In this document: one piece after another, positions 1 to 64,000 of the stretch
Numbering within the stretch: position 1 is the stretch's first letter
How the letters are laid out: each line of letters starts with the position of its first letter
Source of the DNA: an uncultured Eubacteriales bacterium
GTDB lineage: Bacteria > Bacillota > Clostridia > Oscillospirales > Oscillospiraceae
DNA: 64,000 nt
NCBI GenBank assembly: GCA_900543085.1
Contig: UQQF01000001.1
Span: 1 to 64,000 of the forward strand
Reading direction: 5' to 3'
Notes under the pieces: model-generated
Database searches by the model: none
What the model saw: the letters and a program-made list of their open reading frames with translations, nothing else
Told to the model about the DNA's origin: nothing
Program-made: the position numbers and the translations under genes

Positions 1-410
1 TGTCCATCATGGACTGGATGCGCCAGTTCTCCGAGGACAAGCGCGAGAGCTACCTCAGGCAGTTCCTCGGCCGTATGCTGTTCTCCGGCGACGAGGTGTA
101 CAAGCCGGTCAATGTCCTCTCCGGCGGCGAGCGCGTGAGGTGCATGATAAGCAAGCTCATGCTCTCCGGCGCGAGCGTGCTGCTGCTCGACCAGCCCACG
201 AACCACCTCGACCTCGAGAGCATCGCCGCGCTGAACAACGGCCTCGAGGCCTTCGAGCACAACATAATCTTCTCCAGCCACGACCACCAGCTCACGCAGA
301 CCGTGGCCAACAGGATAATCGAGATAAACTCCGACGGCTCCATCACTGACCGCATGTGCACCTACGACGAGTACATGAACATAGCCGAGCACGAGAGCTC
401 CGCCGAATAA
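1..410 (+). CDS. ABC-F family ATP-binding protein, C-terminal part (5' end outside window)
   Basis: This is the last ~136 residues of a duplicated-ATPase ABC-F protein, a soluble class that acts on the ribosome rather than in transport. The second nucleotide-binding domain is visible: signature LSGGERVRC, Walker B LLLDQPTNHLD and a switch histidine in SSHDHQ, followed by the usual TYDEY tail. It most resembles the YkpA/YbiT-type branch. The residue after the Walker B aspartate is Gln, not the usual Glu (codon CAG near 193). The reading frame is open at base 1. It ends 14 bp before greA and may be co-transcribed with it. Confidence 0.9.
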   Translation, partial: SIMDWMRQFSEDKRESYLRQFLGRMLFSGDEVYKPVNVLSGGERVRCMISKLMLSGASVLLLDQPTNHLDLESIAALNNGLEAFEHNIIFSSHDHQLTQTVANRIIEINSDGSITDRMCTYDEYMNIAEHESSAE

Positions 411-424
411 GAGGTAAAGGCAGA

Positions 425-928
425 ATGTACGACGAGCTTACAAAAGAGGACATCAAAAAGATGGAGGAGGAGCTGGACTACCGCACGCGCGTGCTGCGCC
501 CCCAGCTCATAGACGACGTCAAGGTCGCGCGCGGCTTCGGCGACCTCTCGGAAAATTTCGAGTACAAGGCCGCAAAGCGCGAGAAAAACCGCAACGACAG
601 CCGCGTGCGCTACCTTGAGCGCATGATAAAGACCGCGAAGGTCATATCCGACAGCAGCGCCTCGGACGTGGCGGGGCTGTACGACAAGGTGACTATCCGC
701 GCCGAGGACGACAACTCCGAGCGCGTCATAACCCTCGTCACCACGCTCCGCCAGAACGCGCCCCAGGGGCTTATCAGCAAGGAAAGCCCCGTCGGCAAGG
801 CGGTCATCGGCCACAAGGCCGGCGAGCGAGTGTACATCAAGCTCAGCGAGGACGACGGCTACTGGCTGGACATCCTGAAAATCGAAAAGGGTTCGGACGA
901 CGGCAGCATACCGATACGCGGCTATTGA
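425..928 (+). CDS. greA: Transcription elongation factor GreA
   Basis: A 167-aa protein of normal GreA length. Residues 1-75 form the N-terminal coiled coil that enters the RNA polymerase secondary channel. The tip carries GDLSENFEYKAAK with the acidic pair D40/E43, which in the family stimulates cleavage of backtracked RNA. Residues ~85-160 form the FKBP-like C-terminal domain, including the conserved SPVGKAVIGHKAGE stretch. ATG 425 follows GAGGTAAAGG; an upstream in-frame extension lies inside the ABC-F gene and lacks a ribosome site. The gene is followed by a hairpin at 936-963. Confidence 0.95.
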   Translation: MYDELTKEDIKKMEEELDYRTRVLRPQLIDDVKVARGFGDLSENFEYKAAKREKNRNDSRVRYLERMIKTAKVISDSSASDVAGLYDKVTIRAEDDNSERVITLVTTLRQNAPQGLISKESPVGKAVIGHKAGERVYIKLSEDDGYWLDILKIEKGSDDGSIPIRGY

Positions 929-935
929 GACGACA

Positions 936-971
936 ACGCCCCTTGCAATCCGGCAGGGGGCGTGTTATTAT
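936..971 (+). terminator. greA terminator hairpin overlapping the next promoter
   Basis: ACGCCCC (936-942) pairs with GGGGCGT (957-963), extended by TTGC/GCAG, giving an 11-bp stem with a 6-nt loop. Only a weak U-rich tract (GTTATTAT) follows. The same bases contain the -35 and -10 of the next gene's promoter. Confidence 0.55.
943..971 (+). promoter_or_regulatory. Sigma-A-type promoter of the heavy-metal-domain gene
   Basis: TTGCAA at 943-948 and TATTAT at 966-971 are separated by 17 bp. The promoter lies inside the preceding hairpin. A short palindrome, TTAGT-atag-ACTAA (981-994), sits at the expected transcription start and is a plausible operator. Confidence 0.7.
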
Positions 972-1011
972 GGACGGTGGTTAGTATAGACTAATTAAGG
1001 AGGTGTGAGCT

Positions 1012-1257
1012 ATGAAGAAAATAACCGTCAATATCGGCGGCATGATGTGCGGCATGTGTGAGGCGCATATAAACGACGCGCTTCGCAGGGCGTTCAAGGT
1101 CAAAAAGGTAAGCAGCTCGCATGCGAAAGGTAGGACGGAGATAGTAGCCGCAGAGGACATCGGCGACGAGGAGCTCAGGGCTGTAATATCGGCGACGGGT
1201 TATGAGTTCATCTCCGCCGTGCATGAGGAATACGTCAAAAGGGGGCTGTTTGGCTAA
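1012..1257 (+). CDS. Heavy-metal-associated (HMA) domain protein, copper-chaperone-like
   Basis: An 81-aa single-domain protein of the HMA/CopZ fold. The metal-binding loop reads GGMMCGMCEAH, a CxxC near residues 12-15 in the position used for Cu(I) binding. A predicted beta-alpha-beta-beta-alpha-beta order fits the ~70-residue family, with a short C-terminal tail (EEYVKRGLFG). ATG 1012 is preceded by AAGGAGGTG. No copper ATPase lies next to it in this window, so the partner is unknown. The palindrome at 981-994 suggests its own metal-responsive control, which is inference. Confidence 0.85.
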   Translation: MKKITVNIGGMMCGMCEAHINDALRRAFKVKKVSSSHAKGRTEIVAAEDIGDEELRAVISATGYEFISAVHEEYVKRGLFG

Positions 1258-1297
1258 GCATAGACGAAACGCATGGAGCACGATTCGATACAGGTAT

Positions 1298-1326
1298 TTG
1301 CAAACTCCGGGATCAAGTGGTAAGAT
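1298..1326 (+). promoter_or_regulatory. Probable promoter of the Fe-S aldo/keto reductase
   Basis: TTGCAA (1298-1303), a 17-bp spacer and TAAGAT (1321-1326) lie 37 bp before the start codon. The -10 matches consensus at four of six positions. Confidence 0.5.
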
Positions 1327-1362
1327 ATCCTTGTTTAGAAATATACTTACGGAGGTCTGCAA

Positions 1363-2496
1363 ATGCTTTACAAGGACTTTAAGGGCTTGCAGCTCAGCGA
1401 GCTGGGCATGGGCAACATGCGTCTGCCGACCATAGGCGGCGATGACAATCAAGTTGACACGGAAAAGGCCGTGGCCGTCATACGCGGCGCGTATGAGCGC
1501 GGCGTGAACTACTTTGACACCGCCTGGGGCTATCACGGCGGCAACAGCGAGACCACGGTGCGCGAAGCGCTGAGCGTTTACCCGCGTGAGAGCTACTACC
1601 TGGCCGACAAATTCCCCGGCTACGACCTGGCGAACTTCGGCAAGCAGAAGGAGATATTTGCCGAGCAGCTCAAGCGCTGCGGTGTGGAGTACTTCGACTT
1701 CTACCTGCTCCACAACGTGTGCGAGCTGAACATAGAGCAGTACCTCGACCCGAAGAACGGGGTGCTGGAATACTTCCTGGCAGAGAAGGCCGCGGGACGC
1801 ATAAAGCACCTCGGCTTCAGCTGCCACGCGGAGCTGCCCGCCCTGCGCCGCTTCCTCGAGGCCTACGGCGAGCACATGGAGTTCTGCCAGATACAGCTCA
1901 ACTTCCTCGACTGGGAGTTCCAGCACGCGGACGAGAAGGTCAAGCTGCTGGGCGAGCACAACCTGCCCGTGTGGGTCATGGAGCCCCTGCGCGGCGGCTC
2001 GCTGCTGAGACTGCCCGAGAGCGCCGAGGCCAAGCTGCGCGAGGCCAGACCGGGCGAGAGCAACGCCGCCTGGGCGTTCAACTTCGTGCGCAGCGTGCCG
2101 GGCGTGACCATGATACTCTCCGGCATGAACTCTACAGAGCAGCTGGACGAAAACTGCGCCCTGTTCTCAGCCGATGCGAAGCTCAATGACGCCGAGTTCG
2201 AGCTGTGCGCCGGGATAGGCCGCTCCATGCTGTCCGGAGGCGTGGTGCCATGTACCGCCTGCCACTACTGCGTCAGCCACTGCCCGCAGGGGCTGGACAT
2301 CCCGCGCCTGCTCGCGCTGTACAACGAGCACGCCTTCAGCGGCGGCGGATTCATAGCGCCGTTCGCCGTCGCGGCCATAGAGCCGGACAAGCGTCCGAAC
2401 AACTGCATTTCCTGCCACAGCTGCACAGCCGTCTGCCCGCAGAAAATCGAGATACCCGAGACGCTCGCCAAGTTCAGCGAGATGATGGGTCTTTAA
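1363..2496 (+). CDS. Aldo/keto reductase with C-terminal 4Fe-4S domain
   Basis: A 377-aa protein. Residues 1-~270 form a TIM-barrel aldo/keto reductase domain (early GMGNMRLPT, FDTAWGYHGG with the catalytic Asp/Tyr region, LLHNV). The C-terminal ~100 residues carry two ferredoxin-like cysteine clusters, CTACHYCVSHCP and CISCHSCTAVCP, expected to bind two [4Fe-4S] clusters. This architecture is common in anaerobic Clostridia and is usually annotated as an Fe-S aldo/keto reductase; the substrate is not known. Start ATG 1363 follows ACGGAGG. It converges on the minus-strand YbaK-type gene, with a shared terminator between. Confidence 0.92.
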   Translation: MLYKDFKGLQLSELGMGNMRLPTIGGDDNQVDTEKAVAVIRGAYERGVNYFDTAWGYHGGNSETTVREALSVYPRESYYLADKFPGYDLANFGKQKEIFAEQLKRCGVEYFDFYLLHNVCELNIEQYLDPKNGVLEYFLAEKAAGRIKHLGFSCHAELPALRRFLEAYGEHMEFCQIQLNFLDWEFQHADEKVKLLGEHNLPVWVMEPLRGGSLLRLPESAEAKLREARPGESNAAWAFNFVRSVPGVTMILSGMNSTEQLDENCALFSADAKLNDAEFELCAGIGRSMLSGGVVPCTACHYCVSHCPQGLDIPRLLALYNEHAFSGGGFIAPFAVAAIEPDKRPNNCISCHSCTAVCPQKIEIPETLAKFSEMMGL

Positions 2497-2500
2497 AAAG

Positions 2501-2536
2501 AATCTCCCCGCCGGGATGCCGGCGGGGAGATTTTGA
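2501..2536. terminator. Bidirectional intrinsic terminator
   Basis: A perfect 14-bp stem (2501-2514 with 2519-2532) with loop GATG separates two convergent genes. T-rich flank TTGATTTA follows on plus; on minus the stem is followed by CTTTTTAAAG. Confidence 0.9.
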
Positions 2537-2537
2537 T

Positions 2538-3011
2538 TTATTCGGGCAGCTTGGTGACATCCACCCACTCGAGGGCGTTGGAGTACTTCCACAGCTCGTC
2601 CAGGTTCAGCTCTATGGCGCTGGAGCCGCTGCCCACGGCGGGGAAGACGGTTTCAAAGCGCTTGAGGCTGTCGTCCAGATAGACGTCGACGCCGTCATTG
2701 ATGCCGAAGGGGCAAACGCCGCCGACCGGGTGGCCTATAAGCTCCAGCACCTCGTCTGCGGTGAGCATCTTGGCCTTGTAGTGGAACTTATCCTTGAACT
2801 TGTGGTTGTCTATGCGTGCGTCGCCGGCTGCGAGGATGAGTATGGCGCCGCCGTCGGGGCGCTTGAAGCTGAGGGTCTTGGCGATCCGCGCGCCTTCGAC
2901 GCCCAGAGCTTTGGCGGCGAGGTCGACCGTCGCGCTGGACACGTCGAACTCAATGACCCTGTCTTCCATCCCAAACTGCCGGAAGTACGCCCGGCCTCTC
3001 TCTATGGACAA
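2538..3011 (-). CDS. YbaK/EbsC family aminoacyl-tRNA deacylase-like protein
   Basis: A 157-aa protein matching the YbaK/EbsC (Cys-tRNA(Pro)/prolyl-tRNA editing) fold in length and layout. Visible features are a conserved lysine in RIAKTLSFK, the ILAAGDARIDNHKFK segment, and the family GHPVGGVCPFG loop near residue 95 that lines the active site. Homologues hydrolyse misacylated tRNA in trans; whether this copy edits Cys- or Ala-tRNA(Pro) cannot be told from sequence. It is monocistronic with its own promoter at 3045-3073 and ends at a shared terminator. Confidence 0.92.
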   Translation of the reverse strand: MSIERGRAYFRQFGMEDRVIEFDVSSATVDLAAKALGVEGARIAKTLSFKRPDGGAILILAAGDARIDNHKFKDKFHYKAKMLTADEVLELIGHPVGGVCPFGINDGVDVYLDDSLKRFETVFPAVGSGSSAIELNLDELWKYSNALEWVDVTKLPE

Positions 3012-3044
3012 ATGGTATCACCTGCTTTATAAAACTTCCCAGTC

Positions 3045-3073
3045 ATTATAACGCAGTCTTCCGCCCGATGCAA
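3045..3073 (-). promoter_or_regulatory. Sigma-A promoter of the YbaK-type gene
   Basis: On the minus strand TTGCAT (3073-3068), 17-bp spacer, TATAAT (3050-3045). Confidence 0.8.
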
Positions 3074-3185
3074 GGCTTGTTTTACCGGTATTTGGACAAA
3101 TCCGGCGCGATATATCGCATTCGGCTGGAAAGTGTACACGCATGGGCGGAATATAATTAGGCATCACATAAAAGGTGGTGCTGAA

Positions 3186-3872
3186 ATGCTCAGTGGAGCA
3201 TACCTGCTGCTGCTTTCAGGGGCGTTTTTGGCGCTGAGGCTGTCCGGAAACGCCGGAAGCTTCCCGCGCCCTCTCTCGGCGGCGGCCGAGCGCGAGTTTG
3301 TAGAGCGCTCCATGGCCGGCGACCTTGAGGCGAGAAACCGGCTCATAGAGCACAACCTCCGGCTGGTGGCGCACATAATAAAAAAATACTACACCTCCGC
3401 CGAGGACACGGAAGACTTGATATCGATAGGCACGATAGGGCTTATCAAGGGCGTGAACACGTACCGACCCGACAAGGGCGTGCGCCTGGCCACGTATGCC
3501 GCGCGCTGCGTGGAGAACGAGATACTTATGTACTTCCGTTCGCTGAAAAAGTCCAGCGGCGACATCTCGCTCTCGGAGGCGCTGGACACGGACTCTGAGG
3601 GGAACAGCCTGTCGCTGATGGACGTCCTCTCCGAGCCGGACGACATGGCCGAGCGCGTGAGCCTCAAGGAGGCCTGCATACGCCTGCGCGAGTGCGTGTC
3701 CACCACCCTGGAGCCGCGCGAGGCCGAAGTCATACGCCTCCGCTACGGCCTGGACGGCCGCGAAGCCCTGACCCAACGCGACACCGCCGCGCGCCTCGGC
3801 ATATCCCGCAGCTATGTATCCCGCATCGAGAAGCGGGCGTTGGAGAGGCTGAGGGAGGCTATGGCAGAATAG
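3186..3872 (+). CDS. sigK: Sporulation RNA polymerase sigma factor SigK (pro-form)
   Basis: A 228-aa sigma-70 family factor matching SigK, the late mother-cell sporulation factor. It begins with a short hydrophobic pro-sequence (residues ~1-20, AYLLLLSGAFLALRL) that in Bacillus is removed by an intramembrane protease. Then follow FPRPLS, region 2 (IEHNLRLVAHIIKKYY, DLISIGTIGLIKG, ATYAARCVENEI) and region 4 with the helix-turn-helix LGISRSYVSRIEKRAL. ATG 3186 follows AAAGGTGGTGC; an upstream ATG at 3132 lacks a ribosome site. The gene is continuous, so no skin-type element splits it. No clear sigma-E promoter was found, though TATAAT occurs ~30 bp upstream. Confidence 0.93.
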   Translation: MLSGAYLLLLSGAFLALRLSGNAGSFPRPLSAAAEREFVERSMAGDLEARNRLIEHNLRLVAHIIKKYYTSAEDTEDLISIGTIGLIKGVNTYRPDKGVRLATYAARCVENEILMYFRSLKKSSGDISLSEALDTDSEGNSLSLMDVLSEPDDMAERVSLKEACIRLRECVSTTLEPREAEVIRLRYGLDGREALTQRDTAARLGISRSYVSRIEKRALERLREAMAE

Positions 3873-3876
3873 AAAG

Positions 3877-3908
3877 GCCGGGACGAGGAGGCTCGTCCCG
3901 GCTTTTAT
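3877..3908. terminator. Intrinsic terminator after sigK
   Basis: GCCGGGACGAG (3877-3887) pairs with CTCGTCCCGGC (3892-3902), loop GAGG, followed by TTTTA. It lies between convergent genes. Confidence 0.88.
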
Positions 3909-3912
3909 GTAC

Positions 3913-4236
3913 TCAGAGTATGTTCATGAGCGTGTCAAGAAATGCGTCTTCACCTAAAGTATTCATCTTGAAGAACATGGCGTTGCTGCCGCCGGAGGTT
4001 ATGGCCGACAGCGTGAGGTGGTTGCCCTCGCCAAAGAGGGTGAGCGTCATGCTCAGACGGTTCCCGCCCGTCCAGCTGTAGCGCTCATATACGCGCACCG
4101 CGCATCTGACGTCGCCGCAGCTGAAGTCGCTGCCGTCTTCGTAATTGGCGCTCATGCTGCCTGAAAGTATGCCCTCGTCGAGCTTGGAGAGCACAGTGTC
4201 AAAGTCGCCGCGAAGTTGCTTTTCCAGCTTTGCCAT
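3913..4236 (-). CDS. Uncharacterised small protein, DUF6054-like
   Basis: A 107-aa soluble protein without signal peptide or membrane segment. It contains VRCAVRVYERYSWTGGNR, an LTLFGEGNHLTLSAITSGGS stretch and NTLGEDAFLD. From memory this resembles the DUF6054 family of Firmicutes; no function is known to me. Start ATG 4236 follows GGGAGGCTGG on the minus strand. It is monocistronic, with a promoter at 4282-4310, and converges on sigK. Confidence 0.7.
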   Translation of the reverse strand: MAKLEKQLRGDFDTVLSKLDEGILSGSMSANYEDGSDFSCGDVRCAVRVYERYSWTGGNRLSMTLTLFGEGNHLTLSAITSGGSNAMFFKMNTLGEDAFLDTLMNIL

Positions 4237-4281
4237 TTTACCAGCCTCCCATTAAGCGAACACTTGTCCGCGTATATGTTG

Positions 4282-4310
4282 AGTATACCACAATTGGAAG
4301 TCGAATGGAA
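4282..4310 (-). promoter_or_regulatory. Probable promoter of the DUF6054-like gene
   Basis: On minus: TTCCAT (4310-4305), 17-bp spacer, TATACT (4287-4282). The -35 is weak. Confidence 0.5.
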
Positions 4311-4374
4311 GCAGAAAATGCGACAATTTGAGTAAAATCCGCGGCAAAAGCACGCTGCGGAAAGCGCGGCCGGC

Positions 4375-5346
4375 TCAGCTTCGCTGCCGGAGCAGGTTCT
4401 CGAACAGCTCGCCCCAGGGCAGGCAGGCCGGCAGGGGGGAGACGGAGCAGACCGCCTGAGCCAGCTCAAGCGCGGCGGCCTCAAGCTCCTGCGATTCGTC
4501 CGCAGGCTCGTCCGGCCCGGCAGTAGGCTCCGGCTGATTCTCCTTTTCGGCCTCGATGGCGGCTATGCGCTCCGCGTCCCAGGCGGCAAAGGCGTCGCAC
4601 AGCTCGCCCATGGCGTCAACGGCGCTGTAGCTGCCGCGTGTGAGGATGGCTATGAGGAACGGCTCGTCCGCGTACACGATGCCTGCGACGGCGACGTGCA
4701 GCACCTCGTTATAGGTCTCGTAGCCGTACTTCTGCGCTATGTCGCAGTCCAGCTCGCCGCTCTCCAGGTACAGATCCGGCTGAGCGAGCAGCATGTGGCC
4801 TATCTGCGCCTCAAAGTCCTCGGAGTTCGTGTACAGATAGTCGAGGATGTTCAGCACCATGCGCGCGGTGAAGGCGTTGTCGTAATAGTAGTCGCTCTCC
4901 AGCTCGTCCTCGCTGTAGCCGGTATATGGGAGAATGAGCCGCTTGTACTCGGCATATCCACCGAGGTAGTTGAACATTGCCTCGGAAATCTGATTGTTGG
5001 AAAACTCAAGGCTGTAGTAGTGGCACTGATCCAGCGTCATCCCGCCTATGAGCGTGTCCGGGTCTATCCGGCCGGAGTTCTCCAGTTCGTAGAAGTACAT
5101 GTTCAGGGGCAGCTTATACACGCTGGCGACCTTAAAATACTCCTCGGCGTTATAGAGCCAGGTCTCTCCGTCGTACATGCTCTTGAAGGCGATGGCGTAG
5201 TTCCTGTCGCTGATGTAGTGTTCGGACATTATTTCCGGGACGAATTCGTCCGGGGAATCGGCAAAATTCTCCCCGTCAGCCAGGACGGGGAGGACGATGG
5301 TTGACATGAGTATCAGCGCCAGGGTAAGTGCGAGGGGGCGCTTCAT
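4375..5346 (-). CDS. Secreted beta-lactamase-like serine hydrolase
   Basis: A 323-aa protein with a Sec signal peptide (residues 1-~23, ending VLADG). All three landmarks of the penicillin-binding/class A beta-lactamase fold can be placed: SxxK as S75-V-Y-K78, SxN as S116-N-N118, and a KTG-equivalent K206-Y-G208, followed by the strand ILTRGSYSAVDAMG. The substitution of Tyr in the KTG box and a ~60-residue acidic/proline-rich C-terminal extension are unusual, so true beta-lactamase activity is uncertain. ATG 5346 overlaps the stop of the upstream FMN oxidase (ATGA), indicating translational coupling; a longer in-frame extension lies wholly inside that gene. Confidence 0.8.
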   Translation of the reverse strand: MKRPLALTLALILMSTIVLPVLADGENFADSPDEFVPEIMSEHYISDRNYAIAFKSMYDGETWLYNAEEYFKVASVYKLPLNMYFYELENSGRIDPDTLIGGMTLDQCHYYSLEFSNNQISEAMFNYLGGYAEYKRLILPYTGYSEDELESDYYYDNAFTARMVLNILDYLYTNSEDFEAQIGHMLLAQPDLYLESGELDCDIAQKYGYETYNEVLHVAVAGIVYADEPFLIAILTRGSYSAVDAMGELCDAFAAWDAERIAAIEAEKENQPEPTAGPDEPADESQELEAAALELAQAVCSVSPLPACLPWGELFENLLRQRS

Positions 5347-6365
5347 TTTTCGACGTACACCATGTCGGGGACTATCTCGGCGAGGGAGTGCGCGCCGCAC
5401 ATGGTCATGGTGTCGATGAGCTCGGCCTTGTACTTGGCGAACAGCAGCTTGGCGCCTTCGGCCTCGCCGCCGTAGACCGCCGGGACGAAGGGGCGGCCGA
5501 TGAGCACCGCGTCGGCGCCCAGGCCGAGAGCCTTGAACACGTCCACGCCGGAGCGGATACCGCCGTCGACGAAGATGACGCACTTGCCGCCGACCGCGCG
5601 GACTATCTCGGGCAGGACGTCCGCGGTGGCGCGGGTCTGGCCGAGCACGCGGCCGCCGTGGTTGGACACGACTATGCCGTCGGCGCCGGCCTCAACGGCC
5701 TTCTCGGCGGCCTTGGCCGTCATGATGCCCTTGAGGATGAACGGCATCTTGGCGTAGTTGATGATCTCGTGCAGCTCGGCCACGGTCTTGCTGCCGGCGT
5801 TGGGGTTCATGGCCTTGAGGAAGGGGAGACCCGCGCCGTCGATGTCCATGGCCGCGGCGAAGATGTTGTTGGCGTTGAGGATGTCGAGCTTCTCCATCAC
5901 GGCCTCTACGTTCCAGGGCTTGATGGTGGGGACGCCGACGCCGCCGACCTTGTTCATGGCGGCGACGGAGCGCTTCATGACCTCGGGGTCGACGCCGTCG
6001 CCGGTGAAGGCGAGGGAGCCGCACTCGGCAGCAGTGGGGACGAGGATGTCGTTGTAGGCAAAGTCGTCATATGCGTCGCTGTAGTGCATGGGCAGCGCGC
6101 CGATGGGGGCAGTGAAGACGGGCAGGTCGAATTCACGGCCGAACAGGGTGAACTTGGTGTTGGGGACGTCGTGGGAGCAGATGGTGTCCATGTTCACAAA
6201 GACCTTCTGCCAAGCGTCGTAGTTGCGCGCCGCGCCGTTGCCGGGGTTCTTGGAGCCGGGACCGGGCATGGAGTTGCCGCAGGCGCGCCCGTTGCACACG
6301 GGACATGCCTTGCAGTAGGAGCCGATATTGGTGCGAGCCTTTGCAAGCACTTCGTTGTAATCCAT
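5343..6365 (-). CDS. FMN-dependent alpha-hydroxy-acid oxidizing protein with N-terminal cysteine motif
   Basis: A 340-aa TIM-barrel flavoprotein of the L-lactate oxidase/glycolate oxidase family. Recognisable are the early PVFTAPIGALPMHYSD, the catalytic SNHGGRVLGQ (His and Arg that bind the 2-hydroxy acid), and the FMN phosphate sites DGGIRSG and IGRP. The N-terminus carries C18-x2-C21-x2-C24-x4-C29 (CKACPVCNGRAC), absent from classical oxidases and possibly metal- or Fe-S-binding. In an anaerobe it more likely works as a dehydrogenase or transfers electrons elsewhere; that is inference. Start ATG 6365 follows AGGAGGAAAACA. It is coupled to the serine hydrolase. Confidence 0.88.
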   Translation of the reverse strand: MDYNEVLAKARTNIGSYCKACPVCNGRACGNSMPGPGSKNPGNGAARNYDAWQKVFVNMDTICSHDVPNTKFTLFGREFDLPVFTAPIGALPMHYSDAYDDFAYNDILVPTAAECGSLAFTGDGVDPEVMKRSVAAMNKVGGVGVPTIKPWNVEAVMEKLDILNANNIFAAAMDIDGAGLPFLKAMNPNAGSKTVAELHEIINYAKMPFILKGIMTAKAAEKAVEAGADGIVVSNHGGRVLGQTRATADVLPEIVRAVGGKCVIFVDGGIRSGVDVFKALGLGADAVLIGRPFVPAVYGGEAEGAKLLFAKYKAELIDTMTMCGAHSLAEIVPDMVYVEK

Positions 6366-6423
6366 TTTGTTTTCCTCCTAGCAGATGATATATATGTTGC
6401 CTGGAATAGAAGATTAAGGGAAG

Positions 6424-7314
6424 CTATTGTAGGCCGGTCAGATCCCACGCGGGTATCAGTTCGTCCCCGCTGGCGTCCGGTTCCTGATAATATCCGTCCT
6501 CAATGCCTTTGTCAAGCAGATATTCATACAGCATCTGGGCAATGGCCGGGTCGACAACGCGCGCCAGCTCGGGAAAGCGCGCCTCTATGCCTGGCATGGG
6601 CGTGTACTGGCTCATGAGCGAAAAGAGCACGCCGCCCATCGGGAAATGCTCCGCCACCCAGTCTATACAGCCGATGGAGTTGTCCGTCCAGCCGGGGAGG
6701 ATGAGGTGGCGGATCAGCACTCCGCTTGTAAGCATGTCGTCATCGTCAAGGCGGAACGGTCCTGTCTGCCGGAACATCTCCAGTATCGCGGCGGATGCGG
6801 CCTCCGGATAGTCCGGCGCGGCGGAATACCTGGCCGCGGGGACGGAGCTTGAATATTTGTAGTCCGGCATGTAGATCTGCACCAGACCCTCCAGGCGCCT
6901 GAGACTCTCCACGCTCTCAAAGCCGGAGGAGTTCCAGGCCACGGGGATGCCCAGCTCGAGTCCGTCGAGCGCTTCGGCGATGGGGCGCACGAAGTGCGAG
7001 CCGGTCACCAGGTTTATGTTGTGTACGCCCCGGTCGCGCAGGCGCAGCATCACGTCGCGCAGCTGCTGCACGGTGAGCTCCACGCCCGGGGAGCCGGGTC
7101 GGGAGATTACGGCGTTCTGGCAGTAGACGCAGCCGAGGCTGCACCCGGTGAAGAAGATGGTCCCGCTGCCTCTCGTGCCTGAGATGCAGGGCTCCTCGCC
7201 GTAGTGCGCGGCGGCTCTCGCCGCGCGGGGCAGCTCACCGGAGGAGCACACGCCGCGCGCGCCGTCAGCGCGGTCTGCGCCGCACATGCGCGGACAGTCA
7301 TAGCACGCGCTCAA
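6424..7314 (-). CDS. Radical SAM protein, PflX-like (putative pyruvate formate-lyase-activating type)
   Basis: A 296-aa protein. The radical SAM motif CSLGCVYC (CxxxCxxC) lies near residues 57-64 after GTIFFTG, and an N-terminal cysteine cluster (CYDCPRMCGADR...GVC) is typical of the PflX/COG1313 branch. The partial TIM barrel follows, with VTGSHF, WNSSGFES, MPDYKY and HLILPGWTDNS. The target is not identifiable and no glycyl-radical enzyme is adjacent. Its start overlaps the end of the upstream glycosyltransferase (7311-7314), so the two are translationally coupled. Confidence 0.88.
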   Translation of the reverse strand: MSACYDCPRMCGADRADGARGVCSSGELPRAARAAAHYGEEPCISGTRGSGTIFFTGCSLGCVYCQNAVISRPGSPGVELTVQQLRDVMLRLRDRGVHNINLVTGSHFVRPIAEALDGLELGIPVAWNSSGFESVESLRRLEGLVQIYMPDYKYSSSVPAARYSAAPDYPEAASAAILEMFRQTGPFRLDDDDMLTSGVLIRHLILPGWTDNSIGCIDWVAEHFPMGGVLFSLMSQYTPMPGIEARFPELARVVDPAIAQMLYEYLLDKGIEDGYYQEPDASGDELIPAWDLTGLQ

Positions 7315-8063
7315 AGTCCTATCAGCTCCTTCGTGTGCGTGTACGGCTCGCGCGCCACGCTCATGGGGCGCATGCGTCCGCTGGTGAAGCCCTTTGCGGC
7401 CAGCGTGAGCATCTTCTTGAGCGTGTACTTGCTCTCGCCCGCGAAGCGCTCGGCGCGGTCATAGCTGACGGTCTCGCACTTGAAGCCCAGCCGGGTGATT
7501 AGCCCGCGCAAAAAGAGGTCGTCCCCGTGATAGAGCGCCAGCGCGTCCAGAGCGTCGGGATCCATGAGCCGGAAGTCAGCGTGGTCGTAGATGAGGCTGG
7601 AGCCGAGCATCTGCATTATTTTATAGTAGGCGCGCGCCGTGTTGCGCTTGAGGAAGGTGTCCGTCTGTCGGGACGCGCGCACGCCGCAGACTATGTGCGC
7701 ACCGGCCGCGTGCTTTTCCGCCATCTCTATTATGGCGTTCACGTCGTCCTGAAGGTCTGCATCTATTGATACGCTGACGGCGCGCTTGTCCCTCGCGCAC
7801 ATCAGCCCCTCGGTCAGCGCGGTCTGATGCCCGCGGTTGCGGTCGAGGCAGAGTCCGGCAAAGCGCTCGTCTGCGGCATTGGCCTCCGTTATGATCTCCC
7901 ACGTCCTGTCAGCGGAGCCGTCGTTTACAAATAGAACCCTGCTGTCGGGAGAGGCGAAGCCCCGCTCGACCAGTGTGGTCAGGCACTCGCCCAGGCGCTT
8001 TATTGTCTCGGGGAGCACTTCTTCCTCATTGTAGCAGGGCACTATGATGAAGTATCTGTCCAT
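7311..8063 (-). CDS. Family 2 glycosyltransferase, DPM1/GtrB-like, without C-terminal membrane segments
   Basis: A 250-aa GT-A fold transferase: N-terminal IIVPCYNEEEVLPETI, nucleotide-sugar loop LFVNDGSADRTWEII, NRGHQTALTEG, the metal site SIDADLQDD and the ESKYTLKKML motif of the dolichol/undecaprenyl-phosphate glycosyltransferase group. GtrB-type relatives continue into two transmembrane helices; this protein stops ~16 residues after the ESKY motif with a polar tail and has none. It may be peripheral or use a different acceptor. ATG 8063 follows GAGGTCAAA. The next gene on this strand is the radical SAM protein. Confidence 0.86.
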   Translation of the reverse strand: MDRYFIIVPCYNEEEVLPETIKRLGECLTTLVERGFASPDSRVLFVNDGSADRTWEIITEANAADERFAGLCLDRNRGHQTALTEGLMCARDKRAVSVSIDADLQDDVNAIIEMAEKHAAGAHIVCGVRASRQTDTFLKRNTARAYYKIMQMLGSSLIYDHADFRLMDPDALDALALYHGDDLFLRGLITRLGFKCETVSYDRAERFAGESKYTLKKMLTLAAKGFTSGRMRPMSVAREPYTHTKELIGL

Positions 8064-8363
8064 TTTGACCTCCTCGCGGCGCCGCCGGCGCCGCTTCCTG
8101 CGAAATATTATAATCTAAACTCGCCGCAGTTGCAACATTTGAGACGCCGGAAAACGGTGATTTGGCGCCAAAGCAGCCGCACTGCGCCGCATTTGACGGC
8201 GTTGAAGGGCAGTTAGTTGCACATTTTACAAAAAATTTATGAAAAATCTTGATTTTACGGCATAATTGGTATTGTAATCTTTCCAGTAAGGTAGTAAAAT
8301 GTCCATGCGAAAAAATTAGCAAGGAACGTCACAAACGTATGTGACAAGTTTGGAGGCCGGTGA
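8064..8363. other. 300-bp divergent intergenic region
   Basis: It lies between the minus-strand glycosyltransferase and plus-strand trmL. It holds a GC palindrome (GGCGCCGCCGGCGCC, ~8079-8093), an AT-rich block at 8222-8275, the trmL promoter at 8272-8300 and a small hairpin GTCACA/TGTGAC (8328-8345) just before the trmL ribosome site. No gene is seen. Confidence 0.7.
8272..8300 (+). promoter_or_regulatory. Promoter of the trmL-glycolysis operon
   Basis: TTGTAA (8272-8277), 17-bp spacer, TAAAAT (8295-8300). It is the only good promoter between here and eno. Confidence 0.65.
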
Positions 8364-8852
8364 ATGATAGACATCGTGCTGGTCGAGCCTGAGATACCCA
8401 ACAACACCGGAGCCATCGCCCGCACCTGCGCCTGCACGGGCGCGAGGCTGCACCTGGTGAAGCCGCTGGGCTTTGACATCTCGGACAGCGCCGTCAAGAG
8501 GGCGGGACTGGACTACTGGTATCTCGTGGATTTGACCGTTTATGAGAGCCTGGATGAGTATTTCGAGCGCAACGGCGACGAAAATCTCTGGCTCACGACG
8601 ACCAAGGCTCCCAGGAGCTACGCTGACTGCGACTGGAGCGGGGACGTCAAGCTTATGTTCGGAAAGGAGACCGCCGGGCTGCCGGAGTGGCTGCGGGAGA
8701 AGTACCGCGACCGCTGCGTTCGCATCCCGATGGTTTCTGAGGCGAGGAGCCTCAACTTATCAAACGCCGCCGCGGTGCTCACCTATGAGGCGCTGCGGCA
8801 GCAGGGATTCAAAGGTTTACTCGATTATGGCCAAATGAAACAGGAGGAATGA
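8364..8852 (+). CDS. trmL: tRNA (cytidine/uridine-34-2'-O)-methyltransferase TrmL
   Basis: A 162-aa minimal SPOUT methyltransferase, the normal TrmL size. The N-terminus IDIVLVEPEIPNNTGAIAR is the family hallmark. The trefoil-knot SAM site is formed by LMFGKETAGLPEWL and IPM..ARSLNLSNAAAVLTYEAL. It methylates the ribose of the wobble base in certain leucine tRNAs. Start ATG 8364 follows TTTGGAGGCCGG. Only 3 bp separate it from pgk, so it leads the glycolytic operon here; a functional link is not implied. Confidence 0.94.
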   Translation: MIDIVLVEPEIPNNTGAIARTCACTGARLHLVKPLGFDISDSAVKRAGLDYWYLVDLTVYESLDEYFERNGDENLWLTTTKAPRSYADCDWSGDVKLMFGKETAGLPEWLREKYRDRCVRIPMVSEARSLNLSNAAAVLTYEALRQQGFKGLLDYGQMKQEE

Positions 8853-8855
8853 AGC

Positions 8856-10046
8856 ATGAACTACAACAAGAAGACCGTACACGACTTCGATCCCCACGGC
8901 AAGAAGGTGCTGCTCCGCTGCGACTTCAACGTGCCGCAGAACAAGGAGACGGGCGAGATCACCAGCGACAAGCGCATCGTCGCCGCCCTGCCCACCATCA
9001 AGTACCTGCTTGAGAATGGCGCCGCCGTCATAGCCTGCTCCCACCTGGGCAAGCCCAAGGGAGAGTGGAAGCCCAACCTGAGCCTCAAGCCCGTCGCCAA
9101 GCGCCTGAGCGAGCTGCTGGGCATGGATGTCATCATGGCCGGAGACATCGTCGGCGAGGACGCCAAGGCCAAGGCCGCCGCCCTGCAGGCCGGCCAGATA
9201 ATGCTGCTTGAGAACCTGCGCTTCGACAAGCGCGAGGAGAAGAACGACCCCGAGTTCGCCAAGGAGCTCGCCTCCATGGCCGAGGTCTATGTGTCCGACG
9301 CCTTCGGCACCGTGCACCGCGCCCACGCCTCCACCGCCGGTGTCGCCGCCTTCCTGCCCGCCTATGCCGGCATGCTCGTGGAGAAGGAGATCTCCGTCAT
9401 GGGCAAGGCGCTGAGCGATCCCGCCCGTCCCTTCGTCGCCATCCTCGGCGGCGCCAAGGTCAGCGACAAGATCGGCGTCATCAACAACCTCCTGGAGAAG
9501 GCCGACACCATCATCGTCGGCGGCGGCATGGCCTACACCTTCAAGCTTGCCCAGGGTCACACCATCGGCAAGAGCCTGCTCGAGGCCGACCGCGTCGACT
9601 ACGCCAAGGAGATGATGGACAAGGCCGCGGCCAAGGGCGTCAAGCTGCTCCTGCCCGTCGACCACGTCTGCGCTGCCGAGTTCAACGCCGACGCCGAGCC
9701 TGTCGTCACCGGCGAGGACATCCCCGACGACCTCATGGGCATGGACATCGGCCCCAAGACCGTGGAGCTGTACAAGGACGCCGTCAAGGGCGCCGGCACC
9801 GTGGTCTGGAACGGCCCCATGGGCGTTTTCGAGTTCGCCAGCTTCAACAAGGGCACCTTCGCCATGGCCGAGGCCGTTGCCAACTGCGGCGGCGTGACCA
9901 TCATCGGCGGCGGCGACAGCGCCAGCGCCGTTGAAAAGAGCGGCTATGCCGACAAGATCACCCACATCAGCACCGGCGGCGGCGCTTCCCTTGAGTTCCT
10001 CGAGGGTCTGGAGCTGCCCGGAGTTGCCTGCCTGCTGGACAAATAA
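8856..10046 (+). CDS. pgk: Phosphoglycerate kinase
   Basis: A 396-aa full-length enzyme that makes ATP from 1,3-bisphosphoglycerate in cytosolic glycolysis. Visible motifs are the N-terminal substrate loop RCDFNVP, the SHLGKPKG basic patch, the hinge [12 protein letters not shown], and the C-terminal nucleotide site [11 protein letters not shown]...[12 protein letters not shown] 8856 follows AGGAGGAATGAAGC. It is the first of four consecutive lower-glycolysis genes; gapA is not in the window. The strong preference for GAC, GCC and AAG codons suggests high expression. Confidence 0.98.
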
Positions 10047-10062
10047 TAGGGAGGAGCCCCGC

Positions 10063-10836
10063 ATGAACAGAAAATACCGCAAGACCGTAATAGCCGGCAA
10101 CTGGAAGATGAACAAGCTGCCCAGTGAGGCGCGCCCCTTCGTGGATGACCTCAGGAGCAAGATGCCCAAGACCAAGACCTGCGACACCGTGCTCTGCGTT
10201 CCGTACCCCATCATTCCGGCTATGGCTCGCGCTATCAAGGACAGCCGCATAGTCTTCGGCGCACAGGACGTCTCCGTCCACGACAAGGGCGCGTACACCG
10301 GCGAAGTCAACGCCGCCATGCTCGCCGACCTCGGCTGCCGCTACTGCATCGTCGGCCACAGCGAGCGCCGCGCCTATCACGGCGAGACCGACTCCGACGT
10401 CAACACCAAGGTCGTCAAGCTGCTGGAGCAGAACATCACCCCGATAATCTGCGTCGGCGAGAGCCTGGAGCAGCGTGAGAAGGAGCTGACCCTCGAGTTC
10501 ATCGAGTACCAGGTCAAGGCCGCTCTGGCCGGACTGGAGCCCAAGCAGGTCAAGCGCTGCGTCATAGCCTACGAGCCGATCTGGGCCATCGGCACCGGCA
10601 AGACCGCCACCGCCGAGCAGGCGGCCGAGGTCTGCTCCGCCATCCGTGCGGTCATCCGCGGCATGTTCGACGCCCGCGTCGCCCGCGCCGTGAGCATACT
10701 CTACGGCGGCAGCATGAACGCCTCCAACTGCGACGAGCTGCTCGCCCAGCCGGACATCGACGGCGGCCTCATCGGCGGCGCGTCCCTCAAGCCGGACGAC
10801 TTTGCCCGCATAGTCAACGGCACCGTTCAGGAGTGA
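10063..10836 (+). CDS. tpiA: Triosephosphate isomerase
   Basis: A 257-aa TIM barrel interconverting dihydroxyacetone phosphate and glyceraldehyde 3-phosphate. It shows AGNWKMNK (catalytic Lys), IVGHSERR (electrophilic His), [13 protein letters not shown] (catalytic Glu) and the phosphate loops LYGGSMN and GGLIGGAS. Start ATG 10063 follows AGGGAGGAGCCCCGC, 16 bp after pgk; an in-frame extension upstream lies inside pgk and is not used. Confidence 0.98.
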
Positions 10837-10840
10837 GCGT

Positions 10841-13712
<2,872 letters not shown>

Positions 13713-13736
13713 GCTTCAAGCCAACTGAATAAAACA

Positions 13737-13762
13737 AGACCCGGGGCAACCGCCCCGGGTCT
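13737..13762. terminator. Intrinsic terminator between eno and the convergent wall operon
   Basis: AGACCCGGGGC (13737-13747) pairs with GCCCCGGGTCT (13752-13762), loop AACC. The T-rich tract TTGTTTTATT is on the minus-strand side, so it best serves the minus operon and perhaps also eno. Confidence 0.85.
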
Positions 13763-13780
13763 GTGCGTTTCTAAGCGGCG

Positions 13781-14440
13781 TCAGCCGCGCTTGACTATGC
13801 TGTTTTCGGACTTGTATATGTGCCCTTCGGGTATCACGCCGCGCACACTGCTGGTGGGGTAGACGCTCACCCTGCGGCCGAGCACGCAGCCGGGGTTCAG
13901 CACACTGTTGCAGCCGACCTCGACGTGGTCGCCGAGGATGGCGCCGAACTTCTTCAACCCGGTCTCGATGCGCTCCTCGCCGTTTTTCACGACCACGAGC
14001 GTCTTGTCGCTCTTGACGTTGCTGGTTATGCTTCCGGCGCCCATGTGCGACTTGTAGCCGAGTATACTGTCGCCAACGTAGTTGTAGTGCGGGGTCTGCA
14101 CGTTGTCGAACAGCACGGCGTTTTTCAGCTCCACGCTGTTGCCGACCACGCAGTTCTTGCCAACGATGGCGCTGCCGCGTATGAAGGCGCAGTGGCGCAC
14201 CTCCGCGCCGTGGTCTATGATGCAGGGCGCGCCTATGTACGCGCTGGGGAAGACCGTGGCGTCCTTGGCTATCCACACGCCCTCCGTGGGGTTGTCAAAC
14301 TCCTCCGCGGGGAGGGTGGGGCCTAAGGCGAGGATGAACTCCTTGATGCCGCCGAGCACCTCCCAGGGGTAGTCCTTGCCCTCGAAAAGCGGCGCGGCAA
14401 TGGTGTGGGAGAGGTCAAGTAATTCGCTTATTCTGTACAT
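13781..14440 (-). CDS. Left-handed beta-helix (hexapeptide) protein, GlmU acyltransferase-like
   Basis: A 219-aa protein made mostly of hexapeptide repeats (IGAPCIIDHGAEVRHCAFI, IVGKNCVVGNSVEL, ILGDHVEVGCNSVLNPGCVLG), the fold of the GlmU C-terminal acetyltransferase domain. No N-terminal uridylyltransferase domain is present; residues 1-60 are a short helical cap. It begins one base inside the stop of glmM (TAATG), so it is coupled to the phosphoglucosamine mutase. That context suggests acetylation or nucleotidyl-sugar work in UDP-GlcNAc synthesis, but the substrate is inferred. Confidence 0.8.
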   Translation of the reverse strand: MYRISELLDLSHTIAAPLFEGKDYPWEVLGGIKEFILALGPTLPAEEFDNPTEGVWIAKDATVFPSAYIGAPCIIDHGAEVRHCAFIRGSAIVGKNCVVGNSVELKNAVLFDNVQTPHYNYVGDSILGYKSHMGAGSITSNVKSDKTLVVVKNGEERIETGLKKFGAILGDHVEVGCNSVLNPGCVLGRRVSVYPTSSVRGVIPEGHIYKSENSIVKRG

Positions 14441-15792
14441 TATTTCACCTTAATCAAGTGCCCGCTGGCACGCATTGCGTCAATTATTTCGTCCACGGCG
14501 GCCTCGCAGCGCTCGTCGGTCTGGGCCTCGGCCATGACGCGCAGGACCGGCTCCGTGCCGCTCTTGCGCAGGAGGACGCGGCCGGTGCCGCCCAGCTCGC
14601 CCTCGACCCTGGCAACGCTCGCGGCGACAGCGGGGTCGGCCATCGTGCCGTCCTTGTCGTCGACGATGACGTTCTTGAGCACCTGCGGATAGATGGTCAC
14701 GGGAGAGGCCAGCTTGCTCAGCGGCAGCTTGGTGTCCAGCATGACCTGCATGACCTTGATGGCGGTGATAAGTCCGTCGCCGGTGGTGGCGTACTTGGAG
14801 AAGATGATGTGCCCGCTCTGCTCGCCGCCTATGAGGTGGCCGCCTGCGCGCATGTTCTCCCAGACGTACTTGTCGCCGACAGCGGTCTTTTCGTACTTGA
14901 TTCCGGCATCGTCGAGAGCCTTGTAGAGACCGAAGTTGCTCATGACCGTGGTGACCAGCGTGTCGTTATCCAGCCTGCCGCGCTCGTGCATGTGCTTGGC
15001 GCACATGTACATTATCTCGTCGCCGGACACGGCCTTGCCGTTTTCGTCCACGGCCAGGCAGCGGTCGGCGTCGCCGTCGAAGGCGAAGCCCACGTCCAGG
15101 CCGTTTTCGCGCACCAGCGATTGCAGCGCCTCGAGGTGGGTGGAGCCGCACTCGACGTTGATGTTCAGGCCGTCGGGCTTGTTGCCTATGACATAAGTGT
15201 CCGCGCCCAGGGCGTCGAACACGCTCTTGGCTATCATCCACGTGCTGCCGTTGGCGCAGTCGAGGCCTATCCTAACGCCCTTGTAAGAGTGGGTGGAGAG
15301 GCTTATGAGATAGCCGATGTAGCGGTTGCGGCCTGCGGAGTAGTCCACGGTGCGGCCGATGTCCGCGCCGGTGGCGTGGGGGAGCTCGGCGATCTCGCCG
15401 TCGAGGTAGGCCTCGATCTGGTCGAGGACGCTCTCCTCCATCTTTTCGCCCTGGCCGTTTATCAGCTTGATGCCGTTGTCGTGGTAGGGGTTGTGGCTCG
15501 CGCTTATCATTACGCCGCAGTCGAAGTCGTCGACGCGCGCTATGTAGCTCACGCTGGGCGTCGTGGTGACGTGCAGCAGATATGCGTCCGCGCCGGAGCT
15601 GGTGAGTCCTGCGGAGAGGGCGCACTCGTACATATAGCTCGAGCGGCGGGTGTCCTTGCCGATGACGATGCGAGCCTTGTGCTCACGCCCGTAGTACCAG
15701 CCGATGAAGCGACCAATCTTGAACGCGTGCTCGGCGGTCAGGTCGACGTTGGCTTCACCCCTGAAGCCGTCAGTTCCAAAGTATTTTGACAT
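14440..15792 (-). CDS. glmM: Phosphoglucosamine mutase
   Basis: A 450-aa alpha-phosphohexomutase converting glucosamine-6-P to glucosamine-1-P for peptidoglycan. Motifs: KYFGTDGFRGEAN at the start, the phosphoserine loop GVMISASHNPYHDNG, the Mg site FAFDGDADRCLA, sugar loop GGEQSGHIIF and phosphate loop RKSGTEPVLRVMAE. Start ATG 15792 follows GGAGGAAACT; a TTG six codons upstream overlaps that ribosome site and is rejected. It is the fourth gene of the dapF-dapL-nagB-like-glmM operon. Confidence 0.96.
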   Translation of the reverse strand: MSKYFGTDGFRGEANVDLTAEHAFKIGRFIGWYYGREHKARIVIGKDTRRSSYMYECALSAGLTSSGADAYLLHVTTTPSVSYIARVDDFDCGVMISASHNPYHDNGIKLINGQGEKMEESVLDQIEAYLDGEIAELPHATGADIGRTVDYSAGRNRYIGYLISLSTHSYKGVRIGLDCANGSTWMIAKSVFDALGADTYVIGNKPDGLNINVECGSTHLEALQSLVRENGLDVGFAFDGDADRCLAVDENGKAVSGDEIMYMCAKHMHERGRLDNDTLVTTVMSNFGLYKALDDAGIKYEKTAVGDKYVWENMRAGGHLIGGEQSGHIIFSKYATTGDGLITAIKVMQVMLDTKLPLSKLASPVTIYPQVLKNVIVDDKDGTMADPAVAASVARVEGELGGTGRVLLRKSGTEPVLRVMAEAQTDERCEAAVDEIIDAMRASGHLIKVK

Positions 15793-15844
15793 AGTTTCCT
15801 CCAAAAACAAGACCGCACGGCCTTGCAGTTTATTCTCCCTTTTC

Positions 15845-16522
15845 CTACAGCTCCGCCGCCGCGGCCTCGTCCGTGAACAGCTCCGCGTTCAGGTGCAGCT
15901 GCATCAGCGAAGCCGGCACGGAGATGTGCGTCCGCCCGGCGACGGCCTTGTGCACGGCCTCCGCGCGCTCAGACCCCAGAGCCACGAGCAGCGCACGGCG
16001 GCAGCGCATGAGCGTGTGTATGCCGACGGTGACGCCCTGGGACGGCGGATTGGCGCCAAAAGCGGCGCACTCCTCCTGCTGGGCACTCTCGGTGAGCTTC
16101 GTCACATGCGTCGCCGAGTCGAAGGCCGCAAGCGGCTCGTCGAAGGCTATGCGGCCGTTCCGGCCTATTGCCAGCAGCGCCAGGTCTATGCCCCCGGCGG
16201 AGGCGATCTCGGCCTCGTATCCCTCGCAGTCGGCCGCGTCCGGGCAGTGCACGCGGCTTATGTGCGCGCCCGAGAGGAGTGCAGCCTCCAGCTTTGCGCG
16301 CCGGGTGAGGCTCGCGTCCTCAACGTTCACGAACTCCTCGGTGAGAAAGACGGTGCAGCGCGAGAAATCCGCCCCGGATTCTCTCAGCGCGGCGTAGACG
16401 CCGTCGAGCTGGGAGGAGGCGGACAGAGCCAGGACACAGTCCGGCTTGGTGCGAACAAGCGACAGTACGGCTTCGGCGGCCTTGTTCAAGGCCGCCTCGG
16501 CACTGCCGGTGAATACTTTCAT
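15845..16522 (-). CDS. NagB/6-phosphogluconolactonase-fold protein with degenerate active site
   Basis: A 225-aa protein of the glucosamine-6-phosphate deaminase fold, close to the usual 240-260. The region equivalent to the NagB catalytic loop reads IGRNGRIAFDEP (residues 119-130): the ring-opening His is Arg124, though the later Glu129 remains. The DEY aspartate position is Glu62 (FLTEEF), and the phosphate loop that normally contains GSTP reads SASSQL. A normal deaminase reaction is therefore doubtful. Its place between dapL and glmM suggests an amino-sugar sensing or altered catalytic role, which is inference. Confidence 0.75.
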   Translation of the reverse strand: MKVFTGSAEAALNKAAEAVLSLVRTKPDCVLALSASSQLDGVYAALRESGADFSRCTVFLTEEFVNVEDASLTRRAKLEAALLSGAHISRVHCPDAADCEGYEAEIASAGGIDLALLAIGRNGRIAFDEPLAAFDSATHVTKLTESAQQEECAAFGANPPSQGVTVGIHTLMRCRRALLVALGSERAEAVHKAVAGRTHISVPASLMQLHLNAELFTDEAAAAEL

Positions 16523-16535
16523 GATATCGCCAGCT

Positions 16536-17747
16536 TTACAGTATTTTTTTGATGCGCTCTATGGCCTCGCGGGTGTTGTCGGCGTCGCCGAAGGCGGTCA
16601 GGCGGATGAAGCCCTCGCCGCTCGGCCCGAAGCCCGCGCCGGGGGTGGTGACGACGTTGGCCTCGTGGAGCAGCCGGTCGAAGAACTCCCAGCTGCCCTG
16701 GCCGTCGGGCGCCTTGAACCATATATACGGCGAGTCGGTGCCGCCGTAGACCTCAAGCCCGGCGGAGGTCAGACCCTCGCGGATGACCTTGGCGTTGTTC
16801 ATGTAGTAGGCGATGAGCTCAGCCACCTGCTTCTTGCCCTCGTCGGAGTACACGGCCTCGGCGGCGCGCTGTATGACGTAGGCGGTGCCGTTGAACTTGG
16901 TGGACTGGCGGCGCATCCACATGTCGTAGAGGCTCTCGCCGTCGCGCACCAGGCTGCGGGGGATGACAGTCCAGCCGCAGCGGGTGCCGGTGAAGCCCGC
17001 AGTCTTGGAGAAGCTGCAAAACTCTATGGCGCAGGTCTCGGCGCCGGGGATCTCGTATATGCTCCTGGGCAGCTCCGGGTCGGAGATGTACGCGCGGTAG
17101 GCCGCGTCGTAGAGGATGACGCTGCCGTGTTCGTTCGCATAGTCCACCCACACCTTGAGCTGCTCCTTGGTGGCGGCCATGCCGGTGGGGTTGTTGGGGA
17201 AGCAGAGATAGATGAGGTCGGGCACGCGCTCGGGCAAGGCGGGGAAGAAGCTGTTCTCAGCCGTGCAGGGCATGTAGACTATGTTGCTCCACTTGTCGCC
17301 TATGTAGTCTCCGGCGCGGCCGGACATGGCGTTGGCGTCTATGTACACGGGGTAGACGGGGTCGCAGACGGCGACGACGCAGTCTTCGGAGAAGATGTCG
17401 CCGATGTTGCCGCAGTCGCTCTTGGCGCCGTCGGACACGAAAATCTCGTCGGGGGAGATCTTGGCGCCGTAGGGCAGATAGTCGTTGGCCGCTATGGCCT
17501 CGCGCAGGAATGCGTAGCCCTCATAGGGGCCGTAGCCCATGAAGGTGGCCTTGTCGGCCAGCTCGTCGGCGGCACGCTTGAGCGCGTCCACGCAGGCTCC
17601 GGGCAGGGGCAGGGTGACGTCGCCTATGCCGAGCTTTATGAGCCGCTTGTCGGGATTAGCCTCGGAATACGCGGCGGTGCGCCGGGCTATCTCAGCAAAG
17701 AGGTAGCTTCCGGGGAGCTTTTTATAGTTTTCGTTGAGTTTGAGCAT
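16536..17747 (-). CDS. dapL: LL-diaminopimelate aminotransferase
   Basis: A 403-aa fold-type I PLP aminotransferase that makes LL-DAP from tetrahydrodipicolinate in one step, bypassing the acylated DapD/C/E route. N-terminal LPGSYLFAEIARR and LIKLGIGDVTLPLP are family hallmarks; PLP ligands appear in CFPNNPTG, LYDAAYRAYI and the Schiff-base lysine SFSKTAGFTGTRCGW. ATG 17747 follows CGAGGTGTAAG; longer in-frame readings upstream overlap dapF. It lies 17 bp after dapF, forming the last steps to meso-DAP. Confidence 0.96.
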   Translation of the reverse strand: MLKLNENYKKLPGSYLFAEIARRTAAYSEANPDKRLIKLGIGDVTLPLPGACVDALKRAADELADKATFMGYGPYEGYAFLREAIAANDYLPYGAKISPDEIFVSDGAKSDCGNIGDIFSEDCVVAVCDPVYPVYIDANAMSGRAGDYIGDKWSNIVYMPCTAENSFFPALPERVPDLIYLCFPNNPTGMAATKEQLKVWVDYANEHGSVILYDAAYRAYISDPELPRSIYEIPGAETCAIEFCSFSKTAGFTGTRCGWTVIPRSLVRDGESLYDMWMRRQSTKFNGTAYVIQRAAEAVYSDEGKKQVAELIAYYMNNAKVIREGLTSAGLEVYGGTDSPYIWFKAPDGQGSWEFFDRLLHEANVVTTPGAGFGPSGEGFIRLTAFGDADNTREAIERIKKIL

Positions 17748-17764
17748 CTTACACCTCGTAATGC

Positions 17765-18604
17765 TTATATCTTGAGTTCGCCCTCGTAGACCTCGACGGC
17801 GGGGCCGGTCATGTAGATGAGGTTCTTGTCGCGATCCCACTCGATCAGCAGCTCGCCGCCGCGGAGGATGAGCTTGGCGCTGTTCTCGCACCTGCCGTTC
17901 ACGACGGCCGCGGCCAGCGCGGCGGTGGAGCCGGTGCCGCAGGCCATGGTCTCGCCGCTGCCGCGCTCCCATACGCGCATCTTGAGCGTGTTGCGGTCTA
18001 TGACCTGGACGAACTCGGTGTTCACGCGCTCGGGAAAGAGCGGGTGGTTCTCAAAGAGGGGGCCGATGTTGGGCAGATCCATCCAGTCCACATCGTCCAC
18101 GAAGACAACCGCGTGCGGGTTGCCGACCGAGACGGCGGTGACGTTCCAGATGTTGCCGCCGACCTCGACGGGCTGGTCTATGAAGGCCGTGCCGGAGGCG
18201 TCGACGGGGATGCTCGCCGGTTCAAAGGTGGGGGTGCCCATGCAGACGCGCACGCTCTCGACCACGCCGTTTTCGACGTTCAGCCAGAGCGTCTTGACGC
18301 CCGCGCCGGTCTCGACGTCTATGACGGTCTTGTCGGTCATGCCGTGCTCGTAGACGTACTTGGCGACGCAGCGTATGCCGTTGCCGCACATCTGCGCCTG
18401 AGAGCCGTCGGCGTTGTACATGTCCATCATGAAATCGGCCTTGTCCGAGGGGCAGATGCAGATGAGCCCGTCGCTGCCCGCACCGAAGTGCCTGTCGGAC
18501 ACCTTGCGGGAGAGGGCGGGACGCTCCTCCGGAGGCAGATTTTCTTCAAAGCAGTTCACGTAAACATAGTCGTTTCCGCAGCCGTGCATCTTGGTAAACT
18601 TCAT
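17765..18604 (-). CDS. dapF: Diaminopimelate epimerase
   Basis: A 279-aa PLP-independent epimerase converting LL- to meso-DAP for peptidoglycan and lysine. It begins MKFTKMHGCGNDYVYV, and both catalytic cysteines are present, in QMCGNGIRCVAKY and in MACGTGSTAAL. The start at 18604 is chosen because the N-terminal strand begins there; an upstream in-frame ATG lies in the promoter region. It is the first gene of a five-gene minus-strand wall operon driven from 18667-18695. Confidence 0.97.
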   Translation of the reverse strand: MKFTKMHGCGNDYVYVNCFEENLPPEERPALSRKVSDRHFGAGSDGLICICPSDKADFMMDMYNADGSQAQMCGNGIRCVAKYVYEHGMTDKTVIDVETGAGVKTLWLNVENGVVESVRVCMGTPTFEPASIPVDASGTAFIDQPVEVGGNIWNVTAVSVGNPHAVVFVDDVDWMDLPNIGPLFENHPLFPERVNTEFVQVIDRNTLKMRVWERGSGETMACGTGSTAALAAAVVNGRCENSAKLILRGGELLIEWDRDKNLIYMTGPAVEVYEGELKI

Positions 18605-18666
18605 TGTTATCAACTCCCACGTATCAAACTCGCCGCGCGTCGCGCGGTGTGGAACCATACATGGTA

Positions 18667-18695
18667 ATTATATACGAGTTTTACGTCACATGCAA
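18667..18695 (-). promoter_or_regulatory. Promoter of the dapF-dapL-nagB-like-glmM operon
   Basis: On minus: TTGCAT (18695-18690), 17-bp spacer, TATAAT (18672-18667), ~63 bp before dapF. Confidence 0.85.
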
Positions 18696-18770
18696 CAACA
18701 TTTAAGCGGATACGCAGACGTCTGCGCCACAAAACTGCGCGGAGAGAAAGACCTCCGCTGCGCTTTTATG

Positions 18771-18799
18771 TTGATTTCAGCGCCGGAATGGGGTATAAT
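18771..18799 (+). promoter_or_regulatory. Promoter of the rpe operon
   Basis: TTGATT (18771-18776), 17-bp spacer, TATAAT (18794-18799). It points away from the dapF promoter, and leaves a ~135-nt leader before rpe. Confidence 0.85.
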
Positions 18800-18805
18800 A
18801 AATTG

Positions 18806-18940
18806 ATATTCTGTGGGCACTGAGCGCGATGGGAGCTTCCGTACAGACGCCGGAAGCCCCCTATATAAAGGCATCGCCCGCGCGCGGCGCCGCCATACCA
18901 TCTTACGTGCCCGGCATGTACGCCGTTACGGAGGTAGACC
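18806..18940 (+). other. Structured 5' leader of rpe, unassigned
   Basis: The leader can close on itself: GGGCAC (18815-18820) with GTGCCC (18907-18912), then GATGG (18828-18832) with CCATC (18898-18902). Inside is a hairpin whose arms GCTTCCG and CGGAAGC lie at ~18834-18857, and a GC-rich hairpin around GGCGCC. I recognise no known riboswitch class. It could be a cis-regulatory RNA, a standalone small RNA or merely GC-rich folding. Confidence 0.45.
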
Positions 18941-19609
18941 ATGATAAAAATCGCGCCATCGATTCTCTCGTCCGACTTTGCAAACCTGGCGTCGGAGGTT
19001 GACGCAGTGCGCTCTGCCGGCGCGGACTGGCTGCACGTCGACGTTATGGACGGGGAGTTTGTGCCCAACATAACCATAGGACTGCCTGTAGTAAAGAGTC
19101 TGCGCGCGCACACCGACATGTTCATTGACGCCCACCTGATGATTGCGCGCCCCGTGCGCTACGCCGCGCGCTTTTGCGACGCGGGCGCCGACATGGTCTG
19201 CGTCCACGTCGAGTCGGACGAGCCTCAGAACATAATCGAGGCGCTGAAGGACATACGCGCCCACGGCTCAAAGGCCGGACTGGCCGTCAAGCCGCGCACG
19301 CCCGGCAGCATCATACTGCCGTACCTGGAGTATCTGGACATGGTTCTTGTCATGACGGTGGAGCCCGGCTTCGGCGGACAGAGCTTCATGCGCGACATTC
19401 TGCCCAAGCTGCGCGGTATACGCGCTCTGGCCGATCAGTACAAGCCCGGGTGCGAGGTCGAGGTCGACGGCGGCGTCACTGCCGAGACGGCTCCGCTGGC
19501 TGTGGACTGCGGGGCAAGCGTGCTGGTCGCCGGCAGCGCCATCTTCGGCAAGAGCGACCGCGCCGCCGCGCTGACGGAGCTGCGCATGGCGTCGGACGTA
19601 AAGGCGTAA
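18941..19609 (+). CDS. rpe: Ribulose-phosphate 3-epimerase
   Basis: A 222-aa TIM barrel interconverting ribulose-5-P and xylulose-5-P in the non-oxidative pentose phosphate pathway. Motifs: IAPSILSSDFANL, metal ligands in WLHVDVMDGEFVPN, FIDAHLMI, MTVEPGFGGQSFM and EVDGGVTAETAPL. ATG 18941 follows TACGGAGGTAGACC. It is followed by recR at 33 bp. Confidence 0.97.
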   Translation: MIKIAPSILSSDFANLASEVDAVRSAGADWLHVDVMDGEFVPNITIGLPVVKSLRAHTDMFIDAHLMIARPVRYAARFCDAGADMVCVHVESDEPQNIIEALKDIRAHGSKAGLAVKPRTPGSIILPYLEYLDMVLVMTVEPGFGGQSFMRDILPKLRGIRALADQYKPGCEVEVDGGVTAETAPLAVDCGASVLVAGSAIFGKSDRAAALTELRMASDVKA

Positions 19610-19642
19610 TAACAGTTAATAAGTCGTAAGGATTGTTTGTAC

Positions 19643-20245
19643 ATGGCATCGTTTTTCCCAACTGCACTGGAAAATCTCATAGATAAGTTCGCAATGCTGC
19701 CCGGAATAGGGAAGAAGAGCGCGCAGCGGCTGGCCTTCTTCGTGCTCGGCCTGCCCGAGGGCGAGGCGGAGAGCTTTGCCGACGCTATTATTCAGGCTCG
19801 CGGCACCGTGCACACCTGCAAGGTGTGCCAGAACCTCACGGACGCGGAGGTCTGTCCCATATGCTCCAGCGATAAGCGCGACAAGGCCGTCATATGCGTG
19901 GTGGCCGAGCCGCGCGACGTGGTGAGCATAGAGCGAGGACGCGAGTACAACGGCGTCTACCACGTCCTGCACGGCGTGCTCTCCCCGCTGAGCCACATAG
20001 GCCCCGACGACCTGAAAATATCAGAGCTTGTCAACCGCGTCGCTGCAGGCGGCGTGGAGGAGGTCATCATGGCTCTCAATCCGGACACGGAGGGGGAGAC
20101 GACCAGCATGTACGTCTCAAGGCTGCTAAAGCCCTTCGGCGTAAAGGTCACGCGCCTGGCCTACGGAATACCCGTCGGCTCCAACCTGGAGTTTGCCGAC
20201 GACGCCACCTTGCAGCGCGCCCTGGAGGGCAGGGTGGAGATGTGA
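19643..20245 (+). CDS. recR: Recombination mediator protein RecR
   Basis: A 200-aa protein of standard RecR length that helps load RecA at gaps with RecF/RecO. It has the N-terminal HhH region (LPGIGKKSAQRLAFF), a four-cysteine zinc module (CKVCQNLTDAEVCPIC), and a Toprim domain (VVAEPRDVVSIE, ALNPDTEGETTS). Start: ATG 19643 is preferred; TTG 19637, two codons upstream, is an alternative because AAGGA lies nearer to it. dnaX and ybaB, its common neighbours, are not here. Confidence 0.95.
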   Translation: MASFFPTALENLIDKFAMLPGIGKKSAQRLAFFVLGLPEGEAESFADAIIQARGTVHTCKVCQNLTDAEVCPICSSDKRDKAVICVVAEPRDVVSIERGREYNGVYHVLHGVLSPLSHIGPDDLKISELVNRVAAGGVEEVIMALNPDTEGETTSMYVSRLLKPFGVKVTRLAYGIPVGSNLEFADDATLQRALEGRVEM

Positions 20246-20361
20246 CGGCCATGCCGGCAGGCGCGGACGGACAGGGCTATGGAGTTTATCCCTGTGCACA
20301 GCGGTTATAATGAGTATAGCCGTAGACATAGAAACATACATATAACTTAAAGGAGAACTAA

Positions 20362-22017
20362 ATGGCAAAATTAAAAATCATTCCGCTCGGCGGTCTTGGT
20401 GAGATAGGAAAGAATCTCACCGTGTACGAGTACGGGCAGGACATTGTCGTCGTGGACTGCGGCCTCGGATTTCCGGACGAGGAGCTCTACGGCGTTGATG
20501 TCGTTATACCCGATATTGCGTACCTGAAGCAGAATAAAGACCGCATCAGAGGCATAGTAATCACTCACGGACACGAGGATCACATCGGCGCGCTGCCATA
20601 TGTGATGCGCGAGCTGGACGTGCCGATCTACGCCACGCCGCTCACGGCAGGCATAATCGAGCTGAAGCTTGAGGAGCACGACCTGCTGTACAACACGCAG
20701 ATATTCACCAAGCGCGCGGGAGACAAGTTCCGCCTCGGCTGCTTCGAGATAGAGTTCATACACGTGAACCACTCGATAGCCGACTCCGTGGCGCTCGCCA
20801 TACGCACGCCTGTGGGCGTGGTCATCCACACCGGCGACTTCAAGATAGACGTCACCCCCGTGCAGGGAGAGATGATAGACCTCGCCCGCCTCGGCCAGCT
20901 CGGCAAGCAGGGCGTGCTTGCGCTGCTGAGCGATTCCACCAACGTGGAGCGCCCCGGACACACGGAGAGCGAGCGCAAGGTCGCCGACAAGTTTGACGAG
21001 CTGTTCAAGGGCTGCGACAAGCGCATCATCGTCACGACCTTCGCCTCCAACGTCCAGCGCATACAGCAGATAGTCAACGTCGCCGCCAAGTACAAGCGCA
21101 AGGTGGCCGTCACCGGCCGCAGCATGGAGAACATGATACGCGTCGCCATGGAGCTGGGCTACATGGACATCCCCGATGGCGTGCTCATGGACTTGACGCA
21201 GATCAAGGGTCAGCCCAAGAACCGCACGGTCATTATCTCCACCGGCAGCCAGGGCGAGAGCATGTCCGCGCTCTACCGCATGGCGTTCTCAGAGCACAAG
21301 CAGATAAACATCGACGCCAACGACCGTATAATAATCTCCGCCTCCGCCATCCCCGGCAACGAGACCACTATTTCCCGGGTCATCGACGAGCTGTTCCACA
21401 AGGGCGCCGAGGTCATATACGACCGCCACACCGACCTGCACGTCTCCGGCCACGCCTCGCAGGAGGAACAGAAGCTGATGCTGGCGCTAACCAAGCCGAG
21501 GTTCTTCATACCCGTGCACGGCGAGTACCGTATGCTGTGCAAGCACGCGGAGATAGCCCACACGATGGGCATCAGCCCCAACCACACCGTTATCGCGGAA
21601 AACGGCAGCGTCATCGAGCTGAGCCGCAAGACCGCCAAGATCGCAGACCACGTGCAGGCGGGACGCGTCTTCGTCGACGGCAGCCGAGTCGGAGACGTGG
21701 GCAGCGTGGTGCTCCGCGACCGCAAGCACCTGGCCGAGGACGGCATGATAGTCGTCACCATTGCGCTCTCCAGCCTGGACAATTCGCTGGTGGGCGGCCC
21801 AGACGTGCTCACGCGCGGATTTATCTACGAAAAGGACAGCGAAGACCTGATAGAGGAGGTCAAGCGGGTGGTTCATGAGAGCCTTGCCAGCTGCCGCCAT
21901 CAGAAGATCACCGACGCCAACGGCATAAAGAACAAGATACGCACCAACCTCACCGGCTACCTCTATAAGACGACAAAACGCAGTCCGATGATACTGCCCA
22001 TGATCATAAGCATCTGA
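20362..22017 (+). CDS. rnj: Ribonuclease J
   Basis: A 551-aa metallo-beta-lactamase/beta-CASP RNase. The metal site HGHEDHIGALPY, the later HTGDFKID, LLSDSTNVERPGHT and the beta-CASP motifs (VTGRSMENM, HVSGHASQEE, PVHGEYRML) are intact. RNase J gives 5'-end-dependent mRNA decay and RNA maturation in Firmicutes lacking RNase E. ATG 20362 follows AAAGGAGAACTAA. A TATAAT at 20306-20311 suggests its own promoter with a poor -35. Confidence 0.95.
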   Translation: MAKLKIIPLGGLGEIGKNLTVYEYGQDIVVVDCGLGFPDEELYGVDVVIPDIAYLKQNKDRIRGIVITHGHEDHIGALPYVMRELDVPIYATPLTAGIIELKLEEHDLLYNTQIFTKRAGDKFRLGCFEIEFIHVNHSIADSVALAIRTPVGVVIHTGDFKIDVTPVQGEMIDLARLGQLGKQGVLALLSDSTNVERPGHTESERKVADKFDELFKGCDKRIIVTTFASNVQRIQQIVNVAAKYKRKVAVTGRSMENMIRVAMELGYMDIPDGVLMDLTQIKGQPKNRTVIISTGSQGESMSALYRMAFSEHKQINIDANDRIIISASAIPGNETTISRVIDELFHKGAEVIYDRHTDLHVSGHASQEEQKLMLALTKPRFFIPVHGEYRMLCKHAEIAHTMGISPNHTVIAENGSVIELSRKTAKIADHVQAGRVFVDGSRVGDVGSVVLRDRKHLAEDGMIVVTIALSSLDNSLVGGPDVLTRGFIYEKDSEDLIEEVKRVVHESLASCRHQKITDANGIKNKIRTNLTGYLYKTTKRSPMILPMIISI

Positions 22018-22029
22018 GGAGGGTGCCAT

Positions 22030-22962
22030 ATGCCCGTCGCGTATTTTGACGCGCACTGCGATACGCTCACCGCCGTACTTGAAAACGGCGGTGGGCTTTT
22101 TGAAAACCGCTTCCACGTGGACTTCAGGCGCCTCGCCGCCTACGCGCCATGCGCGCAGGTGTTTGCGATATGGAACGGACGCTACGAGGAAAAGGCAGCC
22201 CTGCTGCGCCGCGAGTGCGCCGCGCACGCCGATGCCGTGGCTCTCTGCCGCTCGGGCGGCGAAGTCCGCGCGGCGAACTCGGCGGGGAAAATAGCGGCGC
22301 TGCTGTCCGTGGAGGGCGCCGAGAGCCTGGGGTGCGACATCGGATGTCTGCGTGAAGCGCGCAGGCGGGACGGCATAGTGATGCTGAACCTCTGCTGGAA
22401 CAGCGACAACGCGCTCTGCGGCTCCGCCTTCGGCGCGGGGATCGGCCTGACGGAAAAGGGCAGGGAGTTCGTGCGCGAGTGCCAGCGCATAGGCGTCGCC
22501 GTCGACATGTCCCACGCCGGAGAGCGCACGTTCTGGGACACGCTTGAGATTGCGGAAAAGCCCGTGATCGCCAGCCACTCCGACAGCGCGGCGCTGTGCT
22601 CCACCTTTCCGCGCAGCCTGACCGACGCGCAGTTTGAAGCCCTTGTCCGCTGCGGAGGCGGCGCGGGGATAAACCTCTGCCCGGATTTCCTCAGCGACGG
22701 CGGAGCGGACATAGAAGACGCAGTCCGGCACATAGAGCACTTCCTAGCCCTCGGCGGAGAGCAGGCCGTGTTTATCGGCGCGGACTTTGACGGCATAGAC
22801 GCCACGCCGCGCGGCATATCCGGAGTGCAGGACATGGAGCGGCTGTACGACGCGCTGCTTGCGCGCAACTACCCGGATGAGCTGGTAGGAGACATATTCT
22901 ACGGCAATCTGCTGCGCATACTGGAGAGAACGGGAGCCACACAGGAGGAGAGCACAAGATGA
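22030..22962 (+). CDS. M19 family membrane dipeptidase-like metallopeptidase
   Basis: A 310-aa protein of the renal dipeptidase (M19) family. Zinc-site residues appear in order: DAHCD, LSVEGAES (bridging Glu), DMSHAG, ASHSDS and GADFDG, with VMLNLCWNSDN between. It has no signal peptide, so it is probably cytosolic. The family cleaves dipeptides, some with D-residues. It lies 12 bp after rnj and overlaps the next gene by ATGA. Confidence 0.92.
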   Translation: MPVAYFDAHCDTLTAVLENGGGLFENRFHVDFRRLAAYAPCAQVFAIWNGRYEEKAALLRRECAAHADAVALCRSGGEVRAANSAGKIAALLSVEGAESLGCDIGCLREARRRDGIVMLNLCWNSDNALCGSAFGAGIGLTEKGREFVRECQRIGVAVDMSHAGERTFWDTLEIAEKPVIASHSDSAALCSTFPRSLTDAQFEALVRCGGGAGINLCPDFLSDGGADIEDAVRHIEHFLALGGEQAVFIGADFDGIDATPRGISGVQDMERLYDALLARNYPDELVGDIFYGNLLRILERTGATQEESTR

Positions 22963-23291
22963 ACATACAGATTTTCGGCAGGAACAAGTGCTTCGATACG
23001 AAAAAGGCGGAGCGCTATTTCAAAGAGCGCAGGATCAAATACCAGCTCATAGACCTGCCGCGCTACGGCATGAGCCGGCGTGAATTTGACAGCGTGAAGC
23101 AGGCCGTCGGCCTGGACGCGCTCATAGACCCCAAAGCTCCGGACGCGGATCTGATAAAGTACATGGCCACGGACGCCGACAGGGTAGAGCGGCTGCTGGA
23201 GTACCCGGACAATATCAAGACCCCCGTCGTGCGAAACGGCAAACAGGCCACAGTGGGCTATTGCCCTGAGGTCTGGAAGACATGGGAGTGA
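22959..23291 (+). CDS. ArsC/Spx-family thioredoxin-fold protein
   Basis: A 110-aa protein of the ArsC-like family (Spx/YffB group). It starts IQIFGRNKCFDTKKAERYF, with one cysteine (C11) in the thioredoxin-like loop rather than CxxC, and has the family PVVRNGKQATVGY segment near the C-terminus. True arsenate reductase activity cannot be claimed; no other ars gene is nearby. Its start overlaps the end of the dipeptidase gene, and it ends the rpe-recR-rnj cluster. Confidence 0.85.
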   Translation: MNIQIFGRNKCFDTKKAERYFKERRIKYQLIDLPRYGMSRREFDSVKQAVGLDALIDPKAPDADLIKYMATDADRVERLLEYPDNIKTPVVRNGKQATVGYCPEVWKTWE

Positions 23292-23582
23292 ATTGAGAGA
23301 GGGTGGAAGTGGAGATACCGATGCTCACTCTCTTTGTCTTCCCGGGCGGGACAGAGCTGCCGCAGCCGGCTGTTTTCATGGACGGGGAACTGAATAAATG
23401 CGGGAGCAGCGGTCAAATCCCGAGCGCGTGATTTGAGTGAACACCGGCCACTAATATGGCCGGTGTTGCTTTTTGGGGAAAGACGGTAAGAGTTCATGAA
23501 AAATTCACAAATAATCGGAAGCACAGCTATATAATGTGCTTTTAGCTGGGACTATCCACACCAGCTTGAGGAGGAATCTTTC
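23292..23582. other. 290-bp non-coding region with folded segments
   Basis: It contains a possible imperfect stem (GAGAGAGGGTG near 23296 with CACTCTCT near 23325), a GC-rich stretch 23338-23430 with no coding signal, the terminator at 23440-23472 and a TATAAT at 23530-23535 before the activase gene, whose best -35 (TTCACA, 23504-23509) is 20 bp away. No known RNA family was recognised. Confidence 0.5.
23440..23475 (+). terminator. Intrinsic terminator
   Basis: AACACCGGCCA (23440-23450) pairs with TGGCCGGTGTT (23457-23467), loop CTAATA, followed by GCTTTTT. Confidence 0.9.
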
Positions 23583-26501
23583 TTGCGCGTCGGGCTTGAT
23601 ATTGGGTCGACAACTATAAAATGTGTTGTGCTTGATGACATTGGCAACCTCGTTTTCAGCGATTACGAGCGCCATTACAGCCACATATTGGAGAAAAGCG
23701 AAGAACTCCTTTGCCGTGTCTGCGGCAGATATGTCCCGGGAGGAACTGCAAAGCTGGCCATATCCGGCAGCGCGGGCATGGGCATGGCGGACAGCGTGGG
23801 CGTCCCTTTCGTGCAGGAGGTCTTCGCCACGCGCGTGGCCGCGAACCGGCTCGCGCCCGGCACCGACTGCATAATAGAGCTTGGCGGAGAGGACGCCAAG
23901 ATACTGTTCCTCACAGGCGCGATGGAAGTCCGCATGAACGGCTCCTGCGCGGGAGGCACGGGCGCGTTCATCGACCAGATGGCCACGCTGCTGAAGCTGT
24001 CGGCCGAGGACTTGAACGAGGCGGCCAAGCGCGCCGAGAAGACCTACACCATAGCGTCCCGCTGCGGCGTCTTCGCCAAGAGCGATATCCAGCCGCTGAT
24101 AAACCAGGGCGCGCGCACCGAGGACATAGCGGCGAGCATCTATCAGGCGGTCGTGAACCAGACCATCGCCGGTCTGGCGCAGGGACGGCCTATAAAGGGC
24201 AACGTGCTGTATCTGGGCGGACCGCTGACGTTCTCCGACGTCCTGCGCGAGAGCTTTGACGCCACTCTGGGCGTCAAGGGCGTGTGCCCGGAAAACAGCC
24301 TGTACTTCGTCGCCATGGGCGCGGCGTTCTATTCGGATCAGGAGTTCGACCTCAGAGAGGTCGCCGAGCGTATGCGCCGCCGCGGCGCTGCGGCAAACTA
24401 CCGCTCCATGCCTCCGCTGTTCAAGTCGCGCGAGGAATACGACGCCTTCAAGGCCAGGCACGAGCGCGCCAGGGTCGCGCGCTCCGACTTCCCGGCGGAT
24501 TACTCCGGCAGAGTGCACATAGGCATAGACTCCGGCTCCACCACCGTGAAGCTGGTGGTCATAGACGAGGACGCCGGCATACTCTTTACCGATTACCGCC
24601 CGAACCTGGGCAACCCCGTGCCGCTTATACGCGACACGCTTTTGAAGATACTCGGCGAGCACCCCGACGTGAAAATAGGCTCGGTCACGACGACCGGCTA
24701 CGGCGAGGAGCTGGCACAGCACGCGTTCCACTGCGACTTCGGCCTGGTGGAGACGGTGGCTCACTTCACCGCGGCGCGCCACTTCCTGCCCGACGTCGAC
24801 TTTATCATAGACATCGGCGGCCAGGACATGAAATGCTTCAAGATAGCCGACGGCGCTATCAGCGACATCTTCCTGAACGAGGCCTGTTCCTCCGGCTGCG
24901 GCAGCTTTTTGCAGACCTTCGCTCAGGCGCTGGGCTACAGCGTCGAGGACTTCGCGAAGCTGGGACTGTTTGCCGAGCGCCCGGTCGACCTCGGCAGCCG
25001 CTGCACCGTGTTCATGAATTCCAGCGTCAAGCAGGCGCAGAAGGACGGCGCGACGCTGGAGAACATCTCCGCGGGTCTTTCCATCTCCGTCGTGCGAAAC
25101 GCGCTCTACAAGGTCATACGCGCGTCCTCGCCCGAGGAGCTCGGCCGCAAGATAGTGGTGCAGGGCGGAACGTTCTACAACGAGGCCGTGCTGCGCGCGT
25201 TTGAAAACGAGATGGGCGTCGAGGTCATACGCCCCGACATAGCAGGGCTGATGGGCGCCTTCGGCGCGGCGCTGTACGGCAAGGCTCACAAGCCGGAAGG
25301 GGAGAGCAAGCTCCTCACTCGCGCCGAGCTGGAGGGCTTCACCCAGCAGACGCGCAGCGAGCTGTGCGGCAAGTGCGGCAACAACTGCCAGCTGACCATA
25401 AACACCTTCTCCGACGGCAAGACCTACATAAGCGGCAACCGCTGCGACCGCCCCGTTACCGGAAAGACCGACACGGGCGAGCTGAACCTCTACGAGTACA
25501 AGCGCAAGCTGATACTCTCCTACAAGCCGGTCAAGGGCAGCAGGGGCAAGATAGGCATCCCGCTGGCTCTGAATATGTGGGAGCTGTTCCCGTTCTGGCA
25601 CACCTTCTTCACGAAGCTGGGCTTCACGGTGTACCACAGCCCCATGTCCAGCCGCAGCCTTTACCTGTCCGGCCAGGCGACCATCCCCAGCGACACGGTC
25701 TGCTTCCCGGCCAAGCTGGCTCACGGGCACATAAGGGCGCTGGTCAACATGGGCGTCGACGCGGTCTTCTACCCCTGCATGACCTACAACCTCGACGAAC
25801 ACCTGGGCGACAACCACTACAACTGCCCCGTCGTGGCCTACTATCCCGAGGTGCTGGCCGGCAACTGCTCCGAGCTGGAGAGCGTGAAGTTCATCTACGA
25901 CTATATCGGCCTTCACCGCCCGAAAGATTTCGTGAACAAGGCATATGCGGCTATATCCGCACACTTCCCGGATATTTCTAAGGCGGAGGTCAAGGCGGCC
26001 TCGGACGCGGCCTACGCCGAATATCAGCGCCACATGGAGCAGATACGCGCCAAGGGGCGCGAGATGATAGACGAGGCGCGCAGGCAGGGCAGGCGCATAA
26101 TCGTCCTGGCCGGACGCCCGTACCACATCGACCCAGAGGTCAACCACGGCATAGACACGCTTATCACCCGCAGCGGCGCGGCGGTGGTGACGGAGGACTC
26201 CGTCAGCCAGTACGTGGAGAAGTTCCCCACAGGCGTGCTGAACCAGTGGACATACCATTCGCGGCTCTACGCCGCTGCAAAATACTGCTGCACCCAGCCG
26301 GATATGGACCTGGTTCAGCTGGTCAGCTTCGGATGCGGCGTGGATGCGATCACGACCGACGAGACCAGGGAGATCCTGCACAGGGGCGGCAAGCTCTACA
26401 CGCAGCTCAAAATAGACGAGATAACAAATCTTGGCGCGGTGCGCATACGCCTGCGCAGCCTGTTCGCGGCGCTCGACGAGAGACAGGAGGAAGACCAGTG
26501 A
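23583..26501 (+). CDS. 2-hydroxyacyl-CoA dehydratase activase (BcrA/BadF/HgdC-type tandem ATPase) with DUF2229-like region
   Basis: A 972-aa protein with two ASKHA-type activase domains in tandem. The first starts VGLDIGSTTIKCVV and contains ELGGEDAKIL and the cluster cysteine loop NGSCAGGTGAFIDQ plus ASRCGVFAKSD. The second starts near residue 316 with IGIDSGSTTVKLVV and has DIGGQDMKCFK and NEACSSGCGSFLQTF. From ~600 on is a DUF2229-like region with CGKCGNNCQL and HGHIRALVNMGVDAVFYPC. Homologues bind a [4Fe-4S] cluster and drive ATP-dependent one-electron transfer. The start is TTG 23583, 4 bp after GAGGAGGAATC. The real substrate is unknown. Confidence 0.9.
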   Translation: MRVGLDIGSTTIKCVVLDDIGNLVFSDYERHYSHILEKSEELLCRVCGRYVPGGTAKLAISGSAGMGMADSVGVPFVQEVFATRVAANRLAPGTDCIIELGGEDAKILFLTGAMEVRMNGSCAGGTGAFIDQMATLLKLSAEDLNEAAKRAEKTYTIASRCGVFAKSDIQPLINQGARTEDIAASIYQAVVNQTIAGLAQGRPIKGNVLYLGGPLTFSDVLRESFDATLGVKGVCPENSLYFVAMGAAFYSDQEFDLREVAERMRRRGAAANYRSMPPLFKSREEYDAFKARHERARVARSDFPADYSGRVHIGIDSGSTTVKLVVIDEDAGILFTDYRPNLGNPVPLIRDTLLKILGEHPDVKIGSVTTTGYGEELAQHAFHCDFGLVETVAHFTAARHFLPDVDFIIDIGGQDMKCFKIADGAISDIFLNEACSSGCGSFLQTFAQALGYSVEDFAKLGLFAERPVDLGSRCTVFMNSSVKQAQKDGATLENISAGLSISVVRNALYKVIRASSPEELGRKIVVQGGTFYNEAVLRAFENEMGVEVIRPDIAGLMGAFGAALYGKAHKPEGESKLLTRAELEGFTQQTRSELCGKCGNNCQLTINTFSDGKTYISGNRCDRPVTGKTDTGELNLYEYKRKLILSYKPVKGSRGKIGIPLALNMWELFPFWHTFFTKLGFTVYHSPMSSRSLYLSGQATIPSDTVCFPAKLAHGHIRALVNMGVDAVFYPCMTYNLDEHLGDNHYNCPVVAYYPEVLAGNCSELESVKFIYDYIGLHRPKDFVNKAYAAISAHFPDISKAEVKAASDAAYAEYQRHMEQIRAKGREMIDEARRQGRRIIVLAGRPYHIDPEVNHGIDTLITRSGAAVVTEDSVSQYVEKFPTGVLNQWTYHSRLYAAAKYCCTQPDMDLVQLVSFGCGVDAITTDETREILHRGGKLYTQLKIDEITNLGAVRIRLRSLFAALDERQEEDQ

Positions 26502-27814
26502 CCGAAACGCAAAGCTATCCCCGGTTTACTCCGGACATGAAGAAGACGCACAAGATACTGATACCGAACATGGCACCGGTGCAGTTTCGGCTGATGGCCG
26601 CCATAATGGAGCAGGCCGGGTACCAGTGCGAGCTTCTGGAAAACTGCGGCAGCCAGGTGGCCGAGCTGGGACTCAAGTACGTCCACAACGACACCTGCTA
26701 TCCGGCGCTGCTGGTCATAGGCCAGTTCCTCGACGCGCTTAACTCCGGCAAGTACGACCTGGATCACACCGCGCTCATCATAACGCAGACCGGCGGCGGC
26801 TGCCGCGCGTCGAATTACATACACCTGCTCCGAAAGGCGCTGGTGAAGGCCGGGTATGGCCAGATACCGGTCGTCAGCCTCAACTTCTCCGGCCTTGAAA
26901 AGGACAGCGGCTTCCCGATGACTCTGACCATGATACGCCGTCTGCTCTCCGTCATATACTACGGCGACCTGTTGGTTACGCTCCGCGCGCAGACCGAGCC
27001 CTACGAGATAAACAAGGGCGAGACTGAGGCAATGCAGGAGAAGTGGATAGGCCGCCTGCGCGAGCTGTTTTTGCAGGACAAGGGCTGGCACGGCCGCGAG
27101 GTCAAGGCGAATATGCCCAAGATAGCCGCCGACTTCGCCTCCGTTCCCGTGAAGCGCGTGCCGAAAATCAAGGTCGGCGTGGTCGGCGAGATCTACGTCA
27201 AGTATTCGCCGCTCGGGAACAACGACCTCGAGAAATTCCTCGCCAGCCAGGACTGCGAGGTGAACATCCCCGGACTCATGGGCTTCGTGCAGTACTGCGT
27301 GTACAACTTTTCCGAGACCGCGCGCCTCTACGGCGGGAACGTCCTCACGCTCAACGCCTCGTCCTTGCTGCTGAACATAATCGGCAAGACCGAGAAGGTG
27401 ATGATAGACTCGCTCAAGGCCAACGGCTATCACGCGCCGATGCCCTTCCTGGAGCTGGTCAAGCAGGCCGACGGCGTCATATCCACCGGCACCAAAATGG
27501 GCGAGGGCTGGCTGCTCACGGCCGAGATGGTGGAGCTGGTCCGCACCGGATACGAGAACATCGTCTGCGCCCAGCCCTTCGGCTGCCTTCCGAACCACAT
27601 CTGCGGCAAGGGCGTCATAAACCGCATACGCGAGCTGTACCCCATGGCGAACATAACGCCCATCGACTACGACCCGGGCGCTACGCGCGTGAACCAGGAG
27701 AACCGCATCAAGCTCATGCTCGCCGTCGCACGCGAGCGCATGGAGCAGCGTGAGGCGGGGAGCGCCCCGCGCGAGGTAAAAAAAGAGCGCGTGCAGCTCA
27801 GCCACGCCGTGTGA
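26498..27814 (+). CDS. 2-hydroxyacyl-CoA dehydratase-like subunit (HgdB/COG3581 type)
   Basis: A 438-aa protein matching the C-terminal half of large activase-dehydratase polypeptides. It starts at GTG 26498, overlapping the upstream stop (GTGA), with AGGAGGA just before. Cysteines in HNDTCYPALLVIGQ, GGGCRASNY, and AQPFGCLPNHICGKG are likely cluster ligands, and PIDYDPGATRVNQENR is a conserved end motif. It should partner with the preceding activase as a radical-type dehydratase or an ATP-driven reductase; substrate and pathway are not evident. A strong terminator follows. Confidence 0.85.
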   Translation: MTETQSYPRFTPDMKKTHKILIPNMAPVQFRLMAAIMEQAGYQCELLENCGSQVAELGLKYVHNDTCYPALLVIGQFLDALNSGKYDLDHTALIITQTGGGCRASNYIHLLRKALVKAGYGQIPVVSLNFSGLEKDSGFPMTLTMIRRLLSVIYYGDLLVTLRAQTEPYEINKGETEAMQEKWIGRLRELFLQDKGWHGREVKANMPKIAADFASVPVKRVPKIKVGVVGEIYVKYSPLGNNDLEKFLASQDCEVNIPGLMGFVQYCVYNFSETARLYGGNVLTLNASSLLLNIIGKTEKVMIDSLKANGYHAPMPFLELVKQADGVISTGTKMGEGWLLTAEMVELVRTGYENIVCAQPFGCLPNHICGKGVINRIRELYPMANITPIDYDPGATRVNQENRIKLMLAVARERMEQREAGSAPREVKKERVQLSHAV

Positions 27815-27822
27815 CAAAAAAC

Positions 27823-27855
27823 ATCCCCCGCAGTGTCAGACTGCGGGGGATTTTC
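27823..27855. terminator. Bidirectional terminator
   Basis: ATCCCCCGCAGT (27823-27834) pairs with ACTGCGGGGGAT (27840-27851), loop GTCAG. TTTT follows on plus and GTTTTTTG on minus. It separates convergent genes. Confidence 0.92.
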
Positions 27856-27859
27856 CGTT

Positions 27860-28762
27860 CTAAACCCTGAAATACGGCTCCTCGACCGGGTATCTGTCGT
27901 GGACGTACTCCACTATCAGCCGCAGCAGCGCTTCCGCCTGCGGGGAGATGTACGCCCCGGCCTGGGTGGCTATGCCAATGGAGCGGTACGGCGCTCTCTC
28001 TATCGGGTAGACGCGTATGTTGCCGCCGGTCTTTTGCAGCACCAGCTCGGGCATGATGCTCACGCCCATGCCGCTCTCGACCAGGGCTATTATGGAGCTG
28101 TCCTCTATTATGTTGTGCTCGGTCTTGACGGCGAGTCCGTTGGCCTCCATGAAGCTGCGCGCGTCAAAGTCCGAGCCTGCGCCGGGGATGATAAGCTCAA
28201 AGTCGCGCAGCTCGTCTATCGTGATGTACGAGCCGTTGCGCGGCACGAAGTCCGGAGGCGTGACGCACAGCAGCCGGTCGCGCAGCAGCGGCATGGGGGA
28301 TATGCGGTTCCTGGTGGGTATGCTCACAAACGCCAGGTCAAGCGCGCCGACCAGCAGGCCGTTTTCCAGCGCGCCGTAGCCGTCCTGCACCAGCTTGACC
28401 ACGACGTCCGGGTGCGCCTGGCGCATGCTCTGCAAAATGGCCGGCATCCAGGAGCAGCACACGCTGTTGAACACGCCTATGCGCACAGAGCCGTGCAGCT
28501 CGCCCTTTATCCGCGACACCTCGCTCTGCAGCTTGGCGTCCGCGTCCAGCGCGCCGCGTATGTGCGGCAGCAGCTCGCGCCCGTACTGGGTCAGCTCTAT
28601 GCCGCTCCGGCTGCGGACGAGCAGGGGGAGGGCAAAACGCTTTTCCAGCTTGCCCAGCGAGTGGCTGACGGCCGCGGGTGTCAAATGCAGCGCGTCCGCC
28701 GCCTCGCGCAGCGAGCCGGTCTCCACTATCTTGTCGAATATCATGTAGTCCCACAGTGACAT
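27860..28762 (-). CDS. LysR family transcriptional regulator
   Basis: A 300-aa LTTR. The N-terminal winged HTH (FDKIVETGSLREAADALHLTPAAVSHSLGKLE) is followed by a dimerisation helix and a two-lobed effector domain (from ~residue 88, GSVRIGVFNSVCCSWMPAIL). Start ATG 28762 follows CCGGAGGTTTGGCC. It is divergent from panB across a 370-bp AT-rich region with an inverted repeat, so panB and the regulator itself are its likely targets. The ligand is unknown. Confidence 0.92.
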   Translation of the reverse strand: MSLWDYMIFDKIVETGSLREAADALHLTPAAVSHSLGKLEKRFALPLLVRSRSGIELTQYGRELLPHIRGALDADAKLQSEVSRIKGELHGSVRIGVFNSVCCSWMPAILQSMRQAHPDVVVKLVQDGYGALENGLLVGALDLAFVSIPTRNRISPMPLLRDRLLCVTPPDFVPRNGSYITIDELRDFELIIPGAGSDFDARSFMEANGLAVKTEHNIIEDSSIIALVESGMGVSIMPELVLQKTGGNIRVYPIERAPYRSIGIATQAGAYISPQAEALLRLIVEYVHDRYPVEEPYFRV

Positions 28763-28997
28763 GGCCAAACCTCCGGTTTGCACGCAATTTTTTGAACCTA
28801 TTATACCTGAGCGGCGGCAAATACGCCAGGACTTTTAAATTTAGTTTAATCAAATTACACTTTGCGTTAATAAAAATTTTAGCTTTATAAAGGCCGTCGG
28901 CTTTGATCGCACATACCTGCGAGCCGTAATTCCGGCTCAAAGCCAAATCTCGCGCAAAACAGAAGCGAAACGCGCCGTAATCAGTGCGATTTAGATT

Positions 28998-29028
28998 AAG
29001 TAAATGTTCACTAAAATTTGATTTACTT
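28998..29028. promoter_or_regulatory. Candidate LysR-type operator
   Basis: AAGTAAAT (28998-29005) and ATTTACTT (29021-29028) form an 8-bp inverted repeat with a 15-bp gap. The right arm overlaps the proposed panB -35. Confidence 0.5.
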
Positions 29029-29050
29029 TAACGCCTGCATGGTTTAGCAT
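29022..29050 (+). promoter_or_regulatory. Probable panB promoter
   Basis: TTTACT (29022-29027), 17-bp spacer, TAGCAT (29045-29050). Both boxes are suboptimal, as expected for an activator-dependent promoter. Confidence 0.45.
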
Positions 29051-29132
29051 AGTGACAGTGAGAGCGTGAAACAACCAGACCGCGGCTCTGTGCCCGCGGC
29101 TATAAAAATAAGATTCAGGAGGAGACAGCAAT

Positions 29133-29999
29133 ATGGCCAAGAAGAAAACCATCCTCGACCTCTACAAGATGAAGGAAAACGGCGAAAAGGCCGTCTGGAT
29201 GGTCATGTATGACTCCCTGTTTGCGTCTTACGCCGAGGACGCCGGCATGGATATGATACTCTGCGGCGACTCCATGGGCATGATAGTCTACGGCTGGCAG
29301 GGCACCGTGCCCGTCACGATGGACATGAGCATAGCCCACTGCCAGGGCGTCCGCCGCGGCGCGCCGAACACCTATCTCATAGGCGATCTGCCCTTCGGCG
29401 CCTATCACGCCAGCGTGGAGGACGCCGTCCGCAACGCCGTGCGCTTCTATAAGGAGGCCGACGTCGACGCCGTCAAGCTCGAGGGCGGCGTGGCCGTGGC
29501 CGACAAGATAGAGGCCATCACCAAGGCCGGAATGGTCGTGTTCGGCCACATCGGGCTAACCCCACAGTCCAGCGCCAGCATGGGCGGATTCAAGGCTCAG
29601 GGGCGCACCACCGACAGCGCCAAGGCTGTCATCGAGGACGCCATCGCCGTGTGGAAGGCGGGCGCCCGCGTGCTGCTGCTCGAGGGCGTGCCGGAGGAGG
29701 TCTGCTCCTACGTGCACAAGATGCTGCCCATACCCGTGTACGGCATCGGCGCCGGAGCCGACTGCGACGGGCAGGTGCTCCTGGCTGCGGACGCGCTGGG
29801 CATGTACAAGAACTTCACGCCCAAGTTCACCAAGAAGTACTGCGACATCGGCGCGATAGCCACCCAGGGCATGAGCGACTACATCAGGGAAGTCAAGGAG
29901 GGCGTGTTCCCTGCGCCCGAGCACAAGTACAAGATAAGCGGCGACATAGCCGAGTTTGAAAAGCTCTTTGAGGAGATGGCTCCGCGCTTTGGCGAGTGA
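29133..29999 (+). CDS. panB: 3-methyl-2-oxobutanoate hydroxymethyltransferase (PanB)
   Basis: A 288-aa TIM-barrel enzyme adding a hydroxymethyl group from methylene-THF to ketoisovalerate, the first committed step to pantothenate. Mg and substrate residues are visible in LCGDSMGMIVYG, GDLPFGAY, VKLEGGVAVAD, FGHIGLTPQSS and LLLEGVPEEV (catalytic Glu). ATG 29133 follows CAGGAGGAGACAGC. panC and panD are not adjacent. Placement beside a folate transporter may reflect its folate cosubstrate, which is inference. Confidence 0.95.
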   Translation: MAKKKTILDLYKMKENGEKAVWMVMYDSLFASYAEDAGMDMILCGDSMGMIVYGWQGTVPVTMDMSIAHCQGVRRGAPNTYLIGDLPFGAYHASVEDAVRNAVRFYKEADVDAVKLEGGVAVADKIEAITKAGMVVFGHIGLTPQSSASMGGFKAQGRTTDSAKAVIEDAIAVWKAGARVLLLEGVPEEVCSYVHKMLPIPVYGIGAGADCDGQVLLAADALGMYKNFTPKFTKKYCDIGAIATQGMSDYIREVKEGVFPAPEHKYKISGDIAEFEKLFEEMAPRFGE

Positions 30000-30020
30000 T
30001 ACCCGGGCAAGCTTTGAGGC

Positions 30021-30049
30021 TTGACAACAGAGAGCAGGGAACATATAAT
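30021..30049 (+). promoter_or_regulatory. Consensus sigma-A promoter of folT
   Basis: TTGACA (30021-30026), exactly 17 bp, TATAAT (30044-30049): a perfect consensus promoter starting the THF riboswitch transcript. Confidence 0.92.
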
Positions 30050-30116
30050 TCAAAAGCCGGAAAACATACAACCGGCGGGCATGGCCAAGCTGCATACGGC
30101 AAGGCCTTGCCGTCAT

Positions 30117-30213
30117 GACAGAGTAGGAACGGCGCGTTAAGTGCCATGGGATGGGAAGTTGCCCATGGACGAAGGGAGTCTATCTTCCGCGGTGCCGTCT
30201 CCGCGTCCGCTGC
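30117..30213 (+). promoter_or_regulatory. Tetrahydrofolate (THF, folT-type) riboswitch aptamer
   Basis: The conserved core segments occur in order: GAGTAGG, GCGCGTTAAGTG, GGGATGG, GGACGAAGGG, GCGGTGCCGT and a closing TCCGCTG. ACGGC (30129-30133) pairs with GCCGT (30194-30198) as the second helix. These match the Firmicutes THF-I aptamer that binds reduced folates. A perfect 18-bp palindrome (30096-30113) sits just upstream. The downstream gene is a folate ECF S component, the classic target. Confidence 0.88.
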
Positions 30214-30227
30214 CACCCAAGGCGCAC

Positions 30228-30265
30228 AATGCTCCTTCCGTGGCAACTGTCACGAAAGGAGCATT
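30228..30265 (+). promoter_or_regulatory. RBS-sequestering hairpin (expression platform of the THF riboswitch)
   Basis: AATGCTCCTTCCGTG (30228-30242) pairs with CACGAAAGGAGCATT (30251-30265) apart from one mismatch. The right arm contains the folT ribosome site AAAGGAG. No U-tract follows, so control is predicted to be at translation initiation. Confidence 0.8.
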
Positions 30266-30269
30266 ACAA

Positions 30270-30776
30270 TTGAAAAAAGTCAACCCCCGTACCATTGCCC
30301 AGCTGGCAATACTGGTGGCGCTGGAGGTAGTGCTGTCGCGCTTCCTGTCCATCAACCTCTGGAGCAATAAGATAGGCTTTGCCTTTGTGCCTATCGCCGT
30401 GACCGCCATGCTATACGGACCCGTCACAACGGGCGTGACCGCCGCCGTGGCCGACCTGATAGGCGCGCTGCTCTTTCCGAGCGGTGCATTCTTCCCGGGC
30501 TTTACGCTGACGGCCTTCCTCAACGGCATGGTGTTCAGCCTGGCGTTCCACAACAAGCAGACCGCGCCGCGCATCCTGCTCGCCGTGGTCATTCGCGAGC
30601 TGGGCTTCAGCCTGTTCCTGAACACGCTCTGGCTCTCCATCATGTACAACTCGCCCTACTGGCCGCTGCTGACCACGGCCAGGCTCTGGCAGTGCCTCAT
30701 CATGGTGCCGGTGCAGTTCACGGTCATATTGGTCATATCCAAGGCGCTGCCCCGCGCCATAAAGACCATGGCCTGA
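30270..30776 (+). CDS. folT: Folate-specific ECF transporter S component FolT
   Basis: A 168-aa integral membrane protein with about six hydrophobic helices. It contains the folate S-component motif FFPGFTLTAFLNG (near residue 72), RFLSINLW and the VIRELGFSLFLNTLW helix. It captures folate and relies on a shared EcfA/A'/T module encoded elsewhere. Start TTG 30270 is chosen because AAAGGAG (30255-30261) is 8 bp upstream inside the riboswitch hairpin; a longer in-frame ATG reading (30141) runs through the aptamer and is rejected. Confidence 0.9.
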   Translation: MKKVNPRTIAQLAILVALEVVLSRFLSINLWSNKIGFAFVPIAVTAMLYGPVTTGVTAAVADLIGALLFPSGAFFPGFTLTAFLNGMVFSLAFHNKQTAPRILLAVVIRELGFSLFLNTLWLSIMYNSPYWPLLTTARLWQCLIMVPVQFTVILVISKALPRAIKTMA

Positions 30777-30784
30777 AATAATGC

Positions 30785-30821
30785 GCACCTGCGCGGAGAA
30801 CACTCCGCGCAGGTGCTTTTT
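30785..30821 (+). terminator. Intrinsic terminator after folT
   Basis: A perfect 14-bp stem, GCACCTGCGCGGAG (30785-30798) with 30803-30816, loop AACA, then TTTTT. Confidence 0.95.
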
Positions 30822-30878
30822 GCTTGATTGCCGCTGCTTCTGTATGCGTCCAAGTTATACTGGATTTAGCAAGCGGCA

Positions 30879-30906
30879 TTGTACTTTTTTGCCCCGGCGC
30901 TATAAA
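30879..30906 (+). promoter_or_regulatory. Promoter of the aldo/keto reductase gene
   Basis: TTGTAC (30879-30884), 16-bp spacer, TATAAA (30901-30906), 70 bp before the start codon. Confidence 0.6.
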
Positions 30907-30976
30907 ATACAGACGTAAAGACGGGCGGGAAAGCCCACAATGCGGACATGGAGCCAGCAAAAAAGGAGAGATACAC

Positions 30977-31828
30977 ATGAAGCGAGTTACTTTCAATGAC
31001 GGCAACAGCATCCCGATGGTGGGCTTTGGCGTGTTCACCATCCCCGCCGGCGAGGAGACCTACAACGCCACGCTCAACGCGATAAAGGCCGGGTACCGGC
31101 ACATAGACACCGCCGCCGCGTACTTCAACGAGGCGGACGTCGGCCGCGCGGTGCGCGACAGCGGCGTCGCGCGCGACGAGCTGTTCATCACCAGCAAGCT
31201 CTGGCTGCAGGACTACGGCTACGAGGCGGCCACGAAGGGCATAGACACGTCCCTCAAGAACCTGGGCATGGACTACATGGATCTCTACCTGCTGCACCAG
31301 CCCTACGGCGACGTGGCCGGAGCCTGGCGCGCGCTGGAGGACGCCAAGGCGGCGGGCAAGATCCGCTCCATCGGCGTGAGCAATATGACGCCGAAGATCT
31401 GGAACAGCCTGGTCCCGCAGTTTGACACCATGCCTGCCGTGAACCAGGTGGAGTTCAACCCCTTTTGCCAGCAGCGCGAGCTGAGAGGAATACTCGACGC
31501 CGCCGGTGTGAAGCTGGAGGCCTATATGCCTCTCGGCCGCGGCAACAGCTCCATGCTCACGAACGAGGCAGTGACAAAGCTGGCCGCTAAGTACGGCAAG
31601 AACGCCGGTCAGATCATCCTGCGCTTTGAGACGCAGGAGGGCGCCATCGTCCTGCCCAGGAGCACCAACCCGAAGCACCTCGCAGGCAACCTGGACATCT
31701 TCGACTTTGAGCTGACCGACGGGGAGCTCAATGCCCTGCGCGCGCTGGACACCGGCAAGGGCAGCCACGACCCCGACGCCCCCGGCGTGGCGGAGATGCT
31801 GCTCAGCGCGTACAAGGTGCACGACTGA
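30977..31828 (+). CDS. Aldo/keto reductase (AKR family, 2,5-diketogluconate reductase-like)
   Basis: A 283-aa single-domain NADPH-dependent reductase. The catalytic tetrad is present: Asp and Tyr in HIDTAAAYFNE, Lys in TSKLWLQDY, and His in LYLLHQPYGD. The NADPH region IVLPRSTNPKHLAGN is near the C-terminus. ATG 30977 follows AAAGGAGAGATACAC; an in-frame upstream extension covers the promoter. The substrate is unknown. It is monocistronic; the hairpin at 31839-31880 lacks a U-tract. Confidence 0.93.
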   Translation: MKRVTFNDGNSIPMVGFGVFTIPAGEETYNATLNAIKAGYRHIDTAAAYFNEADVGRAVRDSGVARDELFITSKLWLQDYGYEAATKGIDTSLKNLGMDYMDLYLLHQPYGDVAGAWRALEDAKAAGKIRSIGVSNMTPKIWNSLVPQFDTMPAVNQVEFNPFCQQRELRGILDAAGVKLEAYMPLGRGNSSMLTNEAVTKLAAKYGKNAGQIILRFETQEGAIVLPRSTNPKHLAGNLDIFDFELTDGELNALRALDTGKGSHDPDAPGVAEMLLSAYKVHD

Positions 31829-31838
31829 GCGCCCATAG

Positions 31839-31880
31839 GCCGGAGCCGAGGCGCAAAGCGCTATCCGCCGAGGCTCCGGC
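31839..31880 (+). terminator. Weak hairpin after the aldo/keto reductase
   Basis: GCCGGAGCC (31839-31847) pairs with GGCTCCGGC (31872-31880), with a 24-nt loop. No T-run follows, so termination is uncertain. Confidence 0.4.
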
Positions 31881-31908
31881 TCGCGCGGCGGAGGGCGGAA
31901 ATTTGCTG

Positions 31909-31937
31909 TTGACAAACGCCGGCGCATGTGTTATTTT
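31909..31937 (+). promoter_or_regulatory. Promoter of the M-box-mgtA transcript
   Basis: TTGACA (31909-31914), 17-bp spacer, TATTTT (31932-31937), just before the M-box. Confidence 0.8.
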
Positions 31938-31943
31938 GCTTAT

Positions 31944-32095
31944 GTTCGGTAGGTAAGGCTCCTACAGGGATACGGGCTGTTGCCGCGAAATGGTGGAGAC
32001 ACCATGAGCTGGTTTGAACAGGGTACATCGAACGCAAGGTGTACCATAATACAGCTTCATCGCCCTGTAGAGTTAAAGCTCAAACGAATGTGCGA
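31944..32095 (+). promoter_or_regulatory. M-box (ykoK) magnesium riboswitch
   Basis: Characteristic segments appear in order: GGTAGGTAAGGCTCCTAC, GATACGGGCTGTTGCC, a hairpin ATGGTGGAGACACCAT, an AAGGTGTACCATAATACAGCT stretch beginning at ~32037, and CCCTGTAGAGTTAAAGCTC near the 3' end. This agrees with the Mg2+-sensing M-box that turns off Mg transporter genes at high Mg2+. A terminator follows at once and an Mg-transport ATPase lies downstream. Confidence 0.92.
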
Positions 32096-32105
32096 AGGTT
32101 ATTTG

Positions 32106-32139
32106 CTCCCGTATGTTCTCCGAACATGCGGGAGTTTTT
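32106..32139 (+). terminator. M-box expression-platform terminator
   Basis: CTCCCGTATGTTC (32106-32118) pairs with GAACATGCGGGAG (32122-32134) with one G-T pair, loop TCC, then TTTTT. It should form when Mg2+ is bound. Confidence 0.9.
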
Positions 32140-32160
32140 GTTTGAAGGGAGGCGCGTTCG

Positions 32161-32247
32161 GTGGAACACGGCCAAAGTACCAGATACGATTCGCGACGGC
32201 GGCTCAACGGGCGCCGCGGACGCGCATGTCCGCGACGGCGCCGATAG
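32161..32247 (+). CDS. Candidate 28-aa arginine-rich leader peptide (mgtA leader)
   Basis: A GTG-initiated frame (GTG 32161) with ribosome site AAGGGAGG (32145-32152) at 8-bp spacing. It encodes 28 residues with about eleven arginines, ending in the RRRR run before TAG at 32245. It starts right after the M-box terminator, so it is transcribed only on read-through. No homologue is known to me. It may be a regulatory leader peptide or chance; the ribosome site is the main support. Confidence 0.35.
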   Translation: MEHGQSTRYDSRRRLNGRRGRACPRRRR

Positions 32248-32373
32248 GCCAGCGCTTACGTGACCGCCGTTTGCGAGTAAATTCGCAGACAGCGGGATTT
32301 TTATGCCCTTTTTCAGGAAAACAACGCCATGCGGCGATAACATAGATATTAACAGACAAGCGAGGTGAAAGAA

Positions 32374-32472
32374 ATGGACACGGGAAGCAGTACCGGTGCA
32401 CAATCAAAAACGTGGATGAACCCGCCCGTCGGATGGCAAATGCTTTCGCGTACCATTCTCTCACGGCATTGA
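32374..32472 (+). CDS. Candidate 32-aa leader peptide before mgtA
   Basis: ATG 32374 has GAGGTGA (32362-32368) at 5-bp spacing and runs 32 codons to TGA at 32470. The peptide includes WMNPPVGW. Its coding bases CCCGCCC (~32417) can pair with GGGCGGG (~32489), and CCGGTGCAC occurs both within it (~32392) and before mgtA (~32502), so its translation could change folding ahead of the mgtA ribosome site. By analogy, Salmonella mgtA uses a Pro-containing leader peptide. Function here is inference. Confidence 0.45.
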
Positions 32473-32557
32473 ACTGATAAAACGAAAAGGGCGGGTCTTC
32501 GCCGGTGCACTGTACACTTCCAAATTATACCCGATTTCAGATTTGGAGGTACAGAAC

Positions 32558-35260
32558 ATGATGAAGACCAATTTGAAAATGACGAATGTCCGCGCCAACG
32601 AGGCCGCCGTCAGAGCCGCCGCGATGCGCGACCGGCTCTATGCGGCGTCGGAGTATACCGCGGAAGAACTGCTCGGCCTCTACAGTGTCCCTGCGGGAGG
32701 GCTGACCGACGCGCTGGCAGAGCGCTCGAGGGACGAGTACGGAGCCAACATACTCACAAACGGGAAAAAGGATTCAGCGGCCAAAAGACTGGCGGAGGCG
32801 TTTATCAGCCCGTTCACGCTGGTGCTGCTGGCGCTCGCGGTAATATCCGTATTCACGGACATAGTGTTTGCCTCCGCCGGGGAGAGAAGCTATGCCACCG
32901 TCGGCATCATATCGGAGATGGTGATAATTTCCGGGACGCTCCGGTATGTGCAGGAGACGCGCAGCTGCAACGTGGCGGAAAAGCTCACCGGTATGCTCCA
33001 CACCACAGCCTGCGCGGAGCGCGGAGGGGTGAAGCGTGAAATACCGATAGAGGAAATAGCGGTAGGAGACCTCATCCATCTGTCCGCCGGAGACATGATC
33101 CCGGCGGATCTCAGGATACTCACGGCCAAGGATCTGTTCATAAGCCAGTCCGCCCTGACCGGCGAGAGCGAGCCGGTCGAAAAGACCGCCTGCTCCGGCG
33201 GCGCGCGCGATTCGCTCACCGACACGGAGAACCTGGCGTTTATGGGCAGCAACGTAGTCAGCGGCAGCGCGACGGCCGTAGCCGTCGCCGTCGGGAACGG
33301 CACTATGCTCGGCAATATGGCCGGAAGCCTGAACGGCGAGGCGCCGAAAACAGCCTTTGAAAAGGGCGTAAACTCCGTGTCATGGGTGCTCATACGCTTC
33401 ATGCTTATAATGGCGCCCGTGGTGCTGTTTATAAACGGCTTTACAAAGGGCGACTGGGTACAGGCGCTGCTTTTTGCCATCTCCGTGGCCGTGGGGCTCA
33501 CTCCGGAGATGCTGCCGATGATAGTTACGGCCTGCCTTGCCAAAGGCGCGGTGGTGATGAGCCGTGAAAAGGTGATTATCAAAAACCTAAATTCCATACA
33601 GAACCTGGGCTCCATGGACATACTCTGCACAGACAAGACGGGCACTCTGACTCAGGACAGGGTCGTGCTGGAGTACCACCTGAACGTCGACGGCGCGGAA
33701 GATGAGCGCGTGCTGCGCCACGCCTTCCTGAACAGCTATTTCCAGACGGGGCTGAAGAACCTCATAGACATAGCCGTGATGGCCAGACAGCAGGAGCTGG
33801 GAACCGGCGACCTGACAGAGCGGTACACCAAGGTCGACGAGATACCTTTTGACTTTGAGCGCCGCCGCATGAGCGTGGTAGTCCGGGACAGAGCGGGTAA
33901 GACTCAGCTGGTGACCAAGGGCGCGGTGGAGGAGATGCTCAAGTGCTGCTCCTTCGCCGAGTGCGGCGGCAGCGTGCTTCCGCTCACGGACGAGGTGCGC
34001 TCGCTGGTCACAAGCAGGTCTGACGCAATGAACGAGCAGGGGATGCGCGTAATTGCCGTGGCTCAGAAGACCAATCCTGCGCCGGCGGGGGAGTTTTCGG
34101 CCGCAGACGAACGGGACATGGTGCTGATAGGCTTCCTCGCATTCCTCGACCCGCCGAAGGACACGACCAAGGCCGCCGTACAGGCGCTCACCGAATACGG
34201 GGTCAGCGTTAAGATACTCACCGGCGACAACGAAAAGGTCACGCGCGCAATCTGCTCTCAGGTGGGGCTGGACGCGGAAAACATGCTGCTTGGCTCCGAG
34301 ATAGATGCGCTGACCGACGCGCAGCTGGGCAGGCTGGCCGCCGGCGTCACGGTATTTGCCAAGCTCTCTCCGGCTCAGAAGGCCAGGATAGTGAGCGTGC
34401 TGCGCGAGCGCGGCCACAGCGTGGGCTTCATGGGCGACGGAATAAACGACGCGGCCGCCATGAGGGCGGCCGACGTGGGTATATCTGTGGACACCGCCGT
34501 GGACATTGCAAAGGAAACGGCCGGCGTCGTGCTGCTGGAAAAAGACCTAATAGTGCTGGAGCGCGGCGTGATAGAGGGACGAAAAATATACGCCAATATG
34601 ATAAAGTACATAAAGATAACGGCGTCGTCCAATTTCGGGAACATGCTCTCTGTGCTCGCGTCAAGCGCATTTCTGCCGTTCCTGCCCATGGCTTCCATAC
34701 ACCTGATACTGCTGAATCTCATATACGACGTCTCCTGCACCGCCATGTCCTGGGACAACGTCGACGCGGAATATCTCAGGTCGCCGCGCAAATGGGATGC
34801 CGCCGGCATCAGCCGCTTCATGCTCCGAATAGGCCCCACAAGCTCCGCCTTCGACATAGCGACATTCCTGCTTATGTACTTTGTCATATGCCCCGCGTTC
34901 ACCGGAGGCGAGCTGTACACGAGCCTCGCCGATCCGGCGAGCCGGGCGCTGTACGTCTCGATCTTCCAGACAGGCTGGTTCGTCGAATCCATGTGGAGCC
35001 AGGCGCTGGTTATACACATGCTGCGCACGCCGAAGCTCCCGTTCGTGCAGAGCCGCGCCGCTGCGCCTGTGACCCTGCTCACGCTTGCCGGAAGCTGCGC
35101 CGTCACGGTCATACCGTTCACTCCGCTTGGCACGGCGCTTGGCTTCACGGCTCTCCCGGCGGCGTACTTCCTGTGGCTGGCGGCTATAGTGGCCGGGTAC
35201 ATGCTCCTGGCTACCGCTGTCAAGAAGTCCTATGTGCGCAGGTACGGCGAGCTGCTGTAA
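32558..35260 (+). CDS. mgtA: Magnesium-translocating P-type ATPase
   Basis: A 900-aa P3B-type ATPase importing Mg2+. In order: actuator domain with [10 protein letters not shown], phosphorylation site [14 protein letters not shown], nucleotide domain with [24 protein letters not shown], and hinge [21 protein letters not shown]; about ten membrane helices, including the MgtA-type C-terminal set ([31 protein letters not shown]). Start ATG 32558 is 8 bp after GGAGG. It is controlled by the M-box more than 400 bp upstream. Confidence 0.95.
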
Positions 35261-35265
35261 AAAAA

Positions 35266-35291
35266 TATCAGGCCGGGATACCGGCCTGATA
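35266..35291. terminator. Bidirectional terminator between mgtA and larA
   Basis: TATCAGGCCGG (35266-35276) pairs with 35281-35291, loop GATA. On minus the stem is followed by TTTTTTT; on plus the flank is CTGCTTT. Confidence 0.85.
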
Positions 35292-35306
35292 CTGCTTTGA
35301 GATTTG

Positions 35307-36584
35307 TCAGCCCTCGATCACTACGCCGGGGCCGTTGGGGATGACGGCGACCTTGGCGTCGCGTCCCTTTATGGCGAAGGCCATTTCCAGCGCCTCGTCA
35401 AGCGTCGTGGCCAGCTGCATGTGCAGGCCGGAGATGAGCGCGGGGTTGACGAGGTCGGAGACGAAGATGAGCGGGTGGCGCACCAGCGTCCTGGCGAGGA
35501 TCTGGCTGGTCCACTGCTCGGGAGCCGTGTCGGTGTAGGGCGTGTGTATGGCCTTCTCCAGGAATTCGGCGGGGTCGGCGGCCTTGGCGACGTTGTCGTA
35601 GAAGTCCTGCCCGCCGTGACCGTCGCGGCAGCCGGCAACGAGGATGATAACTCCGCCCTCGGGCAGCGCGGCGTCGGCGGTGGACATGGCCTTGGTGGTC
35701 TGGTAGAGGTTCTGATCCAGCGGGAAGCCGCCGTTCGTCACGACGGCGACGTCGCAGTCGGCCTTCTTGACGCTGACCAGCGAACGCAGGAAATCGCAGC
35801 CGCGCTCATGGGCGGCCTCCATGTCGCCCGCGAAGGAGCCTATGACTTTTTTCTCACCGTTGAGCACGACGTTGACTATAAAGGCCAGATTGGCCTTGCG
35901 CGCGGCGTAGACCATGTCTTTGTGCACCACGTTGTCGCAGAGGTTGCCCGTGCGGGTGTTGGGGTCGTTGAGCGAGCCGCCGCAGTGGTTGGCCATTATC
36001 GTCTCGTAAGAGGATACGCCCGGCAGCACGGACTTGCGTCCGCCGGAGAAGCCGGCAAAGAAGTGCGCCTCGATGAAGCCCTCGGATATCAGCAGGTCGG
36101 CCTCGGCGGCGATCTTGTTTATAACGCACCTGCCGCCGCTGGGCAGGGTGCCTATCTCCTTTAGGCCGTCGGCGTTGCGCGCGTCGTGAAGCACTATCTC
36201 CTCGTGCTCGACTATCTCCTCGCCGAACTTGCTTATCAGCTCCTCGCGCGTCGTGCTGCGGTGGGAGCCGGTGGCTATGAGCAGGCGTATGCGCGCCTCA
36301 GGGCTGACGCTCCTGATCCTGCGCAGGAGCATCGGGGTTATCAGCCGGGAAGGTATCGGACGGGTGTGGTCGGAGCAGATTATCACCACATCCTTCTTGC
36401 CCACAGCCAGCTCCTCCAGGCGCGGCGAGCCGATGGGGTTGTCCAGAGACTCCTCGATGACTGCGGCCTGATCCTCACGGGCAGGGTAGCTGCTCTGGCG
36501 TCCGGACAGGACTCCGGCGAAGTTCTTATCCTCCAGGCGCAGGTGCAGCGTCTTTTTGTCGAAAGGCAGATCCATTTCAAACAT
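35307..36584 (-). CDS. larA: Nickel-dependent lactate racemase LarA-type protein
   Basis: A 425-aa LarA-family enzyme. Features matching the Ni-pincer (NPN) racemase are an SDHTRPIPS loop, a histidine in LLIATGSHRS, the histidine in EAHFFAGFSGG, the pincer-binding lysine in SGGRKSVLPG, and a later histidine in MANHCGG. LarA proteins need LarB, LarC and LarE to make the cofactor; these are not in the window. Many paralogues act on other 2-hydroxy acids, so L/D-lactate is not certain. ATG 36584 follows GGGAGAGAGATAAAC. It is divergent from a Crp/Fnr regulator. Confidence 0.88.
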   Translation of the reverse strand: MFEMDLPFDKKTLHLRLEDKNFAGVLSGRQSSYPAREDQAAVIEESLDNPIGSPRLEELAVGKKDVVIICSDHTRPIPSRLITPMLLRRIRSVSPEARIRLLIATGSHRSTTREELISKFGEEIVEHEEIVLHDARNADGLKEIGTLPSGGRCVINKIAAEADLLISEGFIEAHFFAGFSGGRKSVLPGVSSYETIMANHCGGSLNDPNTRTGNLCDNVVHKDMVYAARKANLAFIVNVVLNGEKKVIGSFAGDMEAAHERGCDFLRSLVSVKKADCDVAVVTNGGFPLDQNLYQTTKAMSTADAALPEGGVIILVAGCRDGHGGQDFYDNVAKAADPAEFLEKAIHTPYTDTAPEQWTSQILARTLVRHPLIFVSDLVNPALISGLHMQLATTLDEALEMAFAIKGRDAKVAVIPNGPGVVIEG

Positions 36585-36614
36585 GTTTATCTCTCTCCCT
36601 GAAAACCATATTTT

Positions 36615-36682
36615 ATATCAAAGGTGATTCTAGTATAATAAGTATGGCAAGAGAAATAAACCACATTTGATATCATCATGTG
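36615..36682. promoter_or_regulatory. Candidate operators between larA and the Crp/Fnr gene
   Basis: ATATCAAAGGTG (36615-36626) and CACATTTGATAT (36662-36673) form a 12-bp inverted pair with one mismatch. The second also forms a near-symmetric site CACAT-N11-ATGTG (36662-36682) around TGATATCA, abutting the -35 of the regulator. This resembles a Crp/Fnr dimer site. Confidence 0.6.
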
Positions 36683-36711
36683 TTAACATTTCTCCGGACA
36701 TGGTGTATAAT
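36683..36711 (+). promoter_or_regulatory. Promoter of the Crp/Fnr regulator
   Basis: TTAACA (36683-36688), 17-bp spacer, TATAAT (36706-36711). Confidence 0.8.
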
Positions 36712-36738
36712 GTCCTCAGCACAGTCGGAGGAGGCAGC

Positions 36739-37395
36739 ATGGATCACTCTTACCTTATATCCTTTCTGGATAAGCGGAGCATACCGATAATAACCCGCAA
36801 GCGCCGCACCTACCTTGCGTACTTCGGGCTTGAGCAGGAGTATACCTACGTCCTGCGCGAGGGCGTCGTAAAGACCAGCGTGATACTGCGCGACGGACGT
36901 GAGTTCAACATCTCGTACATCAAGGGACCCGACATAATATCCCTTCTGCGCGACGAGGTCAGCAGCTACACCTCCGCGCCGTTCAACGTGCGTGTGGAGT
37001 CGGAGTCGGCCTCGTTCTACCGCATACCGCGAGTAAAGTTCTGGAACTACGTGAACGGCGACGCAGAGCTGCAGAAGTACGTGAAGGAGTATTACCGCGC
37101 CAGCCTGGCCGAAGCCATACGGCGGCAGCAGCTCATGATAATGAACGGCAAGACCGGCGCGGTCTGTGCGCTGCTGTACACACTGGTCAGCCAATTCGGC
37201 GCGGAGCGCGGAGACGGCTGGCTGATAGACTTCCCGGTAACCAACGAGGACATAGCGGGCTTCTGCGGCATTTCCACGCGCAACAGCGTCAACCGCATAC
37301 TGCACCGGCTCAAGGACGAGGGCGTGATAGACATACGCGACCAGCGCATACTCGTCCTGGACATGTCATATCTTCATCAGTACGTTCAGGATTGA
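36739..37395 (+). CDS. Crp/Fnr family transcriptional regulator
   Basis: A 218-aa protein: an N-terminal cNMP-binding-type beta-roll (residues ~15-130) and a C-terminal winged HTH with VTNEDIAGFCGISTRNSVNRILHRLKDEGVI. No Fnr cysteine set is present (only one or two Cys), so it is not an obvious oxygen sensor. ATG 36739 follows CGGAGGAGGCAGC. Divergence from larA parallels the lactobacillar LarR-larA arrangement, suggesting it controls larA; the ligand is unknown. Confidence 0.9.
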   Translation: MDHSYLISFLDKRSIPIITRKRRTYLAYFGLEQEYTYVLREGVVKTSVILRDGREFNISYIKGPDIISLLRDEVSSYTSAPFNVRVESESASFYRIPRVKFWNYVNGDAELQKYVKEYYRASLAEAIRRQQLMIMNGKTGAVCALLYTLVSQFGAERGDGWLIDFPVTNEDIAGFCGISTRNSVNRILHRLKDEGVIDIRDQRILVLDMSYLHQYVQD

Positions 37396-37420
37396 CTTAT
37401 ACCCACCGCCTTGCTACAAT
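37392..37420 (+). promoter_or_regulatory. Promoter of the BMP-fusion/metallophosphoesterase operon
   Basis: TTGACT (37392-37397, overlapping the preceding stop codon), 17-bp spacer, TACAAT (37415-37420). Confidence 0.75.
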
Positions 37421-37452
37421 GGGGCGGAATTTGATTCAAAGGAGGCGTCGGC

Positions 37453-39420
37453 TTGAGCCAGGCGGAAGCGAGCGCTCAGTACGCTCAGGCATTGAAGGCC
37501 GGACAGAAGACCTACAGGGAGTGCGTCCTTGAGGGGCGCTATCCGTATTTGCAGATACTCGACGAGATACTCAGCGACCAGATGGTGGCCGGGCGCGTAG
37601 ACCTGGGCGTCATAGACATACCCGCCGACCAGATCGTGGGAACCAAGAGCAAGGGGAGGCGCACTGCTTTCGCCGCCGACTTCATGCCGCTGCTGGACGC
37701 CGACACGGAATTCGCCGCCAAGTGGATAGAGCTCTGCGCCGCGCATCTCAGCGACGAGGGAATACGCGACCCTATCCGCTGCTGCGAGTACATGGGGCGC
37801 TTCTACGTGCAGGAGGGCAACAAGCGCGTCAGCGTGCTCAAAAGCTTCGGTTCGCCCTCCGTACCCGCCTATGTCACCAGGGTGATACCCCTGTACTCTG
37901 ATGACGAGGCGGTGCAGATTTACTACGAATTCATGGACTTTTACCGCCTGAGCGGACAATATCAGGTGTATTTCAGCCATCGCGGCGGTTTTTCCAAGCT
38001 CCAGGCCGCGCTGGGTCACGACCCGGGCTACGTCTGGAATCAGGACGAGCGCAGGCGCTTCCAGTCCGGCTGGCACTATTTCAAGACGGCCTTCGACAAG
38101 CTCGGCGGAGACAAGCTGGGAGTGACGGTGGCCGACGCCCTGCTGGTGTGGCTGGAGTTCTACCCCATCGGCACGCTTAAAGAGCTGACCCAAAAGGAGA
38201 TAAGCCGCTCCCTTACCGCCATCTGGGATGACGTCAAGGCGAGGGCTCAGGCCGAGCCTATAGAGGTCAGCGTGGACGACGAGGAGAAGTCCGCCCCGCC
38301 CAAGGGGCTGCTGGGGCGCATCTTCGGCTCTCACATGCTGCCGAACCACTTGAACATCGCGTTCGTGAACCAGATAGACCCGGCTCACAGCACGTGGATA
38401 GCCGCGCACGACCTCGGCCGGCACACGCTGGAGAAGGCCATGCCGGGTGAGACTACGGTCAGGGTGTACAACCTTGACCCCGGCCGGGACATAGACACGG
38501 TCATGAACGAGGCGGCCGAGGACGGCGCGCAGGTGCTGTTTGCAACCACGGCTCCGCTCATATCCGCCTGCCGCAAGCTCGCGGCCCGCAGGCCGGAGCT
38601 GAAAGTCCTCAACTGCTCGGTCGCAATGCCGTACCCCGGCGTGCGCACGTACTACAGCCGCGTGTACGAGGGCAAGTTCGTCACCGGCGCCATAGCCGGC
38701 GCGCTGACAAAGACCGACAGAATAGGCTACGTGGCCAGCAACCCTATATTCGGCGTGCCGGCCAGCATCAACGCCTTCGCGCTGGGCGCGCAGCTCACCA
38801 ACCCGGACGCGCGCGTTCACCTGGCCTGGTCGTGCGTCAGCAACGATCCCATCAGCGAGCTGAAGGGCAAGGGCGTGGACATCATATCCAACCGGGACGT
38901 GCCAATGCCTAACATGCCCCAGGGCGAGTGGGGACTCAGCCGCGTGCTGAGCGACGGAAGCCTCAAGGCTCTGGCCTCGCCGTACTGGGACTGGGGCAAC
39001 TTCTATATAAGGCTGGTCACTTCCATACTGAACGGCGGCTGGGATGCGCTGGCGTACAAGGGCGCGGGCAAGGCGGTCAACTACTGGTGGGGCATGGCCT
39101 CCGGCGCCGTGGGGCTGATGCTCTCCGACGACCTGCCCGACGGCATGCGCAGTCTTGCGAATATACTCTGCCAGGAGCTGATAGACGGCAAACTGACCGT
39201 GTTCCACCGAAAGTACCGCTCCCAGGACGGCAAGATTCAAAGCGACGGCAACCGCTGGCTCAGTCCCGAGGACGTACTGCACATGGACTGGCTGCTGGAC
39301 AGCGTGGATGGCAGCATACCTGGCTTTGACGAGCTGCTGCCCATGGCGCGCGCAATCGTCCGTATCCAGGGCATATACCGCGACTCGCTCCCGCCGGAGA
39401 AGGGGGGAGCCGCAATATGA
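37453..39420 (+). CDS. Cytoplasmic BMP/PnrA-type binding domain fused to an N-terminal ParB-like region
   Basis: A 655-aa protein. Residues ~300-540 resemble the BMP (basic membrane protein/PnrA) family of periplasmic nucleoside-binding proteins (LNIAFVNQIDPAHSTW, PYPGVRTYYSRVYEGKFVTGAIAGAL, GVDIISNRDVP). There is no signal peptide or lipobox. Residues 1-275 form another domain in which YVQEGNKRVSVLKSFG (118-133) recalls the ParB/Srx nucleotide-binding motif. No permease genes follow. It probably senses a nucleoside-like ligand in the cytosol; this is inference. TTG 37453 follows GGAGG at 7 bp. It is coupled by ATGA to the phosphoesterase. Confidence 0.72.
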   Translation: MSQAEASAQYAQALKAGQKTYRECVLEGRYPYLQILDEILSDQMVAGRVDLGVIDIPADQIVGTKSKGRRTAFAADFMPLLDADTEFAAKWIELCAAHLSDEGIRDPIRCCEYMGRFYVQEGNKRVSVLKSFGSPSVPAYVTRVIPLYSDDEAVQIYYEFMDFYRLSGQYQVYFSHRGGFSKLQAALGHDPGYVWNQDERRRFQSGWHYFKTAFDKLGGDKLGVTVADALLVWLEFYPIGTLKELTQKEISRSLTAIWDDVKARAQAEPIEVSVDDEEKSAPPKGLLGRIFGSHMLPNHLNIAFVNQIDPAHSTWIAAHDLGRHTLEKAMPGETTVRVYNLDPGRDIDTVMNEAAEDGAQVLFATTAPLISACRKLAARRPELKVLNCSVAMPYPGVRTYYSRVYEGKFVTGAIAGALTKTDRIGYVASNPIFGVPASINAFALGAQLTNPDARVHLAWSCVSNDPISELKGKGVDIISNRDVPMPNMPQGEWGLSRVLSDGSLKALASPYWDWGNFYIRLVTSILNGGWDALAYKGAGKAVNYWWGMASGAVGLMLSDDLPDGMRSLANILCQELIDGKLTVFHRKYRSQDGKIQSDGNRWLSPEDVLHMDWLLDSVDGSIPGFDELLPMARAIVRIQGIYRDSLPPEKGGAAI

Positions 39421-40007
39421 AGCTCCTCTTGCTGTCAGATAAAGAGAGTCCCTACCTCTGGGACTACTACAGACCCGGACGCCTGTCCGAATACGACCTG
39501 ATGCTGTCCTGCGGCGACCTGAAAGCGAGCTACCTGTCCTTCTTGGTCACCATGGGGCGCGCACGCCTGCTGTATGTCCACGGCAACCACGACGTAAACT
39601 ACAGCCGGAACCCGCCGGAGGGCTGCGACTGCATCGAGGACAAGCTCGTCACGGTAAACGGCCTGCGCATACTCGGCCTCGGCGGAAGCCTGATGTACAG
39701 CGGTGCGCCGCATCAGTACACCGAGCGGCAGATGCGCCGCCGTCTGTGGAAGGCGGGCTGGGCTATCCGCCGCGCCGGGGGCGTGGACATAGTCCTGACG
39801 CACGCGCCACCGAGAGGCTACGGCGACGCGGAAGACCTGGCTCACCGGGGCTTTGAGGCGTTCATGCCCTTCCTGGATAAGTACAAGCCCAAGTACCTGA
39901 TACACGGCCACGTGCACATGAACTACGGCCGCGACATACCCAGAACCGTACAGCGCGGCGAGACCACGATAGTCAACGCCTGGGAGCGCTACGTGCTGGA
40001 GATATAG
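39417..40007 (+). CDS. Metallophosphoesterase (calcineurin-like)
   Basis: A 196-aa calcineurin-like phosphoesterase. Motifs: SCGDLKASYL, VHGNHDVNY, LTHAPPRG and IHGHVHMNYG. The first metal motif, usually DxH, reads SDKES near residue 7, so the first histidine ligand is replaced. It overlaps the BMP fusion gene by four bases and is probably translationally coupled, suggesting a shared substrate such as a nucleotide. The gene ends 5 bp before a duplicated terminator half. Confidence 0.86.
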   Translation: MKLLLLSDKESPYLWDYYRPGRLSEYDLMLSCGDLKASYLSFLVTMGRARLLYVHGNHDVNYSRNPPEGCDCIEDKLVTVNGLRILGLGGSLMYSGAPHQYTERQMRRRLWKAGWAIRRAGGVDIVLTHAPPRGYGDAEDLAHRGFEAFMPFLDKYKPKYLIHGHVHMNYGRDIPRTVQRGETTIVNAWERYVLEI

Positions 40008-40011
40008 CGAA

Positions 40012-40027
40012 AGACCTGAGCTGCGCT
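40012..40027 (+). repeat. 16-bp direct repeat, left copy (orphan half of a terminator)
   Basis: AGACCTGAGCTGCGCT is identical to 40453-40468. In the right copy it continues into a full terminator stem; here the other arm is missing and repeat sequence follows. Confidence 0.85.
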
Positions 40028-40138
40028 TCGTCGTCGTCGCAAGCTGCATATCCTTCGCTACCGGCTAAAGCCGAGAGCTCAGTCATTACGCTGCTCCTCC
40101 TCTCCCATGAAGTGCAGAATGCACTTCGTGGGTTCCCA
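40021..40138. repeat. Hairpin-bearing repeat, copy 1
   Basis: It begins CTGCGCTTCG, contains the small hairpin CGGCTAAAGCCG (40062-40073), the pyrimidine block GCTCCTCCTCTCCC, a 29-bp hairpin (40104-40132, loop GAA) and ends GGTTCCCA. It has one extra TCG triplet relative to the others. Confidence 0.9.
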
Positions 40139-40145
40139 ACCGGCG

Positions 40146-40257
40146 CTGCGCTTCGTTGCAAGCTGCATATTCTTCGCTCCCGGCTAAAGCCGAGAGCTCA
40201 GTCATTACGCTGCTCCTCCTCTCCCACGAAGTGCATTCTGCACTTCGTGGGTTCCCA
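40146..40257. repeat. Hairpin-bearing repeat, copy 2
   Basis: Nearly identical to copy 1 over its length. The 29-bp hairpin (40223-40251) has perfect 13-bp arms and the loop TTC, the reverse complement of the copy 1 loop. Confidence 0.9.
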
Positions 40258-40277
40258 GCGGCCGATGGGGATCGGCA

Positions 40278-40355
40278 CTGCGCTTCGTCGCAAGCTGCAT
40301 ATCCTTCGCTGCTCCTCCTCTCCCGATGAGTGCGATTCGCACTCATCGGGAACCC
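40278..40355. repeat. Hairpin-bearing repeat, copy 3 (internally deleted)
   Basis: It lacks 33 bp between two CGCT tetranucleotides, including the small hairpin. Its 29-bp hairpin (40322-40350) keeps length and position, but the arms have a different sequence (CCCGATGAGTGCGA and its complement). Confidence 0.88.
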
Positions 40356-40452
40356 GAAGTATTTTCGGCGACGTACACGCCGCCGCCAAAAATGATCCCA
40401 GTCCCTTTCGCGCCCATAGGGTGCGAAACTCTACGAGGTTTTTGATAAGCTG

Positions 40453-40482
40453 AGACCTGAGCTGCGCTCAGGTCTTTTTTTG
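40453..40482 (+). terminator. Intrinsic terminator (right copy, intact)
   Basis: AGACCTGAGC (40453-40462) pairs with GCTCAGGTCT (40466-40475), loop TGC, then TTTTTTT. It probably terminated the phosphoesterase operon originally. Confidence 0.92.
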
Positions 40483-40584
40483 CAAACGCCGAGAAACATA
40501 CGGCAATATGGCCAATTTGCCGCCGGAGCGCTTGTATAATACCTACAGAGTTGCGGTCTTTGCGGCAAAAGAGCAAATAAGTGG

Positions 40585-40613
40585 TTGACAAAGTCTGCAT
40601 GCTGAGCTAGACT
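40585..40613 (+). promoter_or_regulatory. Promoter of the M56 sensor operon
   Basis: TTGACA (40585-40590), 17-bp spacer, TAGACT (40608-40613). Confidence 0.72.
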
Positions 40614-40621
40614 TAACATAA

Positions 40622-40639
40622 ACTCTAACGTGTTAGAGT
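40622..40639. promoter_or_regulatory. Palindromic operator, BlaI/MecI-like position
   Basis: ACTCTAAC-GT-GTTAGAGT is a perfect 8-bp inverted repeat just downstream of the expected transcription start. Confidence 0.7.
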
Positions 40640-40676
40640 AATCTTCGCGCCAGGCGTTGCAAGGGGAGGGAGAGGC

Positions 40677-43325
40677 ATGGCAGGCGCTTTCATAAAGCTG
40701 CTGAATATGAGCATAGCCGCCAGCTGGCTGGTTCTGGCTGTCATACTGCTGCGCTTCGTGCTGAAAAAGGCGCCGAAATGGGTGAATCCCCTGCTGTGGG
40801 GCGTGGTGGCGCTGCGCTTGGTCATGCCGTTTTCGGTTGAGAGCGTGCTGAGCCTCATACCCAGCGCTCAAACCGTGAGCACCGTGCCCGCCGGGATACA
40901 GTCACAGCCGGAGGCCGTGCGCCCGGTGATAGACAGCGGCGTGCGGTTCATAGACAACGCATTCAACCCGGTCATATCCCAGGCGTTTGTGGACGCTCCC
41001 TCGCCGGAAGCCGTGGCGGAGCCGGTGCTGCGCGCCGCCGATGTGGCGGCGATAGTGTGGGCTGCGGGGCTCGCGGCGCTTCTGCTGTACGCCGCTGTGA
41101 GCTGGCTCAGGCTGAGAAGCCGCGTGAGCACCGCCGTGCGGCTGAGGGACAACGTGTACCAGAGCGAGTTTGTCTCCTCGCCCTTCGTGCTGGGAATGTT
41201 CAGGCCGAAGATATACCTGCCGTTTACCATAGACAGCGCGGACGCGGAGTACGTCATCGCGCACGAGCAGGCGCATATAGCGCGCCGCGACACCTGGATA
41301 AAGCCGGTAGGCTATCTGCTGCTGTGCGTCTACTGGTTCAATCCCGTCATGTGGCTGGCGTATGTCCTGCTGTGCCGCGACATAGAGTACGCCTGCGACG
41401 AGCGCGTGGTCAGCGCCTACACCCCGTCCGAGCGCGCGGACTACTCCGAGGCGCTGTTGACGTGCAGCGTGAAGCGCGCTCACATCACCGCGTGCCCCGT
41501 CGCCTTCGGCGAGGCCAGCGTGAAAGACCGCGTCAAGCGCGTCCTGAGCTACAAGAAGCCCGCGTTCTGGATAGCCGCAGCCGCCGTCGCGGCGGTGGTC
41601 GTAGTGGCGGTGTGCTTCCTCACTGACCCGGTGGGCGAGGAAGGGGCAGGCGTGCAGGGCACATCCGAGCCTACTGTGGGCGCAAGCCCGGACGAGGTGA
41701 CCATGCTCTACGAAGACGCCGGGAACCTGCCCGGCGAGGTGGTGCAGTCCGTGCGCAGCTACGTTTCGGACATTGCCGGGGAAATAGGCGCGCTGGGCGA
41801 GAGCGGCGACGCAGGGGAGACTTTCACCGTCTCGGCAGCCGGCGTTTTGTACACCAACTGGCACCTGACTGAATACGGTGAGGCCGAGATTGCGCTCTGC
41901 CGTGTGGACTACAGCATAGATATAAGCCCCGCGTTGAGCTTCGACTACAGCGGCTGGAGCTTCACGGACGGGCAGTTGTCGGAGCGCATCTATCTGTTCT
42001 TCTGCCGGGACGGGGACAGCTATGTCTTATTCGACACCGCCGCGCAGGAGTACATAGACGGCTTCGGCAGCGGACAGGGCATTGAAAAGTACGACGAAGC
42101 CGCAATAGCGCTGTTTGACGAATACCAGAGAGCGATGTATTACGCCTCGGCGAGCTTTACCCTGCCGGAAGGGCTGACGCCAGGGCAGTTTGACCGCAAT
42201 ATAGGCTACCTTGGCGGCTGGGTGCTCGGCTCTGACGCCTACGAGTTCCACTACACAGGCAATAATTCCGGCCGGGAGTACGCCTACTCGGAGGGCAGCA
42301 TCCTCACTTTCAACGCGGCCGACTACCCGGAGGGCATAGTCGAGCGCTCGGGCACGTCTATCGAAAACATAGTGCTGAGCTCCAACCACACCTGGCTGGA
42401 GGACGGACACGCCGTGAGCCGCGATTACCACATGAAGTACTCGGCCTACGCCGCCAAGCAGTATTACGACCTCTACGTCGCCTCAGACCTTGAGGAGCTG
42501 GCCGATATGGGCGTGGACGTGAAAACCATACCGACGCAGAGCGAATACTGGACGGTATACATAGTGCATCCCGCCCTGAAAATTGGGTATCAGGTGTCGC
42601 TGGCCGCCAACCGCTACAGTCTGGAGGACACGATTTACTTCGCCCGCAGTCTGCTCTACCACGGCGATAAGTATGTCATGCCGGAGGATGTGGGCGTGGG
42701 CAATGAGTTCAACGACTCAATCGGCGTGTATTACGGCGCGCGGGAGTATGTGGCCGAGCAGGCCAACCGCCTTATGGCCGACGGAGGCGACTGGGTGATC
42801 TACGCCCGGACGGAGAGCGTGGCGAAGCGGATAGAGACGGGCGTGACCGTCACGGAAAACAGCGCGGACTACGACCTGGTGTTTTACCGCTTCGACTATT
42901 CGATACGCACCGAGTCCGCGCCGGACGGGGACGGCATACGCAGTGCGCTGGCTCTGTTCAAGTCCGGCACCTACGGAGAGGAGTACCTGGGCGGGATCGA
43001 GGAGTCCGAATTGAGCCTTTACGGAGATCACGCCACGGCGGCCAGGCTGCTCTACCTCAAGTCCGACGGCTCCGAGCGAATCGAGTACCTGGCAATAACG
43101 CCGCTCAGCTCCGACGGCGAGACCAAGTGGGTCGCGGACGAGGCCGACGCCGGCAACCTTCTGACAGACGTGCGCAGCAACTACCAGTACGGAGGAGAGC
43201 GCGCCTACCGGCTGGACTTTTACCTGCTGGCCTCGAGGCGCGGCGGATTCGACACCACTGAGAGCTACACCATAAACACCGGCAGCCCGCACTATGAGCG
43301 CGTGGACGAACTCTACAAGGCCTGA
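40677..43325 (+). CDS. BlaR1/MecR1-like M56 sensor metallopeptidase with large extracellular region
   Basis: An 882-aa membrane protein. Residues 1-320 are the M56 module: helices near 8-28, 36-55, 122-143 and 212-233, the cytosolic zinc site HEQAH at 196-200, the DIEYACDERVV motif after it, and a last helix near 294-315. Residues 320-882 should be extracellular; they are acidic and aromatic and contain two similar segments (near 385-425 and 720-760, each with a ...RVDYSI/RFDYSI strand). No penicillin-binding motif is evident, so the signal is unknown. ATG 40677 follows GGGGAGGGAGAGGC. No blaI is adjacent. Confidence 0.85.
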   Translation: MAGAFIKLLNMSIAASWLVLAVILLRFVLKKAPKWVNPLLWGVVALRLVMPFSVESVLSLIPSAQTVSTVPAGIQSQPEAVRPVIDSGVRFIDNAFNPVISQAFVDAPSPEAVAEPVLRAADVAAIVWAAGLAALLLYAAVSWLRLRSRVSTAVRLRDNVYQSEFVSSPFVLGMFRPKIYLPFTIDSADAEYVIAHEQAHIARRDTWIKPVGYLLLCVYWFNPVMWLAYVLLCRDIEYACDERVVSAYTPSERADYSEALLTCSVKRAHITACPVAFGEASVKDRVKRVLSYKKPAFWIAAAAVAAVVVVAVCFLTDPVGEEGAGVQGTSEPTVGASPDEVTMLYEDAGNLPGEVVQSVRSYVSDIAGEIGALGESGDAGETFTVSAAGVLYTNWHLTEYGEAEIALCRVDYSIDISPALSFDYSGWSFTDGQLSERIYLFFCRDGDSYVLFDTAAQEYIDGFGSGQGIEKYDEAAIALFDEYQRAMYYASASFTLPEGLTPGQFDRNIGYLGGWVLGSDAYEFHYTGNNSGREYAYSEGSILTFNAADYPEGIVERSGTSIENIVLSSNHTWLEDGHAVSRDYHMKYSAYAAKQYYDLYVASDLEELADMGVDVKTIPTQSEYWTVYIVHPALKIGYQVSLAANRYSLEDTIYFARSLLYHGDKYVMPEDVGVGNEFNDSIGVYYGAREYVAEQANRLMADGGDWVIYARTESVAKRIETGVTVTENSADYDLVFYRFDYSIRTESAPDGDGIRSALALFKSGTYGEEYLGGIEESELSLYGDHATAARLLYLKSDGSERIEYLAITPLSSDGETKWVADEADAGNLLTDVRSNYQYGGERAYRLDFYLLASRRGGFDTTESYTINTGSPHYERVDELYKA

Positions 43326-43346
43326 ACAGGCCGGGAAGGAGCAGAA

Positions 43347-44042
43347 ATGAAACGATTTATCCCAGTCGCAATGGCGCTCGCGCTGTTGCTCGCGGCCTGC
43401 GGCGAGGACGCGCCCGCGCCTACAAGCGTGCAGACCGAGGCTGTGACGCCCGCCGTGACTGAGCCGGCTGTGCCCTCTGACACTCCGCAGCCCGAGCGCG
43501 GCGGACTCTCGCCCACGGCCGTGGCGGCTTTGAACGAGCTTGAATTCATCCGAGGCTCGGAGCTGGCAGGCGAAGACGACGAGCGGCTGATACGCGAAAC
43601 GCTCACGTACTATTTCCTGATGCGCAACGACATGCTCTGCGAGCGCGGATATGACGTGCCCGACTTCACCACGTTCTTCGACACGTCCTCGCCGGATTAC
43701 GACAATCTGGTGTACAACGTGGACAAGGCACGCTACTTCGCCATGCTCGCGCAGGTGAACGGGTCGCCGGAGTATGTGTGGTACAACACGACCGTCACTT
43801 TCAGCAGCCTCAAAATAGACGGCGACACGGCCAGCGCGGAGGTCTACGACCTGCTGGATATGATTTACGACGGCTCGGACAACATGTCCGCGCAGGGCAC
43901 GACAAATTACGTGGACATGCGCTGCGTGGACGGCGTGTGGCTCATAACTGACATAACCCCGACAGACACCTTCGACGGAGCCGTAAGCCACGAGGAGCTG
44001 CTTGAAGACATCGCCGAGCTGGAAGCTCAGCTTGAAACCTGA
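43347..44042 (+). CDS. Lipoprotein of unknown function (paralogue 1)
   Basis: A 231-aa secreted lipoprotein: signal peptide with lipobox LLAAC (Cys18), a Thr/Pro-rich linker (~20-55) and a folded domain with YYFLMRNDMLCERGYDVPDFTTF, VWYNTTVTFSSLKIDG and a C-terminal VDGVWLITDI strand typical of NTF2-like domains. It lies 21 bp after the M56 gene and 12 bp before a paralogue. It probably works at the cell surface with the sensor; no function is known. Confidence 0.8.
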   Translation: MKRFIPVAMALALLLAACGEDAPAPTSVQTEAVTPAVTEPAVPSDTPQPERGGLSPTAVAALNELEFIRGSELAGEDDERLIRETLTYYFLMRNDMLCERGYDVPDFTTFFDTSSPDYDNLVYNVDKARYFAMLAQVNGSPEYVWYNTTVTFSSLKIDGDTASAEVYDLLDMIYDGSDNMSAQGTTNYVDMRCVDGVWLITDITPTDTFDGAVSHEELLEDIAELEAQLET

Positions 44043-44054
44043 GGAGGAGAAAAC

Positions 44055-44741
44055 ATGAAGCGATTATTCCCGGTAGTTATCGCACTCGCGCTGCTGCTGT
44101 CCGCCTGCGGTGCGGCTCAGCCGGCGCCTACGCCTGCTCCGACGCCCTCGCCCGTGTCAACTCCGGCCGCAACGCCGCAGCCAACGCCCGAGACGGACGC
44201 CGCCTCGTCGGAGCTGTCTCCGCTGTGCAGCTGGGCTCTGCAGGAGCTGGACAGACTGCGCCAGATCGATTATGCCAGAGACAATAACGTCACGCACATA
44301 AAGGATACGGTCAGGCTCTTTCTGTATATGCACTACGACATGTTCGCCGAGCGGGAATACCAATTCCCGGACTTCTCGCCCTTCCTCGACCCGAACGGCG
44401 AGGGCTATGAAAAGCTGCTGTACTTCGTGGCTGAGACGCAGTACATACACCTTGACGATGGCTTTGACGAAGACGTGCAGTGGTACAACGTCGACCTGGA
44501 CTTCGAGAGCGTAGAGGTGGACGGAAACAGCGCCTCCGTCACGGTGAGAGCCGACTATGACATCGTGCGCGGCGACGGCTCCTCCGGCGGGATGACCAAC
44601 ATCTCCTTCTTTAAGTTGAATAAGCTTGACGGCGTCTGGTACCTCTCGGACATGGAGCCTGACAGCATTTACGGCAGTGACAGGCACGGCACCTATGAGG
44701 AGCTGCTCGAGCAGATAGCCGCCCTTGATGGCGCGGACTGA
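44055..44741 (+). CDS. Lipoprotein of unknown function (paralogue 2)
   Basis: A 228-aa lipoprotein (lipobox LLSAC, Cys18) with a Pro/Ala/Thr repeat linker, paralogous to its upstream neighbour: the same order of an FLYMHYDMFAEREYQFPDFSPF segment, VQWYNVDLDFESVEVDG and LDGVWYLSDM. The pair evidently arose by tandem duplication. ATG 44055 follows GAGGAGGAGAAAAC. It ends the three-gene operon. Confidence 0.8.
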   Translation: MKRLFPVVIALALLLSACGAAQPAPTPAPTPSPVSTPAATPQPTPETDAASSELSPLCSWALQELDRLRQIDYARDNNVTHIKDTVRLFLYMHYDMFAEREYQFPDFSPFLDPNGEGYEKLLYFVAETQYIHLDDGFDEDVQWYNVDLDFESVEVDGNSASVTVRADYDIVRGDGSSGGMTNISFFKLNKLDGVWYLSDMEPDSIYGSDRHGTYEELLEQIAALDGAD

Positions 44742-44804
44742 GCCGATAAGCGCCGCAGCGGGCGGAAACGTGAAAAAATATTTACTTTCCGGGCAAAATA
44801 GCCC

Positions 44805-44833
44805 TTGCATTATGCCGCACGCTGTGGTATTAT
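44805..44833 (+). promoter_or_regulatory. Promoter of rplS
   Basis: TTGCAT (44805-44810), 17-bp spacer, TATTAT (44828-44833). Confidence 0.82.
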
Positions 44834-44839
44834 ACTTTA

Positions 44840-44933
44840 GCTTGCGCGGCATGTTCCGCGCTCAATCAGGTCGGTCCGCTGCCGAGGCGTTTGCCCGCCG
44901 GTATGAACGTCCGTATCGAAAGAGGGATTTACT
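44840..44933 (+). other. Leader of rplS with hairpin
   Basis: About 95 nt upstream of the L19 gene. It contains the hairpin GCGCGG-CATGTT-CCGCGC (~44844-44861). L19 autoregulatory leaders exist in Firmicutes, but I cannot show a match to that family. Confidence 0.35.
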
Positions 44934-45275
44934 ATGGATCTGGTCAAGGCTCTGACCGAAAAGTACATGAAGCCCGAGCTTCCCGAGATGAACGTGGGCG
45001 ACACCGTCCGCGTCACCGTCCGCGTCAAGGAAGGCAACCGCGTCCGCAATCAGGCGTTCGACGGCACCATCATCGCCAAGAAGCACGGCGGCATCAACGA
45101 GACCATCACCGTCCGCCGCATCAGCTACGGCGTCGGCTGCGAGAAGGTCTTCCCGGTGCATTCCCCCACGATCGTCTCCGTCGAGACCATCCGCCGCGGC
45201 AAGGTTCGCCGCGCCAAGCTTTACTACCTGCGCGACCGCGTGGGCAAGAAGGCCAAGGTCAAGGAGCGCATCTGA
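44934..45275 (+). CDS. rplS: 50S ribosomal protein L19
   Basis: A 113-aa protein of standard bL19 length, at the 30S-50S interface. Family segments: [48 protein letters not shown] and [23 protein letters not shown] 44934 follows AGAGGGATTTACT. It is monocistronic here, between its own promoter and a terminator; rimM and trmD, its common partners, are absent. Confidence 0.98.
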
Positions 45276-45287
45276 CACAGCGTGTCC

Positions 45288-45320
45288 GCAAAATCCGCCG
45301 CATAAGCGGCGGATTTTTGC
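45288..45320 (+). terminator. Intrinsic terminator after rplS
   Basis: AAAATCCGCCGC (45290-45301) pairs with GCGGCGGATTTT (45306-45317), loop ATAA, within an extended GCA/TGC closure. Confidence 0.9.
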
Positions 45321-45349
45321 GTATGATGCGGCTAAATTTCAATTTTCTG

Positions 45350-45378
45350 TTGCCACGCGGGCGCGCGGACTGTATAAT
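45350..45378 (+). promoter_or_regulatory. Promoter of the lepB-rbgA-rnhB-yraN-thrC operon
   Basis: TTGCCA (45350-45355), 17-bp spacer, TATAAT (45373-45378). Confidence 0.82.
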
Positions 45379-45410
45379 AAAAAGACAGCTTTTTTGATCG
45401 AGGTAATACG

Positions 45411-45992
45411 ATGAACGAAACTATCAAACGGAAGGACGCCGCCCCGGCGCCTAAGGACGACGATAGAAGTCTGACTCGAGATATATATGACTGGATGCAG
45501 TGCATCGTGGTCGCCATCATAGTCTGTGTGCTGCTGTTCAGCTTCTGCGTCCGGCTGGTCGACGTAGTTGGCGACAGCATGAATCCGACGCTTGTGAACG
45601 GCGACAAGATCATTGTCTCCAACCTGTTCTATGACCCCAAGCCCGGAGACATCATAGTCTTCCGCAAGGACGAGTACCGCGACGAGCCGCTGGTAAAGCG
45701 CGTGATCGCGGTCGAAGGCCAGACGGTCAACATCGACTTCGAGCGTGGTATCGTCTACGTGGACGGCGAGCCGATCGACGAGCCGTATATCGCCGAGCCG
45801 ACCACGGAGCCGCTGGATTTCACCGGCGAGATAACCGTCGATGAGGGCTGCGTATTTGTCATGGGCGACAACCGCAACCACTCCACCGACAGCCGCTACT
45901 CGCTCATCGGCCAGGTGGACGAGCGCTGCATAATGGGCAAGGTGTACTTCACACTTTTCCCGATCAAGAATTTCGGGAGCGTGTATTCCTGA
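45411..45992 (+). CDS. lepB: Signal peptidase I
   Basis: A 193-aa type I signal peptidase of the single-pass Gram-positive form. A cytosolic N-tail (1-27) precedes one membrane helix (~29-50). The catalytic serine is in VVGDSMNPTLVNGD, the lysine in EPLVKRVIAVEG, and FVMGDNRNHSTDSR is box E. It cleaves Sec signal peptides at the outer membrane face. It overlaps rbgA by one base (TGATG). Confidence 0.96.
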   Translation: MNETIKRKDAAPAPKDDDRSLTRDIYDWMQCIVVAIIVCVLLFSFCVRLVDVVGDSMNPTLVNGDKIIVSNLFYDPKPGDIIVFRKDEYRDEPLVKRVIAVEGQTVNIDFERGIVYVDGEPIDEPYIAEPTTEPLDFTGEITVDEGCVFVMGDNRNHSTDSRYSLIGQVDERCIMGKVYFTLFPIKNFGSVYS

Positions 45993-46882
45993 TGGACAAC
46001 GGCCTTGAAAAGCTGAATATACAGTGGTACCCCGGACACATGACCAAGGCCGGGCGCATGATAAGCGCCAATGTGGCCAATGTCGACGCGGTCTGTGAGA
46101 TACTGGACGCGCGCATACCCACGGCAAGCCGTAACCCGGACATAGACAGCCTGGCCGCCGGCAAGCCGCGCCTCGTGCTGCTCAACCGCTCCGACCTGGC
46201 CGACCCCTCGGCCAGCGCGCAGTGGAAGGCGCACTTCAAGGCGCAGGGCATGGCCGTCCTGGAGACGGACTGCAAGTCCGGCAAGGGCGTGGGCGCGTTC
46301 TCCGGCGCCGTCAGGTCGCTGCTCAAGCCGCTGCTGGAGCAGCGCGCCGCAAAGGGACAGGCCACGCGCGCCCTGCGCGTCATGGTGCTCGGCATACCCA
46401 ACGTGGGAAAGAGCACGTTTATCAACCGCGTCGCCGGAAAGAAGGCCGCCGCGGTGTCCGACCGCCCCGGCGTCACGCGCGGGCGGCAGTGGATAACCGT
46501 GGACAGGGGGCTCGAGCTGCTCGACACCCCGGGCATACTCTGGCCCAAGTTCGACTCTCAGGAGGTAGGCGAGCTGCTTGCGGTCACCGGCGCGATAAAG
46601 GACGACGTCCTCGACCGCGAAACGCTGGCTGCCAACTTCCTGGTGCGGCTCTCGCGTCTCTACCCGGACGCGCTCCGGCAGAGGTACAAGCTCGACCCCG
46701 ACGCGGGAATGGCAGGTTGGGAGCTGCTGGAGCAGGCGGCGAAAAACCGCGGCTTCCTCGCCGGGCGCGGCGAGTACGACACCGAGCGCATGAGCGCCGT
46801 GCTCCTGGACGAGTTCCGTGGCGGCAAGCTGGGCAGAATAACGCTCGAGCGGCCTCCGGAGCAGGGGAGCGACGGGCAATGA
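45992..46882 (+). CDS. rbgA: Ribosome biogenesis GTPase RbgA/YlqF
   Basis: A 296-aa circularly permuted GTPase needed for late 50S assembly. The G4 motif LLNRSDL comes first, then G1 GIPNVGKSTFINR, G2 region RPGVTRG and G3 DTPGILWP, with the C-terminal RNA-binding helical domain. N-terminal WYPGHMTKAGRMI is the family hallmark. It overlaps lepB and rnhB; rbgA-rnhB adjacency is common in Firmicutes. Confidence 0.96.
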   Translation: MDNGLEKLNIQWYPGHMTKAGRMISANVANVDAVCEILDARIPTASRNPDIDSLAAGKPRLVLLNRSDLADPSASAQWKAHFKAQGMAVLETDCKSGKGVGAFSGAVRSLLKPLLEQRAAKGQATRALRVMVLGIPNVGKSTFINRVAGKKAAAVSDRPGVTRGRQWITVDRGLELLDTPGILWPKFDSQEVGELLAVTGAIKDDVLDRETLAANFLVRLSRLYPDALRQRYKLDPDAGMAGWELLEQAAKNRGFLAGRGEYDTERMSAVLLDEFRGGKLGRITLERPPEQGSDGQ

Positions 46883-47487
46883 GCGGCGGCATCGACCTCT
46901 GGGAGCTGGAAAACGCCGTCCGCGGCGAGGGCTACGGCGTCGTGTGCGGAGTGGACGAGGCCGGACGCGGGCCGCTGGCAGGCCCCGTGTGCGCCGCCGC
47001 AGTTATTTTGCCGCGCGGCCTCGTGATAGAGGGCTTGAACGACTCCAAGAAGCTCACCGAAAAGCGGCGCGAGTCGCTCTATGTGGAGATCACCTCCTCC
47101 GCCGAAGCCTACGGCATCGCCTTCGCAAGCGTGGAGGAGATAGAAAAGCTGAACATACTCGGCGCGACCTACCTCGCAATGAACCGGGCGATAGCCGCGC
47201 TGGGGCGTGAGATAGACCTCGCGCTGATAGACGGCAACCGGAACGCCGGGATAGAATACCCCAGCCGCACCGTGGTCAAGGGCGACAGCCTGTGCGCCTC
47301 TATCGCTGCGGCGAGCGTGCTGGCCAAGGTCACCAGGGACAGATACATGACCGAGCTGGATGAGCGCTACCCCGGATACGGCTTTGCAAGGCACAAGGGC
47401 TACGGCACCAAGGCGCACTACGCCGCGATACGTGAGCTGGGCGCCAGCCCGGTGCACAGGCCGTCCTTTTTGAGGAAGATGCACTGA
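46879..47487 (+). CDS. rnhB: Ribonuclease HII
   Basis: A 202-aa type 2 RNase H removing ribonucleotides from RNA/DNA hybrids. The acidic site begins with GVDEAGRGPLAGPV, then LNDSKKL, IDGNRNAG, VKGDSLCASIAAASVLAKV and the RHKGYGTKAHYAAI end motif. ATG 46879 overlaps the rbgA stop (ATGA); a much longer in-frame reading upstream lies inside rbgA. It overlaps yraN by one base. Confidence 0.96.
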   Translation: MSGGIDLWELENAVRGEGYGVVCGVDEAGRGPLAGPVCAAAVILPRGLVIEGLNDSKKLTEKRRESLYVEITSSAEAYGIAFASVEEIEKLNILGATYLAMNRAIAALGREIDLALIDGNRNAGIEYPSRTVVKGDSLCASIAAASVLAKVTRDRYMTELDERYPGYGFARHKGYGTKAHYAAIRELGASPVHRPSFLRKMH

Positions 47488-47840
47488 TGGACGCCCGCAA
47501 GCTGGCCGGACGCGAGGCCGAAGCGCGCTGCGCGGAATACCTGCGCGCGCGGGGATACAAAATACTGGCCATGAACTACGCCTGCCGCGGCGGAGAGATA
47601 GACATAGTCGCCGCAAAGGGCGCATATCTGGCCTTTGTAGAGGTCAAGGAGCGCGCAAACCGCCGCTTCGGCGAGGCGCGCGAGGCCGTGACCAGGACTA
47701 AGCAGGCGCGACTGCGCCTGGCGGCCGGCATGTGGCTCTCCACGCATGACACGGATTTGCAGCCGCGCTTCGACGTGGCGGAGATATACCCCGGCGAGGG
47801 CAAGCCGGAAATACACTATATAGAAAACGCTTTTGAATAG
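47487..47840 (+). CDS. YraN family (UPF0102) endonuclease-like protein
   Basis: A 117-aa protein of the YraN family with a PD-(D/E)xK nuclease-like core: GREAEARCAEYLRARGYKIL, GGEIDIVAAKGAYLAFVEVKER. It is regularly found directly after rnhB, as here (TGATG overlap). The biological role is not established. Confidence 0.92.
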   Translation: MDARKLAGREAEARCAEYLRARGYKILAMNYACRGGEIDIVAAKGAYLAFVEVKERANRRFGEAREAVTRTKQARLRLAAGMWLSTHDTDLQPRFDVAEIYPGEGKPEIHYIENAFE

Positions 47841-47850
47841 GAGTGGGAGA

Positions 47851-49332
47851 ATGCAGTACCACAGCACCCGGGGGCTGAAAGAAAACATTTCCGCGGCGGA
47901 GGCCATCATACGCGGCCTCGCGCCCGACGGTGGACTCTACGTGCCGGATAGCTTTCCGCACATAAGCACGGATGAGATCGAGGCGCTGTGCAGGCTCGAT
48001 TACCGCGAGCGCGCCGCACGCATAATGGCGCCCTATCTGGACGACTTCACCGCCGGGGAAATACGCACATTGTGCGAGCAGGCCTACGGCGCCAACTTTG
48101 ACAGCGAGGAAATAGCCCCCACGCGCTTCATAGACGAGACCACCGCCTACCTGGAGCTGTGGCACGGTCCCACCAGCGCCTTCAAGGACATGGCGCTGCA
48201 GATGCTGCCCAGGCTGCTCACGGCCTCCCTGCGCAAGCGCGGAGTGAAGCCCGGCGTCTGCATACTCGTCGCCACAAGCGGCGACACCGGCAAGGCCGCT
48301 CTGGAGGGCTTCGCCGACGTGCCCGGCACCCGCATCCTGGTGTTCTATCCGCGCGACGGCGTCAGCGACGTCCAGCGCCTGCAAATGGTCACGCAGTCCG
48401 GCGACAACGTCGGCGTCTGCGCCGTCGAGGGCAACTTTGACGACGCCCAGACCGGCGTGAAGCGCATCTTCTCCGACAAGGAGCTCGCAGCCGAGCTGGA
48501 GCAGCGCGGCTGGTTCCTGTCCTCGGCCAACTCCATCAACTGGGGACGCCTGCTGCCGCAGATTGCCTACTACTTCTCCAGCTACTGCGACTTTGTCAAC
48601 GCCGGGCTCATACTCCCGGGCGAGCCCATGAACTTCTGCGTTCCCACCGGCAACTTCGGCAACATCCTCGCCGGCTGGATAGCCAAGCAGATGGGGCTGC
48701 CGGTCGAGCGCTTCCTGTGCGCCTCGAACGAGAACAACGTCCTCACGGACTTCATCAACAGCGGCGTGTACGACAAGCGCCGCGCCTTCCACCTCACGAA
48801 CAGCCCGAGCATGGACATTCTGGTGTCCAGCAATCTGGAGCGCCTCCTGTACTTCATGACCGGGGACGCGGCCAAGGTCGCCGGGTGGATGGCTCAGCTC
48901 TCCGAGCAGGGGCATTACGACGTCGGCGAGGAGCTGCTCGGCCGCATATCCGCCGACTTCTCCGCCGGGTTCTGCACCGACAGCGGCGCGAGCGTGGAGA
49001 TAGCCCGCGTCTGGGTCGAGCACGGCTACCTGATGGACACCCACACCGCCGTGGCCAGCGCCGTGCTCTCCGCCTACCGCTTCGCCACCGGCGACGAGAC
49101 GCCCACCGCCGTCGTGTCCACGGCCAGCCCGTACAAGTTCTGCACCAGCGTCCTCAACGCCCTCGGCGTCAACAGCAACGCCCCCGGCCACGAGCTGATA
49201 CGCGAGCTTGAGCGCGTGACCGGCACCAAGGCGCCGGCTCCCCTGGCCTCGCTGGGCGAAAAGGCTGAGCGCTTTGCGGACTGCACGGCTCCAGAGGGAA
49301 TGAAAAAAGTGGTGGAGGACTTCCTGTCCTGA
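47851..49332 (+). CDS. thrC: Threonine synthase
   Basis: A 493-aa fold-type II PLP enzyme converting O-phosphohomoserine to threonine. The N-terminal YHSTRGLKENISAAEAI and GLAPDGGLYVPD, the PLP lysine in GPTSAFKDMALQMLP, the phosphate-binding ATSGDTGKAAL, and SSANSINWGRLLPQI and PTGNFGNILAG identify the long (yeast/E. coli-like) class. ATG 47851 follows TAGGAGTGGGAGA, 10 bp after yraN. Confidence 0.96.
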   Translation: MQYHSTRGLKENISAAEAIIRGLAPDGGLYVPDSFPHISTDEIEALCRLDYRERAARIMAPYLDDFTAGEIRTLCEQAYGANFDSEEIAPTRFIDETTAYLELWHGPTSAFKDMALQMLPRLLTASLRKRGVKPGVCILVATSGDTGKAALEGFADVPGTRILVFYPRDGVSDVQRLQMVTQSGDNVGVCAVEGNFDDAQTGVKRIFSDKELAAELEQRGWFLSSANSINWGRLLPQIAYYFSSYCDFVNAGLILPGEPMNFCVPTGNFGNILAGWIAKQMGLPVERFLCASNENNVLTDFINSGVYDKRRAFHLTNSPSMDILVSSNLERLLYFMTGDAAKVAGWMAQLSEQGHYDVGEELLGRISADFSAGFCTDSGASVEIARVWVEHGYLMDTHTAVASAVLSAYRFATGDETPTAVVSTASPYKFCTSVLNALGVNSNAPGHELIRELERVTGTKAPAPLASLGEKAERFADCTAPEGMKKVVEDFLS

Positions 49333-49341
49333 CATATGTAC

Positions 49342-49361
49342 GGCGGGCGCTGCCGCCCGCC
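49342..49361. terminator. GC hairpin after thrC, weak terminator
   Basis: GGCGGGCG (49342-49349) pairs with CGCCCGCC (49354-49361), loop CTGC. It lacks a T-run on either strand but sits between convergent genes. Confidence 0.45.
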
Positions 49362-49384
49362 CGGGTATAAACGCCTCTCGGATG

Positions 49385-49564
49385 TCAGAATTTTGCGCTT
49401 TTCTGCTTGAAGGTGGAGCAGCAGGTCTCGCCGGTGGTGTGAGCGGTGCGGCCGTCGACCTTGATGCGGTCGGCGTTGCAGCCGGTGCCGTGCTCATTGT
49501 ACTCGCAGTTGGCCGCGTCGCAGCCGATAACGGTCTTGCAGGAACGGTTTTTGTTCTCAGTCAT
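49385..49564 (-). CDS. Small cysteine-rich DUF1540 protein
   Basis: A 59-aa protein on the minus strand with seven cysteines; spacing such as SCKTVIGCDAANCEYNEHGTGC followed by TCCSTF matches the DUF1540 family of spore-formers, probably metal-binding. ATG 49564 follows TTTTGGAGGCAATGTC, a strong ribosome site. The lower limit used in most gene finders could miss it. Function unknown. Confidence 0.85.
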   Translation of the reverse strand: MTENKNRSCKTVIGCDAANCEYNEHGTGCNADRIKVDGRTAHTTGETCCSTFKQKSAKF

Positions 49565-49647
49565 GACATTGCCTCCAAAAGCTTAGTAGGGCTGTCGCCC
49601 GAAAATATTATTTACGCCTATTAACTCTAATATACGGAGGTGCGCTT

Positions 49648-50337
49648 TTGGCGCTTTACGCAATCGGAGACCTGCATCTCTCGCTGGGCGCCGACAAGCC
49701 GATGGACGTGTTCGGCGGCAGGTGGATAAATTACGTGGACAAGCTGGTCGAGGGCTTTTCGCAGCTGACCGACGGTGACACCACCGTGCTGTGCGGCGAC
49801 CTCACCTGGGGCATGTCCCTGGAGAGCGCGCGGGAGGACTTCCTGTTCATCGACCGCCTGCCCGGCAGGAAGGTCGTGCTCAAGGGCAACCACGACTACT
49901 GGTGGAGCACCGCGTCCAAGGCCAAACGCTTCTTCGCCGAAAACGGTATTGACACGATTGATATACTGTATAATAACAGCATCCTCTACGGCGACACGGC
50001 TCTGTGCGGCACGCGCGGCTGGTTCTACGAAGAGGAGCGGGGAACCGAGCACGACAGGAAAATAATGCTCCGTGAGATCGGCAGGCTGGAGGCCTCGCTG
50101 AAAGCGGCGGGGGACAGGGAGAAAATAGCCTTTCTCCATTACCCTCCCAAATATTTGAATTACGAGTGCCCGGAGATACTGGAGATGCTGGAAAGGTACG
50201 GCGTGCACGAGTGCTATTACGGGCACATACACGGCAAGGGCTGCCCCGCAGCCTTCCAGGGAGAGAAAAACGGCGTCCGGTTCAGGCTCGTCAGCGCCGA
50301 CCATGTCAATTTTTCGCCCGTGAAAGTGCGGGATTAA
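49648..50337 (+). CDS. Metallophosphoesterase
   Basis: A 229-aa calcineurin-like phosphoesterase with a complete metal site: IGDLHLSLG (DxH), LCGDLTWG, LKGNHDYWW, FLHYPP and YYGHIHG. The start is TTG 49648, 7 bp after GGAGG; no ATG alternative exists nearby. The substrate is not evident. It is followed by the trigger factor promoter and is probably monocistronic. Not the same subfamily as the gene at 39417, which lacks the DxH histidine. Confidence 0.88.
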   Translation: MALYAIGDLHLSLGADKPMDVFGGRWINYVDKLVEGFSQLTDGDTTVLCGDLTWGMSLESAREDFLFIDRLPGRKVVLKGNHDYWWSTASKAKRFFAENGIDTIDILYNNSILYGDTALCGTRGWFYEEERGTEHDRKIMLREIGRLEASLKAAGDREKIAFLHYPPKYLNYECPEILEMLERYGVHECYYGHIHGKGCPAAFQGEKNGVRFRLVSADHVNFSPVKVRD

Positions 50338-50348
50338 AAGAATAGTCA

Positions 50349-50377
50349 TTGCTTTTATTTGCGCTATCTGCTATAAT
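50349..50377 (+). promoter_or_regulatory. Promoter of tig
   Basis: TTGCTT (50349-50354), 17-bp spacer, TATAAT (50372-50377). Confidence 0.8.
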
Positions 50378-50441
50378 GCTATGCGCGTTAAATTCTGAGG
50401 AAACTTTTTTCACCGATAAATAACTAGGAGGAATCCACCCC

Positions 50442-51779
50442 ATGGTCGTCAAGAACGTAGAAAAGAAAGACAACAACACCGCTATCTTCCAGGTCGAGAT
50501 CGACGCCGACGCCTTTGAGCAGGCTGTCAACAAGGCCTACAAGAAGCTCAAGAACAGCATATACGTCGCCGGCTTCCGCAAGGGCAAAGCCCCCCGCGTG
50601 GTCATCGAGGGCATGTACGGCGCCGACATCTTCCACGATGAGGCCGTACAGGACATGGCTCCCGAGGCTTTTGAGTATGCGGTCAAGGAAGAAGACCTCA
50701 ACACCGTGGGCACCCCCTCCGTCGCCGATTACAACGTCGACGAGAACAAGGTCTGCACCATTACCTTCACCACCGACCTCTACCCGGTCGTCACTCTCGG
50801 CGAGTACAAGGGCATCGAGGCTCCCTACGCCGAGCCCGTCGTGACCGACGAGGAGATCGACCAGCAGGTCGAGGATACCCGCAAGCGCAACGCCCGCTAC
50901 ATCGATGTCGAGCGCCCCGTCAAGGAGGGCGACACCATCGTGTTCGACTTCGAGGGCTTCGTCGACGGTGTGCCTTTCGAGGGCGGCAAGGCCGAGAACT
51001 ACTCCCTGGAGATCGGCTCCGGCATGTTCATCCCCGGCTTCGAGGATCAGCTTGTCGGCATGAAGGCCGAGACCGACGGCGAGGTCAACGTGACCTTCCC
51101 CGAGCAGTACGACCCGAAGCTGGCCGGCAAGGACGCCACCTTCAAGGTGAAGATCCACGCCGTACGCGAGCCGCAGCTGCCCGAGCTTGACGACGAGTTC
51201 GCCAAGGACGTCAGCGAGTTTGACACCCTCGACGAGTACAAGGCCGACCTCAAGGCCAAGACTCTCGAGCGCAAGACCGAGGGCGCTGAGGCCGACTTCA
51301 AGAACGCCGTTATTTCCAAGGCCATCGAGAGCATGGAGGTCTCCATCCCCGAGAGCATGATCGCCGAGAAGATAGACGAGTTCCTGATGAACTACGCCGA
51401 CAGCATGGGCGCGCGCGGCATGTCCCGCGAGAATCTGCTCAAGGCCATGGGTCTCGACGACGCCACCTTCTCCGCCATGATGCGCCCCGCGGCTGAGCGC
51501 CAGGTGCAGGCTGACCTGCTCCTCGAGGCCGTCGCCAAGGCCGAGAATATCGAGGCCACCGAGGAGGACAAGAACGAGTTCTACAACAAGCTCGCCGCCG
51601 ACTACGGCGAGGAGGCAGAGAAGATCAAGGGTATGATCGACGAAAACCTCATGGTGCAGGATATAGTCCACCGCAAGGCTGCCGACGTCATGTACGACAG
51701 CGCAGTAAAGACTGAGCCCAAGCCGGATGAGGAGACTCCCGCCGCGGACGAGGCTCCTGCCGAGGAGACGGGCGACTAA
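50442..51779 (+). CDS. tig: Trigger factor
   Basis: A 445-aa ribosome-bound chaperone. The N-terminal ribosome-binding domain contains the signature-like GFRKGKAPR (residues ~42-50). The central PPIase domain (~155-245) includes DTIVFDFEGFVDG and FIPGFEDQLVGM. The C-terminal helical chaperone arms follow, with an acidic tail. It leads tig-clpP-clpX-lon-engB, the standard protein quality-control cluster. Confidence 0.97.
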   Translation: MVVKNVEKKDNNTAIFQVEIDADAFEQAVNKAYKKLKNSIYVAGFRKGKAPRVVIEGMYGADIFHDEAVQDMAPEAFEYAVKEEDLNTVGTPSVADYNVDENKVCTITFTTDLYPVVTLGEYKGIEAPYAEPVVTDEEIDQQVEDTRKRNARYIDVERPVKEGDTIVFDFEGFVDGVPFEGGKAENYSLEIGSGMFIPGFEDQLVGMKAETDGEVNVTFPEQYDPKLAGKDATFKVKIHAVREPQLPELDDEFAKDVSEFDTLDEYKADLKAKTLERKTEGAEADFKNAVISKAIESMEVSIPESMIAEKIDEFLMNYADSMGARGMSRENLLKAMGLDDATFSAMMRPAAERQVQADLLLEAVAKAENIEATEEDKNEFYNKLAADYGEEAEKIKGMIDENLMVQDIVHRKAADVMYDSAVKTEPKPDEETPAADEAPAEETGD

Positions 51780-51841
51780 TCCGCCTTCAAACCGGTTAAG
51801 CTCATTTAACAGCGTATACTAACCCAAGGAGGAACAAATAA

Positions 51842-52423
51842 ATGAGTTTGGTACCGTATGTAGTGGAGCAGACCTCGCGCGGCGAGCGCTCCTATGACAT
51901 CTTCTCCAGGCTGCTGAACGACCGTATCGTCATGCTCTGCGAGGAGGTAAACGCAACCACCGCCAGCCTCGTCGTGGCGCAGCTCCTCTATCTTGAGGCG
52001 CAGGACCCCGACAAGGACATCCAGTTCTACATCAACAGCCCCGGCGGCTCCGTCACCGACGGCATGGCCATCTACGACACGATGCAGTACATCAAGTGCG
52101 ACGTGTCCACCATCTGCATCGGCATGGCCGCCAGCATGGGCGCGTTCCTGCTCAGCAGCGGAACCAAGGGCAAGCGCCTCGCGCTTCCCAACGCGGAGAT
52201 AATGATCCACCAGCCCAGCGGCGGAACCCAGGGGCAGGCCAGCGATATAAAGATCCAGGCCGAGTGGATGCTCCGCACCCGCGAGAAGCTCAACCGCATC
52301 CTGGCCGCGAACACCGGCAAGAGCATAGAGCAGATAGCGATAGATACCGAGCGTGACAACTTCATGCCCGCGGAAGATGCTGTGAAGTACGGCCTTATCG
52401 ACAAGGTCATATACAGCAGATAA
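51842..52423 (+). CDS. clpP: ATP-dependent Clp protease proteolytic subunit
   Basis: A 193-aa serine peptidase forming the ClpP tetradecamer. The N-terminus [17 protein letters not shown] is typical; the catalytic serine lies in [11 protein letters not shown], the histidine in [10 protein letters not shown] and the aspartate in TERDNFM. ATG 51842 follows AAGGAGGAACAAATA. A TATACT before it (51814-51819) may mark an internal promoter with a poor -35. Confidence 0.98.
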
Positions 52424-52424
52424 G

Positions 52425-52444
52425 GGGTGCGCACTTTCGCACCC
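52425..52444 (+). other. Intercistronic hairpin between clpP and clpX
   Basis: GGGTGCG (52425-52431) pairs with CGCACCC (52438-52444), followed by a second small hairpin CGCGG-AAAA-CCGCG. There is no T-run. It may stabilise the upstream message or tune clpX. Confidence 0.45.
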
Positions 52445-52476
52445 GTTGGCGCGGAAAACCGCGTGTGAGGTGAAAT

Positions 52477-53772
52477 ATGGCAAGAAACGACAACAGGGAA
52501 GTGCCCCGGTGCTCCTTCTGCGGCAAGCCGCAGTCACTGGTTCACAGGCTCATAGCCGGCAACGGCTCTTATATCTGCGACGAGTGCGTGCGCCTGTGCA
52601 TGAATATACTGGGCGAGGACTATTCGGTCGCCGAGGCCGGCAGCACGAAGCCTGCGGAGCAGGCAGTGGACTTCTCCAGCCTGCCCAAGCCGGCGGAGAT
52701 CCATGCGCATCTGGACGACTATATAATCGGACAGGAGCAGGCCAAGGTCGTGCTCAGCGTGGCGGTGTATAACCACTACAAGCGCATACTGCACCTTGAC
52801 GCAAATCCCGGACAGAACGAGGGCGAGAAGGTTGAGCTGCAAAAGAGCAACATTTTGCTGATCGGCCCCACCGGCTCCGGCAAGACCCTCTTTGCGCAGA
52901 CGCTTGCCAAGATGCTCGGCGTACCCTTCGCCATTGCCGACGCCACCACGCTCACCGAGGCCGGCTACGTGGGTGAAGATGTGGAAAACATCCTGCTCAA
53001 GCTGCTCCAGGCCGCGGACTTCGACGTGGAAAAGGCCGAGCACGGCATAATTTACGTCGACGAGATCGACAAGATAGCCCGCAAGAGCGAGAACACCTCC
53101 ATCACACGCGACGTTTCCGGCGAGGGCGTGCAGCAGGCGCTGCTGAAGCTGCTCGAAGGCACCGTGGCCTCGGTTCCGCCCCAGGGTGGGCGCAAGCACC
53201 CCCACCAGGAGTTCATCCACGTCGACACGACGAACATCCTGTTCATCTGCGGCGGAGCCTTCGACGGCCTGGACAAGATCATCGAGCGCCGTACCGACCG
53301 CAAGAGCCTGGGCTTCGGTGCCGACATCAAGTCCGCCGCCGAGCGCGACGTGGGCGAGCTGCTGGGTCAGGTGCAGAGCCATGACCTGCTGAAGTTCGGC
53401 ATAATACCCGAGCTTATCGGCCGCCTGCCCGTGGTCACCAGCCTCGAATCGCTCAAGCGCGACGATCTGGTGCGCATACTGACCGAGCCCAAGAACGCCC
53501 TCACCAAGCAGTACAAGGTGCTGCTCAACTACGACGGCGTACAGCTTGAGTTCGAGCCGGACGCGCTCGGCGCCATCGCCGACAAAGCAATCGAGATGAA
53601 AATCGGCGCGCGCGGCCTGCGCAGCGTAATGGAACAGGTCATGACGGGCATAATGTATAAGGTGCCCTCTGACCCGAGCATAGAGAAGGTCGTCGTGACG
53701 GCCGACTGTGTGCGCACCGGTACGGAGCCTATGGTAATCCACAAGTCCGGAGCCGGGGAGAGCGCCTCGTAA
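52477..53772 (+). CDS. clpX: ATP-dependent Clp protease ATP-binding subunit ClpX
   Basis: A 431-aa AAA+ unfoldase. The N-terminal zinc domain has CSFCGKPQ and CDECV. Then follow [24 protein letters not shown], Walker A GPTGSGKT, Walker B IIYVDEID, pore loop GYVGEDVEN, sensor/arginine finger region SPTRD-like [11 protein letters not shown] and the ClpP-contact IGF-type loop [12 protein letters not shown] region. It feeds tagged substrates to ClpP. Confidence 0.98.
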
Positions 53773-53789
53773 CAAAAGACAAACACATG

Positions 53790-53812
53790 GGGGACGGAGG
53801 GTATCCGTCCCC
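53790..53812 (+). other. Hairpin between clpX and lon
   Basis: GGGGACGGA (53790-53798) pairs with TCCGTCCCC (53804-53812). No T-run follows, so it is a partial terminator or processing site at best. Confidence 0.5.
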
Positions 53813-53893
53813 ATATGCGTATTATGGCGGCAATACTGCGCCGCATGATACGGCAATTTGCGTTTTGGCGCTTATTACAGGAAGGAGTGCTAA

Positions 53894-56302
53894 ATGAGCG
53901 AATATGAATTCAGTACGCAGCGCGCAATGCCTGTTCTTACGCTGCGTGGGATAAGCATCTTTCCCGGGATGCTTCTGAACTTTGACGTGGAGCGTCCGGC
54001 CAATATCGCCGCGCTCAATATAGCGATGGGGGAGGACAGGATACTCTTTCTCACCGCGCAAAAGGAAATCACCAAGGACTTGCCGTTCCTGGACGACATA
54101 TATGCCGTCGGTACGGTCTGCCGCGTGAAGCAGATGCTCCGCCAGCCCGGCGGGCAGAATGTGCGCATCATGGTCGAGGGGCTGGGACGCGGCCGCATAG
54201 TGTCGCTTATAACCGATTCCCCCTGCCTCTACACCGAGGTGGAGCCGCTGCCCGACGTGGACGAGCGCATGACCGTGCGCACGGAGGCGCTGTGCCGCCG
54301 CTGCGTTTCGCTGTTCAGCCAGTACGCCGAGGCCAGCAGCGGCTCTTTGCCGACTGAGGCGCTTATAAACATCGCCGACAGCACCGACCCCGGCTACGTG
54401 GCGAACTATATAGCACAGAACGTCTATATGAAGCCCGAGGAAGCACAGCAGCTCCTGGAGGAGCTGCGCCCCTCGCGCCGTCTGGCCAGGCTCACTCAGA
54501 TCGTCACGCGCGAGCTGACGCTCCTCGGCATAGAGCGCGACATAAAAGAGAGCACGCAGGAGCAGATGAACCGCAACCAGCGCGAATACTACCTGCGCGA
54601 GCAGCTCAAGGTCATCCAGAGCGAACTGGGCGAGGACGACTCGCCCCAGGAGCTGAACGAATACCGCGACAAAATACGCGCGCTGCACCTGGACGCCGAT
54701 GTGGAGGAGAAGCTGCTCAAGGAAGTCTCCAGGCTCTCCCGCCAGCCCTTCGGCTCCGCCGAGGCCAGCGTCATACGCGGCTATCTCGACACATGCCTGG
54801 AGATACCCTGGAACAAGCGCACCAGGGAGACCCTGGACGTGGCCAAGGCGCGCAAGATACTCGACGAAGACCACTTCGGCCTTGACAAGGTCAAGGAACG
54901 CATAGTCGAGCTGCTGGCTGTCCGCCAGCTCGCCCCGGATATACGCGGAACCGTGCTCTGCCTGGTGGGTCCCCCGGGTACCGGCAAGACCAGCATAGCC
55001 ATGAGCATAGCGCGAGCCATGAACCGCAAGCTCAGCCACGTCGCCCTGGGCGGCGTGCACGACGAGGCGGAGATACGTGGCCACCGCAAGACCTATATCG
55101 GCGCCATGCCCGGCAGGCTCGTCTCCGGACTCATCCAGGCGGGCAGCATGAACCCCGTCATGGTGCTCGACGAGATCGACAAGCTCGGCAGCGACTATCG
55201 CGGAGACCCGTCCAGCGCGCTGCTCGAGGCGCTCGACGGCGAGCAGAACAACAAATTCCGCGACAACTACATGGAGCTGCCCATAGACCTGAGCGACGTG
55301 CTGTTTATCACCACCGCCAACACCACGGACACCATACCGCGCCCGCTGCTCGACCGCATGGAGGTCATTGAGCTGACGAGCTACACCGACGAGGAGAAGC
55401 TCATGATAGCCAAGCAGCACCTCCTGCCCAAGCAGCGCAAGCGCCACGGCCTCACCGGCAATACGCTGAGGGTGAGCGACGACGCCATACGCGAGATAAT
55501 CTCGCTCTACACCCGCGAGAGTGGCGTCAGGCTGCTCGAGCGCGAGCTGGCCACGCTCTGCCGCAAGTGCGCCGCCGGCATAGCAAAGGGCGAGTACAAG
55601 TCGCTCAGCGTGCGCGCAGGACGCCTTGAGACCCTGCTCGGCGCGCCGAAATACAAGCCAGACAGCGTGTATCCGCGCGACGAGGTGGGACTTGTCCGCG
55701 GCCTGGCCTGGACCGCCGTGGGCGGCGAAGTGCTGGACGTCGAGGTCGGCGTGGTAGAGGGCACCGGCCACCTGGAGCTGACCGGCAACCTCGGCAGCGT
55801 CATGAAGGAGAGCTGCAAGGCGGCGATAACGTATATCCGCTCCCGCGCCGGAAAGCTGGGCATAGACCCCGAGTTCTACAAGAACCGCGATATACACATC
55901 CATTTCCCCGAGGGCGCAGTGCCCAAGGACGGACCGAGCGCGGGCATAACCATCTGCATCGGCGTCATATCCGCGCTGACGGGCATACCCGTGCGCCGCG
56001 ACCTGGCCATGACCGGCGAGATAACCCTGCGCGGGCGCATCCTGCCCATAGGCGGGCTGAAGGAGAAGACAATGGCCGCATTGCGCGCCGGCGTCAGCAC
56101 CGTCATAATCCCCGCCGGGAACGAGGCCGACCTCGACGAGATAGACCAGACCGTGCGCCACAGCCTCAAGTTCGTGACCGCCGACCACGTCGACGCAATA
56201 CTTGACGTCGCGCTCAACCGCCTGGATGCCGGGCAGCCTTCCGGCGCAAGCCCTGTGCCGCCCAGACCCGGCAAGCACGAGACCGCGAGAATAGGACAGT
56301 GA
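53894..56302 (+). CDS. lon: ATP-dependent protease Lon
   Basis: An 802-aa LonA protease: N-terminal substrate domain (1-~200), coiled coil, AAA+ module with Walker A GPPGTGKTS and Walker B VMVLDEIDKL, and a C-terminal Ser-Lys protease with the serine in PKDGPSAGITI and the lysine in GGLKEKTMAAL. It degrades damaged proteins in the cytosol. ATG 53894 follows AGGAAGGAGTGCTAA. Confidence 0.98.
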   Translation: MSEYEFSTQRAMPVLTLRGISIFPGMLLNFDVERPANIAALNIAMGEDRILFLTAQKEITKDLPFLDDIYAVGTVCRVKQMLRQPGGQNVRIMVEGLGRGRIVSLITDSPCLYTEVEPLPDVDERMTVRTEALCRRCVSLFSQYAEASSGSLPTEALINIADSTDPGYVANYIAQNVYMKPEEAQQLLEELRPSRRLARLTQIVTRELTLLGIERDIKESTQEQMNRNQREYYLREQLKVIQSELGEDDSPQELNEYRDKIRALHLDADVEEKLLKEVSRLSRQPFGSAEASVIRGYLDTCLEIPWNKRTRETLDVAKARKILDEDHFGLDKVKERIVELLAVRQLAPDIRGTVLCLVGPPGTGKTSIAMSIARAMNRKLSHVALGGVHDEAEIRGHRKTYIGAMPGRLVSGLIQAGSMNPVMVLDEIDKLGSDYRGDPSSALLEALDGEQNNKFRDNYMELPIDLSDVLFITTANTTDTIPRPLLDRMEVIELTSYTDEEKLMIAKQHLLPKQRKRHGLTGNTLRVSDDAIREIISLYTRESGVRLLERELATLCRKCAAGIAKGEYKSLSVRAGRLETLLGAPKYKPDSVYPRDEVGLVRGLAWTAVGGEVLDVEVGVVEGTGHLELTGNLGSVMKESCKAAITYIRSRAGKLGIDPEFYKNRDIHIHFPEGAVPKDGPSAGITICIGVISALTGIPVRRDLAMTGEITLRGRILPIGGLKEKTMAALRAGVSTVIIPAGNEADLDEIDQTVRHSLKFVTADHVDAILDVALNRLDAGQPSGASPVPPRPGKHETARIGQ

Positions 56303-56303
56303 C

Positions 56304-56891
56304 ATGGCTATAAACCTTAACCGTGCCGCCTTTGTCAAAAGCGCGGCCAGCAAATCCGACTTCATACGCGACGGCAAGCCCTGCATAGTTTTTGCCGGCA
56401 AGAGCAACGTGGGCAAGAGCTCGGTGATAAACCGGCTCCTGAACCGCAAAAACTTTGCCCGCGTCGGCTCCCAGCCCGGCAAAACCGTGCACGTCAACTA
56501 CTTCGACATAGACGGAGCCTGCTACTTCGTCGACCTGCCCGGATACGGCTACGCCGCCGTCAGCAAGGCCGAGCGCGATCGCTGGGGCCGGCTGATGGAG
56601 TCCTACTTCGCCGAAAGCGAGCGGATAACCCTCGGCGTGCACATAGTCGACGCCAGGCACAAGCCCACCGGCGACGACATCACCATGTCGGAGTGGTTCA
56701 AGTCCTCTCAGAGACCCTTCGTCGTCGTGGCAAACAAGACGGATAAGCTATCCAAGAGCGCAGTGGAACCGAATCTGGCCGTAATACGGGAGACCCTGCA
56801 GCTGGAGGATGAGGTCAAAATCATCCCATTCTCCGCCGAAAAGGGCTCGGGCAGGAACGAACTGCTCTCAGAGATAATATCGCAAGTGTGA
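56304..56891 (+). CDS. engB: Ribosome biogenesis GTP-binding protein EngB/YsxC
   Basis: A 195-aa small GTPase for 50S assembly. G1 is AGKSNVGKSS, G3 DLPGYGYAAVSKAE, G4 ANKTDKLS, and the leading AAFVKSAASKSDF is typical. It begins 1 bp after lon, the usual lon-engB arrangement in Firmicutes, and ends the operon at a terminator. Confidence 0.97.
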   Translation: MAINLNRAAFVKSAASKSDFIRDGKPCIVFAGKSNVGKSSVINRLLNRKNFARVGSQPGKTVHVNYFDIDGACYFVDLPGYGYAAVSKAERDRWGRLMESYFAESERITLGVHIVDARHKPTGDDITMSEWFKSSQRPFVVVANKTDKLSKSAVEPNLAVIRETLQLEDEVKIIPFSAEKGSGRNELLSEIISQV

Positions 56892-56893
56892 AA

Positions 56894-56923
56894 AGGGGCG
56901 GCTCCGAGCCGCCCCTAATTTTA
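56894..56923 (+). terminator. Intrinsic terminator after engB
   Basis: AGGGGCGGCT (56894-56903) pairs with AGCCGCCCCT (56907-56916), loop CCG, then AATTTTAT. Confidence 0.88.
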
Positions 56924-56978
56924 TCTGTGCAAACCCGGCGCAGGCCACAAACCTTGGCCGATGTGTATCAATGTGCTC

Positions 56979-57007
56979 TTGTAATCAGACGTGTAAATTG
57001 TTATAAT
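56979..57007 (+). promoter_or_regulatory. Promoter of the M50-scpA-scpB operon
   Basis: TTGTAA (56979-56984), 17-bp spacer, TATAAT (57002-57007). Confidence 0.82.
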
Positions 57008-57024
57008 AACAAACGAGGTGTCAT

Positions 57025-57714
57025 ATGGACGGATTTGGAGAAGTTCTGCGCGGGCTGGACTGGTCTGTGCCCATACGTTTATTGCTGTCGGTTCTGCCGG
57101 CGCTGATATGCATAACCCTGCACGAGTGCGCTCACGGCTACGCCGCCTACCGTTTGGGCGACGACACGGCTAAGCGCGCCGGCCGGCTTACGCTCAACCC
57201 CATAAAGCACATAGACATTGTGGGTCTGATAATGCTTGTCACGCTTCACTTCGGCTGGGCAAAGCCCGTGCCGGTGAACATGAACAGATTCAAAGACCCC
57301 AAGCAGGGCATGGCTCTGACCGCCGCGGCAGGGCCGCTGGCCAACCTGCTCATAACCATCCTGGCTCTTTTCATTTACGGGCTGCTGTTCTACCCGCTCA
57401 GCCGGTCGCAGGCCGGGGACTATGTGCTGCAAACAGTGTATATTACGGCGTATCTGAGCCTTACGCTGGCCATATTCAACATCATACCGATACCGCCCCT
57501 GGACGGCAGCAAGGTGCTGTACTCGTTCATATCCGAGCGGAGCTACCGCAAGCTGATGTACTACGAGCGCTACGGTATGCTCGCCCTGCTGTTGCTGGTG
57601 CTGCTCATGAACCGCCTGCCTGTCGACCCGCTAAGCGCGGCGGCGAACTGGGTGTTTGACCGGCTGTTCTTCTTTGCCGAACTGGGATTCGGCCTGGTGA
57701 GGCTGTTTATATGA
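57025..57714 (+). CDS. Site-2 protease family (M50) membrane metalloprotease
   Basis: A 229-aa polytopic protein with zinc motif TLHECAHGYAAY near residue 34 inside a helix, the AAAGPLANLLITILAL helix, and the second metal motif NIIPIPPLDGSK. It belongs to the rhomboid-like YwhC/YdiL-type S2P group found next to scpA in many Clostridia. It is not clearly SpoIVFB, which would process pro-SigK; the lack of a CBS domain argues against assigning it so. ATG 57025 follows ACGAGGTGTCAT. Confidence 0.9.
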   Translation: MDGFGEVLRGLDWSVPIRLLLSVLPALICITLHECAHGYAAYRLGDDTAKRAGRLTLNPIKHIDIVGLIMLVTLHFGWAKPVPVNMNRFKDPKQGMALTAAAGPLANLLITILALFIYGLLFYPLSRSQAGDYVLQTVYITAYLSLTLAIFNIIPIPPLDGSKVLYSFISERSYRKLMYYERYGMLALLLLVLLMNRLPVDPLSAAANWVFDRLFFFAELGFGLVRLFI

Positions 57715-58502
57715 GCGACCCTACGTTCCGCCTTGAGGGCGTGGTGCACGAGCGCGATTCGCTCGCCGACTTTGAAGGACCGCTGAGCCTGATATTGCAG
57801 CTGCTCAGCAAGAACAAAATAGAGATACGGGACATATCCGTCTCCGAGATACTCGACCAGTACCTGGCCTACCTCGACGAGATGCAGCGCATGGATCTCG
57901 AGGTCGCCAGCGAGTTCGTGCAGATGGCGGCGTACCTGCTTTACATCAAGACGCGAACCCTGCTGGCCGCGGACAAGGAGGTCACTGAGCTGGAACAGCT
58001 CATGAGCAGCCTGGAACAGCTCAAGGCCAAGGGCGCCAGGGAGGCGGTCAAGTCCGTGCTGGAGCAGTTCGGCGCTATGAGCGAGAACGGCAAGGACTTG
58101 TTCACCCGCGCGCAGGAGCCGCTCTCTCCCGCGGCGAAGGTGTACGACTACCGGCACGAGCCGTCGGAGCTTCTGGGCGCGCTGTATCAGGTGTTCATGC
58201 GCCCGGACGTCAAGGCTCCCGCGCCGCGCGAGCTGGCTCAGCTCGCACCAAAGCGCATCGTCTACGGCGTGCGCGACAAGTCCCGCGAGATAATCACCCG
58301 CCTCACGGCGCGCGGCACGGCCACGCTCGGCGAGCTGTGCGCCGAGAGCAAGAGCCGCAGCGAGGTGGTGGCGGTGTTCCTCAGCATACTCGAGCTTTGC
58401 TCGATGGGCAGTCTGAGCATAACAGAGCGTGGCGCCGACCTGGTGCTGGAATTCACCGGCGGCGACACGGAGAAGATACTTGAAGCCATAGAGGAAGACT
58501 GA
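57711..58502 (+). CDS. scpA: Segregation and condensation protein A
   Basis: A 263-aa kleisin. The N-terminal FEGPLSLILQLLSKNKIEIRDISVSEIL (cut here at its key residues) binds the SMC neck, and the C-terminal winged helix binds the SMC head. It acts with ScpB and Smc in chromosome organisation. It overlaps the M50 gene (ATGA) and scpB (TGATG). The smc gene is not in the window. Confidence 0.95.
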   Translation: MSDPTFRLEGVVHERDSLADFEGPLSLILQLLSKNKIEIRDISVSEILDQYLAYLDEMQRMDLEVASEFVQMAAYLLYIKTRTLLAADKEVTELEQLMSSLEQLKAKGAREAVKSVLEQFGAMSENGKDLFTRAQEPLSPAAKVYDYRHEPSELLGALYQVFMRPDVKAPAPRELAQLAPKRIVYGVRDKSREIITRLTARGTATLGELCAESKSRSEVVAVFLSILELCSMGSLSITERGADLVLEFTGGDTEKILEAIEED

Positions 58503-59116
58503 TGGACAACAACGTACTCAATAGCGCGCTGGAGGCCGTGCTCTTTGCCTCCGGCGAGCCTGTACCGGTGGCGAGGCTTTCGCTTGTTTTCGGCGTGCCC
58601 GAGGAGGATATACTTGAAGTGGCGGCGTCGCTCGGTGAATACTACGAGGAGGGCAAGCGGGGCATACGCCTGCTGCATCTGGGCGGAAGCCTGCAGCTGT
58701 GCTCGGCGCCCGAGCACGCAAAGCTGATTTCAAAGGTGATAGAGCACCGCGCCGCGCCGAAACTCTCGCCCAGCGCGCTTGAGGCGCTGGCGATAGTGGC
58801 CTATTTTCAGCCGGTCACGCGCGCATATGTGGAGCAGGTGAGGGGCGTGGACAGCTCCTACACGGTGTCCAGCCTAGCCGAGAAGGGACTTATAGAGCCG
58901 TGCGGGCGCCTCGACGCCCCAGGCCGCCCGACGCTCTACCGCACGACCGAGGCGTTTCTGCGCGTAATGGGCATCAGCTCGCTGGACGAGCTGCCGACGC
59001 TGCCGGACATGAGCGAGTCCGACGGACTGGAGAAGCTCCAGGACGCCGTCGAGGCGCTCAAGGGCAGGGGAGAGCAGCTTGAGATAAAGGACGTAGGCGT
59101 CGAAGACGCTGAGTAA
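58502..59116 (+). CDS. scpB: Segregation and condensation protein B
   Basis: A 204-aa protein with two winged-helix domains that dimerises on ScpA. LEAVLFASGEPVPVARL opens it, and SALEALAIVAYFQPVTRAYVEQVRGVDS followed by LIEPCGRLDAPGRPTLYRTTE is the family hallmark region (given here in two pieces of the same motif). It starts one base inside the scpA stop. Confidence 0.95.
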   Translation: MDNNVLNSALEAVLFASGEPVPVARLSLVFGVPEEDILEVAASLGEYYEEGKRGIRLLHLGGSLQLCSAPEHAKLISKVIEHRAAPKLSPSALEALAIVAYFQPVTRAYVEQVRGVDSSYTVSSLAEKGLIEPCGRLDAPGRPTLYRTTEAFLRVMGISSLDELPTLPDMSESDGLEKLQDAVEALKGRGEQLEIKDVGVEDAE

Positions 59117-59148
59117 ATAAAACTGCCGGCCTTTGGCCGCTGGGGGTG

Positions 59149-59865
59149 ATGTATCTGATTGGATGGATAATACTTGCGGTAATAGCGGCAATACTGCTCT
59201 TGCTGCTGTTCACGCCGCTGGGCGTCTCGGTGGACTACTCCGCCGGGCAGCTCAAGGCGGCGGCGCGGGTGATGTGCTTTGACCTGCAGGTCTATCCAAA
59301 GCCGGAAAAGCCGGAAAAAGAGCCGAAGCCCAAAAAGCCGAAGAAGGAAAAACAGCCGAAGCCTGAAAAGGCAGAGGCGGCCAAGAAGGAAAAAGCCCCA
59401 CTTGTCACAAAGGACATGCTGCCGGACTTGCTCCGGCTCGCCGTGCGCACGCTCTCGCGCTTCCGGCGAAAGCTCACGGTTAACAGGTTCGTGCTGCACG
59501 TCACCGTGGGCGGCACAGACCCCTACAACACGGTGATGACCTACGGCGTCCTGAACTACGCCGTCGCCACCGTGGGAGGAGCCGCCGGGCATGCGTTCAA
59601 CGTCAAGAGCAGCGACGTGCAGACGGGCGTGGACTTCTCCAGCGAGAGCTGCACTCTCGAGGCAGGAATCACGATCACGATAAACCTCGCGCGTATAATC
59701 GCCGTCGCCGCCGTGGCGGGCGTCGGCTTCCTAAAGATCAAACGAAGTGCGGACAAGGCCGCGAAGGCCGCCGCTCAGGAAAGGAAGGACAATGATGGAA
59801 CAGATGCAGACCCCGATGGCCGAGTTTCTGAAGCAGAGCATAGCCAAGATCAAGGAAATGGTTGA
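59149..59865 (+). CDS. DUF2953 membrane-anchored protein (YtfI-like)
   Basis: A 238-aa protein with one N-terminal membrane helix (~3-22), a lysine/proline-rich stretch (~50-85) and a DUF2953-type domain (RLTVNRFVLHVTVGGTDPYNT-like segment; conserved DP). A second hydrophobic stretch near 185-200 may be another helix. DUF2953 genes lie before ytfJ in many spore-formers, as here. The start is uncertain: ATG 59149 has GGGGG only 2 bp away, GTG 59146 is the alternative. Its 3' end overlaps ytfJ by 74 bp in another frame. Confidence 0.78.
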   Translation: MYLIGWIILAVIAAILLLLLFTPLGVSVDYSAGQLKAAARVMCFDLQVYPKPEKPEKEPKPKKPKKEKQPKPEKAEAAKKEKAPLVTKDMLPDLLRLAVRTLSRFRRKLTVNRFVLHVTVGGTDPYNTVMTYGVLNYAVATVGGAAGHAFNVKSSDVQTGVDFSSESCTLEAGITITINLARIIAVAAVAGVGFLKIKRSADKAAKAAAQERKDNDGTDADPDGRVSEAEHSQDQGNG

Positions 59866-60196
59866 CGCCAACACCGTAGTTGGCGACCCGGTGACCACTC
59901 CCGACGGCGTTACGCTGGTGCCCATATCCCGTGTGAGCGTGGGCTTCGCCGGCGGCGGCGGTGACTTGGTCAAGCAGCGCGACGGCTGCGTCGGAGGCAG
60001 CGGCGCAGGTATCCGCATCGAGCCCATCGGCTTCCTGGTGGTCAAGGACGGCGTTGTTCGTATGCTCAACATCCAGCCCCCCGCGATGACCACGCTCGAC
60101 CGGGTGATAGACCTCGTCCCCCAGCTCATCGACCGGGCGGAGGCCTTCATCGACAAGAAGAACGCGCCGGCTCCCACCGAGACTGTCGCGGAATAA
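59792..60196 (+). CDS. ytfJ: Spore protein GerW family (YtfJ)
   Basis: A 134-aa member of the GerW/YtfJ family, required in Bacillus for some nutrient germination responses. The signature GDPVTTPDGVTLVPISRVSVGFAGGGG is present (split here by key residues G-D-P and the G-rich run), then GSGAGIRIEPIGFLVV. ATG 59792 follows GGAAAGGAAGGACA; ATG 59795 is next to it. It supports sporulation capacity together with sigK. Confidence 0.92.
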   Translation: MMEQMQTPMAEFLKQSIAKIKEMVDANTVVGDPVTTPDGVTLVPISRVSVGFAGGGGDLVKQRDGCVGGSGAGIRIEPIGFLVVKDGVVRMLNIQPPAMTTLDRVIDLVPQLIDRAEAFIDKKNAPAPTETVAE

Positions 60197-60290
60197 GCGC
60201 CTGACGTATCCTGCTCTCCCGCGCTCTTGAAGGGTGTGGGAGAGTTAAATACGGCTTTCTTACATAACTTCAGGCCAAACGGCAGACACT

Positions 60291-60319
60291 AGCACCACCC
60301 TGAAACTGTGGGTGGTGCT
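60291..60319 (+). promoter_or_regulatory. Hairpin occluding the carboxypeptidase ribosome site (or ytfJ terminator)
   Basis: AGCACCACCC (60291-60300) pairs perfectly with GGGTGGTGCT (60310-60319), followed by GTTTTG. The right arm contains the GGTGG ribosome site of the next gene, and the T-run overlaps its TTG start. Confidence 0.65.
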
Positions 60320-60322
60320 GTT

Positions 60323-61435
60323 TTGAAAAGAACCCTTGCCGCGATGCTTGCCGCGGCGATTCTGGCGACCCCGGCGCTGGCCGCACCGGCGACCGGCGCG
60401 CACTCTGCGATACTGATACACGCGGACACCGGCGAGGTGCTCTACGAGCACAATGCCGACGACCGTATGCTGATCGCCAGCACGACGAAGATCATGACCG
60501 CCATCGTCGTGTTGGAAAACTGCGCCCTGGACGAGGAAGTGGAAGTGGACAGCCGCAGCGCGGGCGCGGAAGGCTCGTCCATGTACCTCAAAGCAGGCGA
60601 GCGCTACACGGTCGAAGACCTGCTTTACGGGCTGATGCTGGTTTCCGGAAACGACGCGGCTCTGGCGCTGGCCATACACACGGCGGGCAGCGTGGAGGGC
60701 TTTGCGCGGCTCATGAACGAGAAGGCGCGAGAGCTGGGCATGACCGGCTCTCACTTTGAAAACCCGCATGGCCTCGACGCTGAGGGGCACTACTCCACGG
60801 CCAGGGACATGGCCGTCCTGGCCGCGCACTGCATGGCCAACGAAGACTTTGCGCGCATCGTGTCGACCCGCCACGCCGTCGTGGCCGGGCAGGACATTTA
60901 TAACCACAACAAGCTGCTGGGGCTGTACGACGGCTGCATCGGCGTCAAGACCGGCTACACCATGGCGGCGGGGCGCACACTTGTGACCTGCGCCGAGCGC
61001 GACGGAGCCAGGTACATCTGCGTCACGCTCTGCGACCGCAACGACTGGGCGGATCACGCCTCGCTCTACGACTGGGCGTTCGAAAACTACAAATACGTCA
61101 AGGCTGTGGACAGCAATACGCTCTTTCGCGTCAGCGCGGTGAACGGCGGCGGGCAGTACGCGCCCGTGCGCGCGGAGCACGACGGCTTCGCGCTGCTCGA
61201 GACCGGCGCGGAGTACGAAGTCCGGCTCGAGCTGCCGCCGTTTGTGGTATGCCCCGTGCGCGAGGGCGAGAGCGCCGGGCGCGCGATAGTTACAAGCGAT
61301 GGCGAGACGGTGTGCGAGGTGCCGCTGGTGTACGTCGGGGACATGCCGGCCGCAAACGGCGGCAGCGGTATCTGGGGAAGGATCGCGGACTTCTTCTCAA
61401 ATCTGGGCAGCCCGCTCTATCTGACGGAGGACTAG
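60323..61435 (+). CDS. D-alanyl-D-alanine carboxypeptidase (S11, DacF/DacB-type)
   Basis: A 370-aa secreted low-molecular-weight PBP. Signal peptide 1-~20 (LAATPALAAP-like end), then the S11 motifs: nucleophile in IASTTKIMTA (SxxK), SGN in MLVSGNDAAL, and KTG in GVKTGYTMAAG. The C-terminal ~100 residues form a beta domain ending in a possible amphipathic anchor (WGRIADFFSNLG). TTG 60323 is preferred because GGTGGT lies 7 bp upstream; GTG 60308 lies within the hairpin. Pairing with rluB recalls the Bacillus dacB/dacF loci. Confidence 0.92.
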   Translation: MKRTLAAMLAAAILATPALAAPATGAHSAILIHADTGEVLYEHNADDRMLIASTTKIMTAIVVLENCALDEEVEVDSRSAGAEGSSMYLKAGERYTVEDLLYGLMLVSGNDAALALAIHTAGSVEGFARLMNEKARELGMTGSHFENPHGLDAEGHYSTARDMAVLAAHCMANEDFARIVSTRHAVVAGQDIYNHNKLLGLYDGCIGVKTGYTMAAGRTLVTCAERDGARYICVTLCDRNDWADHASLYDWAFENYKYVKAVDSNTLFRVSAVNGGGQYAPVRAEHDGFALLETGAEYEVRLELPPFVVCPVREGESAGRAIVTSDGETVCEVPLVYVGDMPAANGGSGIWGRIADFFSNLGSPLYLTED

Positions 61436-61437
61436 AC

Positions 61438-62163
61438 ATGAAGGTAAGACTGCAAAAGCTTATATCCGGCGCGGGGATAGCCTCGCGCCGCGCCGCCGAG
61501 GAGATGATCCTCACGGGGCGGGTGTGCGTGAACGGCGAAACAGCCACGCTCGGTATGGCCGCAGACCCGGAGTTGGACACAGTCACCGTGGACGGCGCGC
61601 CGGTCAGCGCGCCGGCGGAGCGCATGTACATAATGCTCAACAAGCCGCGCGGCTATGTCACCACTCTCTCCGACGAGCGCGGGCGCAAAACGGTGGCGGA
61701 GCTGGTCTCGGACGCAGGCCGGAGGCTCTACCCGGTGGGCAGGCTGGATCTGAACAGCGAGGGGCTGCTGATAATGACCGACGACGGCGAGGCGGCCAAC
61801 GCGCTTATGCACCCTGCGCACGACGTGGAAAAGACCTACAACGTGACCGTCTCGGGTCGGGTGACGCCCAGACAGATATCGGCGATGGAGTCGCTGAGAG
61901 CCGTGAACGGCAAGCCCATACGCCAGGCTCGGATCAAGCTGCTCGCCTCCGGGGAGACGTCCAGCAGGCTGCGTTTCGTCATTCACGAGGGGCGTAACCG
62001 CCAGGTTCGCCGCATGTGCGAGAGTGTGGGACTGACCGTCACCCGCCTGGTGCGCGTGTCCGAGGGCGAATTGAAGCTCGGCCGTCTGCCGTCAGGCCGC
62101 TGGCGGGAGCTGACCAGGCCGGAGATGGAGTATATCAAAGCCCTTATAGGCGCAAATCGTTAA
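61438..62163 (+). CDS. rluB: Ribosomal large-subunit pseudouridine synthase B family
   Basis: A 241-aa RsuA/RluB-type synthase. The N-terminal S4 domain (VRLQKLISGAGIASRRAAEEMI) is followed by the catalytic domain with YPVGRLDLNSEGLLIMT (catalytic Asp) and RFVIHEGRNRQVRRMCE. It likely modifies 23S rRNA. ATG 61438 follows CTGACGGAGGACTAGAC, 2 bp after the carboxypeptidase stop; a longer in-frame reading sits in that gene. Confidence 0.95.
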   Translation: MKVRLQKLISGAGIASRRAAEEMILTGRVCVNGETATLGMAADPELDTVTVDGAPVSAPAERMYIMLNKPRGYVTTLSDERGRKTVAELVSDAGRRLYPVGRLDLNSEGLLIMTDDGEAANALMHPAHDVEKTYNVTVSGRVTPRQISAMESLRAVNGKPIRQARIKLLASGETSSRLRFVIHEGRNRQVRRMCESVGLTVTRLVRVSEGELKLGRLPSGRWRELTRPEMEYIKALIGANR

Positions 62164-62184
62164 AGTTTGTTTACGTAATACCCC

Positions 62185-62213
62185 TTGTAATATCCGCAGA
62201 AACTGTGTAAAAT
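62185..62213 (+). promoter_or_regulatory. Promoter of the RpiR-family gene
   Basis: TTGTAA (62185-62190), 17-bp spacer, TAAAAT (62208-62213). Confidence 0.72.
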
Positions 62214-62285
62214 AATCTAAGCTTCGCCTTCCGTCGGAGAATGGCGCACCGGCGGGATTTATATAGCAGGTATGGGGGCAGAAAA

Positions 62286-63149
62286 ATGGACAAGGACATT
62301 CTCACGCTTATTTCCCGGGACAATTCGGGCTTTTCCAAGGGGCAACGTCTCATAGCGAAATACATACTGGAAAATTACGACAAAGCTGCCTTCATGACGG
62401 CGGGCAAGCTCGGCAAGACCGTGGGCGTGAGCGAGTCCACGGTCGTACGTTTCGCCGCCGAGCTGGGGTTCGACGGCTATCCGGGCATGCGCAAGGCTCT
62501 GCAGGAGATGATACGCTCCCGCCTGACGAGCGTGCAGCGCATCGAGGCCGCAAAGGACATGCTCGACGACAAGAACATACTCAAGAGCGTGCTGAGCGAC
62601 GACATAGACAAGCTCCAGACCACGCTTGAGGAGATAGACCAGGACAGCTTCAACCGCGTGGTGGACAGCATCATAGTGGCGAATGAGATATATATTTTCG
62701 CCTCGCGCACTTCTCGCAGCCTGGCAGATTTCCTGGCGTATTACCTGGGTCTGCTGCGCCCGGGGGTGCATCTGGTGGACGACAACAGCGCCGCCGAGGC
62801 CTACGAGCAGCTTCTTCGCATAGGCGAGGGGGATCTCTTTATCGGCTTCACCTTCCCGCGGTATTCGTCCCGCTCCGCCAAGGTCATGGGCTTTGCCAAA
62901 GACCGCGGCGCGTCCACCGTGGGTCTGACCGACGGCGAGAGCTCGCCGTTTTACGGCATGGCGGACGTGTGCCTGTTCGCAAAGAGCGAGATGGTATCCT
63001 TTGTGGATTCGCTCGTAGCTCCCATGAGCCTTGTCAACGCGCTCATAATCGCCGTCGGCGCCAGGAGCCGCGGCGCGCTGAGCGAGACGTTCAAGAAGCT
63101 CGAGCAGGTCTGGAGCGACTACAAGGTCTTTGAGAATGTCGATGGCTGA
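62286..63149 (+). CDS. MurR/RpiR family transcriptional regulator
   Basis: A 287-aa regulator: N-terminal RpiR HTH (FSKGQRLIAKYILENYDKAAFMT, TVGVSESTVVRFAAELGFDGYPGMRKAL) and C-terminal SIS domain (~125-260; IYIFASRTSRSLADFLAYYL, SPFYGMADVCL) that binds phosphosugars. The start at 62286 follows GGGGGCAGAAAA. It overlaps the downstream flavoprotein gene, an association often seen in Clostridia; target genes are unknown. Confidence 0.92.
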   Translation: MDKDILTLISRDNSGFSKGQRLIAKYILENYDKAAFMTAGKLGKTVGVSESTVVRFAAELGFDGYPGMRKALQEMIRSRLTSVQRIEAAKDMLDDKNILKSVLSDDIDKLQTTLEEIDQDSFNRVVDSIIVANEIYIFASRTSRSLADFLAYYLGLLRPGVHLVDDNSAAEAYEQLLRIGEGDLFIGFTFPRYSSRSAKVMGFAKDRGASTVGLTDGESSPFYGMADVCLFAKSEMVSFVDSLVAPMSLVNALIIAVGARSRGALSETFKKLEQVWSDYKVFENVDG

Positions 63150-64000
63150 CGCGGTAGTGATAGGCGGCGGAGCCGCCGGTACCCTCTGTGCCGCGCTCGC
63201 GGCCGGCAACGGCGCGCGCGTGGTGCTGCTCGAGCCGAACAGGGAGCTGGGTCGCAAGCTGCGCATAACCGGCAAAGGGCGCTGCAACGTCACCAACGAC
63301 TGTACCCCGCGCGAGTTCATAGACGCCATACCCGGCGACGGCAGGTTCCTCCGCAGCGCGATATACAGGTTCACGTGCCAGGACGCCATGGCGTTTTTTG
63401 AGAGCCTCGGCGTACCGCTCAAGACGGAGCGGGGGAGGAGGGTTTTCCCCCAGTCAGACCGGGCGGGAGACATAGCCGGGGCTCTGACCAGATTGTGCCA
63501 CAAAAACGGTGTCGAAATCCAGCGGGAAAAGGCGAAGGCCATAAAAGTGGGAGCGGACGGCGTCGAGGCCGTGCTGACCTCCGCCGGTGAAATCCCCTGC
63601 CGCAGCGCGGTCATCTGCACCGGCGGCCTCAGCTATCCCGGAACAGGCTCGACCGGCGACGGATACAAGCTGGCGGAGGCGCTTGGTCACACCATCAACA
63701 AGTGCCGACCCAGCCTGGTGCCGCTGGAGTCGCCGGACGAGTATTGCAGGGAGATGCAGGGCTTCTCCCTGCGCAACGTCACGCTCTCGGCCTATGAGGA
63801 CGACAAGCTCATCTACCGCGAGCTGGGCGAGATGCTGTTCACGCATTTCGGCGTGTCCGGCCCGCTGGTGCTCAGCGCCAGCGCGCACATGCGCAATTTC
63901 GGCAGCGCAAAGTACAGGCTCAGCATAGATCTGAAGCCCGGCCTGGACGAGAAAAAGCTCGACGCGCGCATACTGCGCGACCTAGAGAAGTACCAGAACC
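63142..64000 (+). CDS. HI0933/BaiN-type FAD-dependent oxidoreductase (3' end outside window)
   Basis: The first ~286 residues of a flavoprotein. It opens with a dinucleotide fold ADAVVIGGGAAGTLCAA, followed by the family hallmark GRKLRITGKGRCNVTND and later CTGGLSYPGTGSTGDGY and THFGVSGPLVLSAS. The family is annotated as NAD(P)/FAD oxidoreductase; the real substrate is unknown. ATG 63142 (or ATG 63136, two codons earlier, in frame) lies inside the RpiR gene, so the two are coupled. The frame is open at base 64000. Confidence 0.9.
   Translation, partial: MADAVVIGGGAAGTLCAALAAGNGARVVLLEPNRELGRKLRITGKGRCNVTNDCTPREFIDAIPGDGRFLRSAIYRFTCQDAMAFFESLGVPLKTERGRRVFPQSDRAGDIAGALTRLCHKNGVEIQREKAKAIKVGADGVEAVLTSAGEIPCRSAVICTGGLSYPGTGSTGDGYKLAEALGHTINKCRPSLVPLESPDEYCREMQGFSLRNVTLSAYEDDKLIYRELGEMLFTHFGVSGPLVLSASAHMRNFGSAKYRLSIDLKPGLDEKKLDARILRDLEKYQN

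Follow-up and report, generated by a model that had tools for sequence, protein, structure and literature searches.

In the window, that is, the whole 64,000-nucleotide stretch of DNA that was analysed, the mRNA of mgtA opens with an Mg2+-sensing RNA, which is followed by two tiny reading frames, uORF1 and uORF2. Each of these frames shares sequence with an arm of a separate RNA switch. The anatomy of this leader is well supported. It probably acts in cis as three successive checkpoints, in which an M-box riboswitch precedes a transcriptional and a translational attenuator read by ribosomes, with abortion of translation at low Mg2+ as the likeliest trigger. A first-pass annotation had proposed a two-layer design combining an Mg2+ sensor with a leader peptide; the riboswitch and the apparent leader-peptide control behind it were borne out, and the layers number three rather than two.

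All features described here lie on the forward strand. A sigma-70-like promoter, TTGACA-N17-TATTTT with an extended TG, is proposed at 31909–31937 from a consensus match only (10 of 12 positions). The M-box aptamer (31938–32099) matches Rfam model RF00380 over model positions 1–169 with 103.5 bits against a gathering score of 44, a full match to the M-box (ykoK) family. Other Rfam families gave two chance-level matches in the leader, far under their gathering scores, and none further up to an E-value of 1. Intrinsic terminator 1 (32104–32141) consists of 14 pairs between 32105 and 32135 and a T tail, and its 3′ arm has an alternative partner in the 5′ strand of P1 (31942–31949); the terminator hairpin is worth −22.8 kcal/mol and the alternative pairing −15.6. 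With the terminator and the competing P1 pairing both present, Mg2+-dependent termination is expected by analogy with the family: ample Mg2+ would close the M-box, and terminator 1 would then halt transcription. According to the available part of PMC4072509, M-boxes mostly act through one intrinsic terminator, whereas here two more switches come after it. The region 32140–32600 folds beyond chance (z −3.27, 100 shuffles), and mgtA itself (32558–35260) encodes a magnesium-translocating P-type ATPase of 900 amino acids that matches TIGR01524 with 1122.9 bits (cut-off 610.75). Rfam, TIGR01524 and the sequence confirm what the first-pass annotation reported, namely an M-box with its terminator and, ahead of a true mgtA, two short frames that each have a ribosome site.

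In a trp-type attenuator, a leader frame overlaps an antiterminator, and this in turn is in competition with an intrinsic terminator. The same anatomy is found at uORF1, a frame of 28 codons with a GTG start (32161–32247), already listed in the first pass, which follows the Shine–Dalgarno sequence GGGAGG (32147–32152) and has equivalents with a second terminator in relatives. An arm within uORF1 (32191–32202) forms 12 pairs with 32264–32276 (z −2.6 in each of two passes) and thereby excludes intrinsic terminator 2 (32264–32302; −18.1 kcal/mol), in which 32264–32276 pairs with 32283–32295 ahead of ATTTTT. These 12 pairs can form before the 3′ arm of terminator 2 is made. Unlike a trp-type attenuator, uORF1 carries no conserved run of regulatory codons, and the proposed signal is Mg2+. 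Terminator 2, the antiterminator inside uORF1 and the hairpin masking the mgtA ribosome site were absent from the first-pass annotation.

Translation of uORF1 and its effect on termination are predictions from the sequence. Ribosomes on uORF1 would sample the transcripts that pass terminator 1; one positioned midway along the frame would cover the antiterminator arm, so that terminator 2 forms, while ribosomes that leave or abort within the first few codons would let the antiterminator pair first and transcription continue. A footprint model of 14 loci chosen by hand is partly consistent with this, with an antiterminator pairing of 0.81 for a ribosome at codons 1–3 and at most 0.26 at codons 8–18. 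Two results of the same model count against the scheme: the antiterminator recovers to 0.55–0.61 with the ribosome at codons 22–26, and the final terminator probability shifts only from 0.77 to 0.91. Across loci, the 12 terminators of M-box leaders with an antiterminator in a uORF have a mean z of −1.57, compared with −0.20 (n = 32) and −0.43 (n = 149) for terminators of other leaders, where the M-box label stands for a loose regular expression. A second pass with a narrower terminator rule gave z < −2 in 9 of 22 cases. The list of 24 loci with terminator 2 was made by eye, and it retains one locus (L059) whose antiterminator is no better than shuffles (z 0.7).

The proposed third checkpoint lies at uORF2 (32374–32472), a frame of 32 codons with an ATG start and Asp as residue 2, seen in the frame list and in its recurrence. 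It overlaps an anti-sequester arm that competes with the hairpin masking the mgtA ribosome site. Arm A (32362–32377), which comprises the uORF2 Shine–Dalgarno sequence (GAGGTGA) and start, pairs with arm B (32453–32464), which lies at the frame's final codons, as seen in the free minimum-energy fold and at other loci. The anti-sequester arm AS (codons 4–10, 32383–32401; z −1.9, and fold) holds the first copy of CCGGTGCAC (32393–32401) and pairs with arm C (32494–32526), identified by cross-locus pairing and folding, which holds the second copy (32502–32510) and CTGTAC..CTTCCAAAT. Arm C pairs either with AS (putatively ON) or, in the putative OFF state, with arm D (32540–32569; z −2.6, and fold), which contains the mgtA Shine–Dalgarno sequence GGAGG (32545–32549), the start and the first codons; the masking hairpin has a z of −3.28 (200 shuffles). 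CCCGCCC (32421–32427) pairs with the complementary GGGCGGG (32489–32495) in the ON fold, within the longer complementary segments ACCCGCCC (32420–32427) and GGGCGGGT (32489–32496). This pair and the CCGGTGCAC repeat, noted separately in the first pass, are real, and both belong to the one AS:C helix, of which CCCGCCC forms an inner extension. A promoter-like match inside uORF2 (32375–32404, 9 of 12 positions) was set aside as a consensus match only.

These pairings recur across loci. In 50 leaders, the mean z against dinucleotide shuffles was −1.91 for AS:C, −1.32 for C:D and −1.87 for A:B, with z < −2 in 22, 14 and 20 leaders, respectively, while two control pairings gave −0.08 and −0.07; near-duplicates (L009, L078) and a leader that was too short (L065) were left out. 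Mean cross-locus ranks were 0.236, 0.264 and 0.291 in the same order, compared with 0.553 and 0.505 for the controls. The best AS:C and C:D duplexes share positions of arm C in 48 of the 50 leaders, so the two arms compete for it. In seven Lactococcus leaders, A:B comprises 13–17 pairs with two-sided changes; leaders of the L047 type in this genus combine an M-box with uORF2, and the acid-Pro-acid motif occurs there too. In the window itself, A:B does not outperform shuffled sequence (z −0.3), and the support for this helix comes from other loci. Gaps were too frequent in an alignment of nine leaders around the window for pairs to be counted; they were instead taken from each sequence individually.

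An mRNA that survives to this point would be sampled again by ribosomes on uORF2, where AS and arm D would compete for arm C and the start region could pair with the frame's own last codons; the position of the ribosome would set whether the mgtA ribosome site is free. Equilibrium folding with ribosome footprints, which takes no account of the kinetics of transcription or of ribosomes, was applied to 58 leaders (L009, L078, L064, L096, L045 and L053 left out). Mean access to the mgtA site was 0.25 in the free RNA and 0.26–0.27 with the ribosome at codons 1–3, fell to its lowest value of 0.18–0.19 at codons 6–14, and peaked at 0.36 at codons 24–27, so early abortion at uORF2 was not singled out in this set. 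In the window, access was 0.02 both free and with an early ribosome and 0.38–0.42 at codons 24–33; the ON fold arises with a footprint at codon 28. The OFF fold exceeds it in stability by 10 kcal/mol, a point against the model.

On these equilibrium values, a late pause suits the window better at the third stage than early abortion does. The anatomy would then be the same, and a ribosome paused near the end or stop codon of uORF2 would cover arm B, free arms A and AS and open the mgtA site, with slow termination, tRNA charging or the general rate of translation as the signal. The omission of kinetics from the folding weakens this reading; moreover, the acidic residues of the peptides concentrate at residues 2–12, and the peptide as a whole is unconstrained, so that a conserved stall peptide is not evident. 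We regard it as unlikely, although it is the strongest of the alternatives.

Abortion in the first codons is the trigger that we prefer. The conservation check proposed in the first pass was carried out, with 130 distinct mgtA leaders compared, and the proposal withstood it: relatives have frames of each kind and also the segments that pair. Duplicates (L081, L088, L028, L118, L114, L115, L132) had been removed, and two loci (L049, L097) in which no mgtA start was found were left out. Under fixed criteria, with leaders below 300 nt left out and mgtA excluded from the controls, a uORF with a strong Shine–Dalgarno sequence precedes mgtA in 63 of 124 leaders; among 205 other genes at these loci, 6 have one. 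Its second residue is acidic in 54 of 65 uORFs from mgtA leaders and in 0 of 6 control uORFs, which leaves no acidic uORF among the 205 control genes. A smaller set gave 49/100 versus 5/191 for the uORF and 42/50 versus 0/5 for the acidic residue. Picks of uORF2 were made by eye in 53 cases. Two patterns written as exact DNA for the start of uORF2 proved too narrow, the first matching 5 of 138 loci; neither matched in 398 genomes, a result without weight in either direction, and a looser pattern found four matches in 15 genomes, each beside an mgtA position located earlier.

Regulation could also rest with the M-box alone, the remainder being a long spacer whose structures merely insulate the ribosome site. 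Control through the terminator is indeed the usual case (PMC4072509, as far as its available text goes), and by our own criteria both other modules are missing from 8 of 50 M-box leaders. Nonetheless, 37 of the 50 M-box leaders have an acidic uORF close to mgtA, as do 32 of 80 leaders in which no M-box was detected, and the control genes have none, which makes this explanation improbable. Rfam found an M-box in 12 of 14 relatives submitted, and the remaining two (L022, L012) had been entered as M-box-less by nhmmer. None of the three parts occurs in 47 of the 130 leaders, which counts against the model.

The recurrent trait of the peptides is an acidic second residue, to which part of the set adds another acid or an acid-Pro-acid motif. 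Codon 2 is GAC in 30, GAA in 25, GAT in 10 and GAG in 5 of 75 uORFs, a set partly selected for the acidic residue, at least two members of which (L033, L055) resemble the ends of an upstream gene; an exception is one uORF with Ala at position 2 (L003). Acidic residues cluster at residues 2–12, with an acid at both residues 2 and 4 in 24 of the 75 and acid-Pro-acid within the first 22 residues in 16, but 41 have neither, which counts against the model. Purifying selection across the full peptide did not emerge from eight close uORF pairs, which mix both kinds of frame and include two pairs sharing one sequence (L047 = L115). With 32 synonymous changes where 31.6 would be expected, there is no excess, and the whole peptide is thus not conserved, while stops numbered 0 against 2.7 expected, a weakly supportive result. 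Because arms A and AS extend into the start region of uORF2, some of the conserved nucleotides in it do not reflect a conserved peptide.

That the frames encode small regulatory proteins acting on MgtA, with incidental RNA pairing, is accordingly very improbable: frames with ribosome sites do recur beside mgtA, and the enteric mgtCBRU operon includes regulatory peptides (PMC8092293, in its available part), yet purifying selection on the whole peptide was not found in those pairs and strong pairing signals overlap the frames. The least probable proposal, that Pro-Pro in uORF2 and the Arg-rich uORF1 act as amino-acid supply attenuators responsive to charged tRNA-Pro and tRNA-Arg, finds support in the window alone (NPP in uORF2, Arg at 11 of 28 residues in uORF1) and was rejected as largely refuted, since neither feature highlighted in the first pass is conserved as a run of regulatory codons (PP in only 4 of 65 uORF2 peptides, an Arg fraction of 0.07–0.39 across 11 uORF1 peptides) and part of the uORF1 Arg (KRW, RRW) is the antiterminator read in frame.

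Low Mg2+ as the signal read by both uORFs is most likely by analogy with enteric systems, where it would destabilise ribosomes bearing a short nascent chain with early acids. Such destabilisation has been reported for MgtL, and Mg2+-sensitive abortion of translation through an early acidic nascent chain has been proposed for MgtQ of Salmonella (available parts of PMC11282234 and PMC8092293, respectively). The translational attenuator between mgtQ and mgtB resembles the third checkpoint in its short uORF with Asp2, its downstream Mg2+ transporter gene and its mutually exclusive stems, 1:2 and 3:4 hiding the ribosome site and 2:3 freeing it; stems of this kind over a uORF are present in the window, its own A:B helix having a z of −0.3. 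As described in the accessible text of PMC8092293, mgtQ differs in having 8 codons with a second early acid and in lying after mgtC in an enteric operon, whereas uORF2 has 32 codons and Asp2 without a second early acid, sits in a 5′ leader behind an M-box and an intrinsic-terminator attenuator, and contains arm B in its own end. MgtL of E. coli and Salmonella mgtA shares the early acid-Pro-acid motif upstream of mgtA with 16 of the 75 relatives' uORFs. An EPDP-type motif is absent from the starts of uORF1 (MEHGQ) and uORF2 (MDTGSS) in the window, each of which has one early acidic residue, weaker than the repeated-acid motifs of E. coli; MgtL, in the part of PMC11282234 available, acts through a Rho-dependent terminator, in place of which an intrinsic terminator (uORF1) and masking of the ribosome site (uORF2) are found here. 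The pe20 M-box of M. tuberculosis is likewise followed by two uORFs and a masked ribosome site. There, the available portion of PMC12810186 has the M-box itself governing uORF2 translation, with Rho-dependent termination, and discusses as a product in itself a leader peptide said to be specific to mycobacteria.

Tentatively, and with somewhat less confidence than in the three checkpoints, these leaders may represent an undescribed, large Firmicute family of Mg2+-sensing leader peptides, separate in origin from enteric MgtL and MgtQ, in which mgtA is masked translationally through uORF2 and sometimes also controlled by intrinsic termination through uORF1. Both would stand behind an M-box in the window and in some ten relatives, so that a single transcript would respond to Mg2+ at three points, through RNA at the first and through ribosomes at the other two. 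If this is true, it would account for the uORFs with acidic starts in the leaders without a detected M-box (32/80). The parts of this layout recur before mgtA in many relatives, and these cells may thus gauge Mg2+ by their ribosomes as well as by RNA. Should the same logic hold in Clostridia and Lactococcus on RNA platforms of other kinds, the ribosome itself would serve bacteria in general as an Mg2+ gauge, working alongside an RNA aptamer on a single transcript.

The composite mgtA leader (about 31909-32560, forward strand), which the first-pass annotation had described as an M-box, a terminator and two short reading frames, proved to be real, recurrent and more elaborate than first described. 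Its anatomy and the competition of its arms are well supported; by analogy with known leader peptides, its two upstream frames (uORFs) are probably translated and would sense Mg2+. The aptamer (31938-32099) is a full match to the known M-box family (Rfam, 103.5 bits). It is preceded by a consensus-like sigma-70-like promoter and followed by terminator 1 (14 pairs), whose 3' arm is able to pair with the 5' strand of P1; such competition between a P1 strand and a terminator arm is the usual riboswitch logic. By its TIGR01524 match (1122.9 bits), the gene starting at 32558 encodes a magnesium-translocating P-type ATPase, and the approximately 420 nt between the M-box part and mgtA fold with a z of -3.27 against shuffles. 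A THF riboswitch located at 30117-30214 (RF01831, 78.3 bits), before a gene for a folate-family ECF S component, is ordinary.

In the window, uORF2 (32374-32472; 32 codons, ATG) is embedded in competing arms. In the OFF fold (-62.4 kcal/mol), predicted to be the default state, arm C (32494-32526) is base-paired to arm D, where the mgtA Shine–Dalgarno (SD) sequence, start codon and first codons lie, while arm A, the uORF2 SD and start, pairs with arm B, its last codons. In the ON fold (-52.2), computed with the mgtA site held open, the partner of C is the anti-sequester AS (32383-32401, uORF2 codons 4-10), and this helix is extended by 32412-32416:32498-32502 and CCCGCCC:GGGCGGG. The repeat and the GC-rich pair noted earlier are, according to folding, both parts of this single AS:C helix. 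Across 50 leaders, the cognate energies of AS:C, C:D and A:B beat dinucleotide shuffles and cross-locus partners; two control pairings in the same leaders do no better than either. The window z values are -1.9, -2.6 and only -0.3, respectively, so that support for A:B comes from other loci. Seven Lactococcus leaders (L031/L114, L047 and others from the same genus search) form an A:B helix of 13-17 pairs with varying inner pairs (GC-GC, GC-AU or AU-UA), and both strands of their AS:C helix change in step.

Equilibrium folding of 58 leaders gives an mgtA site access of 0.25-0.27 with uORF2 free or the ribosome early, the lowest access (0.18-0.19) with a ribosome on codons 6-14, and the highest (0.36) with one near the uORF2 end. 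Because of this profile, a ribosome on AS is predicted to close mgtA and a late pause to open it; in leaders of the L076 and L058 type, ribosome loss alone would open mgtA. The main alternative, in which a late ribosome pause on uORF2 frees the mgtA site, is favoured by the folding model for the window's own sequence. It fits less well with uORF peptides whose recurring feature is N-terminal and with MgtL and MgtQ, which are reported (MgtL) or proposed (MgtQ) to act by early abortion; because of both points, early abortion of uORF2 translation is the preferred trigger and would open mgtA.

Within uORF1 (32161-32247; 28 codons, GTG), folding in the window pairs 32191-32202 with 32264-32276 until the 3' arm of terminator 2 (32264-32302) is made; 32264-32276 is then able to switch to 32283-32295, forming terminator 2. 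Several relatives have a AACGATGG-like antiterminator in frame against a CCATCGTT-like terminator arm. With M-box leaders labelled by a loose regex, the mean z was -1.57 for 12 of their terminators whose antiterminator lies within a uORF and -1.00 for seven where this is not so, compared with -0.20 (n = 32) and -0.43 (n = 149) for terminators of other leaders. A second pass covered 22 terminators with GCCC downstream: the antiterminator lay inside a uORF in 15, the mean z was -1.29 (cross-locus rank 0.323), and z was below -2 in nine, eight of them inside a uORF. When a ribosome footprint was blocked along uORF1 in 14 hand-chosen loci, antiterminator pairing was 0.81 at codons 1-3, at most 0.26 at codons 8-18 and 0.55-0.61 at codons 22-26, with terminator probability ranging from 0.77 to 0.91; L003 and L014 fit this pattern poorly, and codon 25 of the window's uORF1 is an exception. 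The direction of the model is fairly clear, in that early ribosome loss would allow read-through and a mid-frame ribosome would favour termination. Since the footprint effect follows from the location of the antiterminator arm, the informative point is the recurrence of that arm. GCCC often stands after the terminator 2 T run in the window and relatives, and GCCCTTTT (32305-32312) in the window is the exact reverse complement of AAAAGGGC (32485-32492).

Taken as counts rather than P values, because related loci are non-independent, uORFs picked by a set rule (an SD match of 6 or more, an ATG or GTG start, a length of 10 to 50 codons, a distance of up to about 280 nt) occur in 63 of 124 mgtA leaders versus 6 of 205 control genes with an intergenic region from the same loci, with Asp or Glu as second residue in 54/65 versus 0/6 of the uORFs; a smaller leader set gave 49/100 versus 5/191 and 42/50 versus 0/5. 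Among 75 uORFs, a set partly picked for acidity at residue 2, each of the four acidic codons is used there; acids stand at both 2 and 4 in 24, an acid-Pro-acid motif falls within the first 22 residues in 16, and 41 show neither feature. Lactococcus peptides include MESQSINSPEPERP, MEEQSISSSDPDRP and similar ones. Eight close uORF pairs, compared along the entire frame, gave no excess of synonymous changes, and most of the peptide seems free to drift as protein, as would be expected if the uORF sequence mainly serves as RNA.

The best 80 mgtA loci from a genome-contig scan, 31 with an M-box (nhmmer, first pass), include the seven nearest relatives of the window's MgtA (68-74% identity, mostly labelled Clostridia), by which the window would belong to Clostridia. 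Searches by family and genus contributed a further 30 loci (24 of 197 genomes matching at the E-value set), followed by 7 (7/18 genomes) and 21 (21/299); once two loci lacking an mgtA start and seven duplicates had been removed, 130 distinct leaders were left, including the window. The leaders inspected combine the same modules in varying ways. Of the 130, 50 have an M-box; an acidic-start uORF lies near mgtA in 37 of them and in 32 of the 80 remaining leaders, and 47 of the 130 show none of the three parts (M-box, uORF1/terminator 2, acidic uORF near mgtA). All three were scored in 13 leaders, or 11 including the window once L002 and L082, whose near uORF is uORF1 itself, are excluded; L003 has all three by eye, with Ala at position 2. 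The terminator-2 list was compiled by eye, and its member L059 has an antiterminator no better than shuffles. In seven leaders (L002, L010, L057, L075, L098, L120, L129), a uORF1/terminator-2 type module comes last before mgtA, and no uORF2 was seen there, partly by eye; judged from these, the modules look exchangeable.

Seven genomes (G035, G041, G071, G121, G140, G143, G200) carry paired adjacent mgtA-like genes, with 62-68% versus 45-49% identity to the window's MgtA. At six loci (L015, L020, L026, L043, L061, L077), an M-box-less mgtA lies directly 3' of a coding end, which presumably resembles an OmpR-type response-regulator C-terminus; in several, (C/T)GCAAG is directly repeated every 11 nt ahead of a -10-like TATACT, and mgtA at these loci is possibly under the adjacent two-component system. 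A Group II intron match (RF02003; L022, 8063-8203) near another mgtA locus without an M-box perhaps marks mobile surroundings.

Among known systems, MgtQ follows the same principle, with stems that exclude one another and acidic residues early in the peptide, ahead of a Mg2+ transporter gene (PMC8092293). MgtL, with its early EPDP motif and drop-off at low Mg2+, differs from the present leaders in being Rho-dependent (PMC11282234), and the Mtb pe20 M-box with a uORF is partly related but wired differently (PMC12810186). Among the titles and abstract openings listed for openly licensed literature, none was seen to describe uORFs of this kind ahead of mgtA in Firmicutes. The window's uORF peptides lack repeated early acids; this and its weak A:B helix slightly reduce confidence in both of the following readings. 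The leader is somewhat more probably than otherwise a three-checkpoint device, in which an M-box is joined by ribosome-read transcriptional and translational attenuators. More tentatively, at a little under even confidence, such leaders may represent an undescribed Firmicute family of Mg2+-sensing leader peptides, and in the window one mRNA would read Mg2+ three times.
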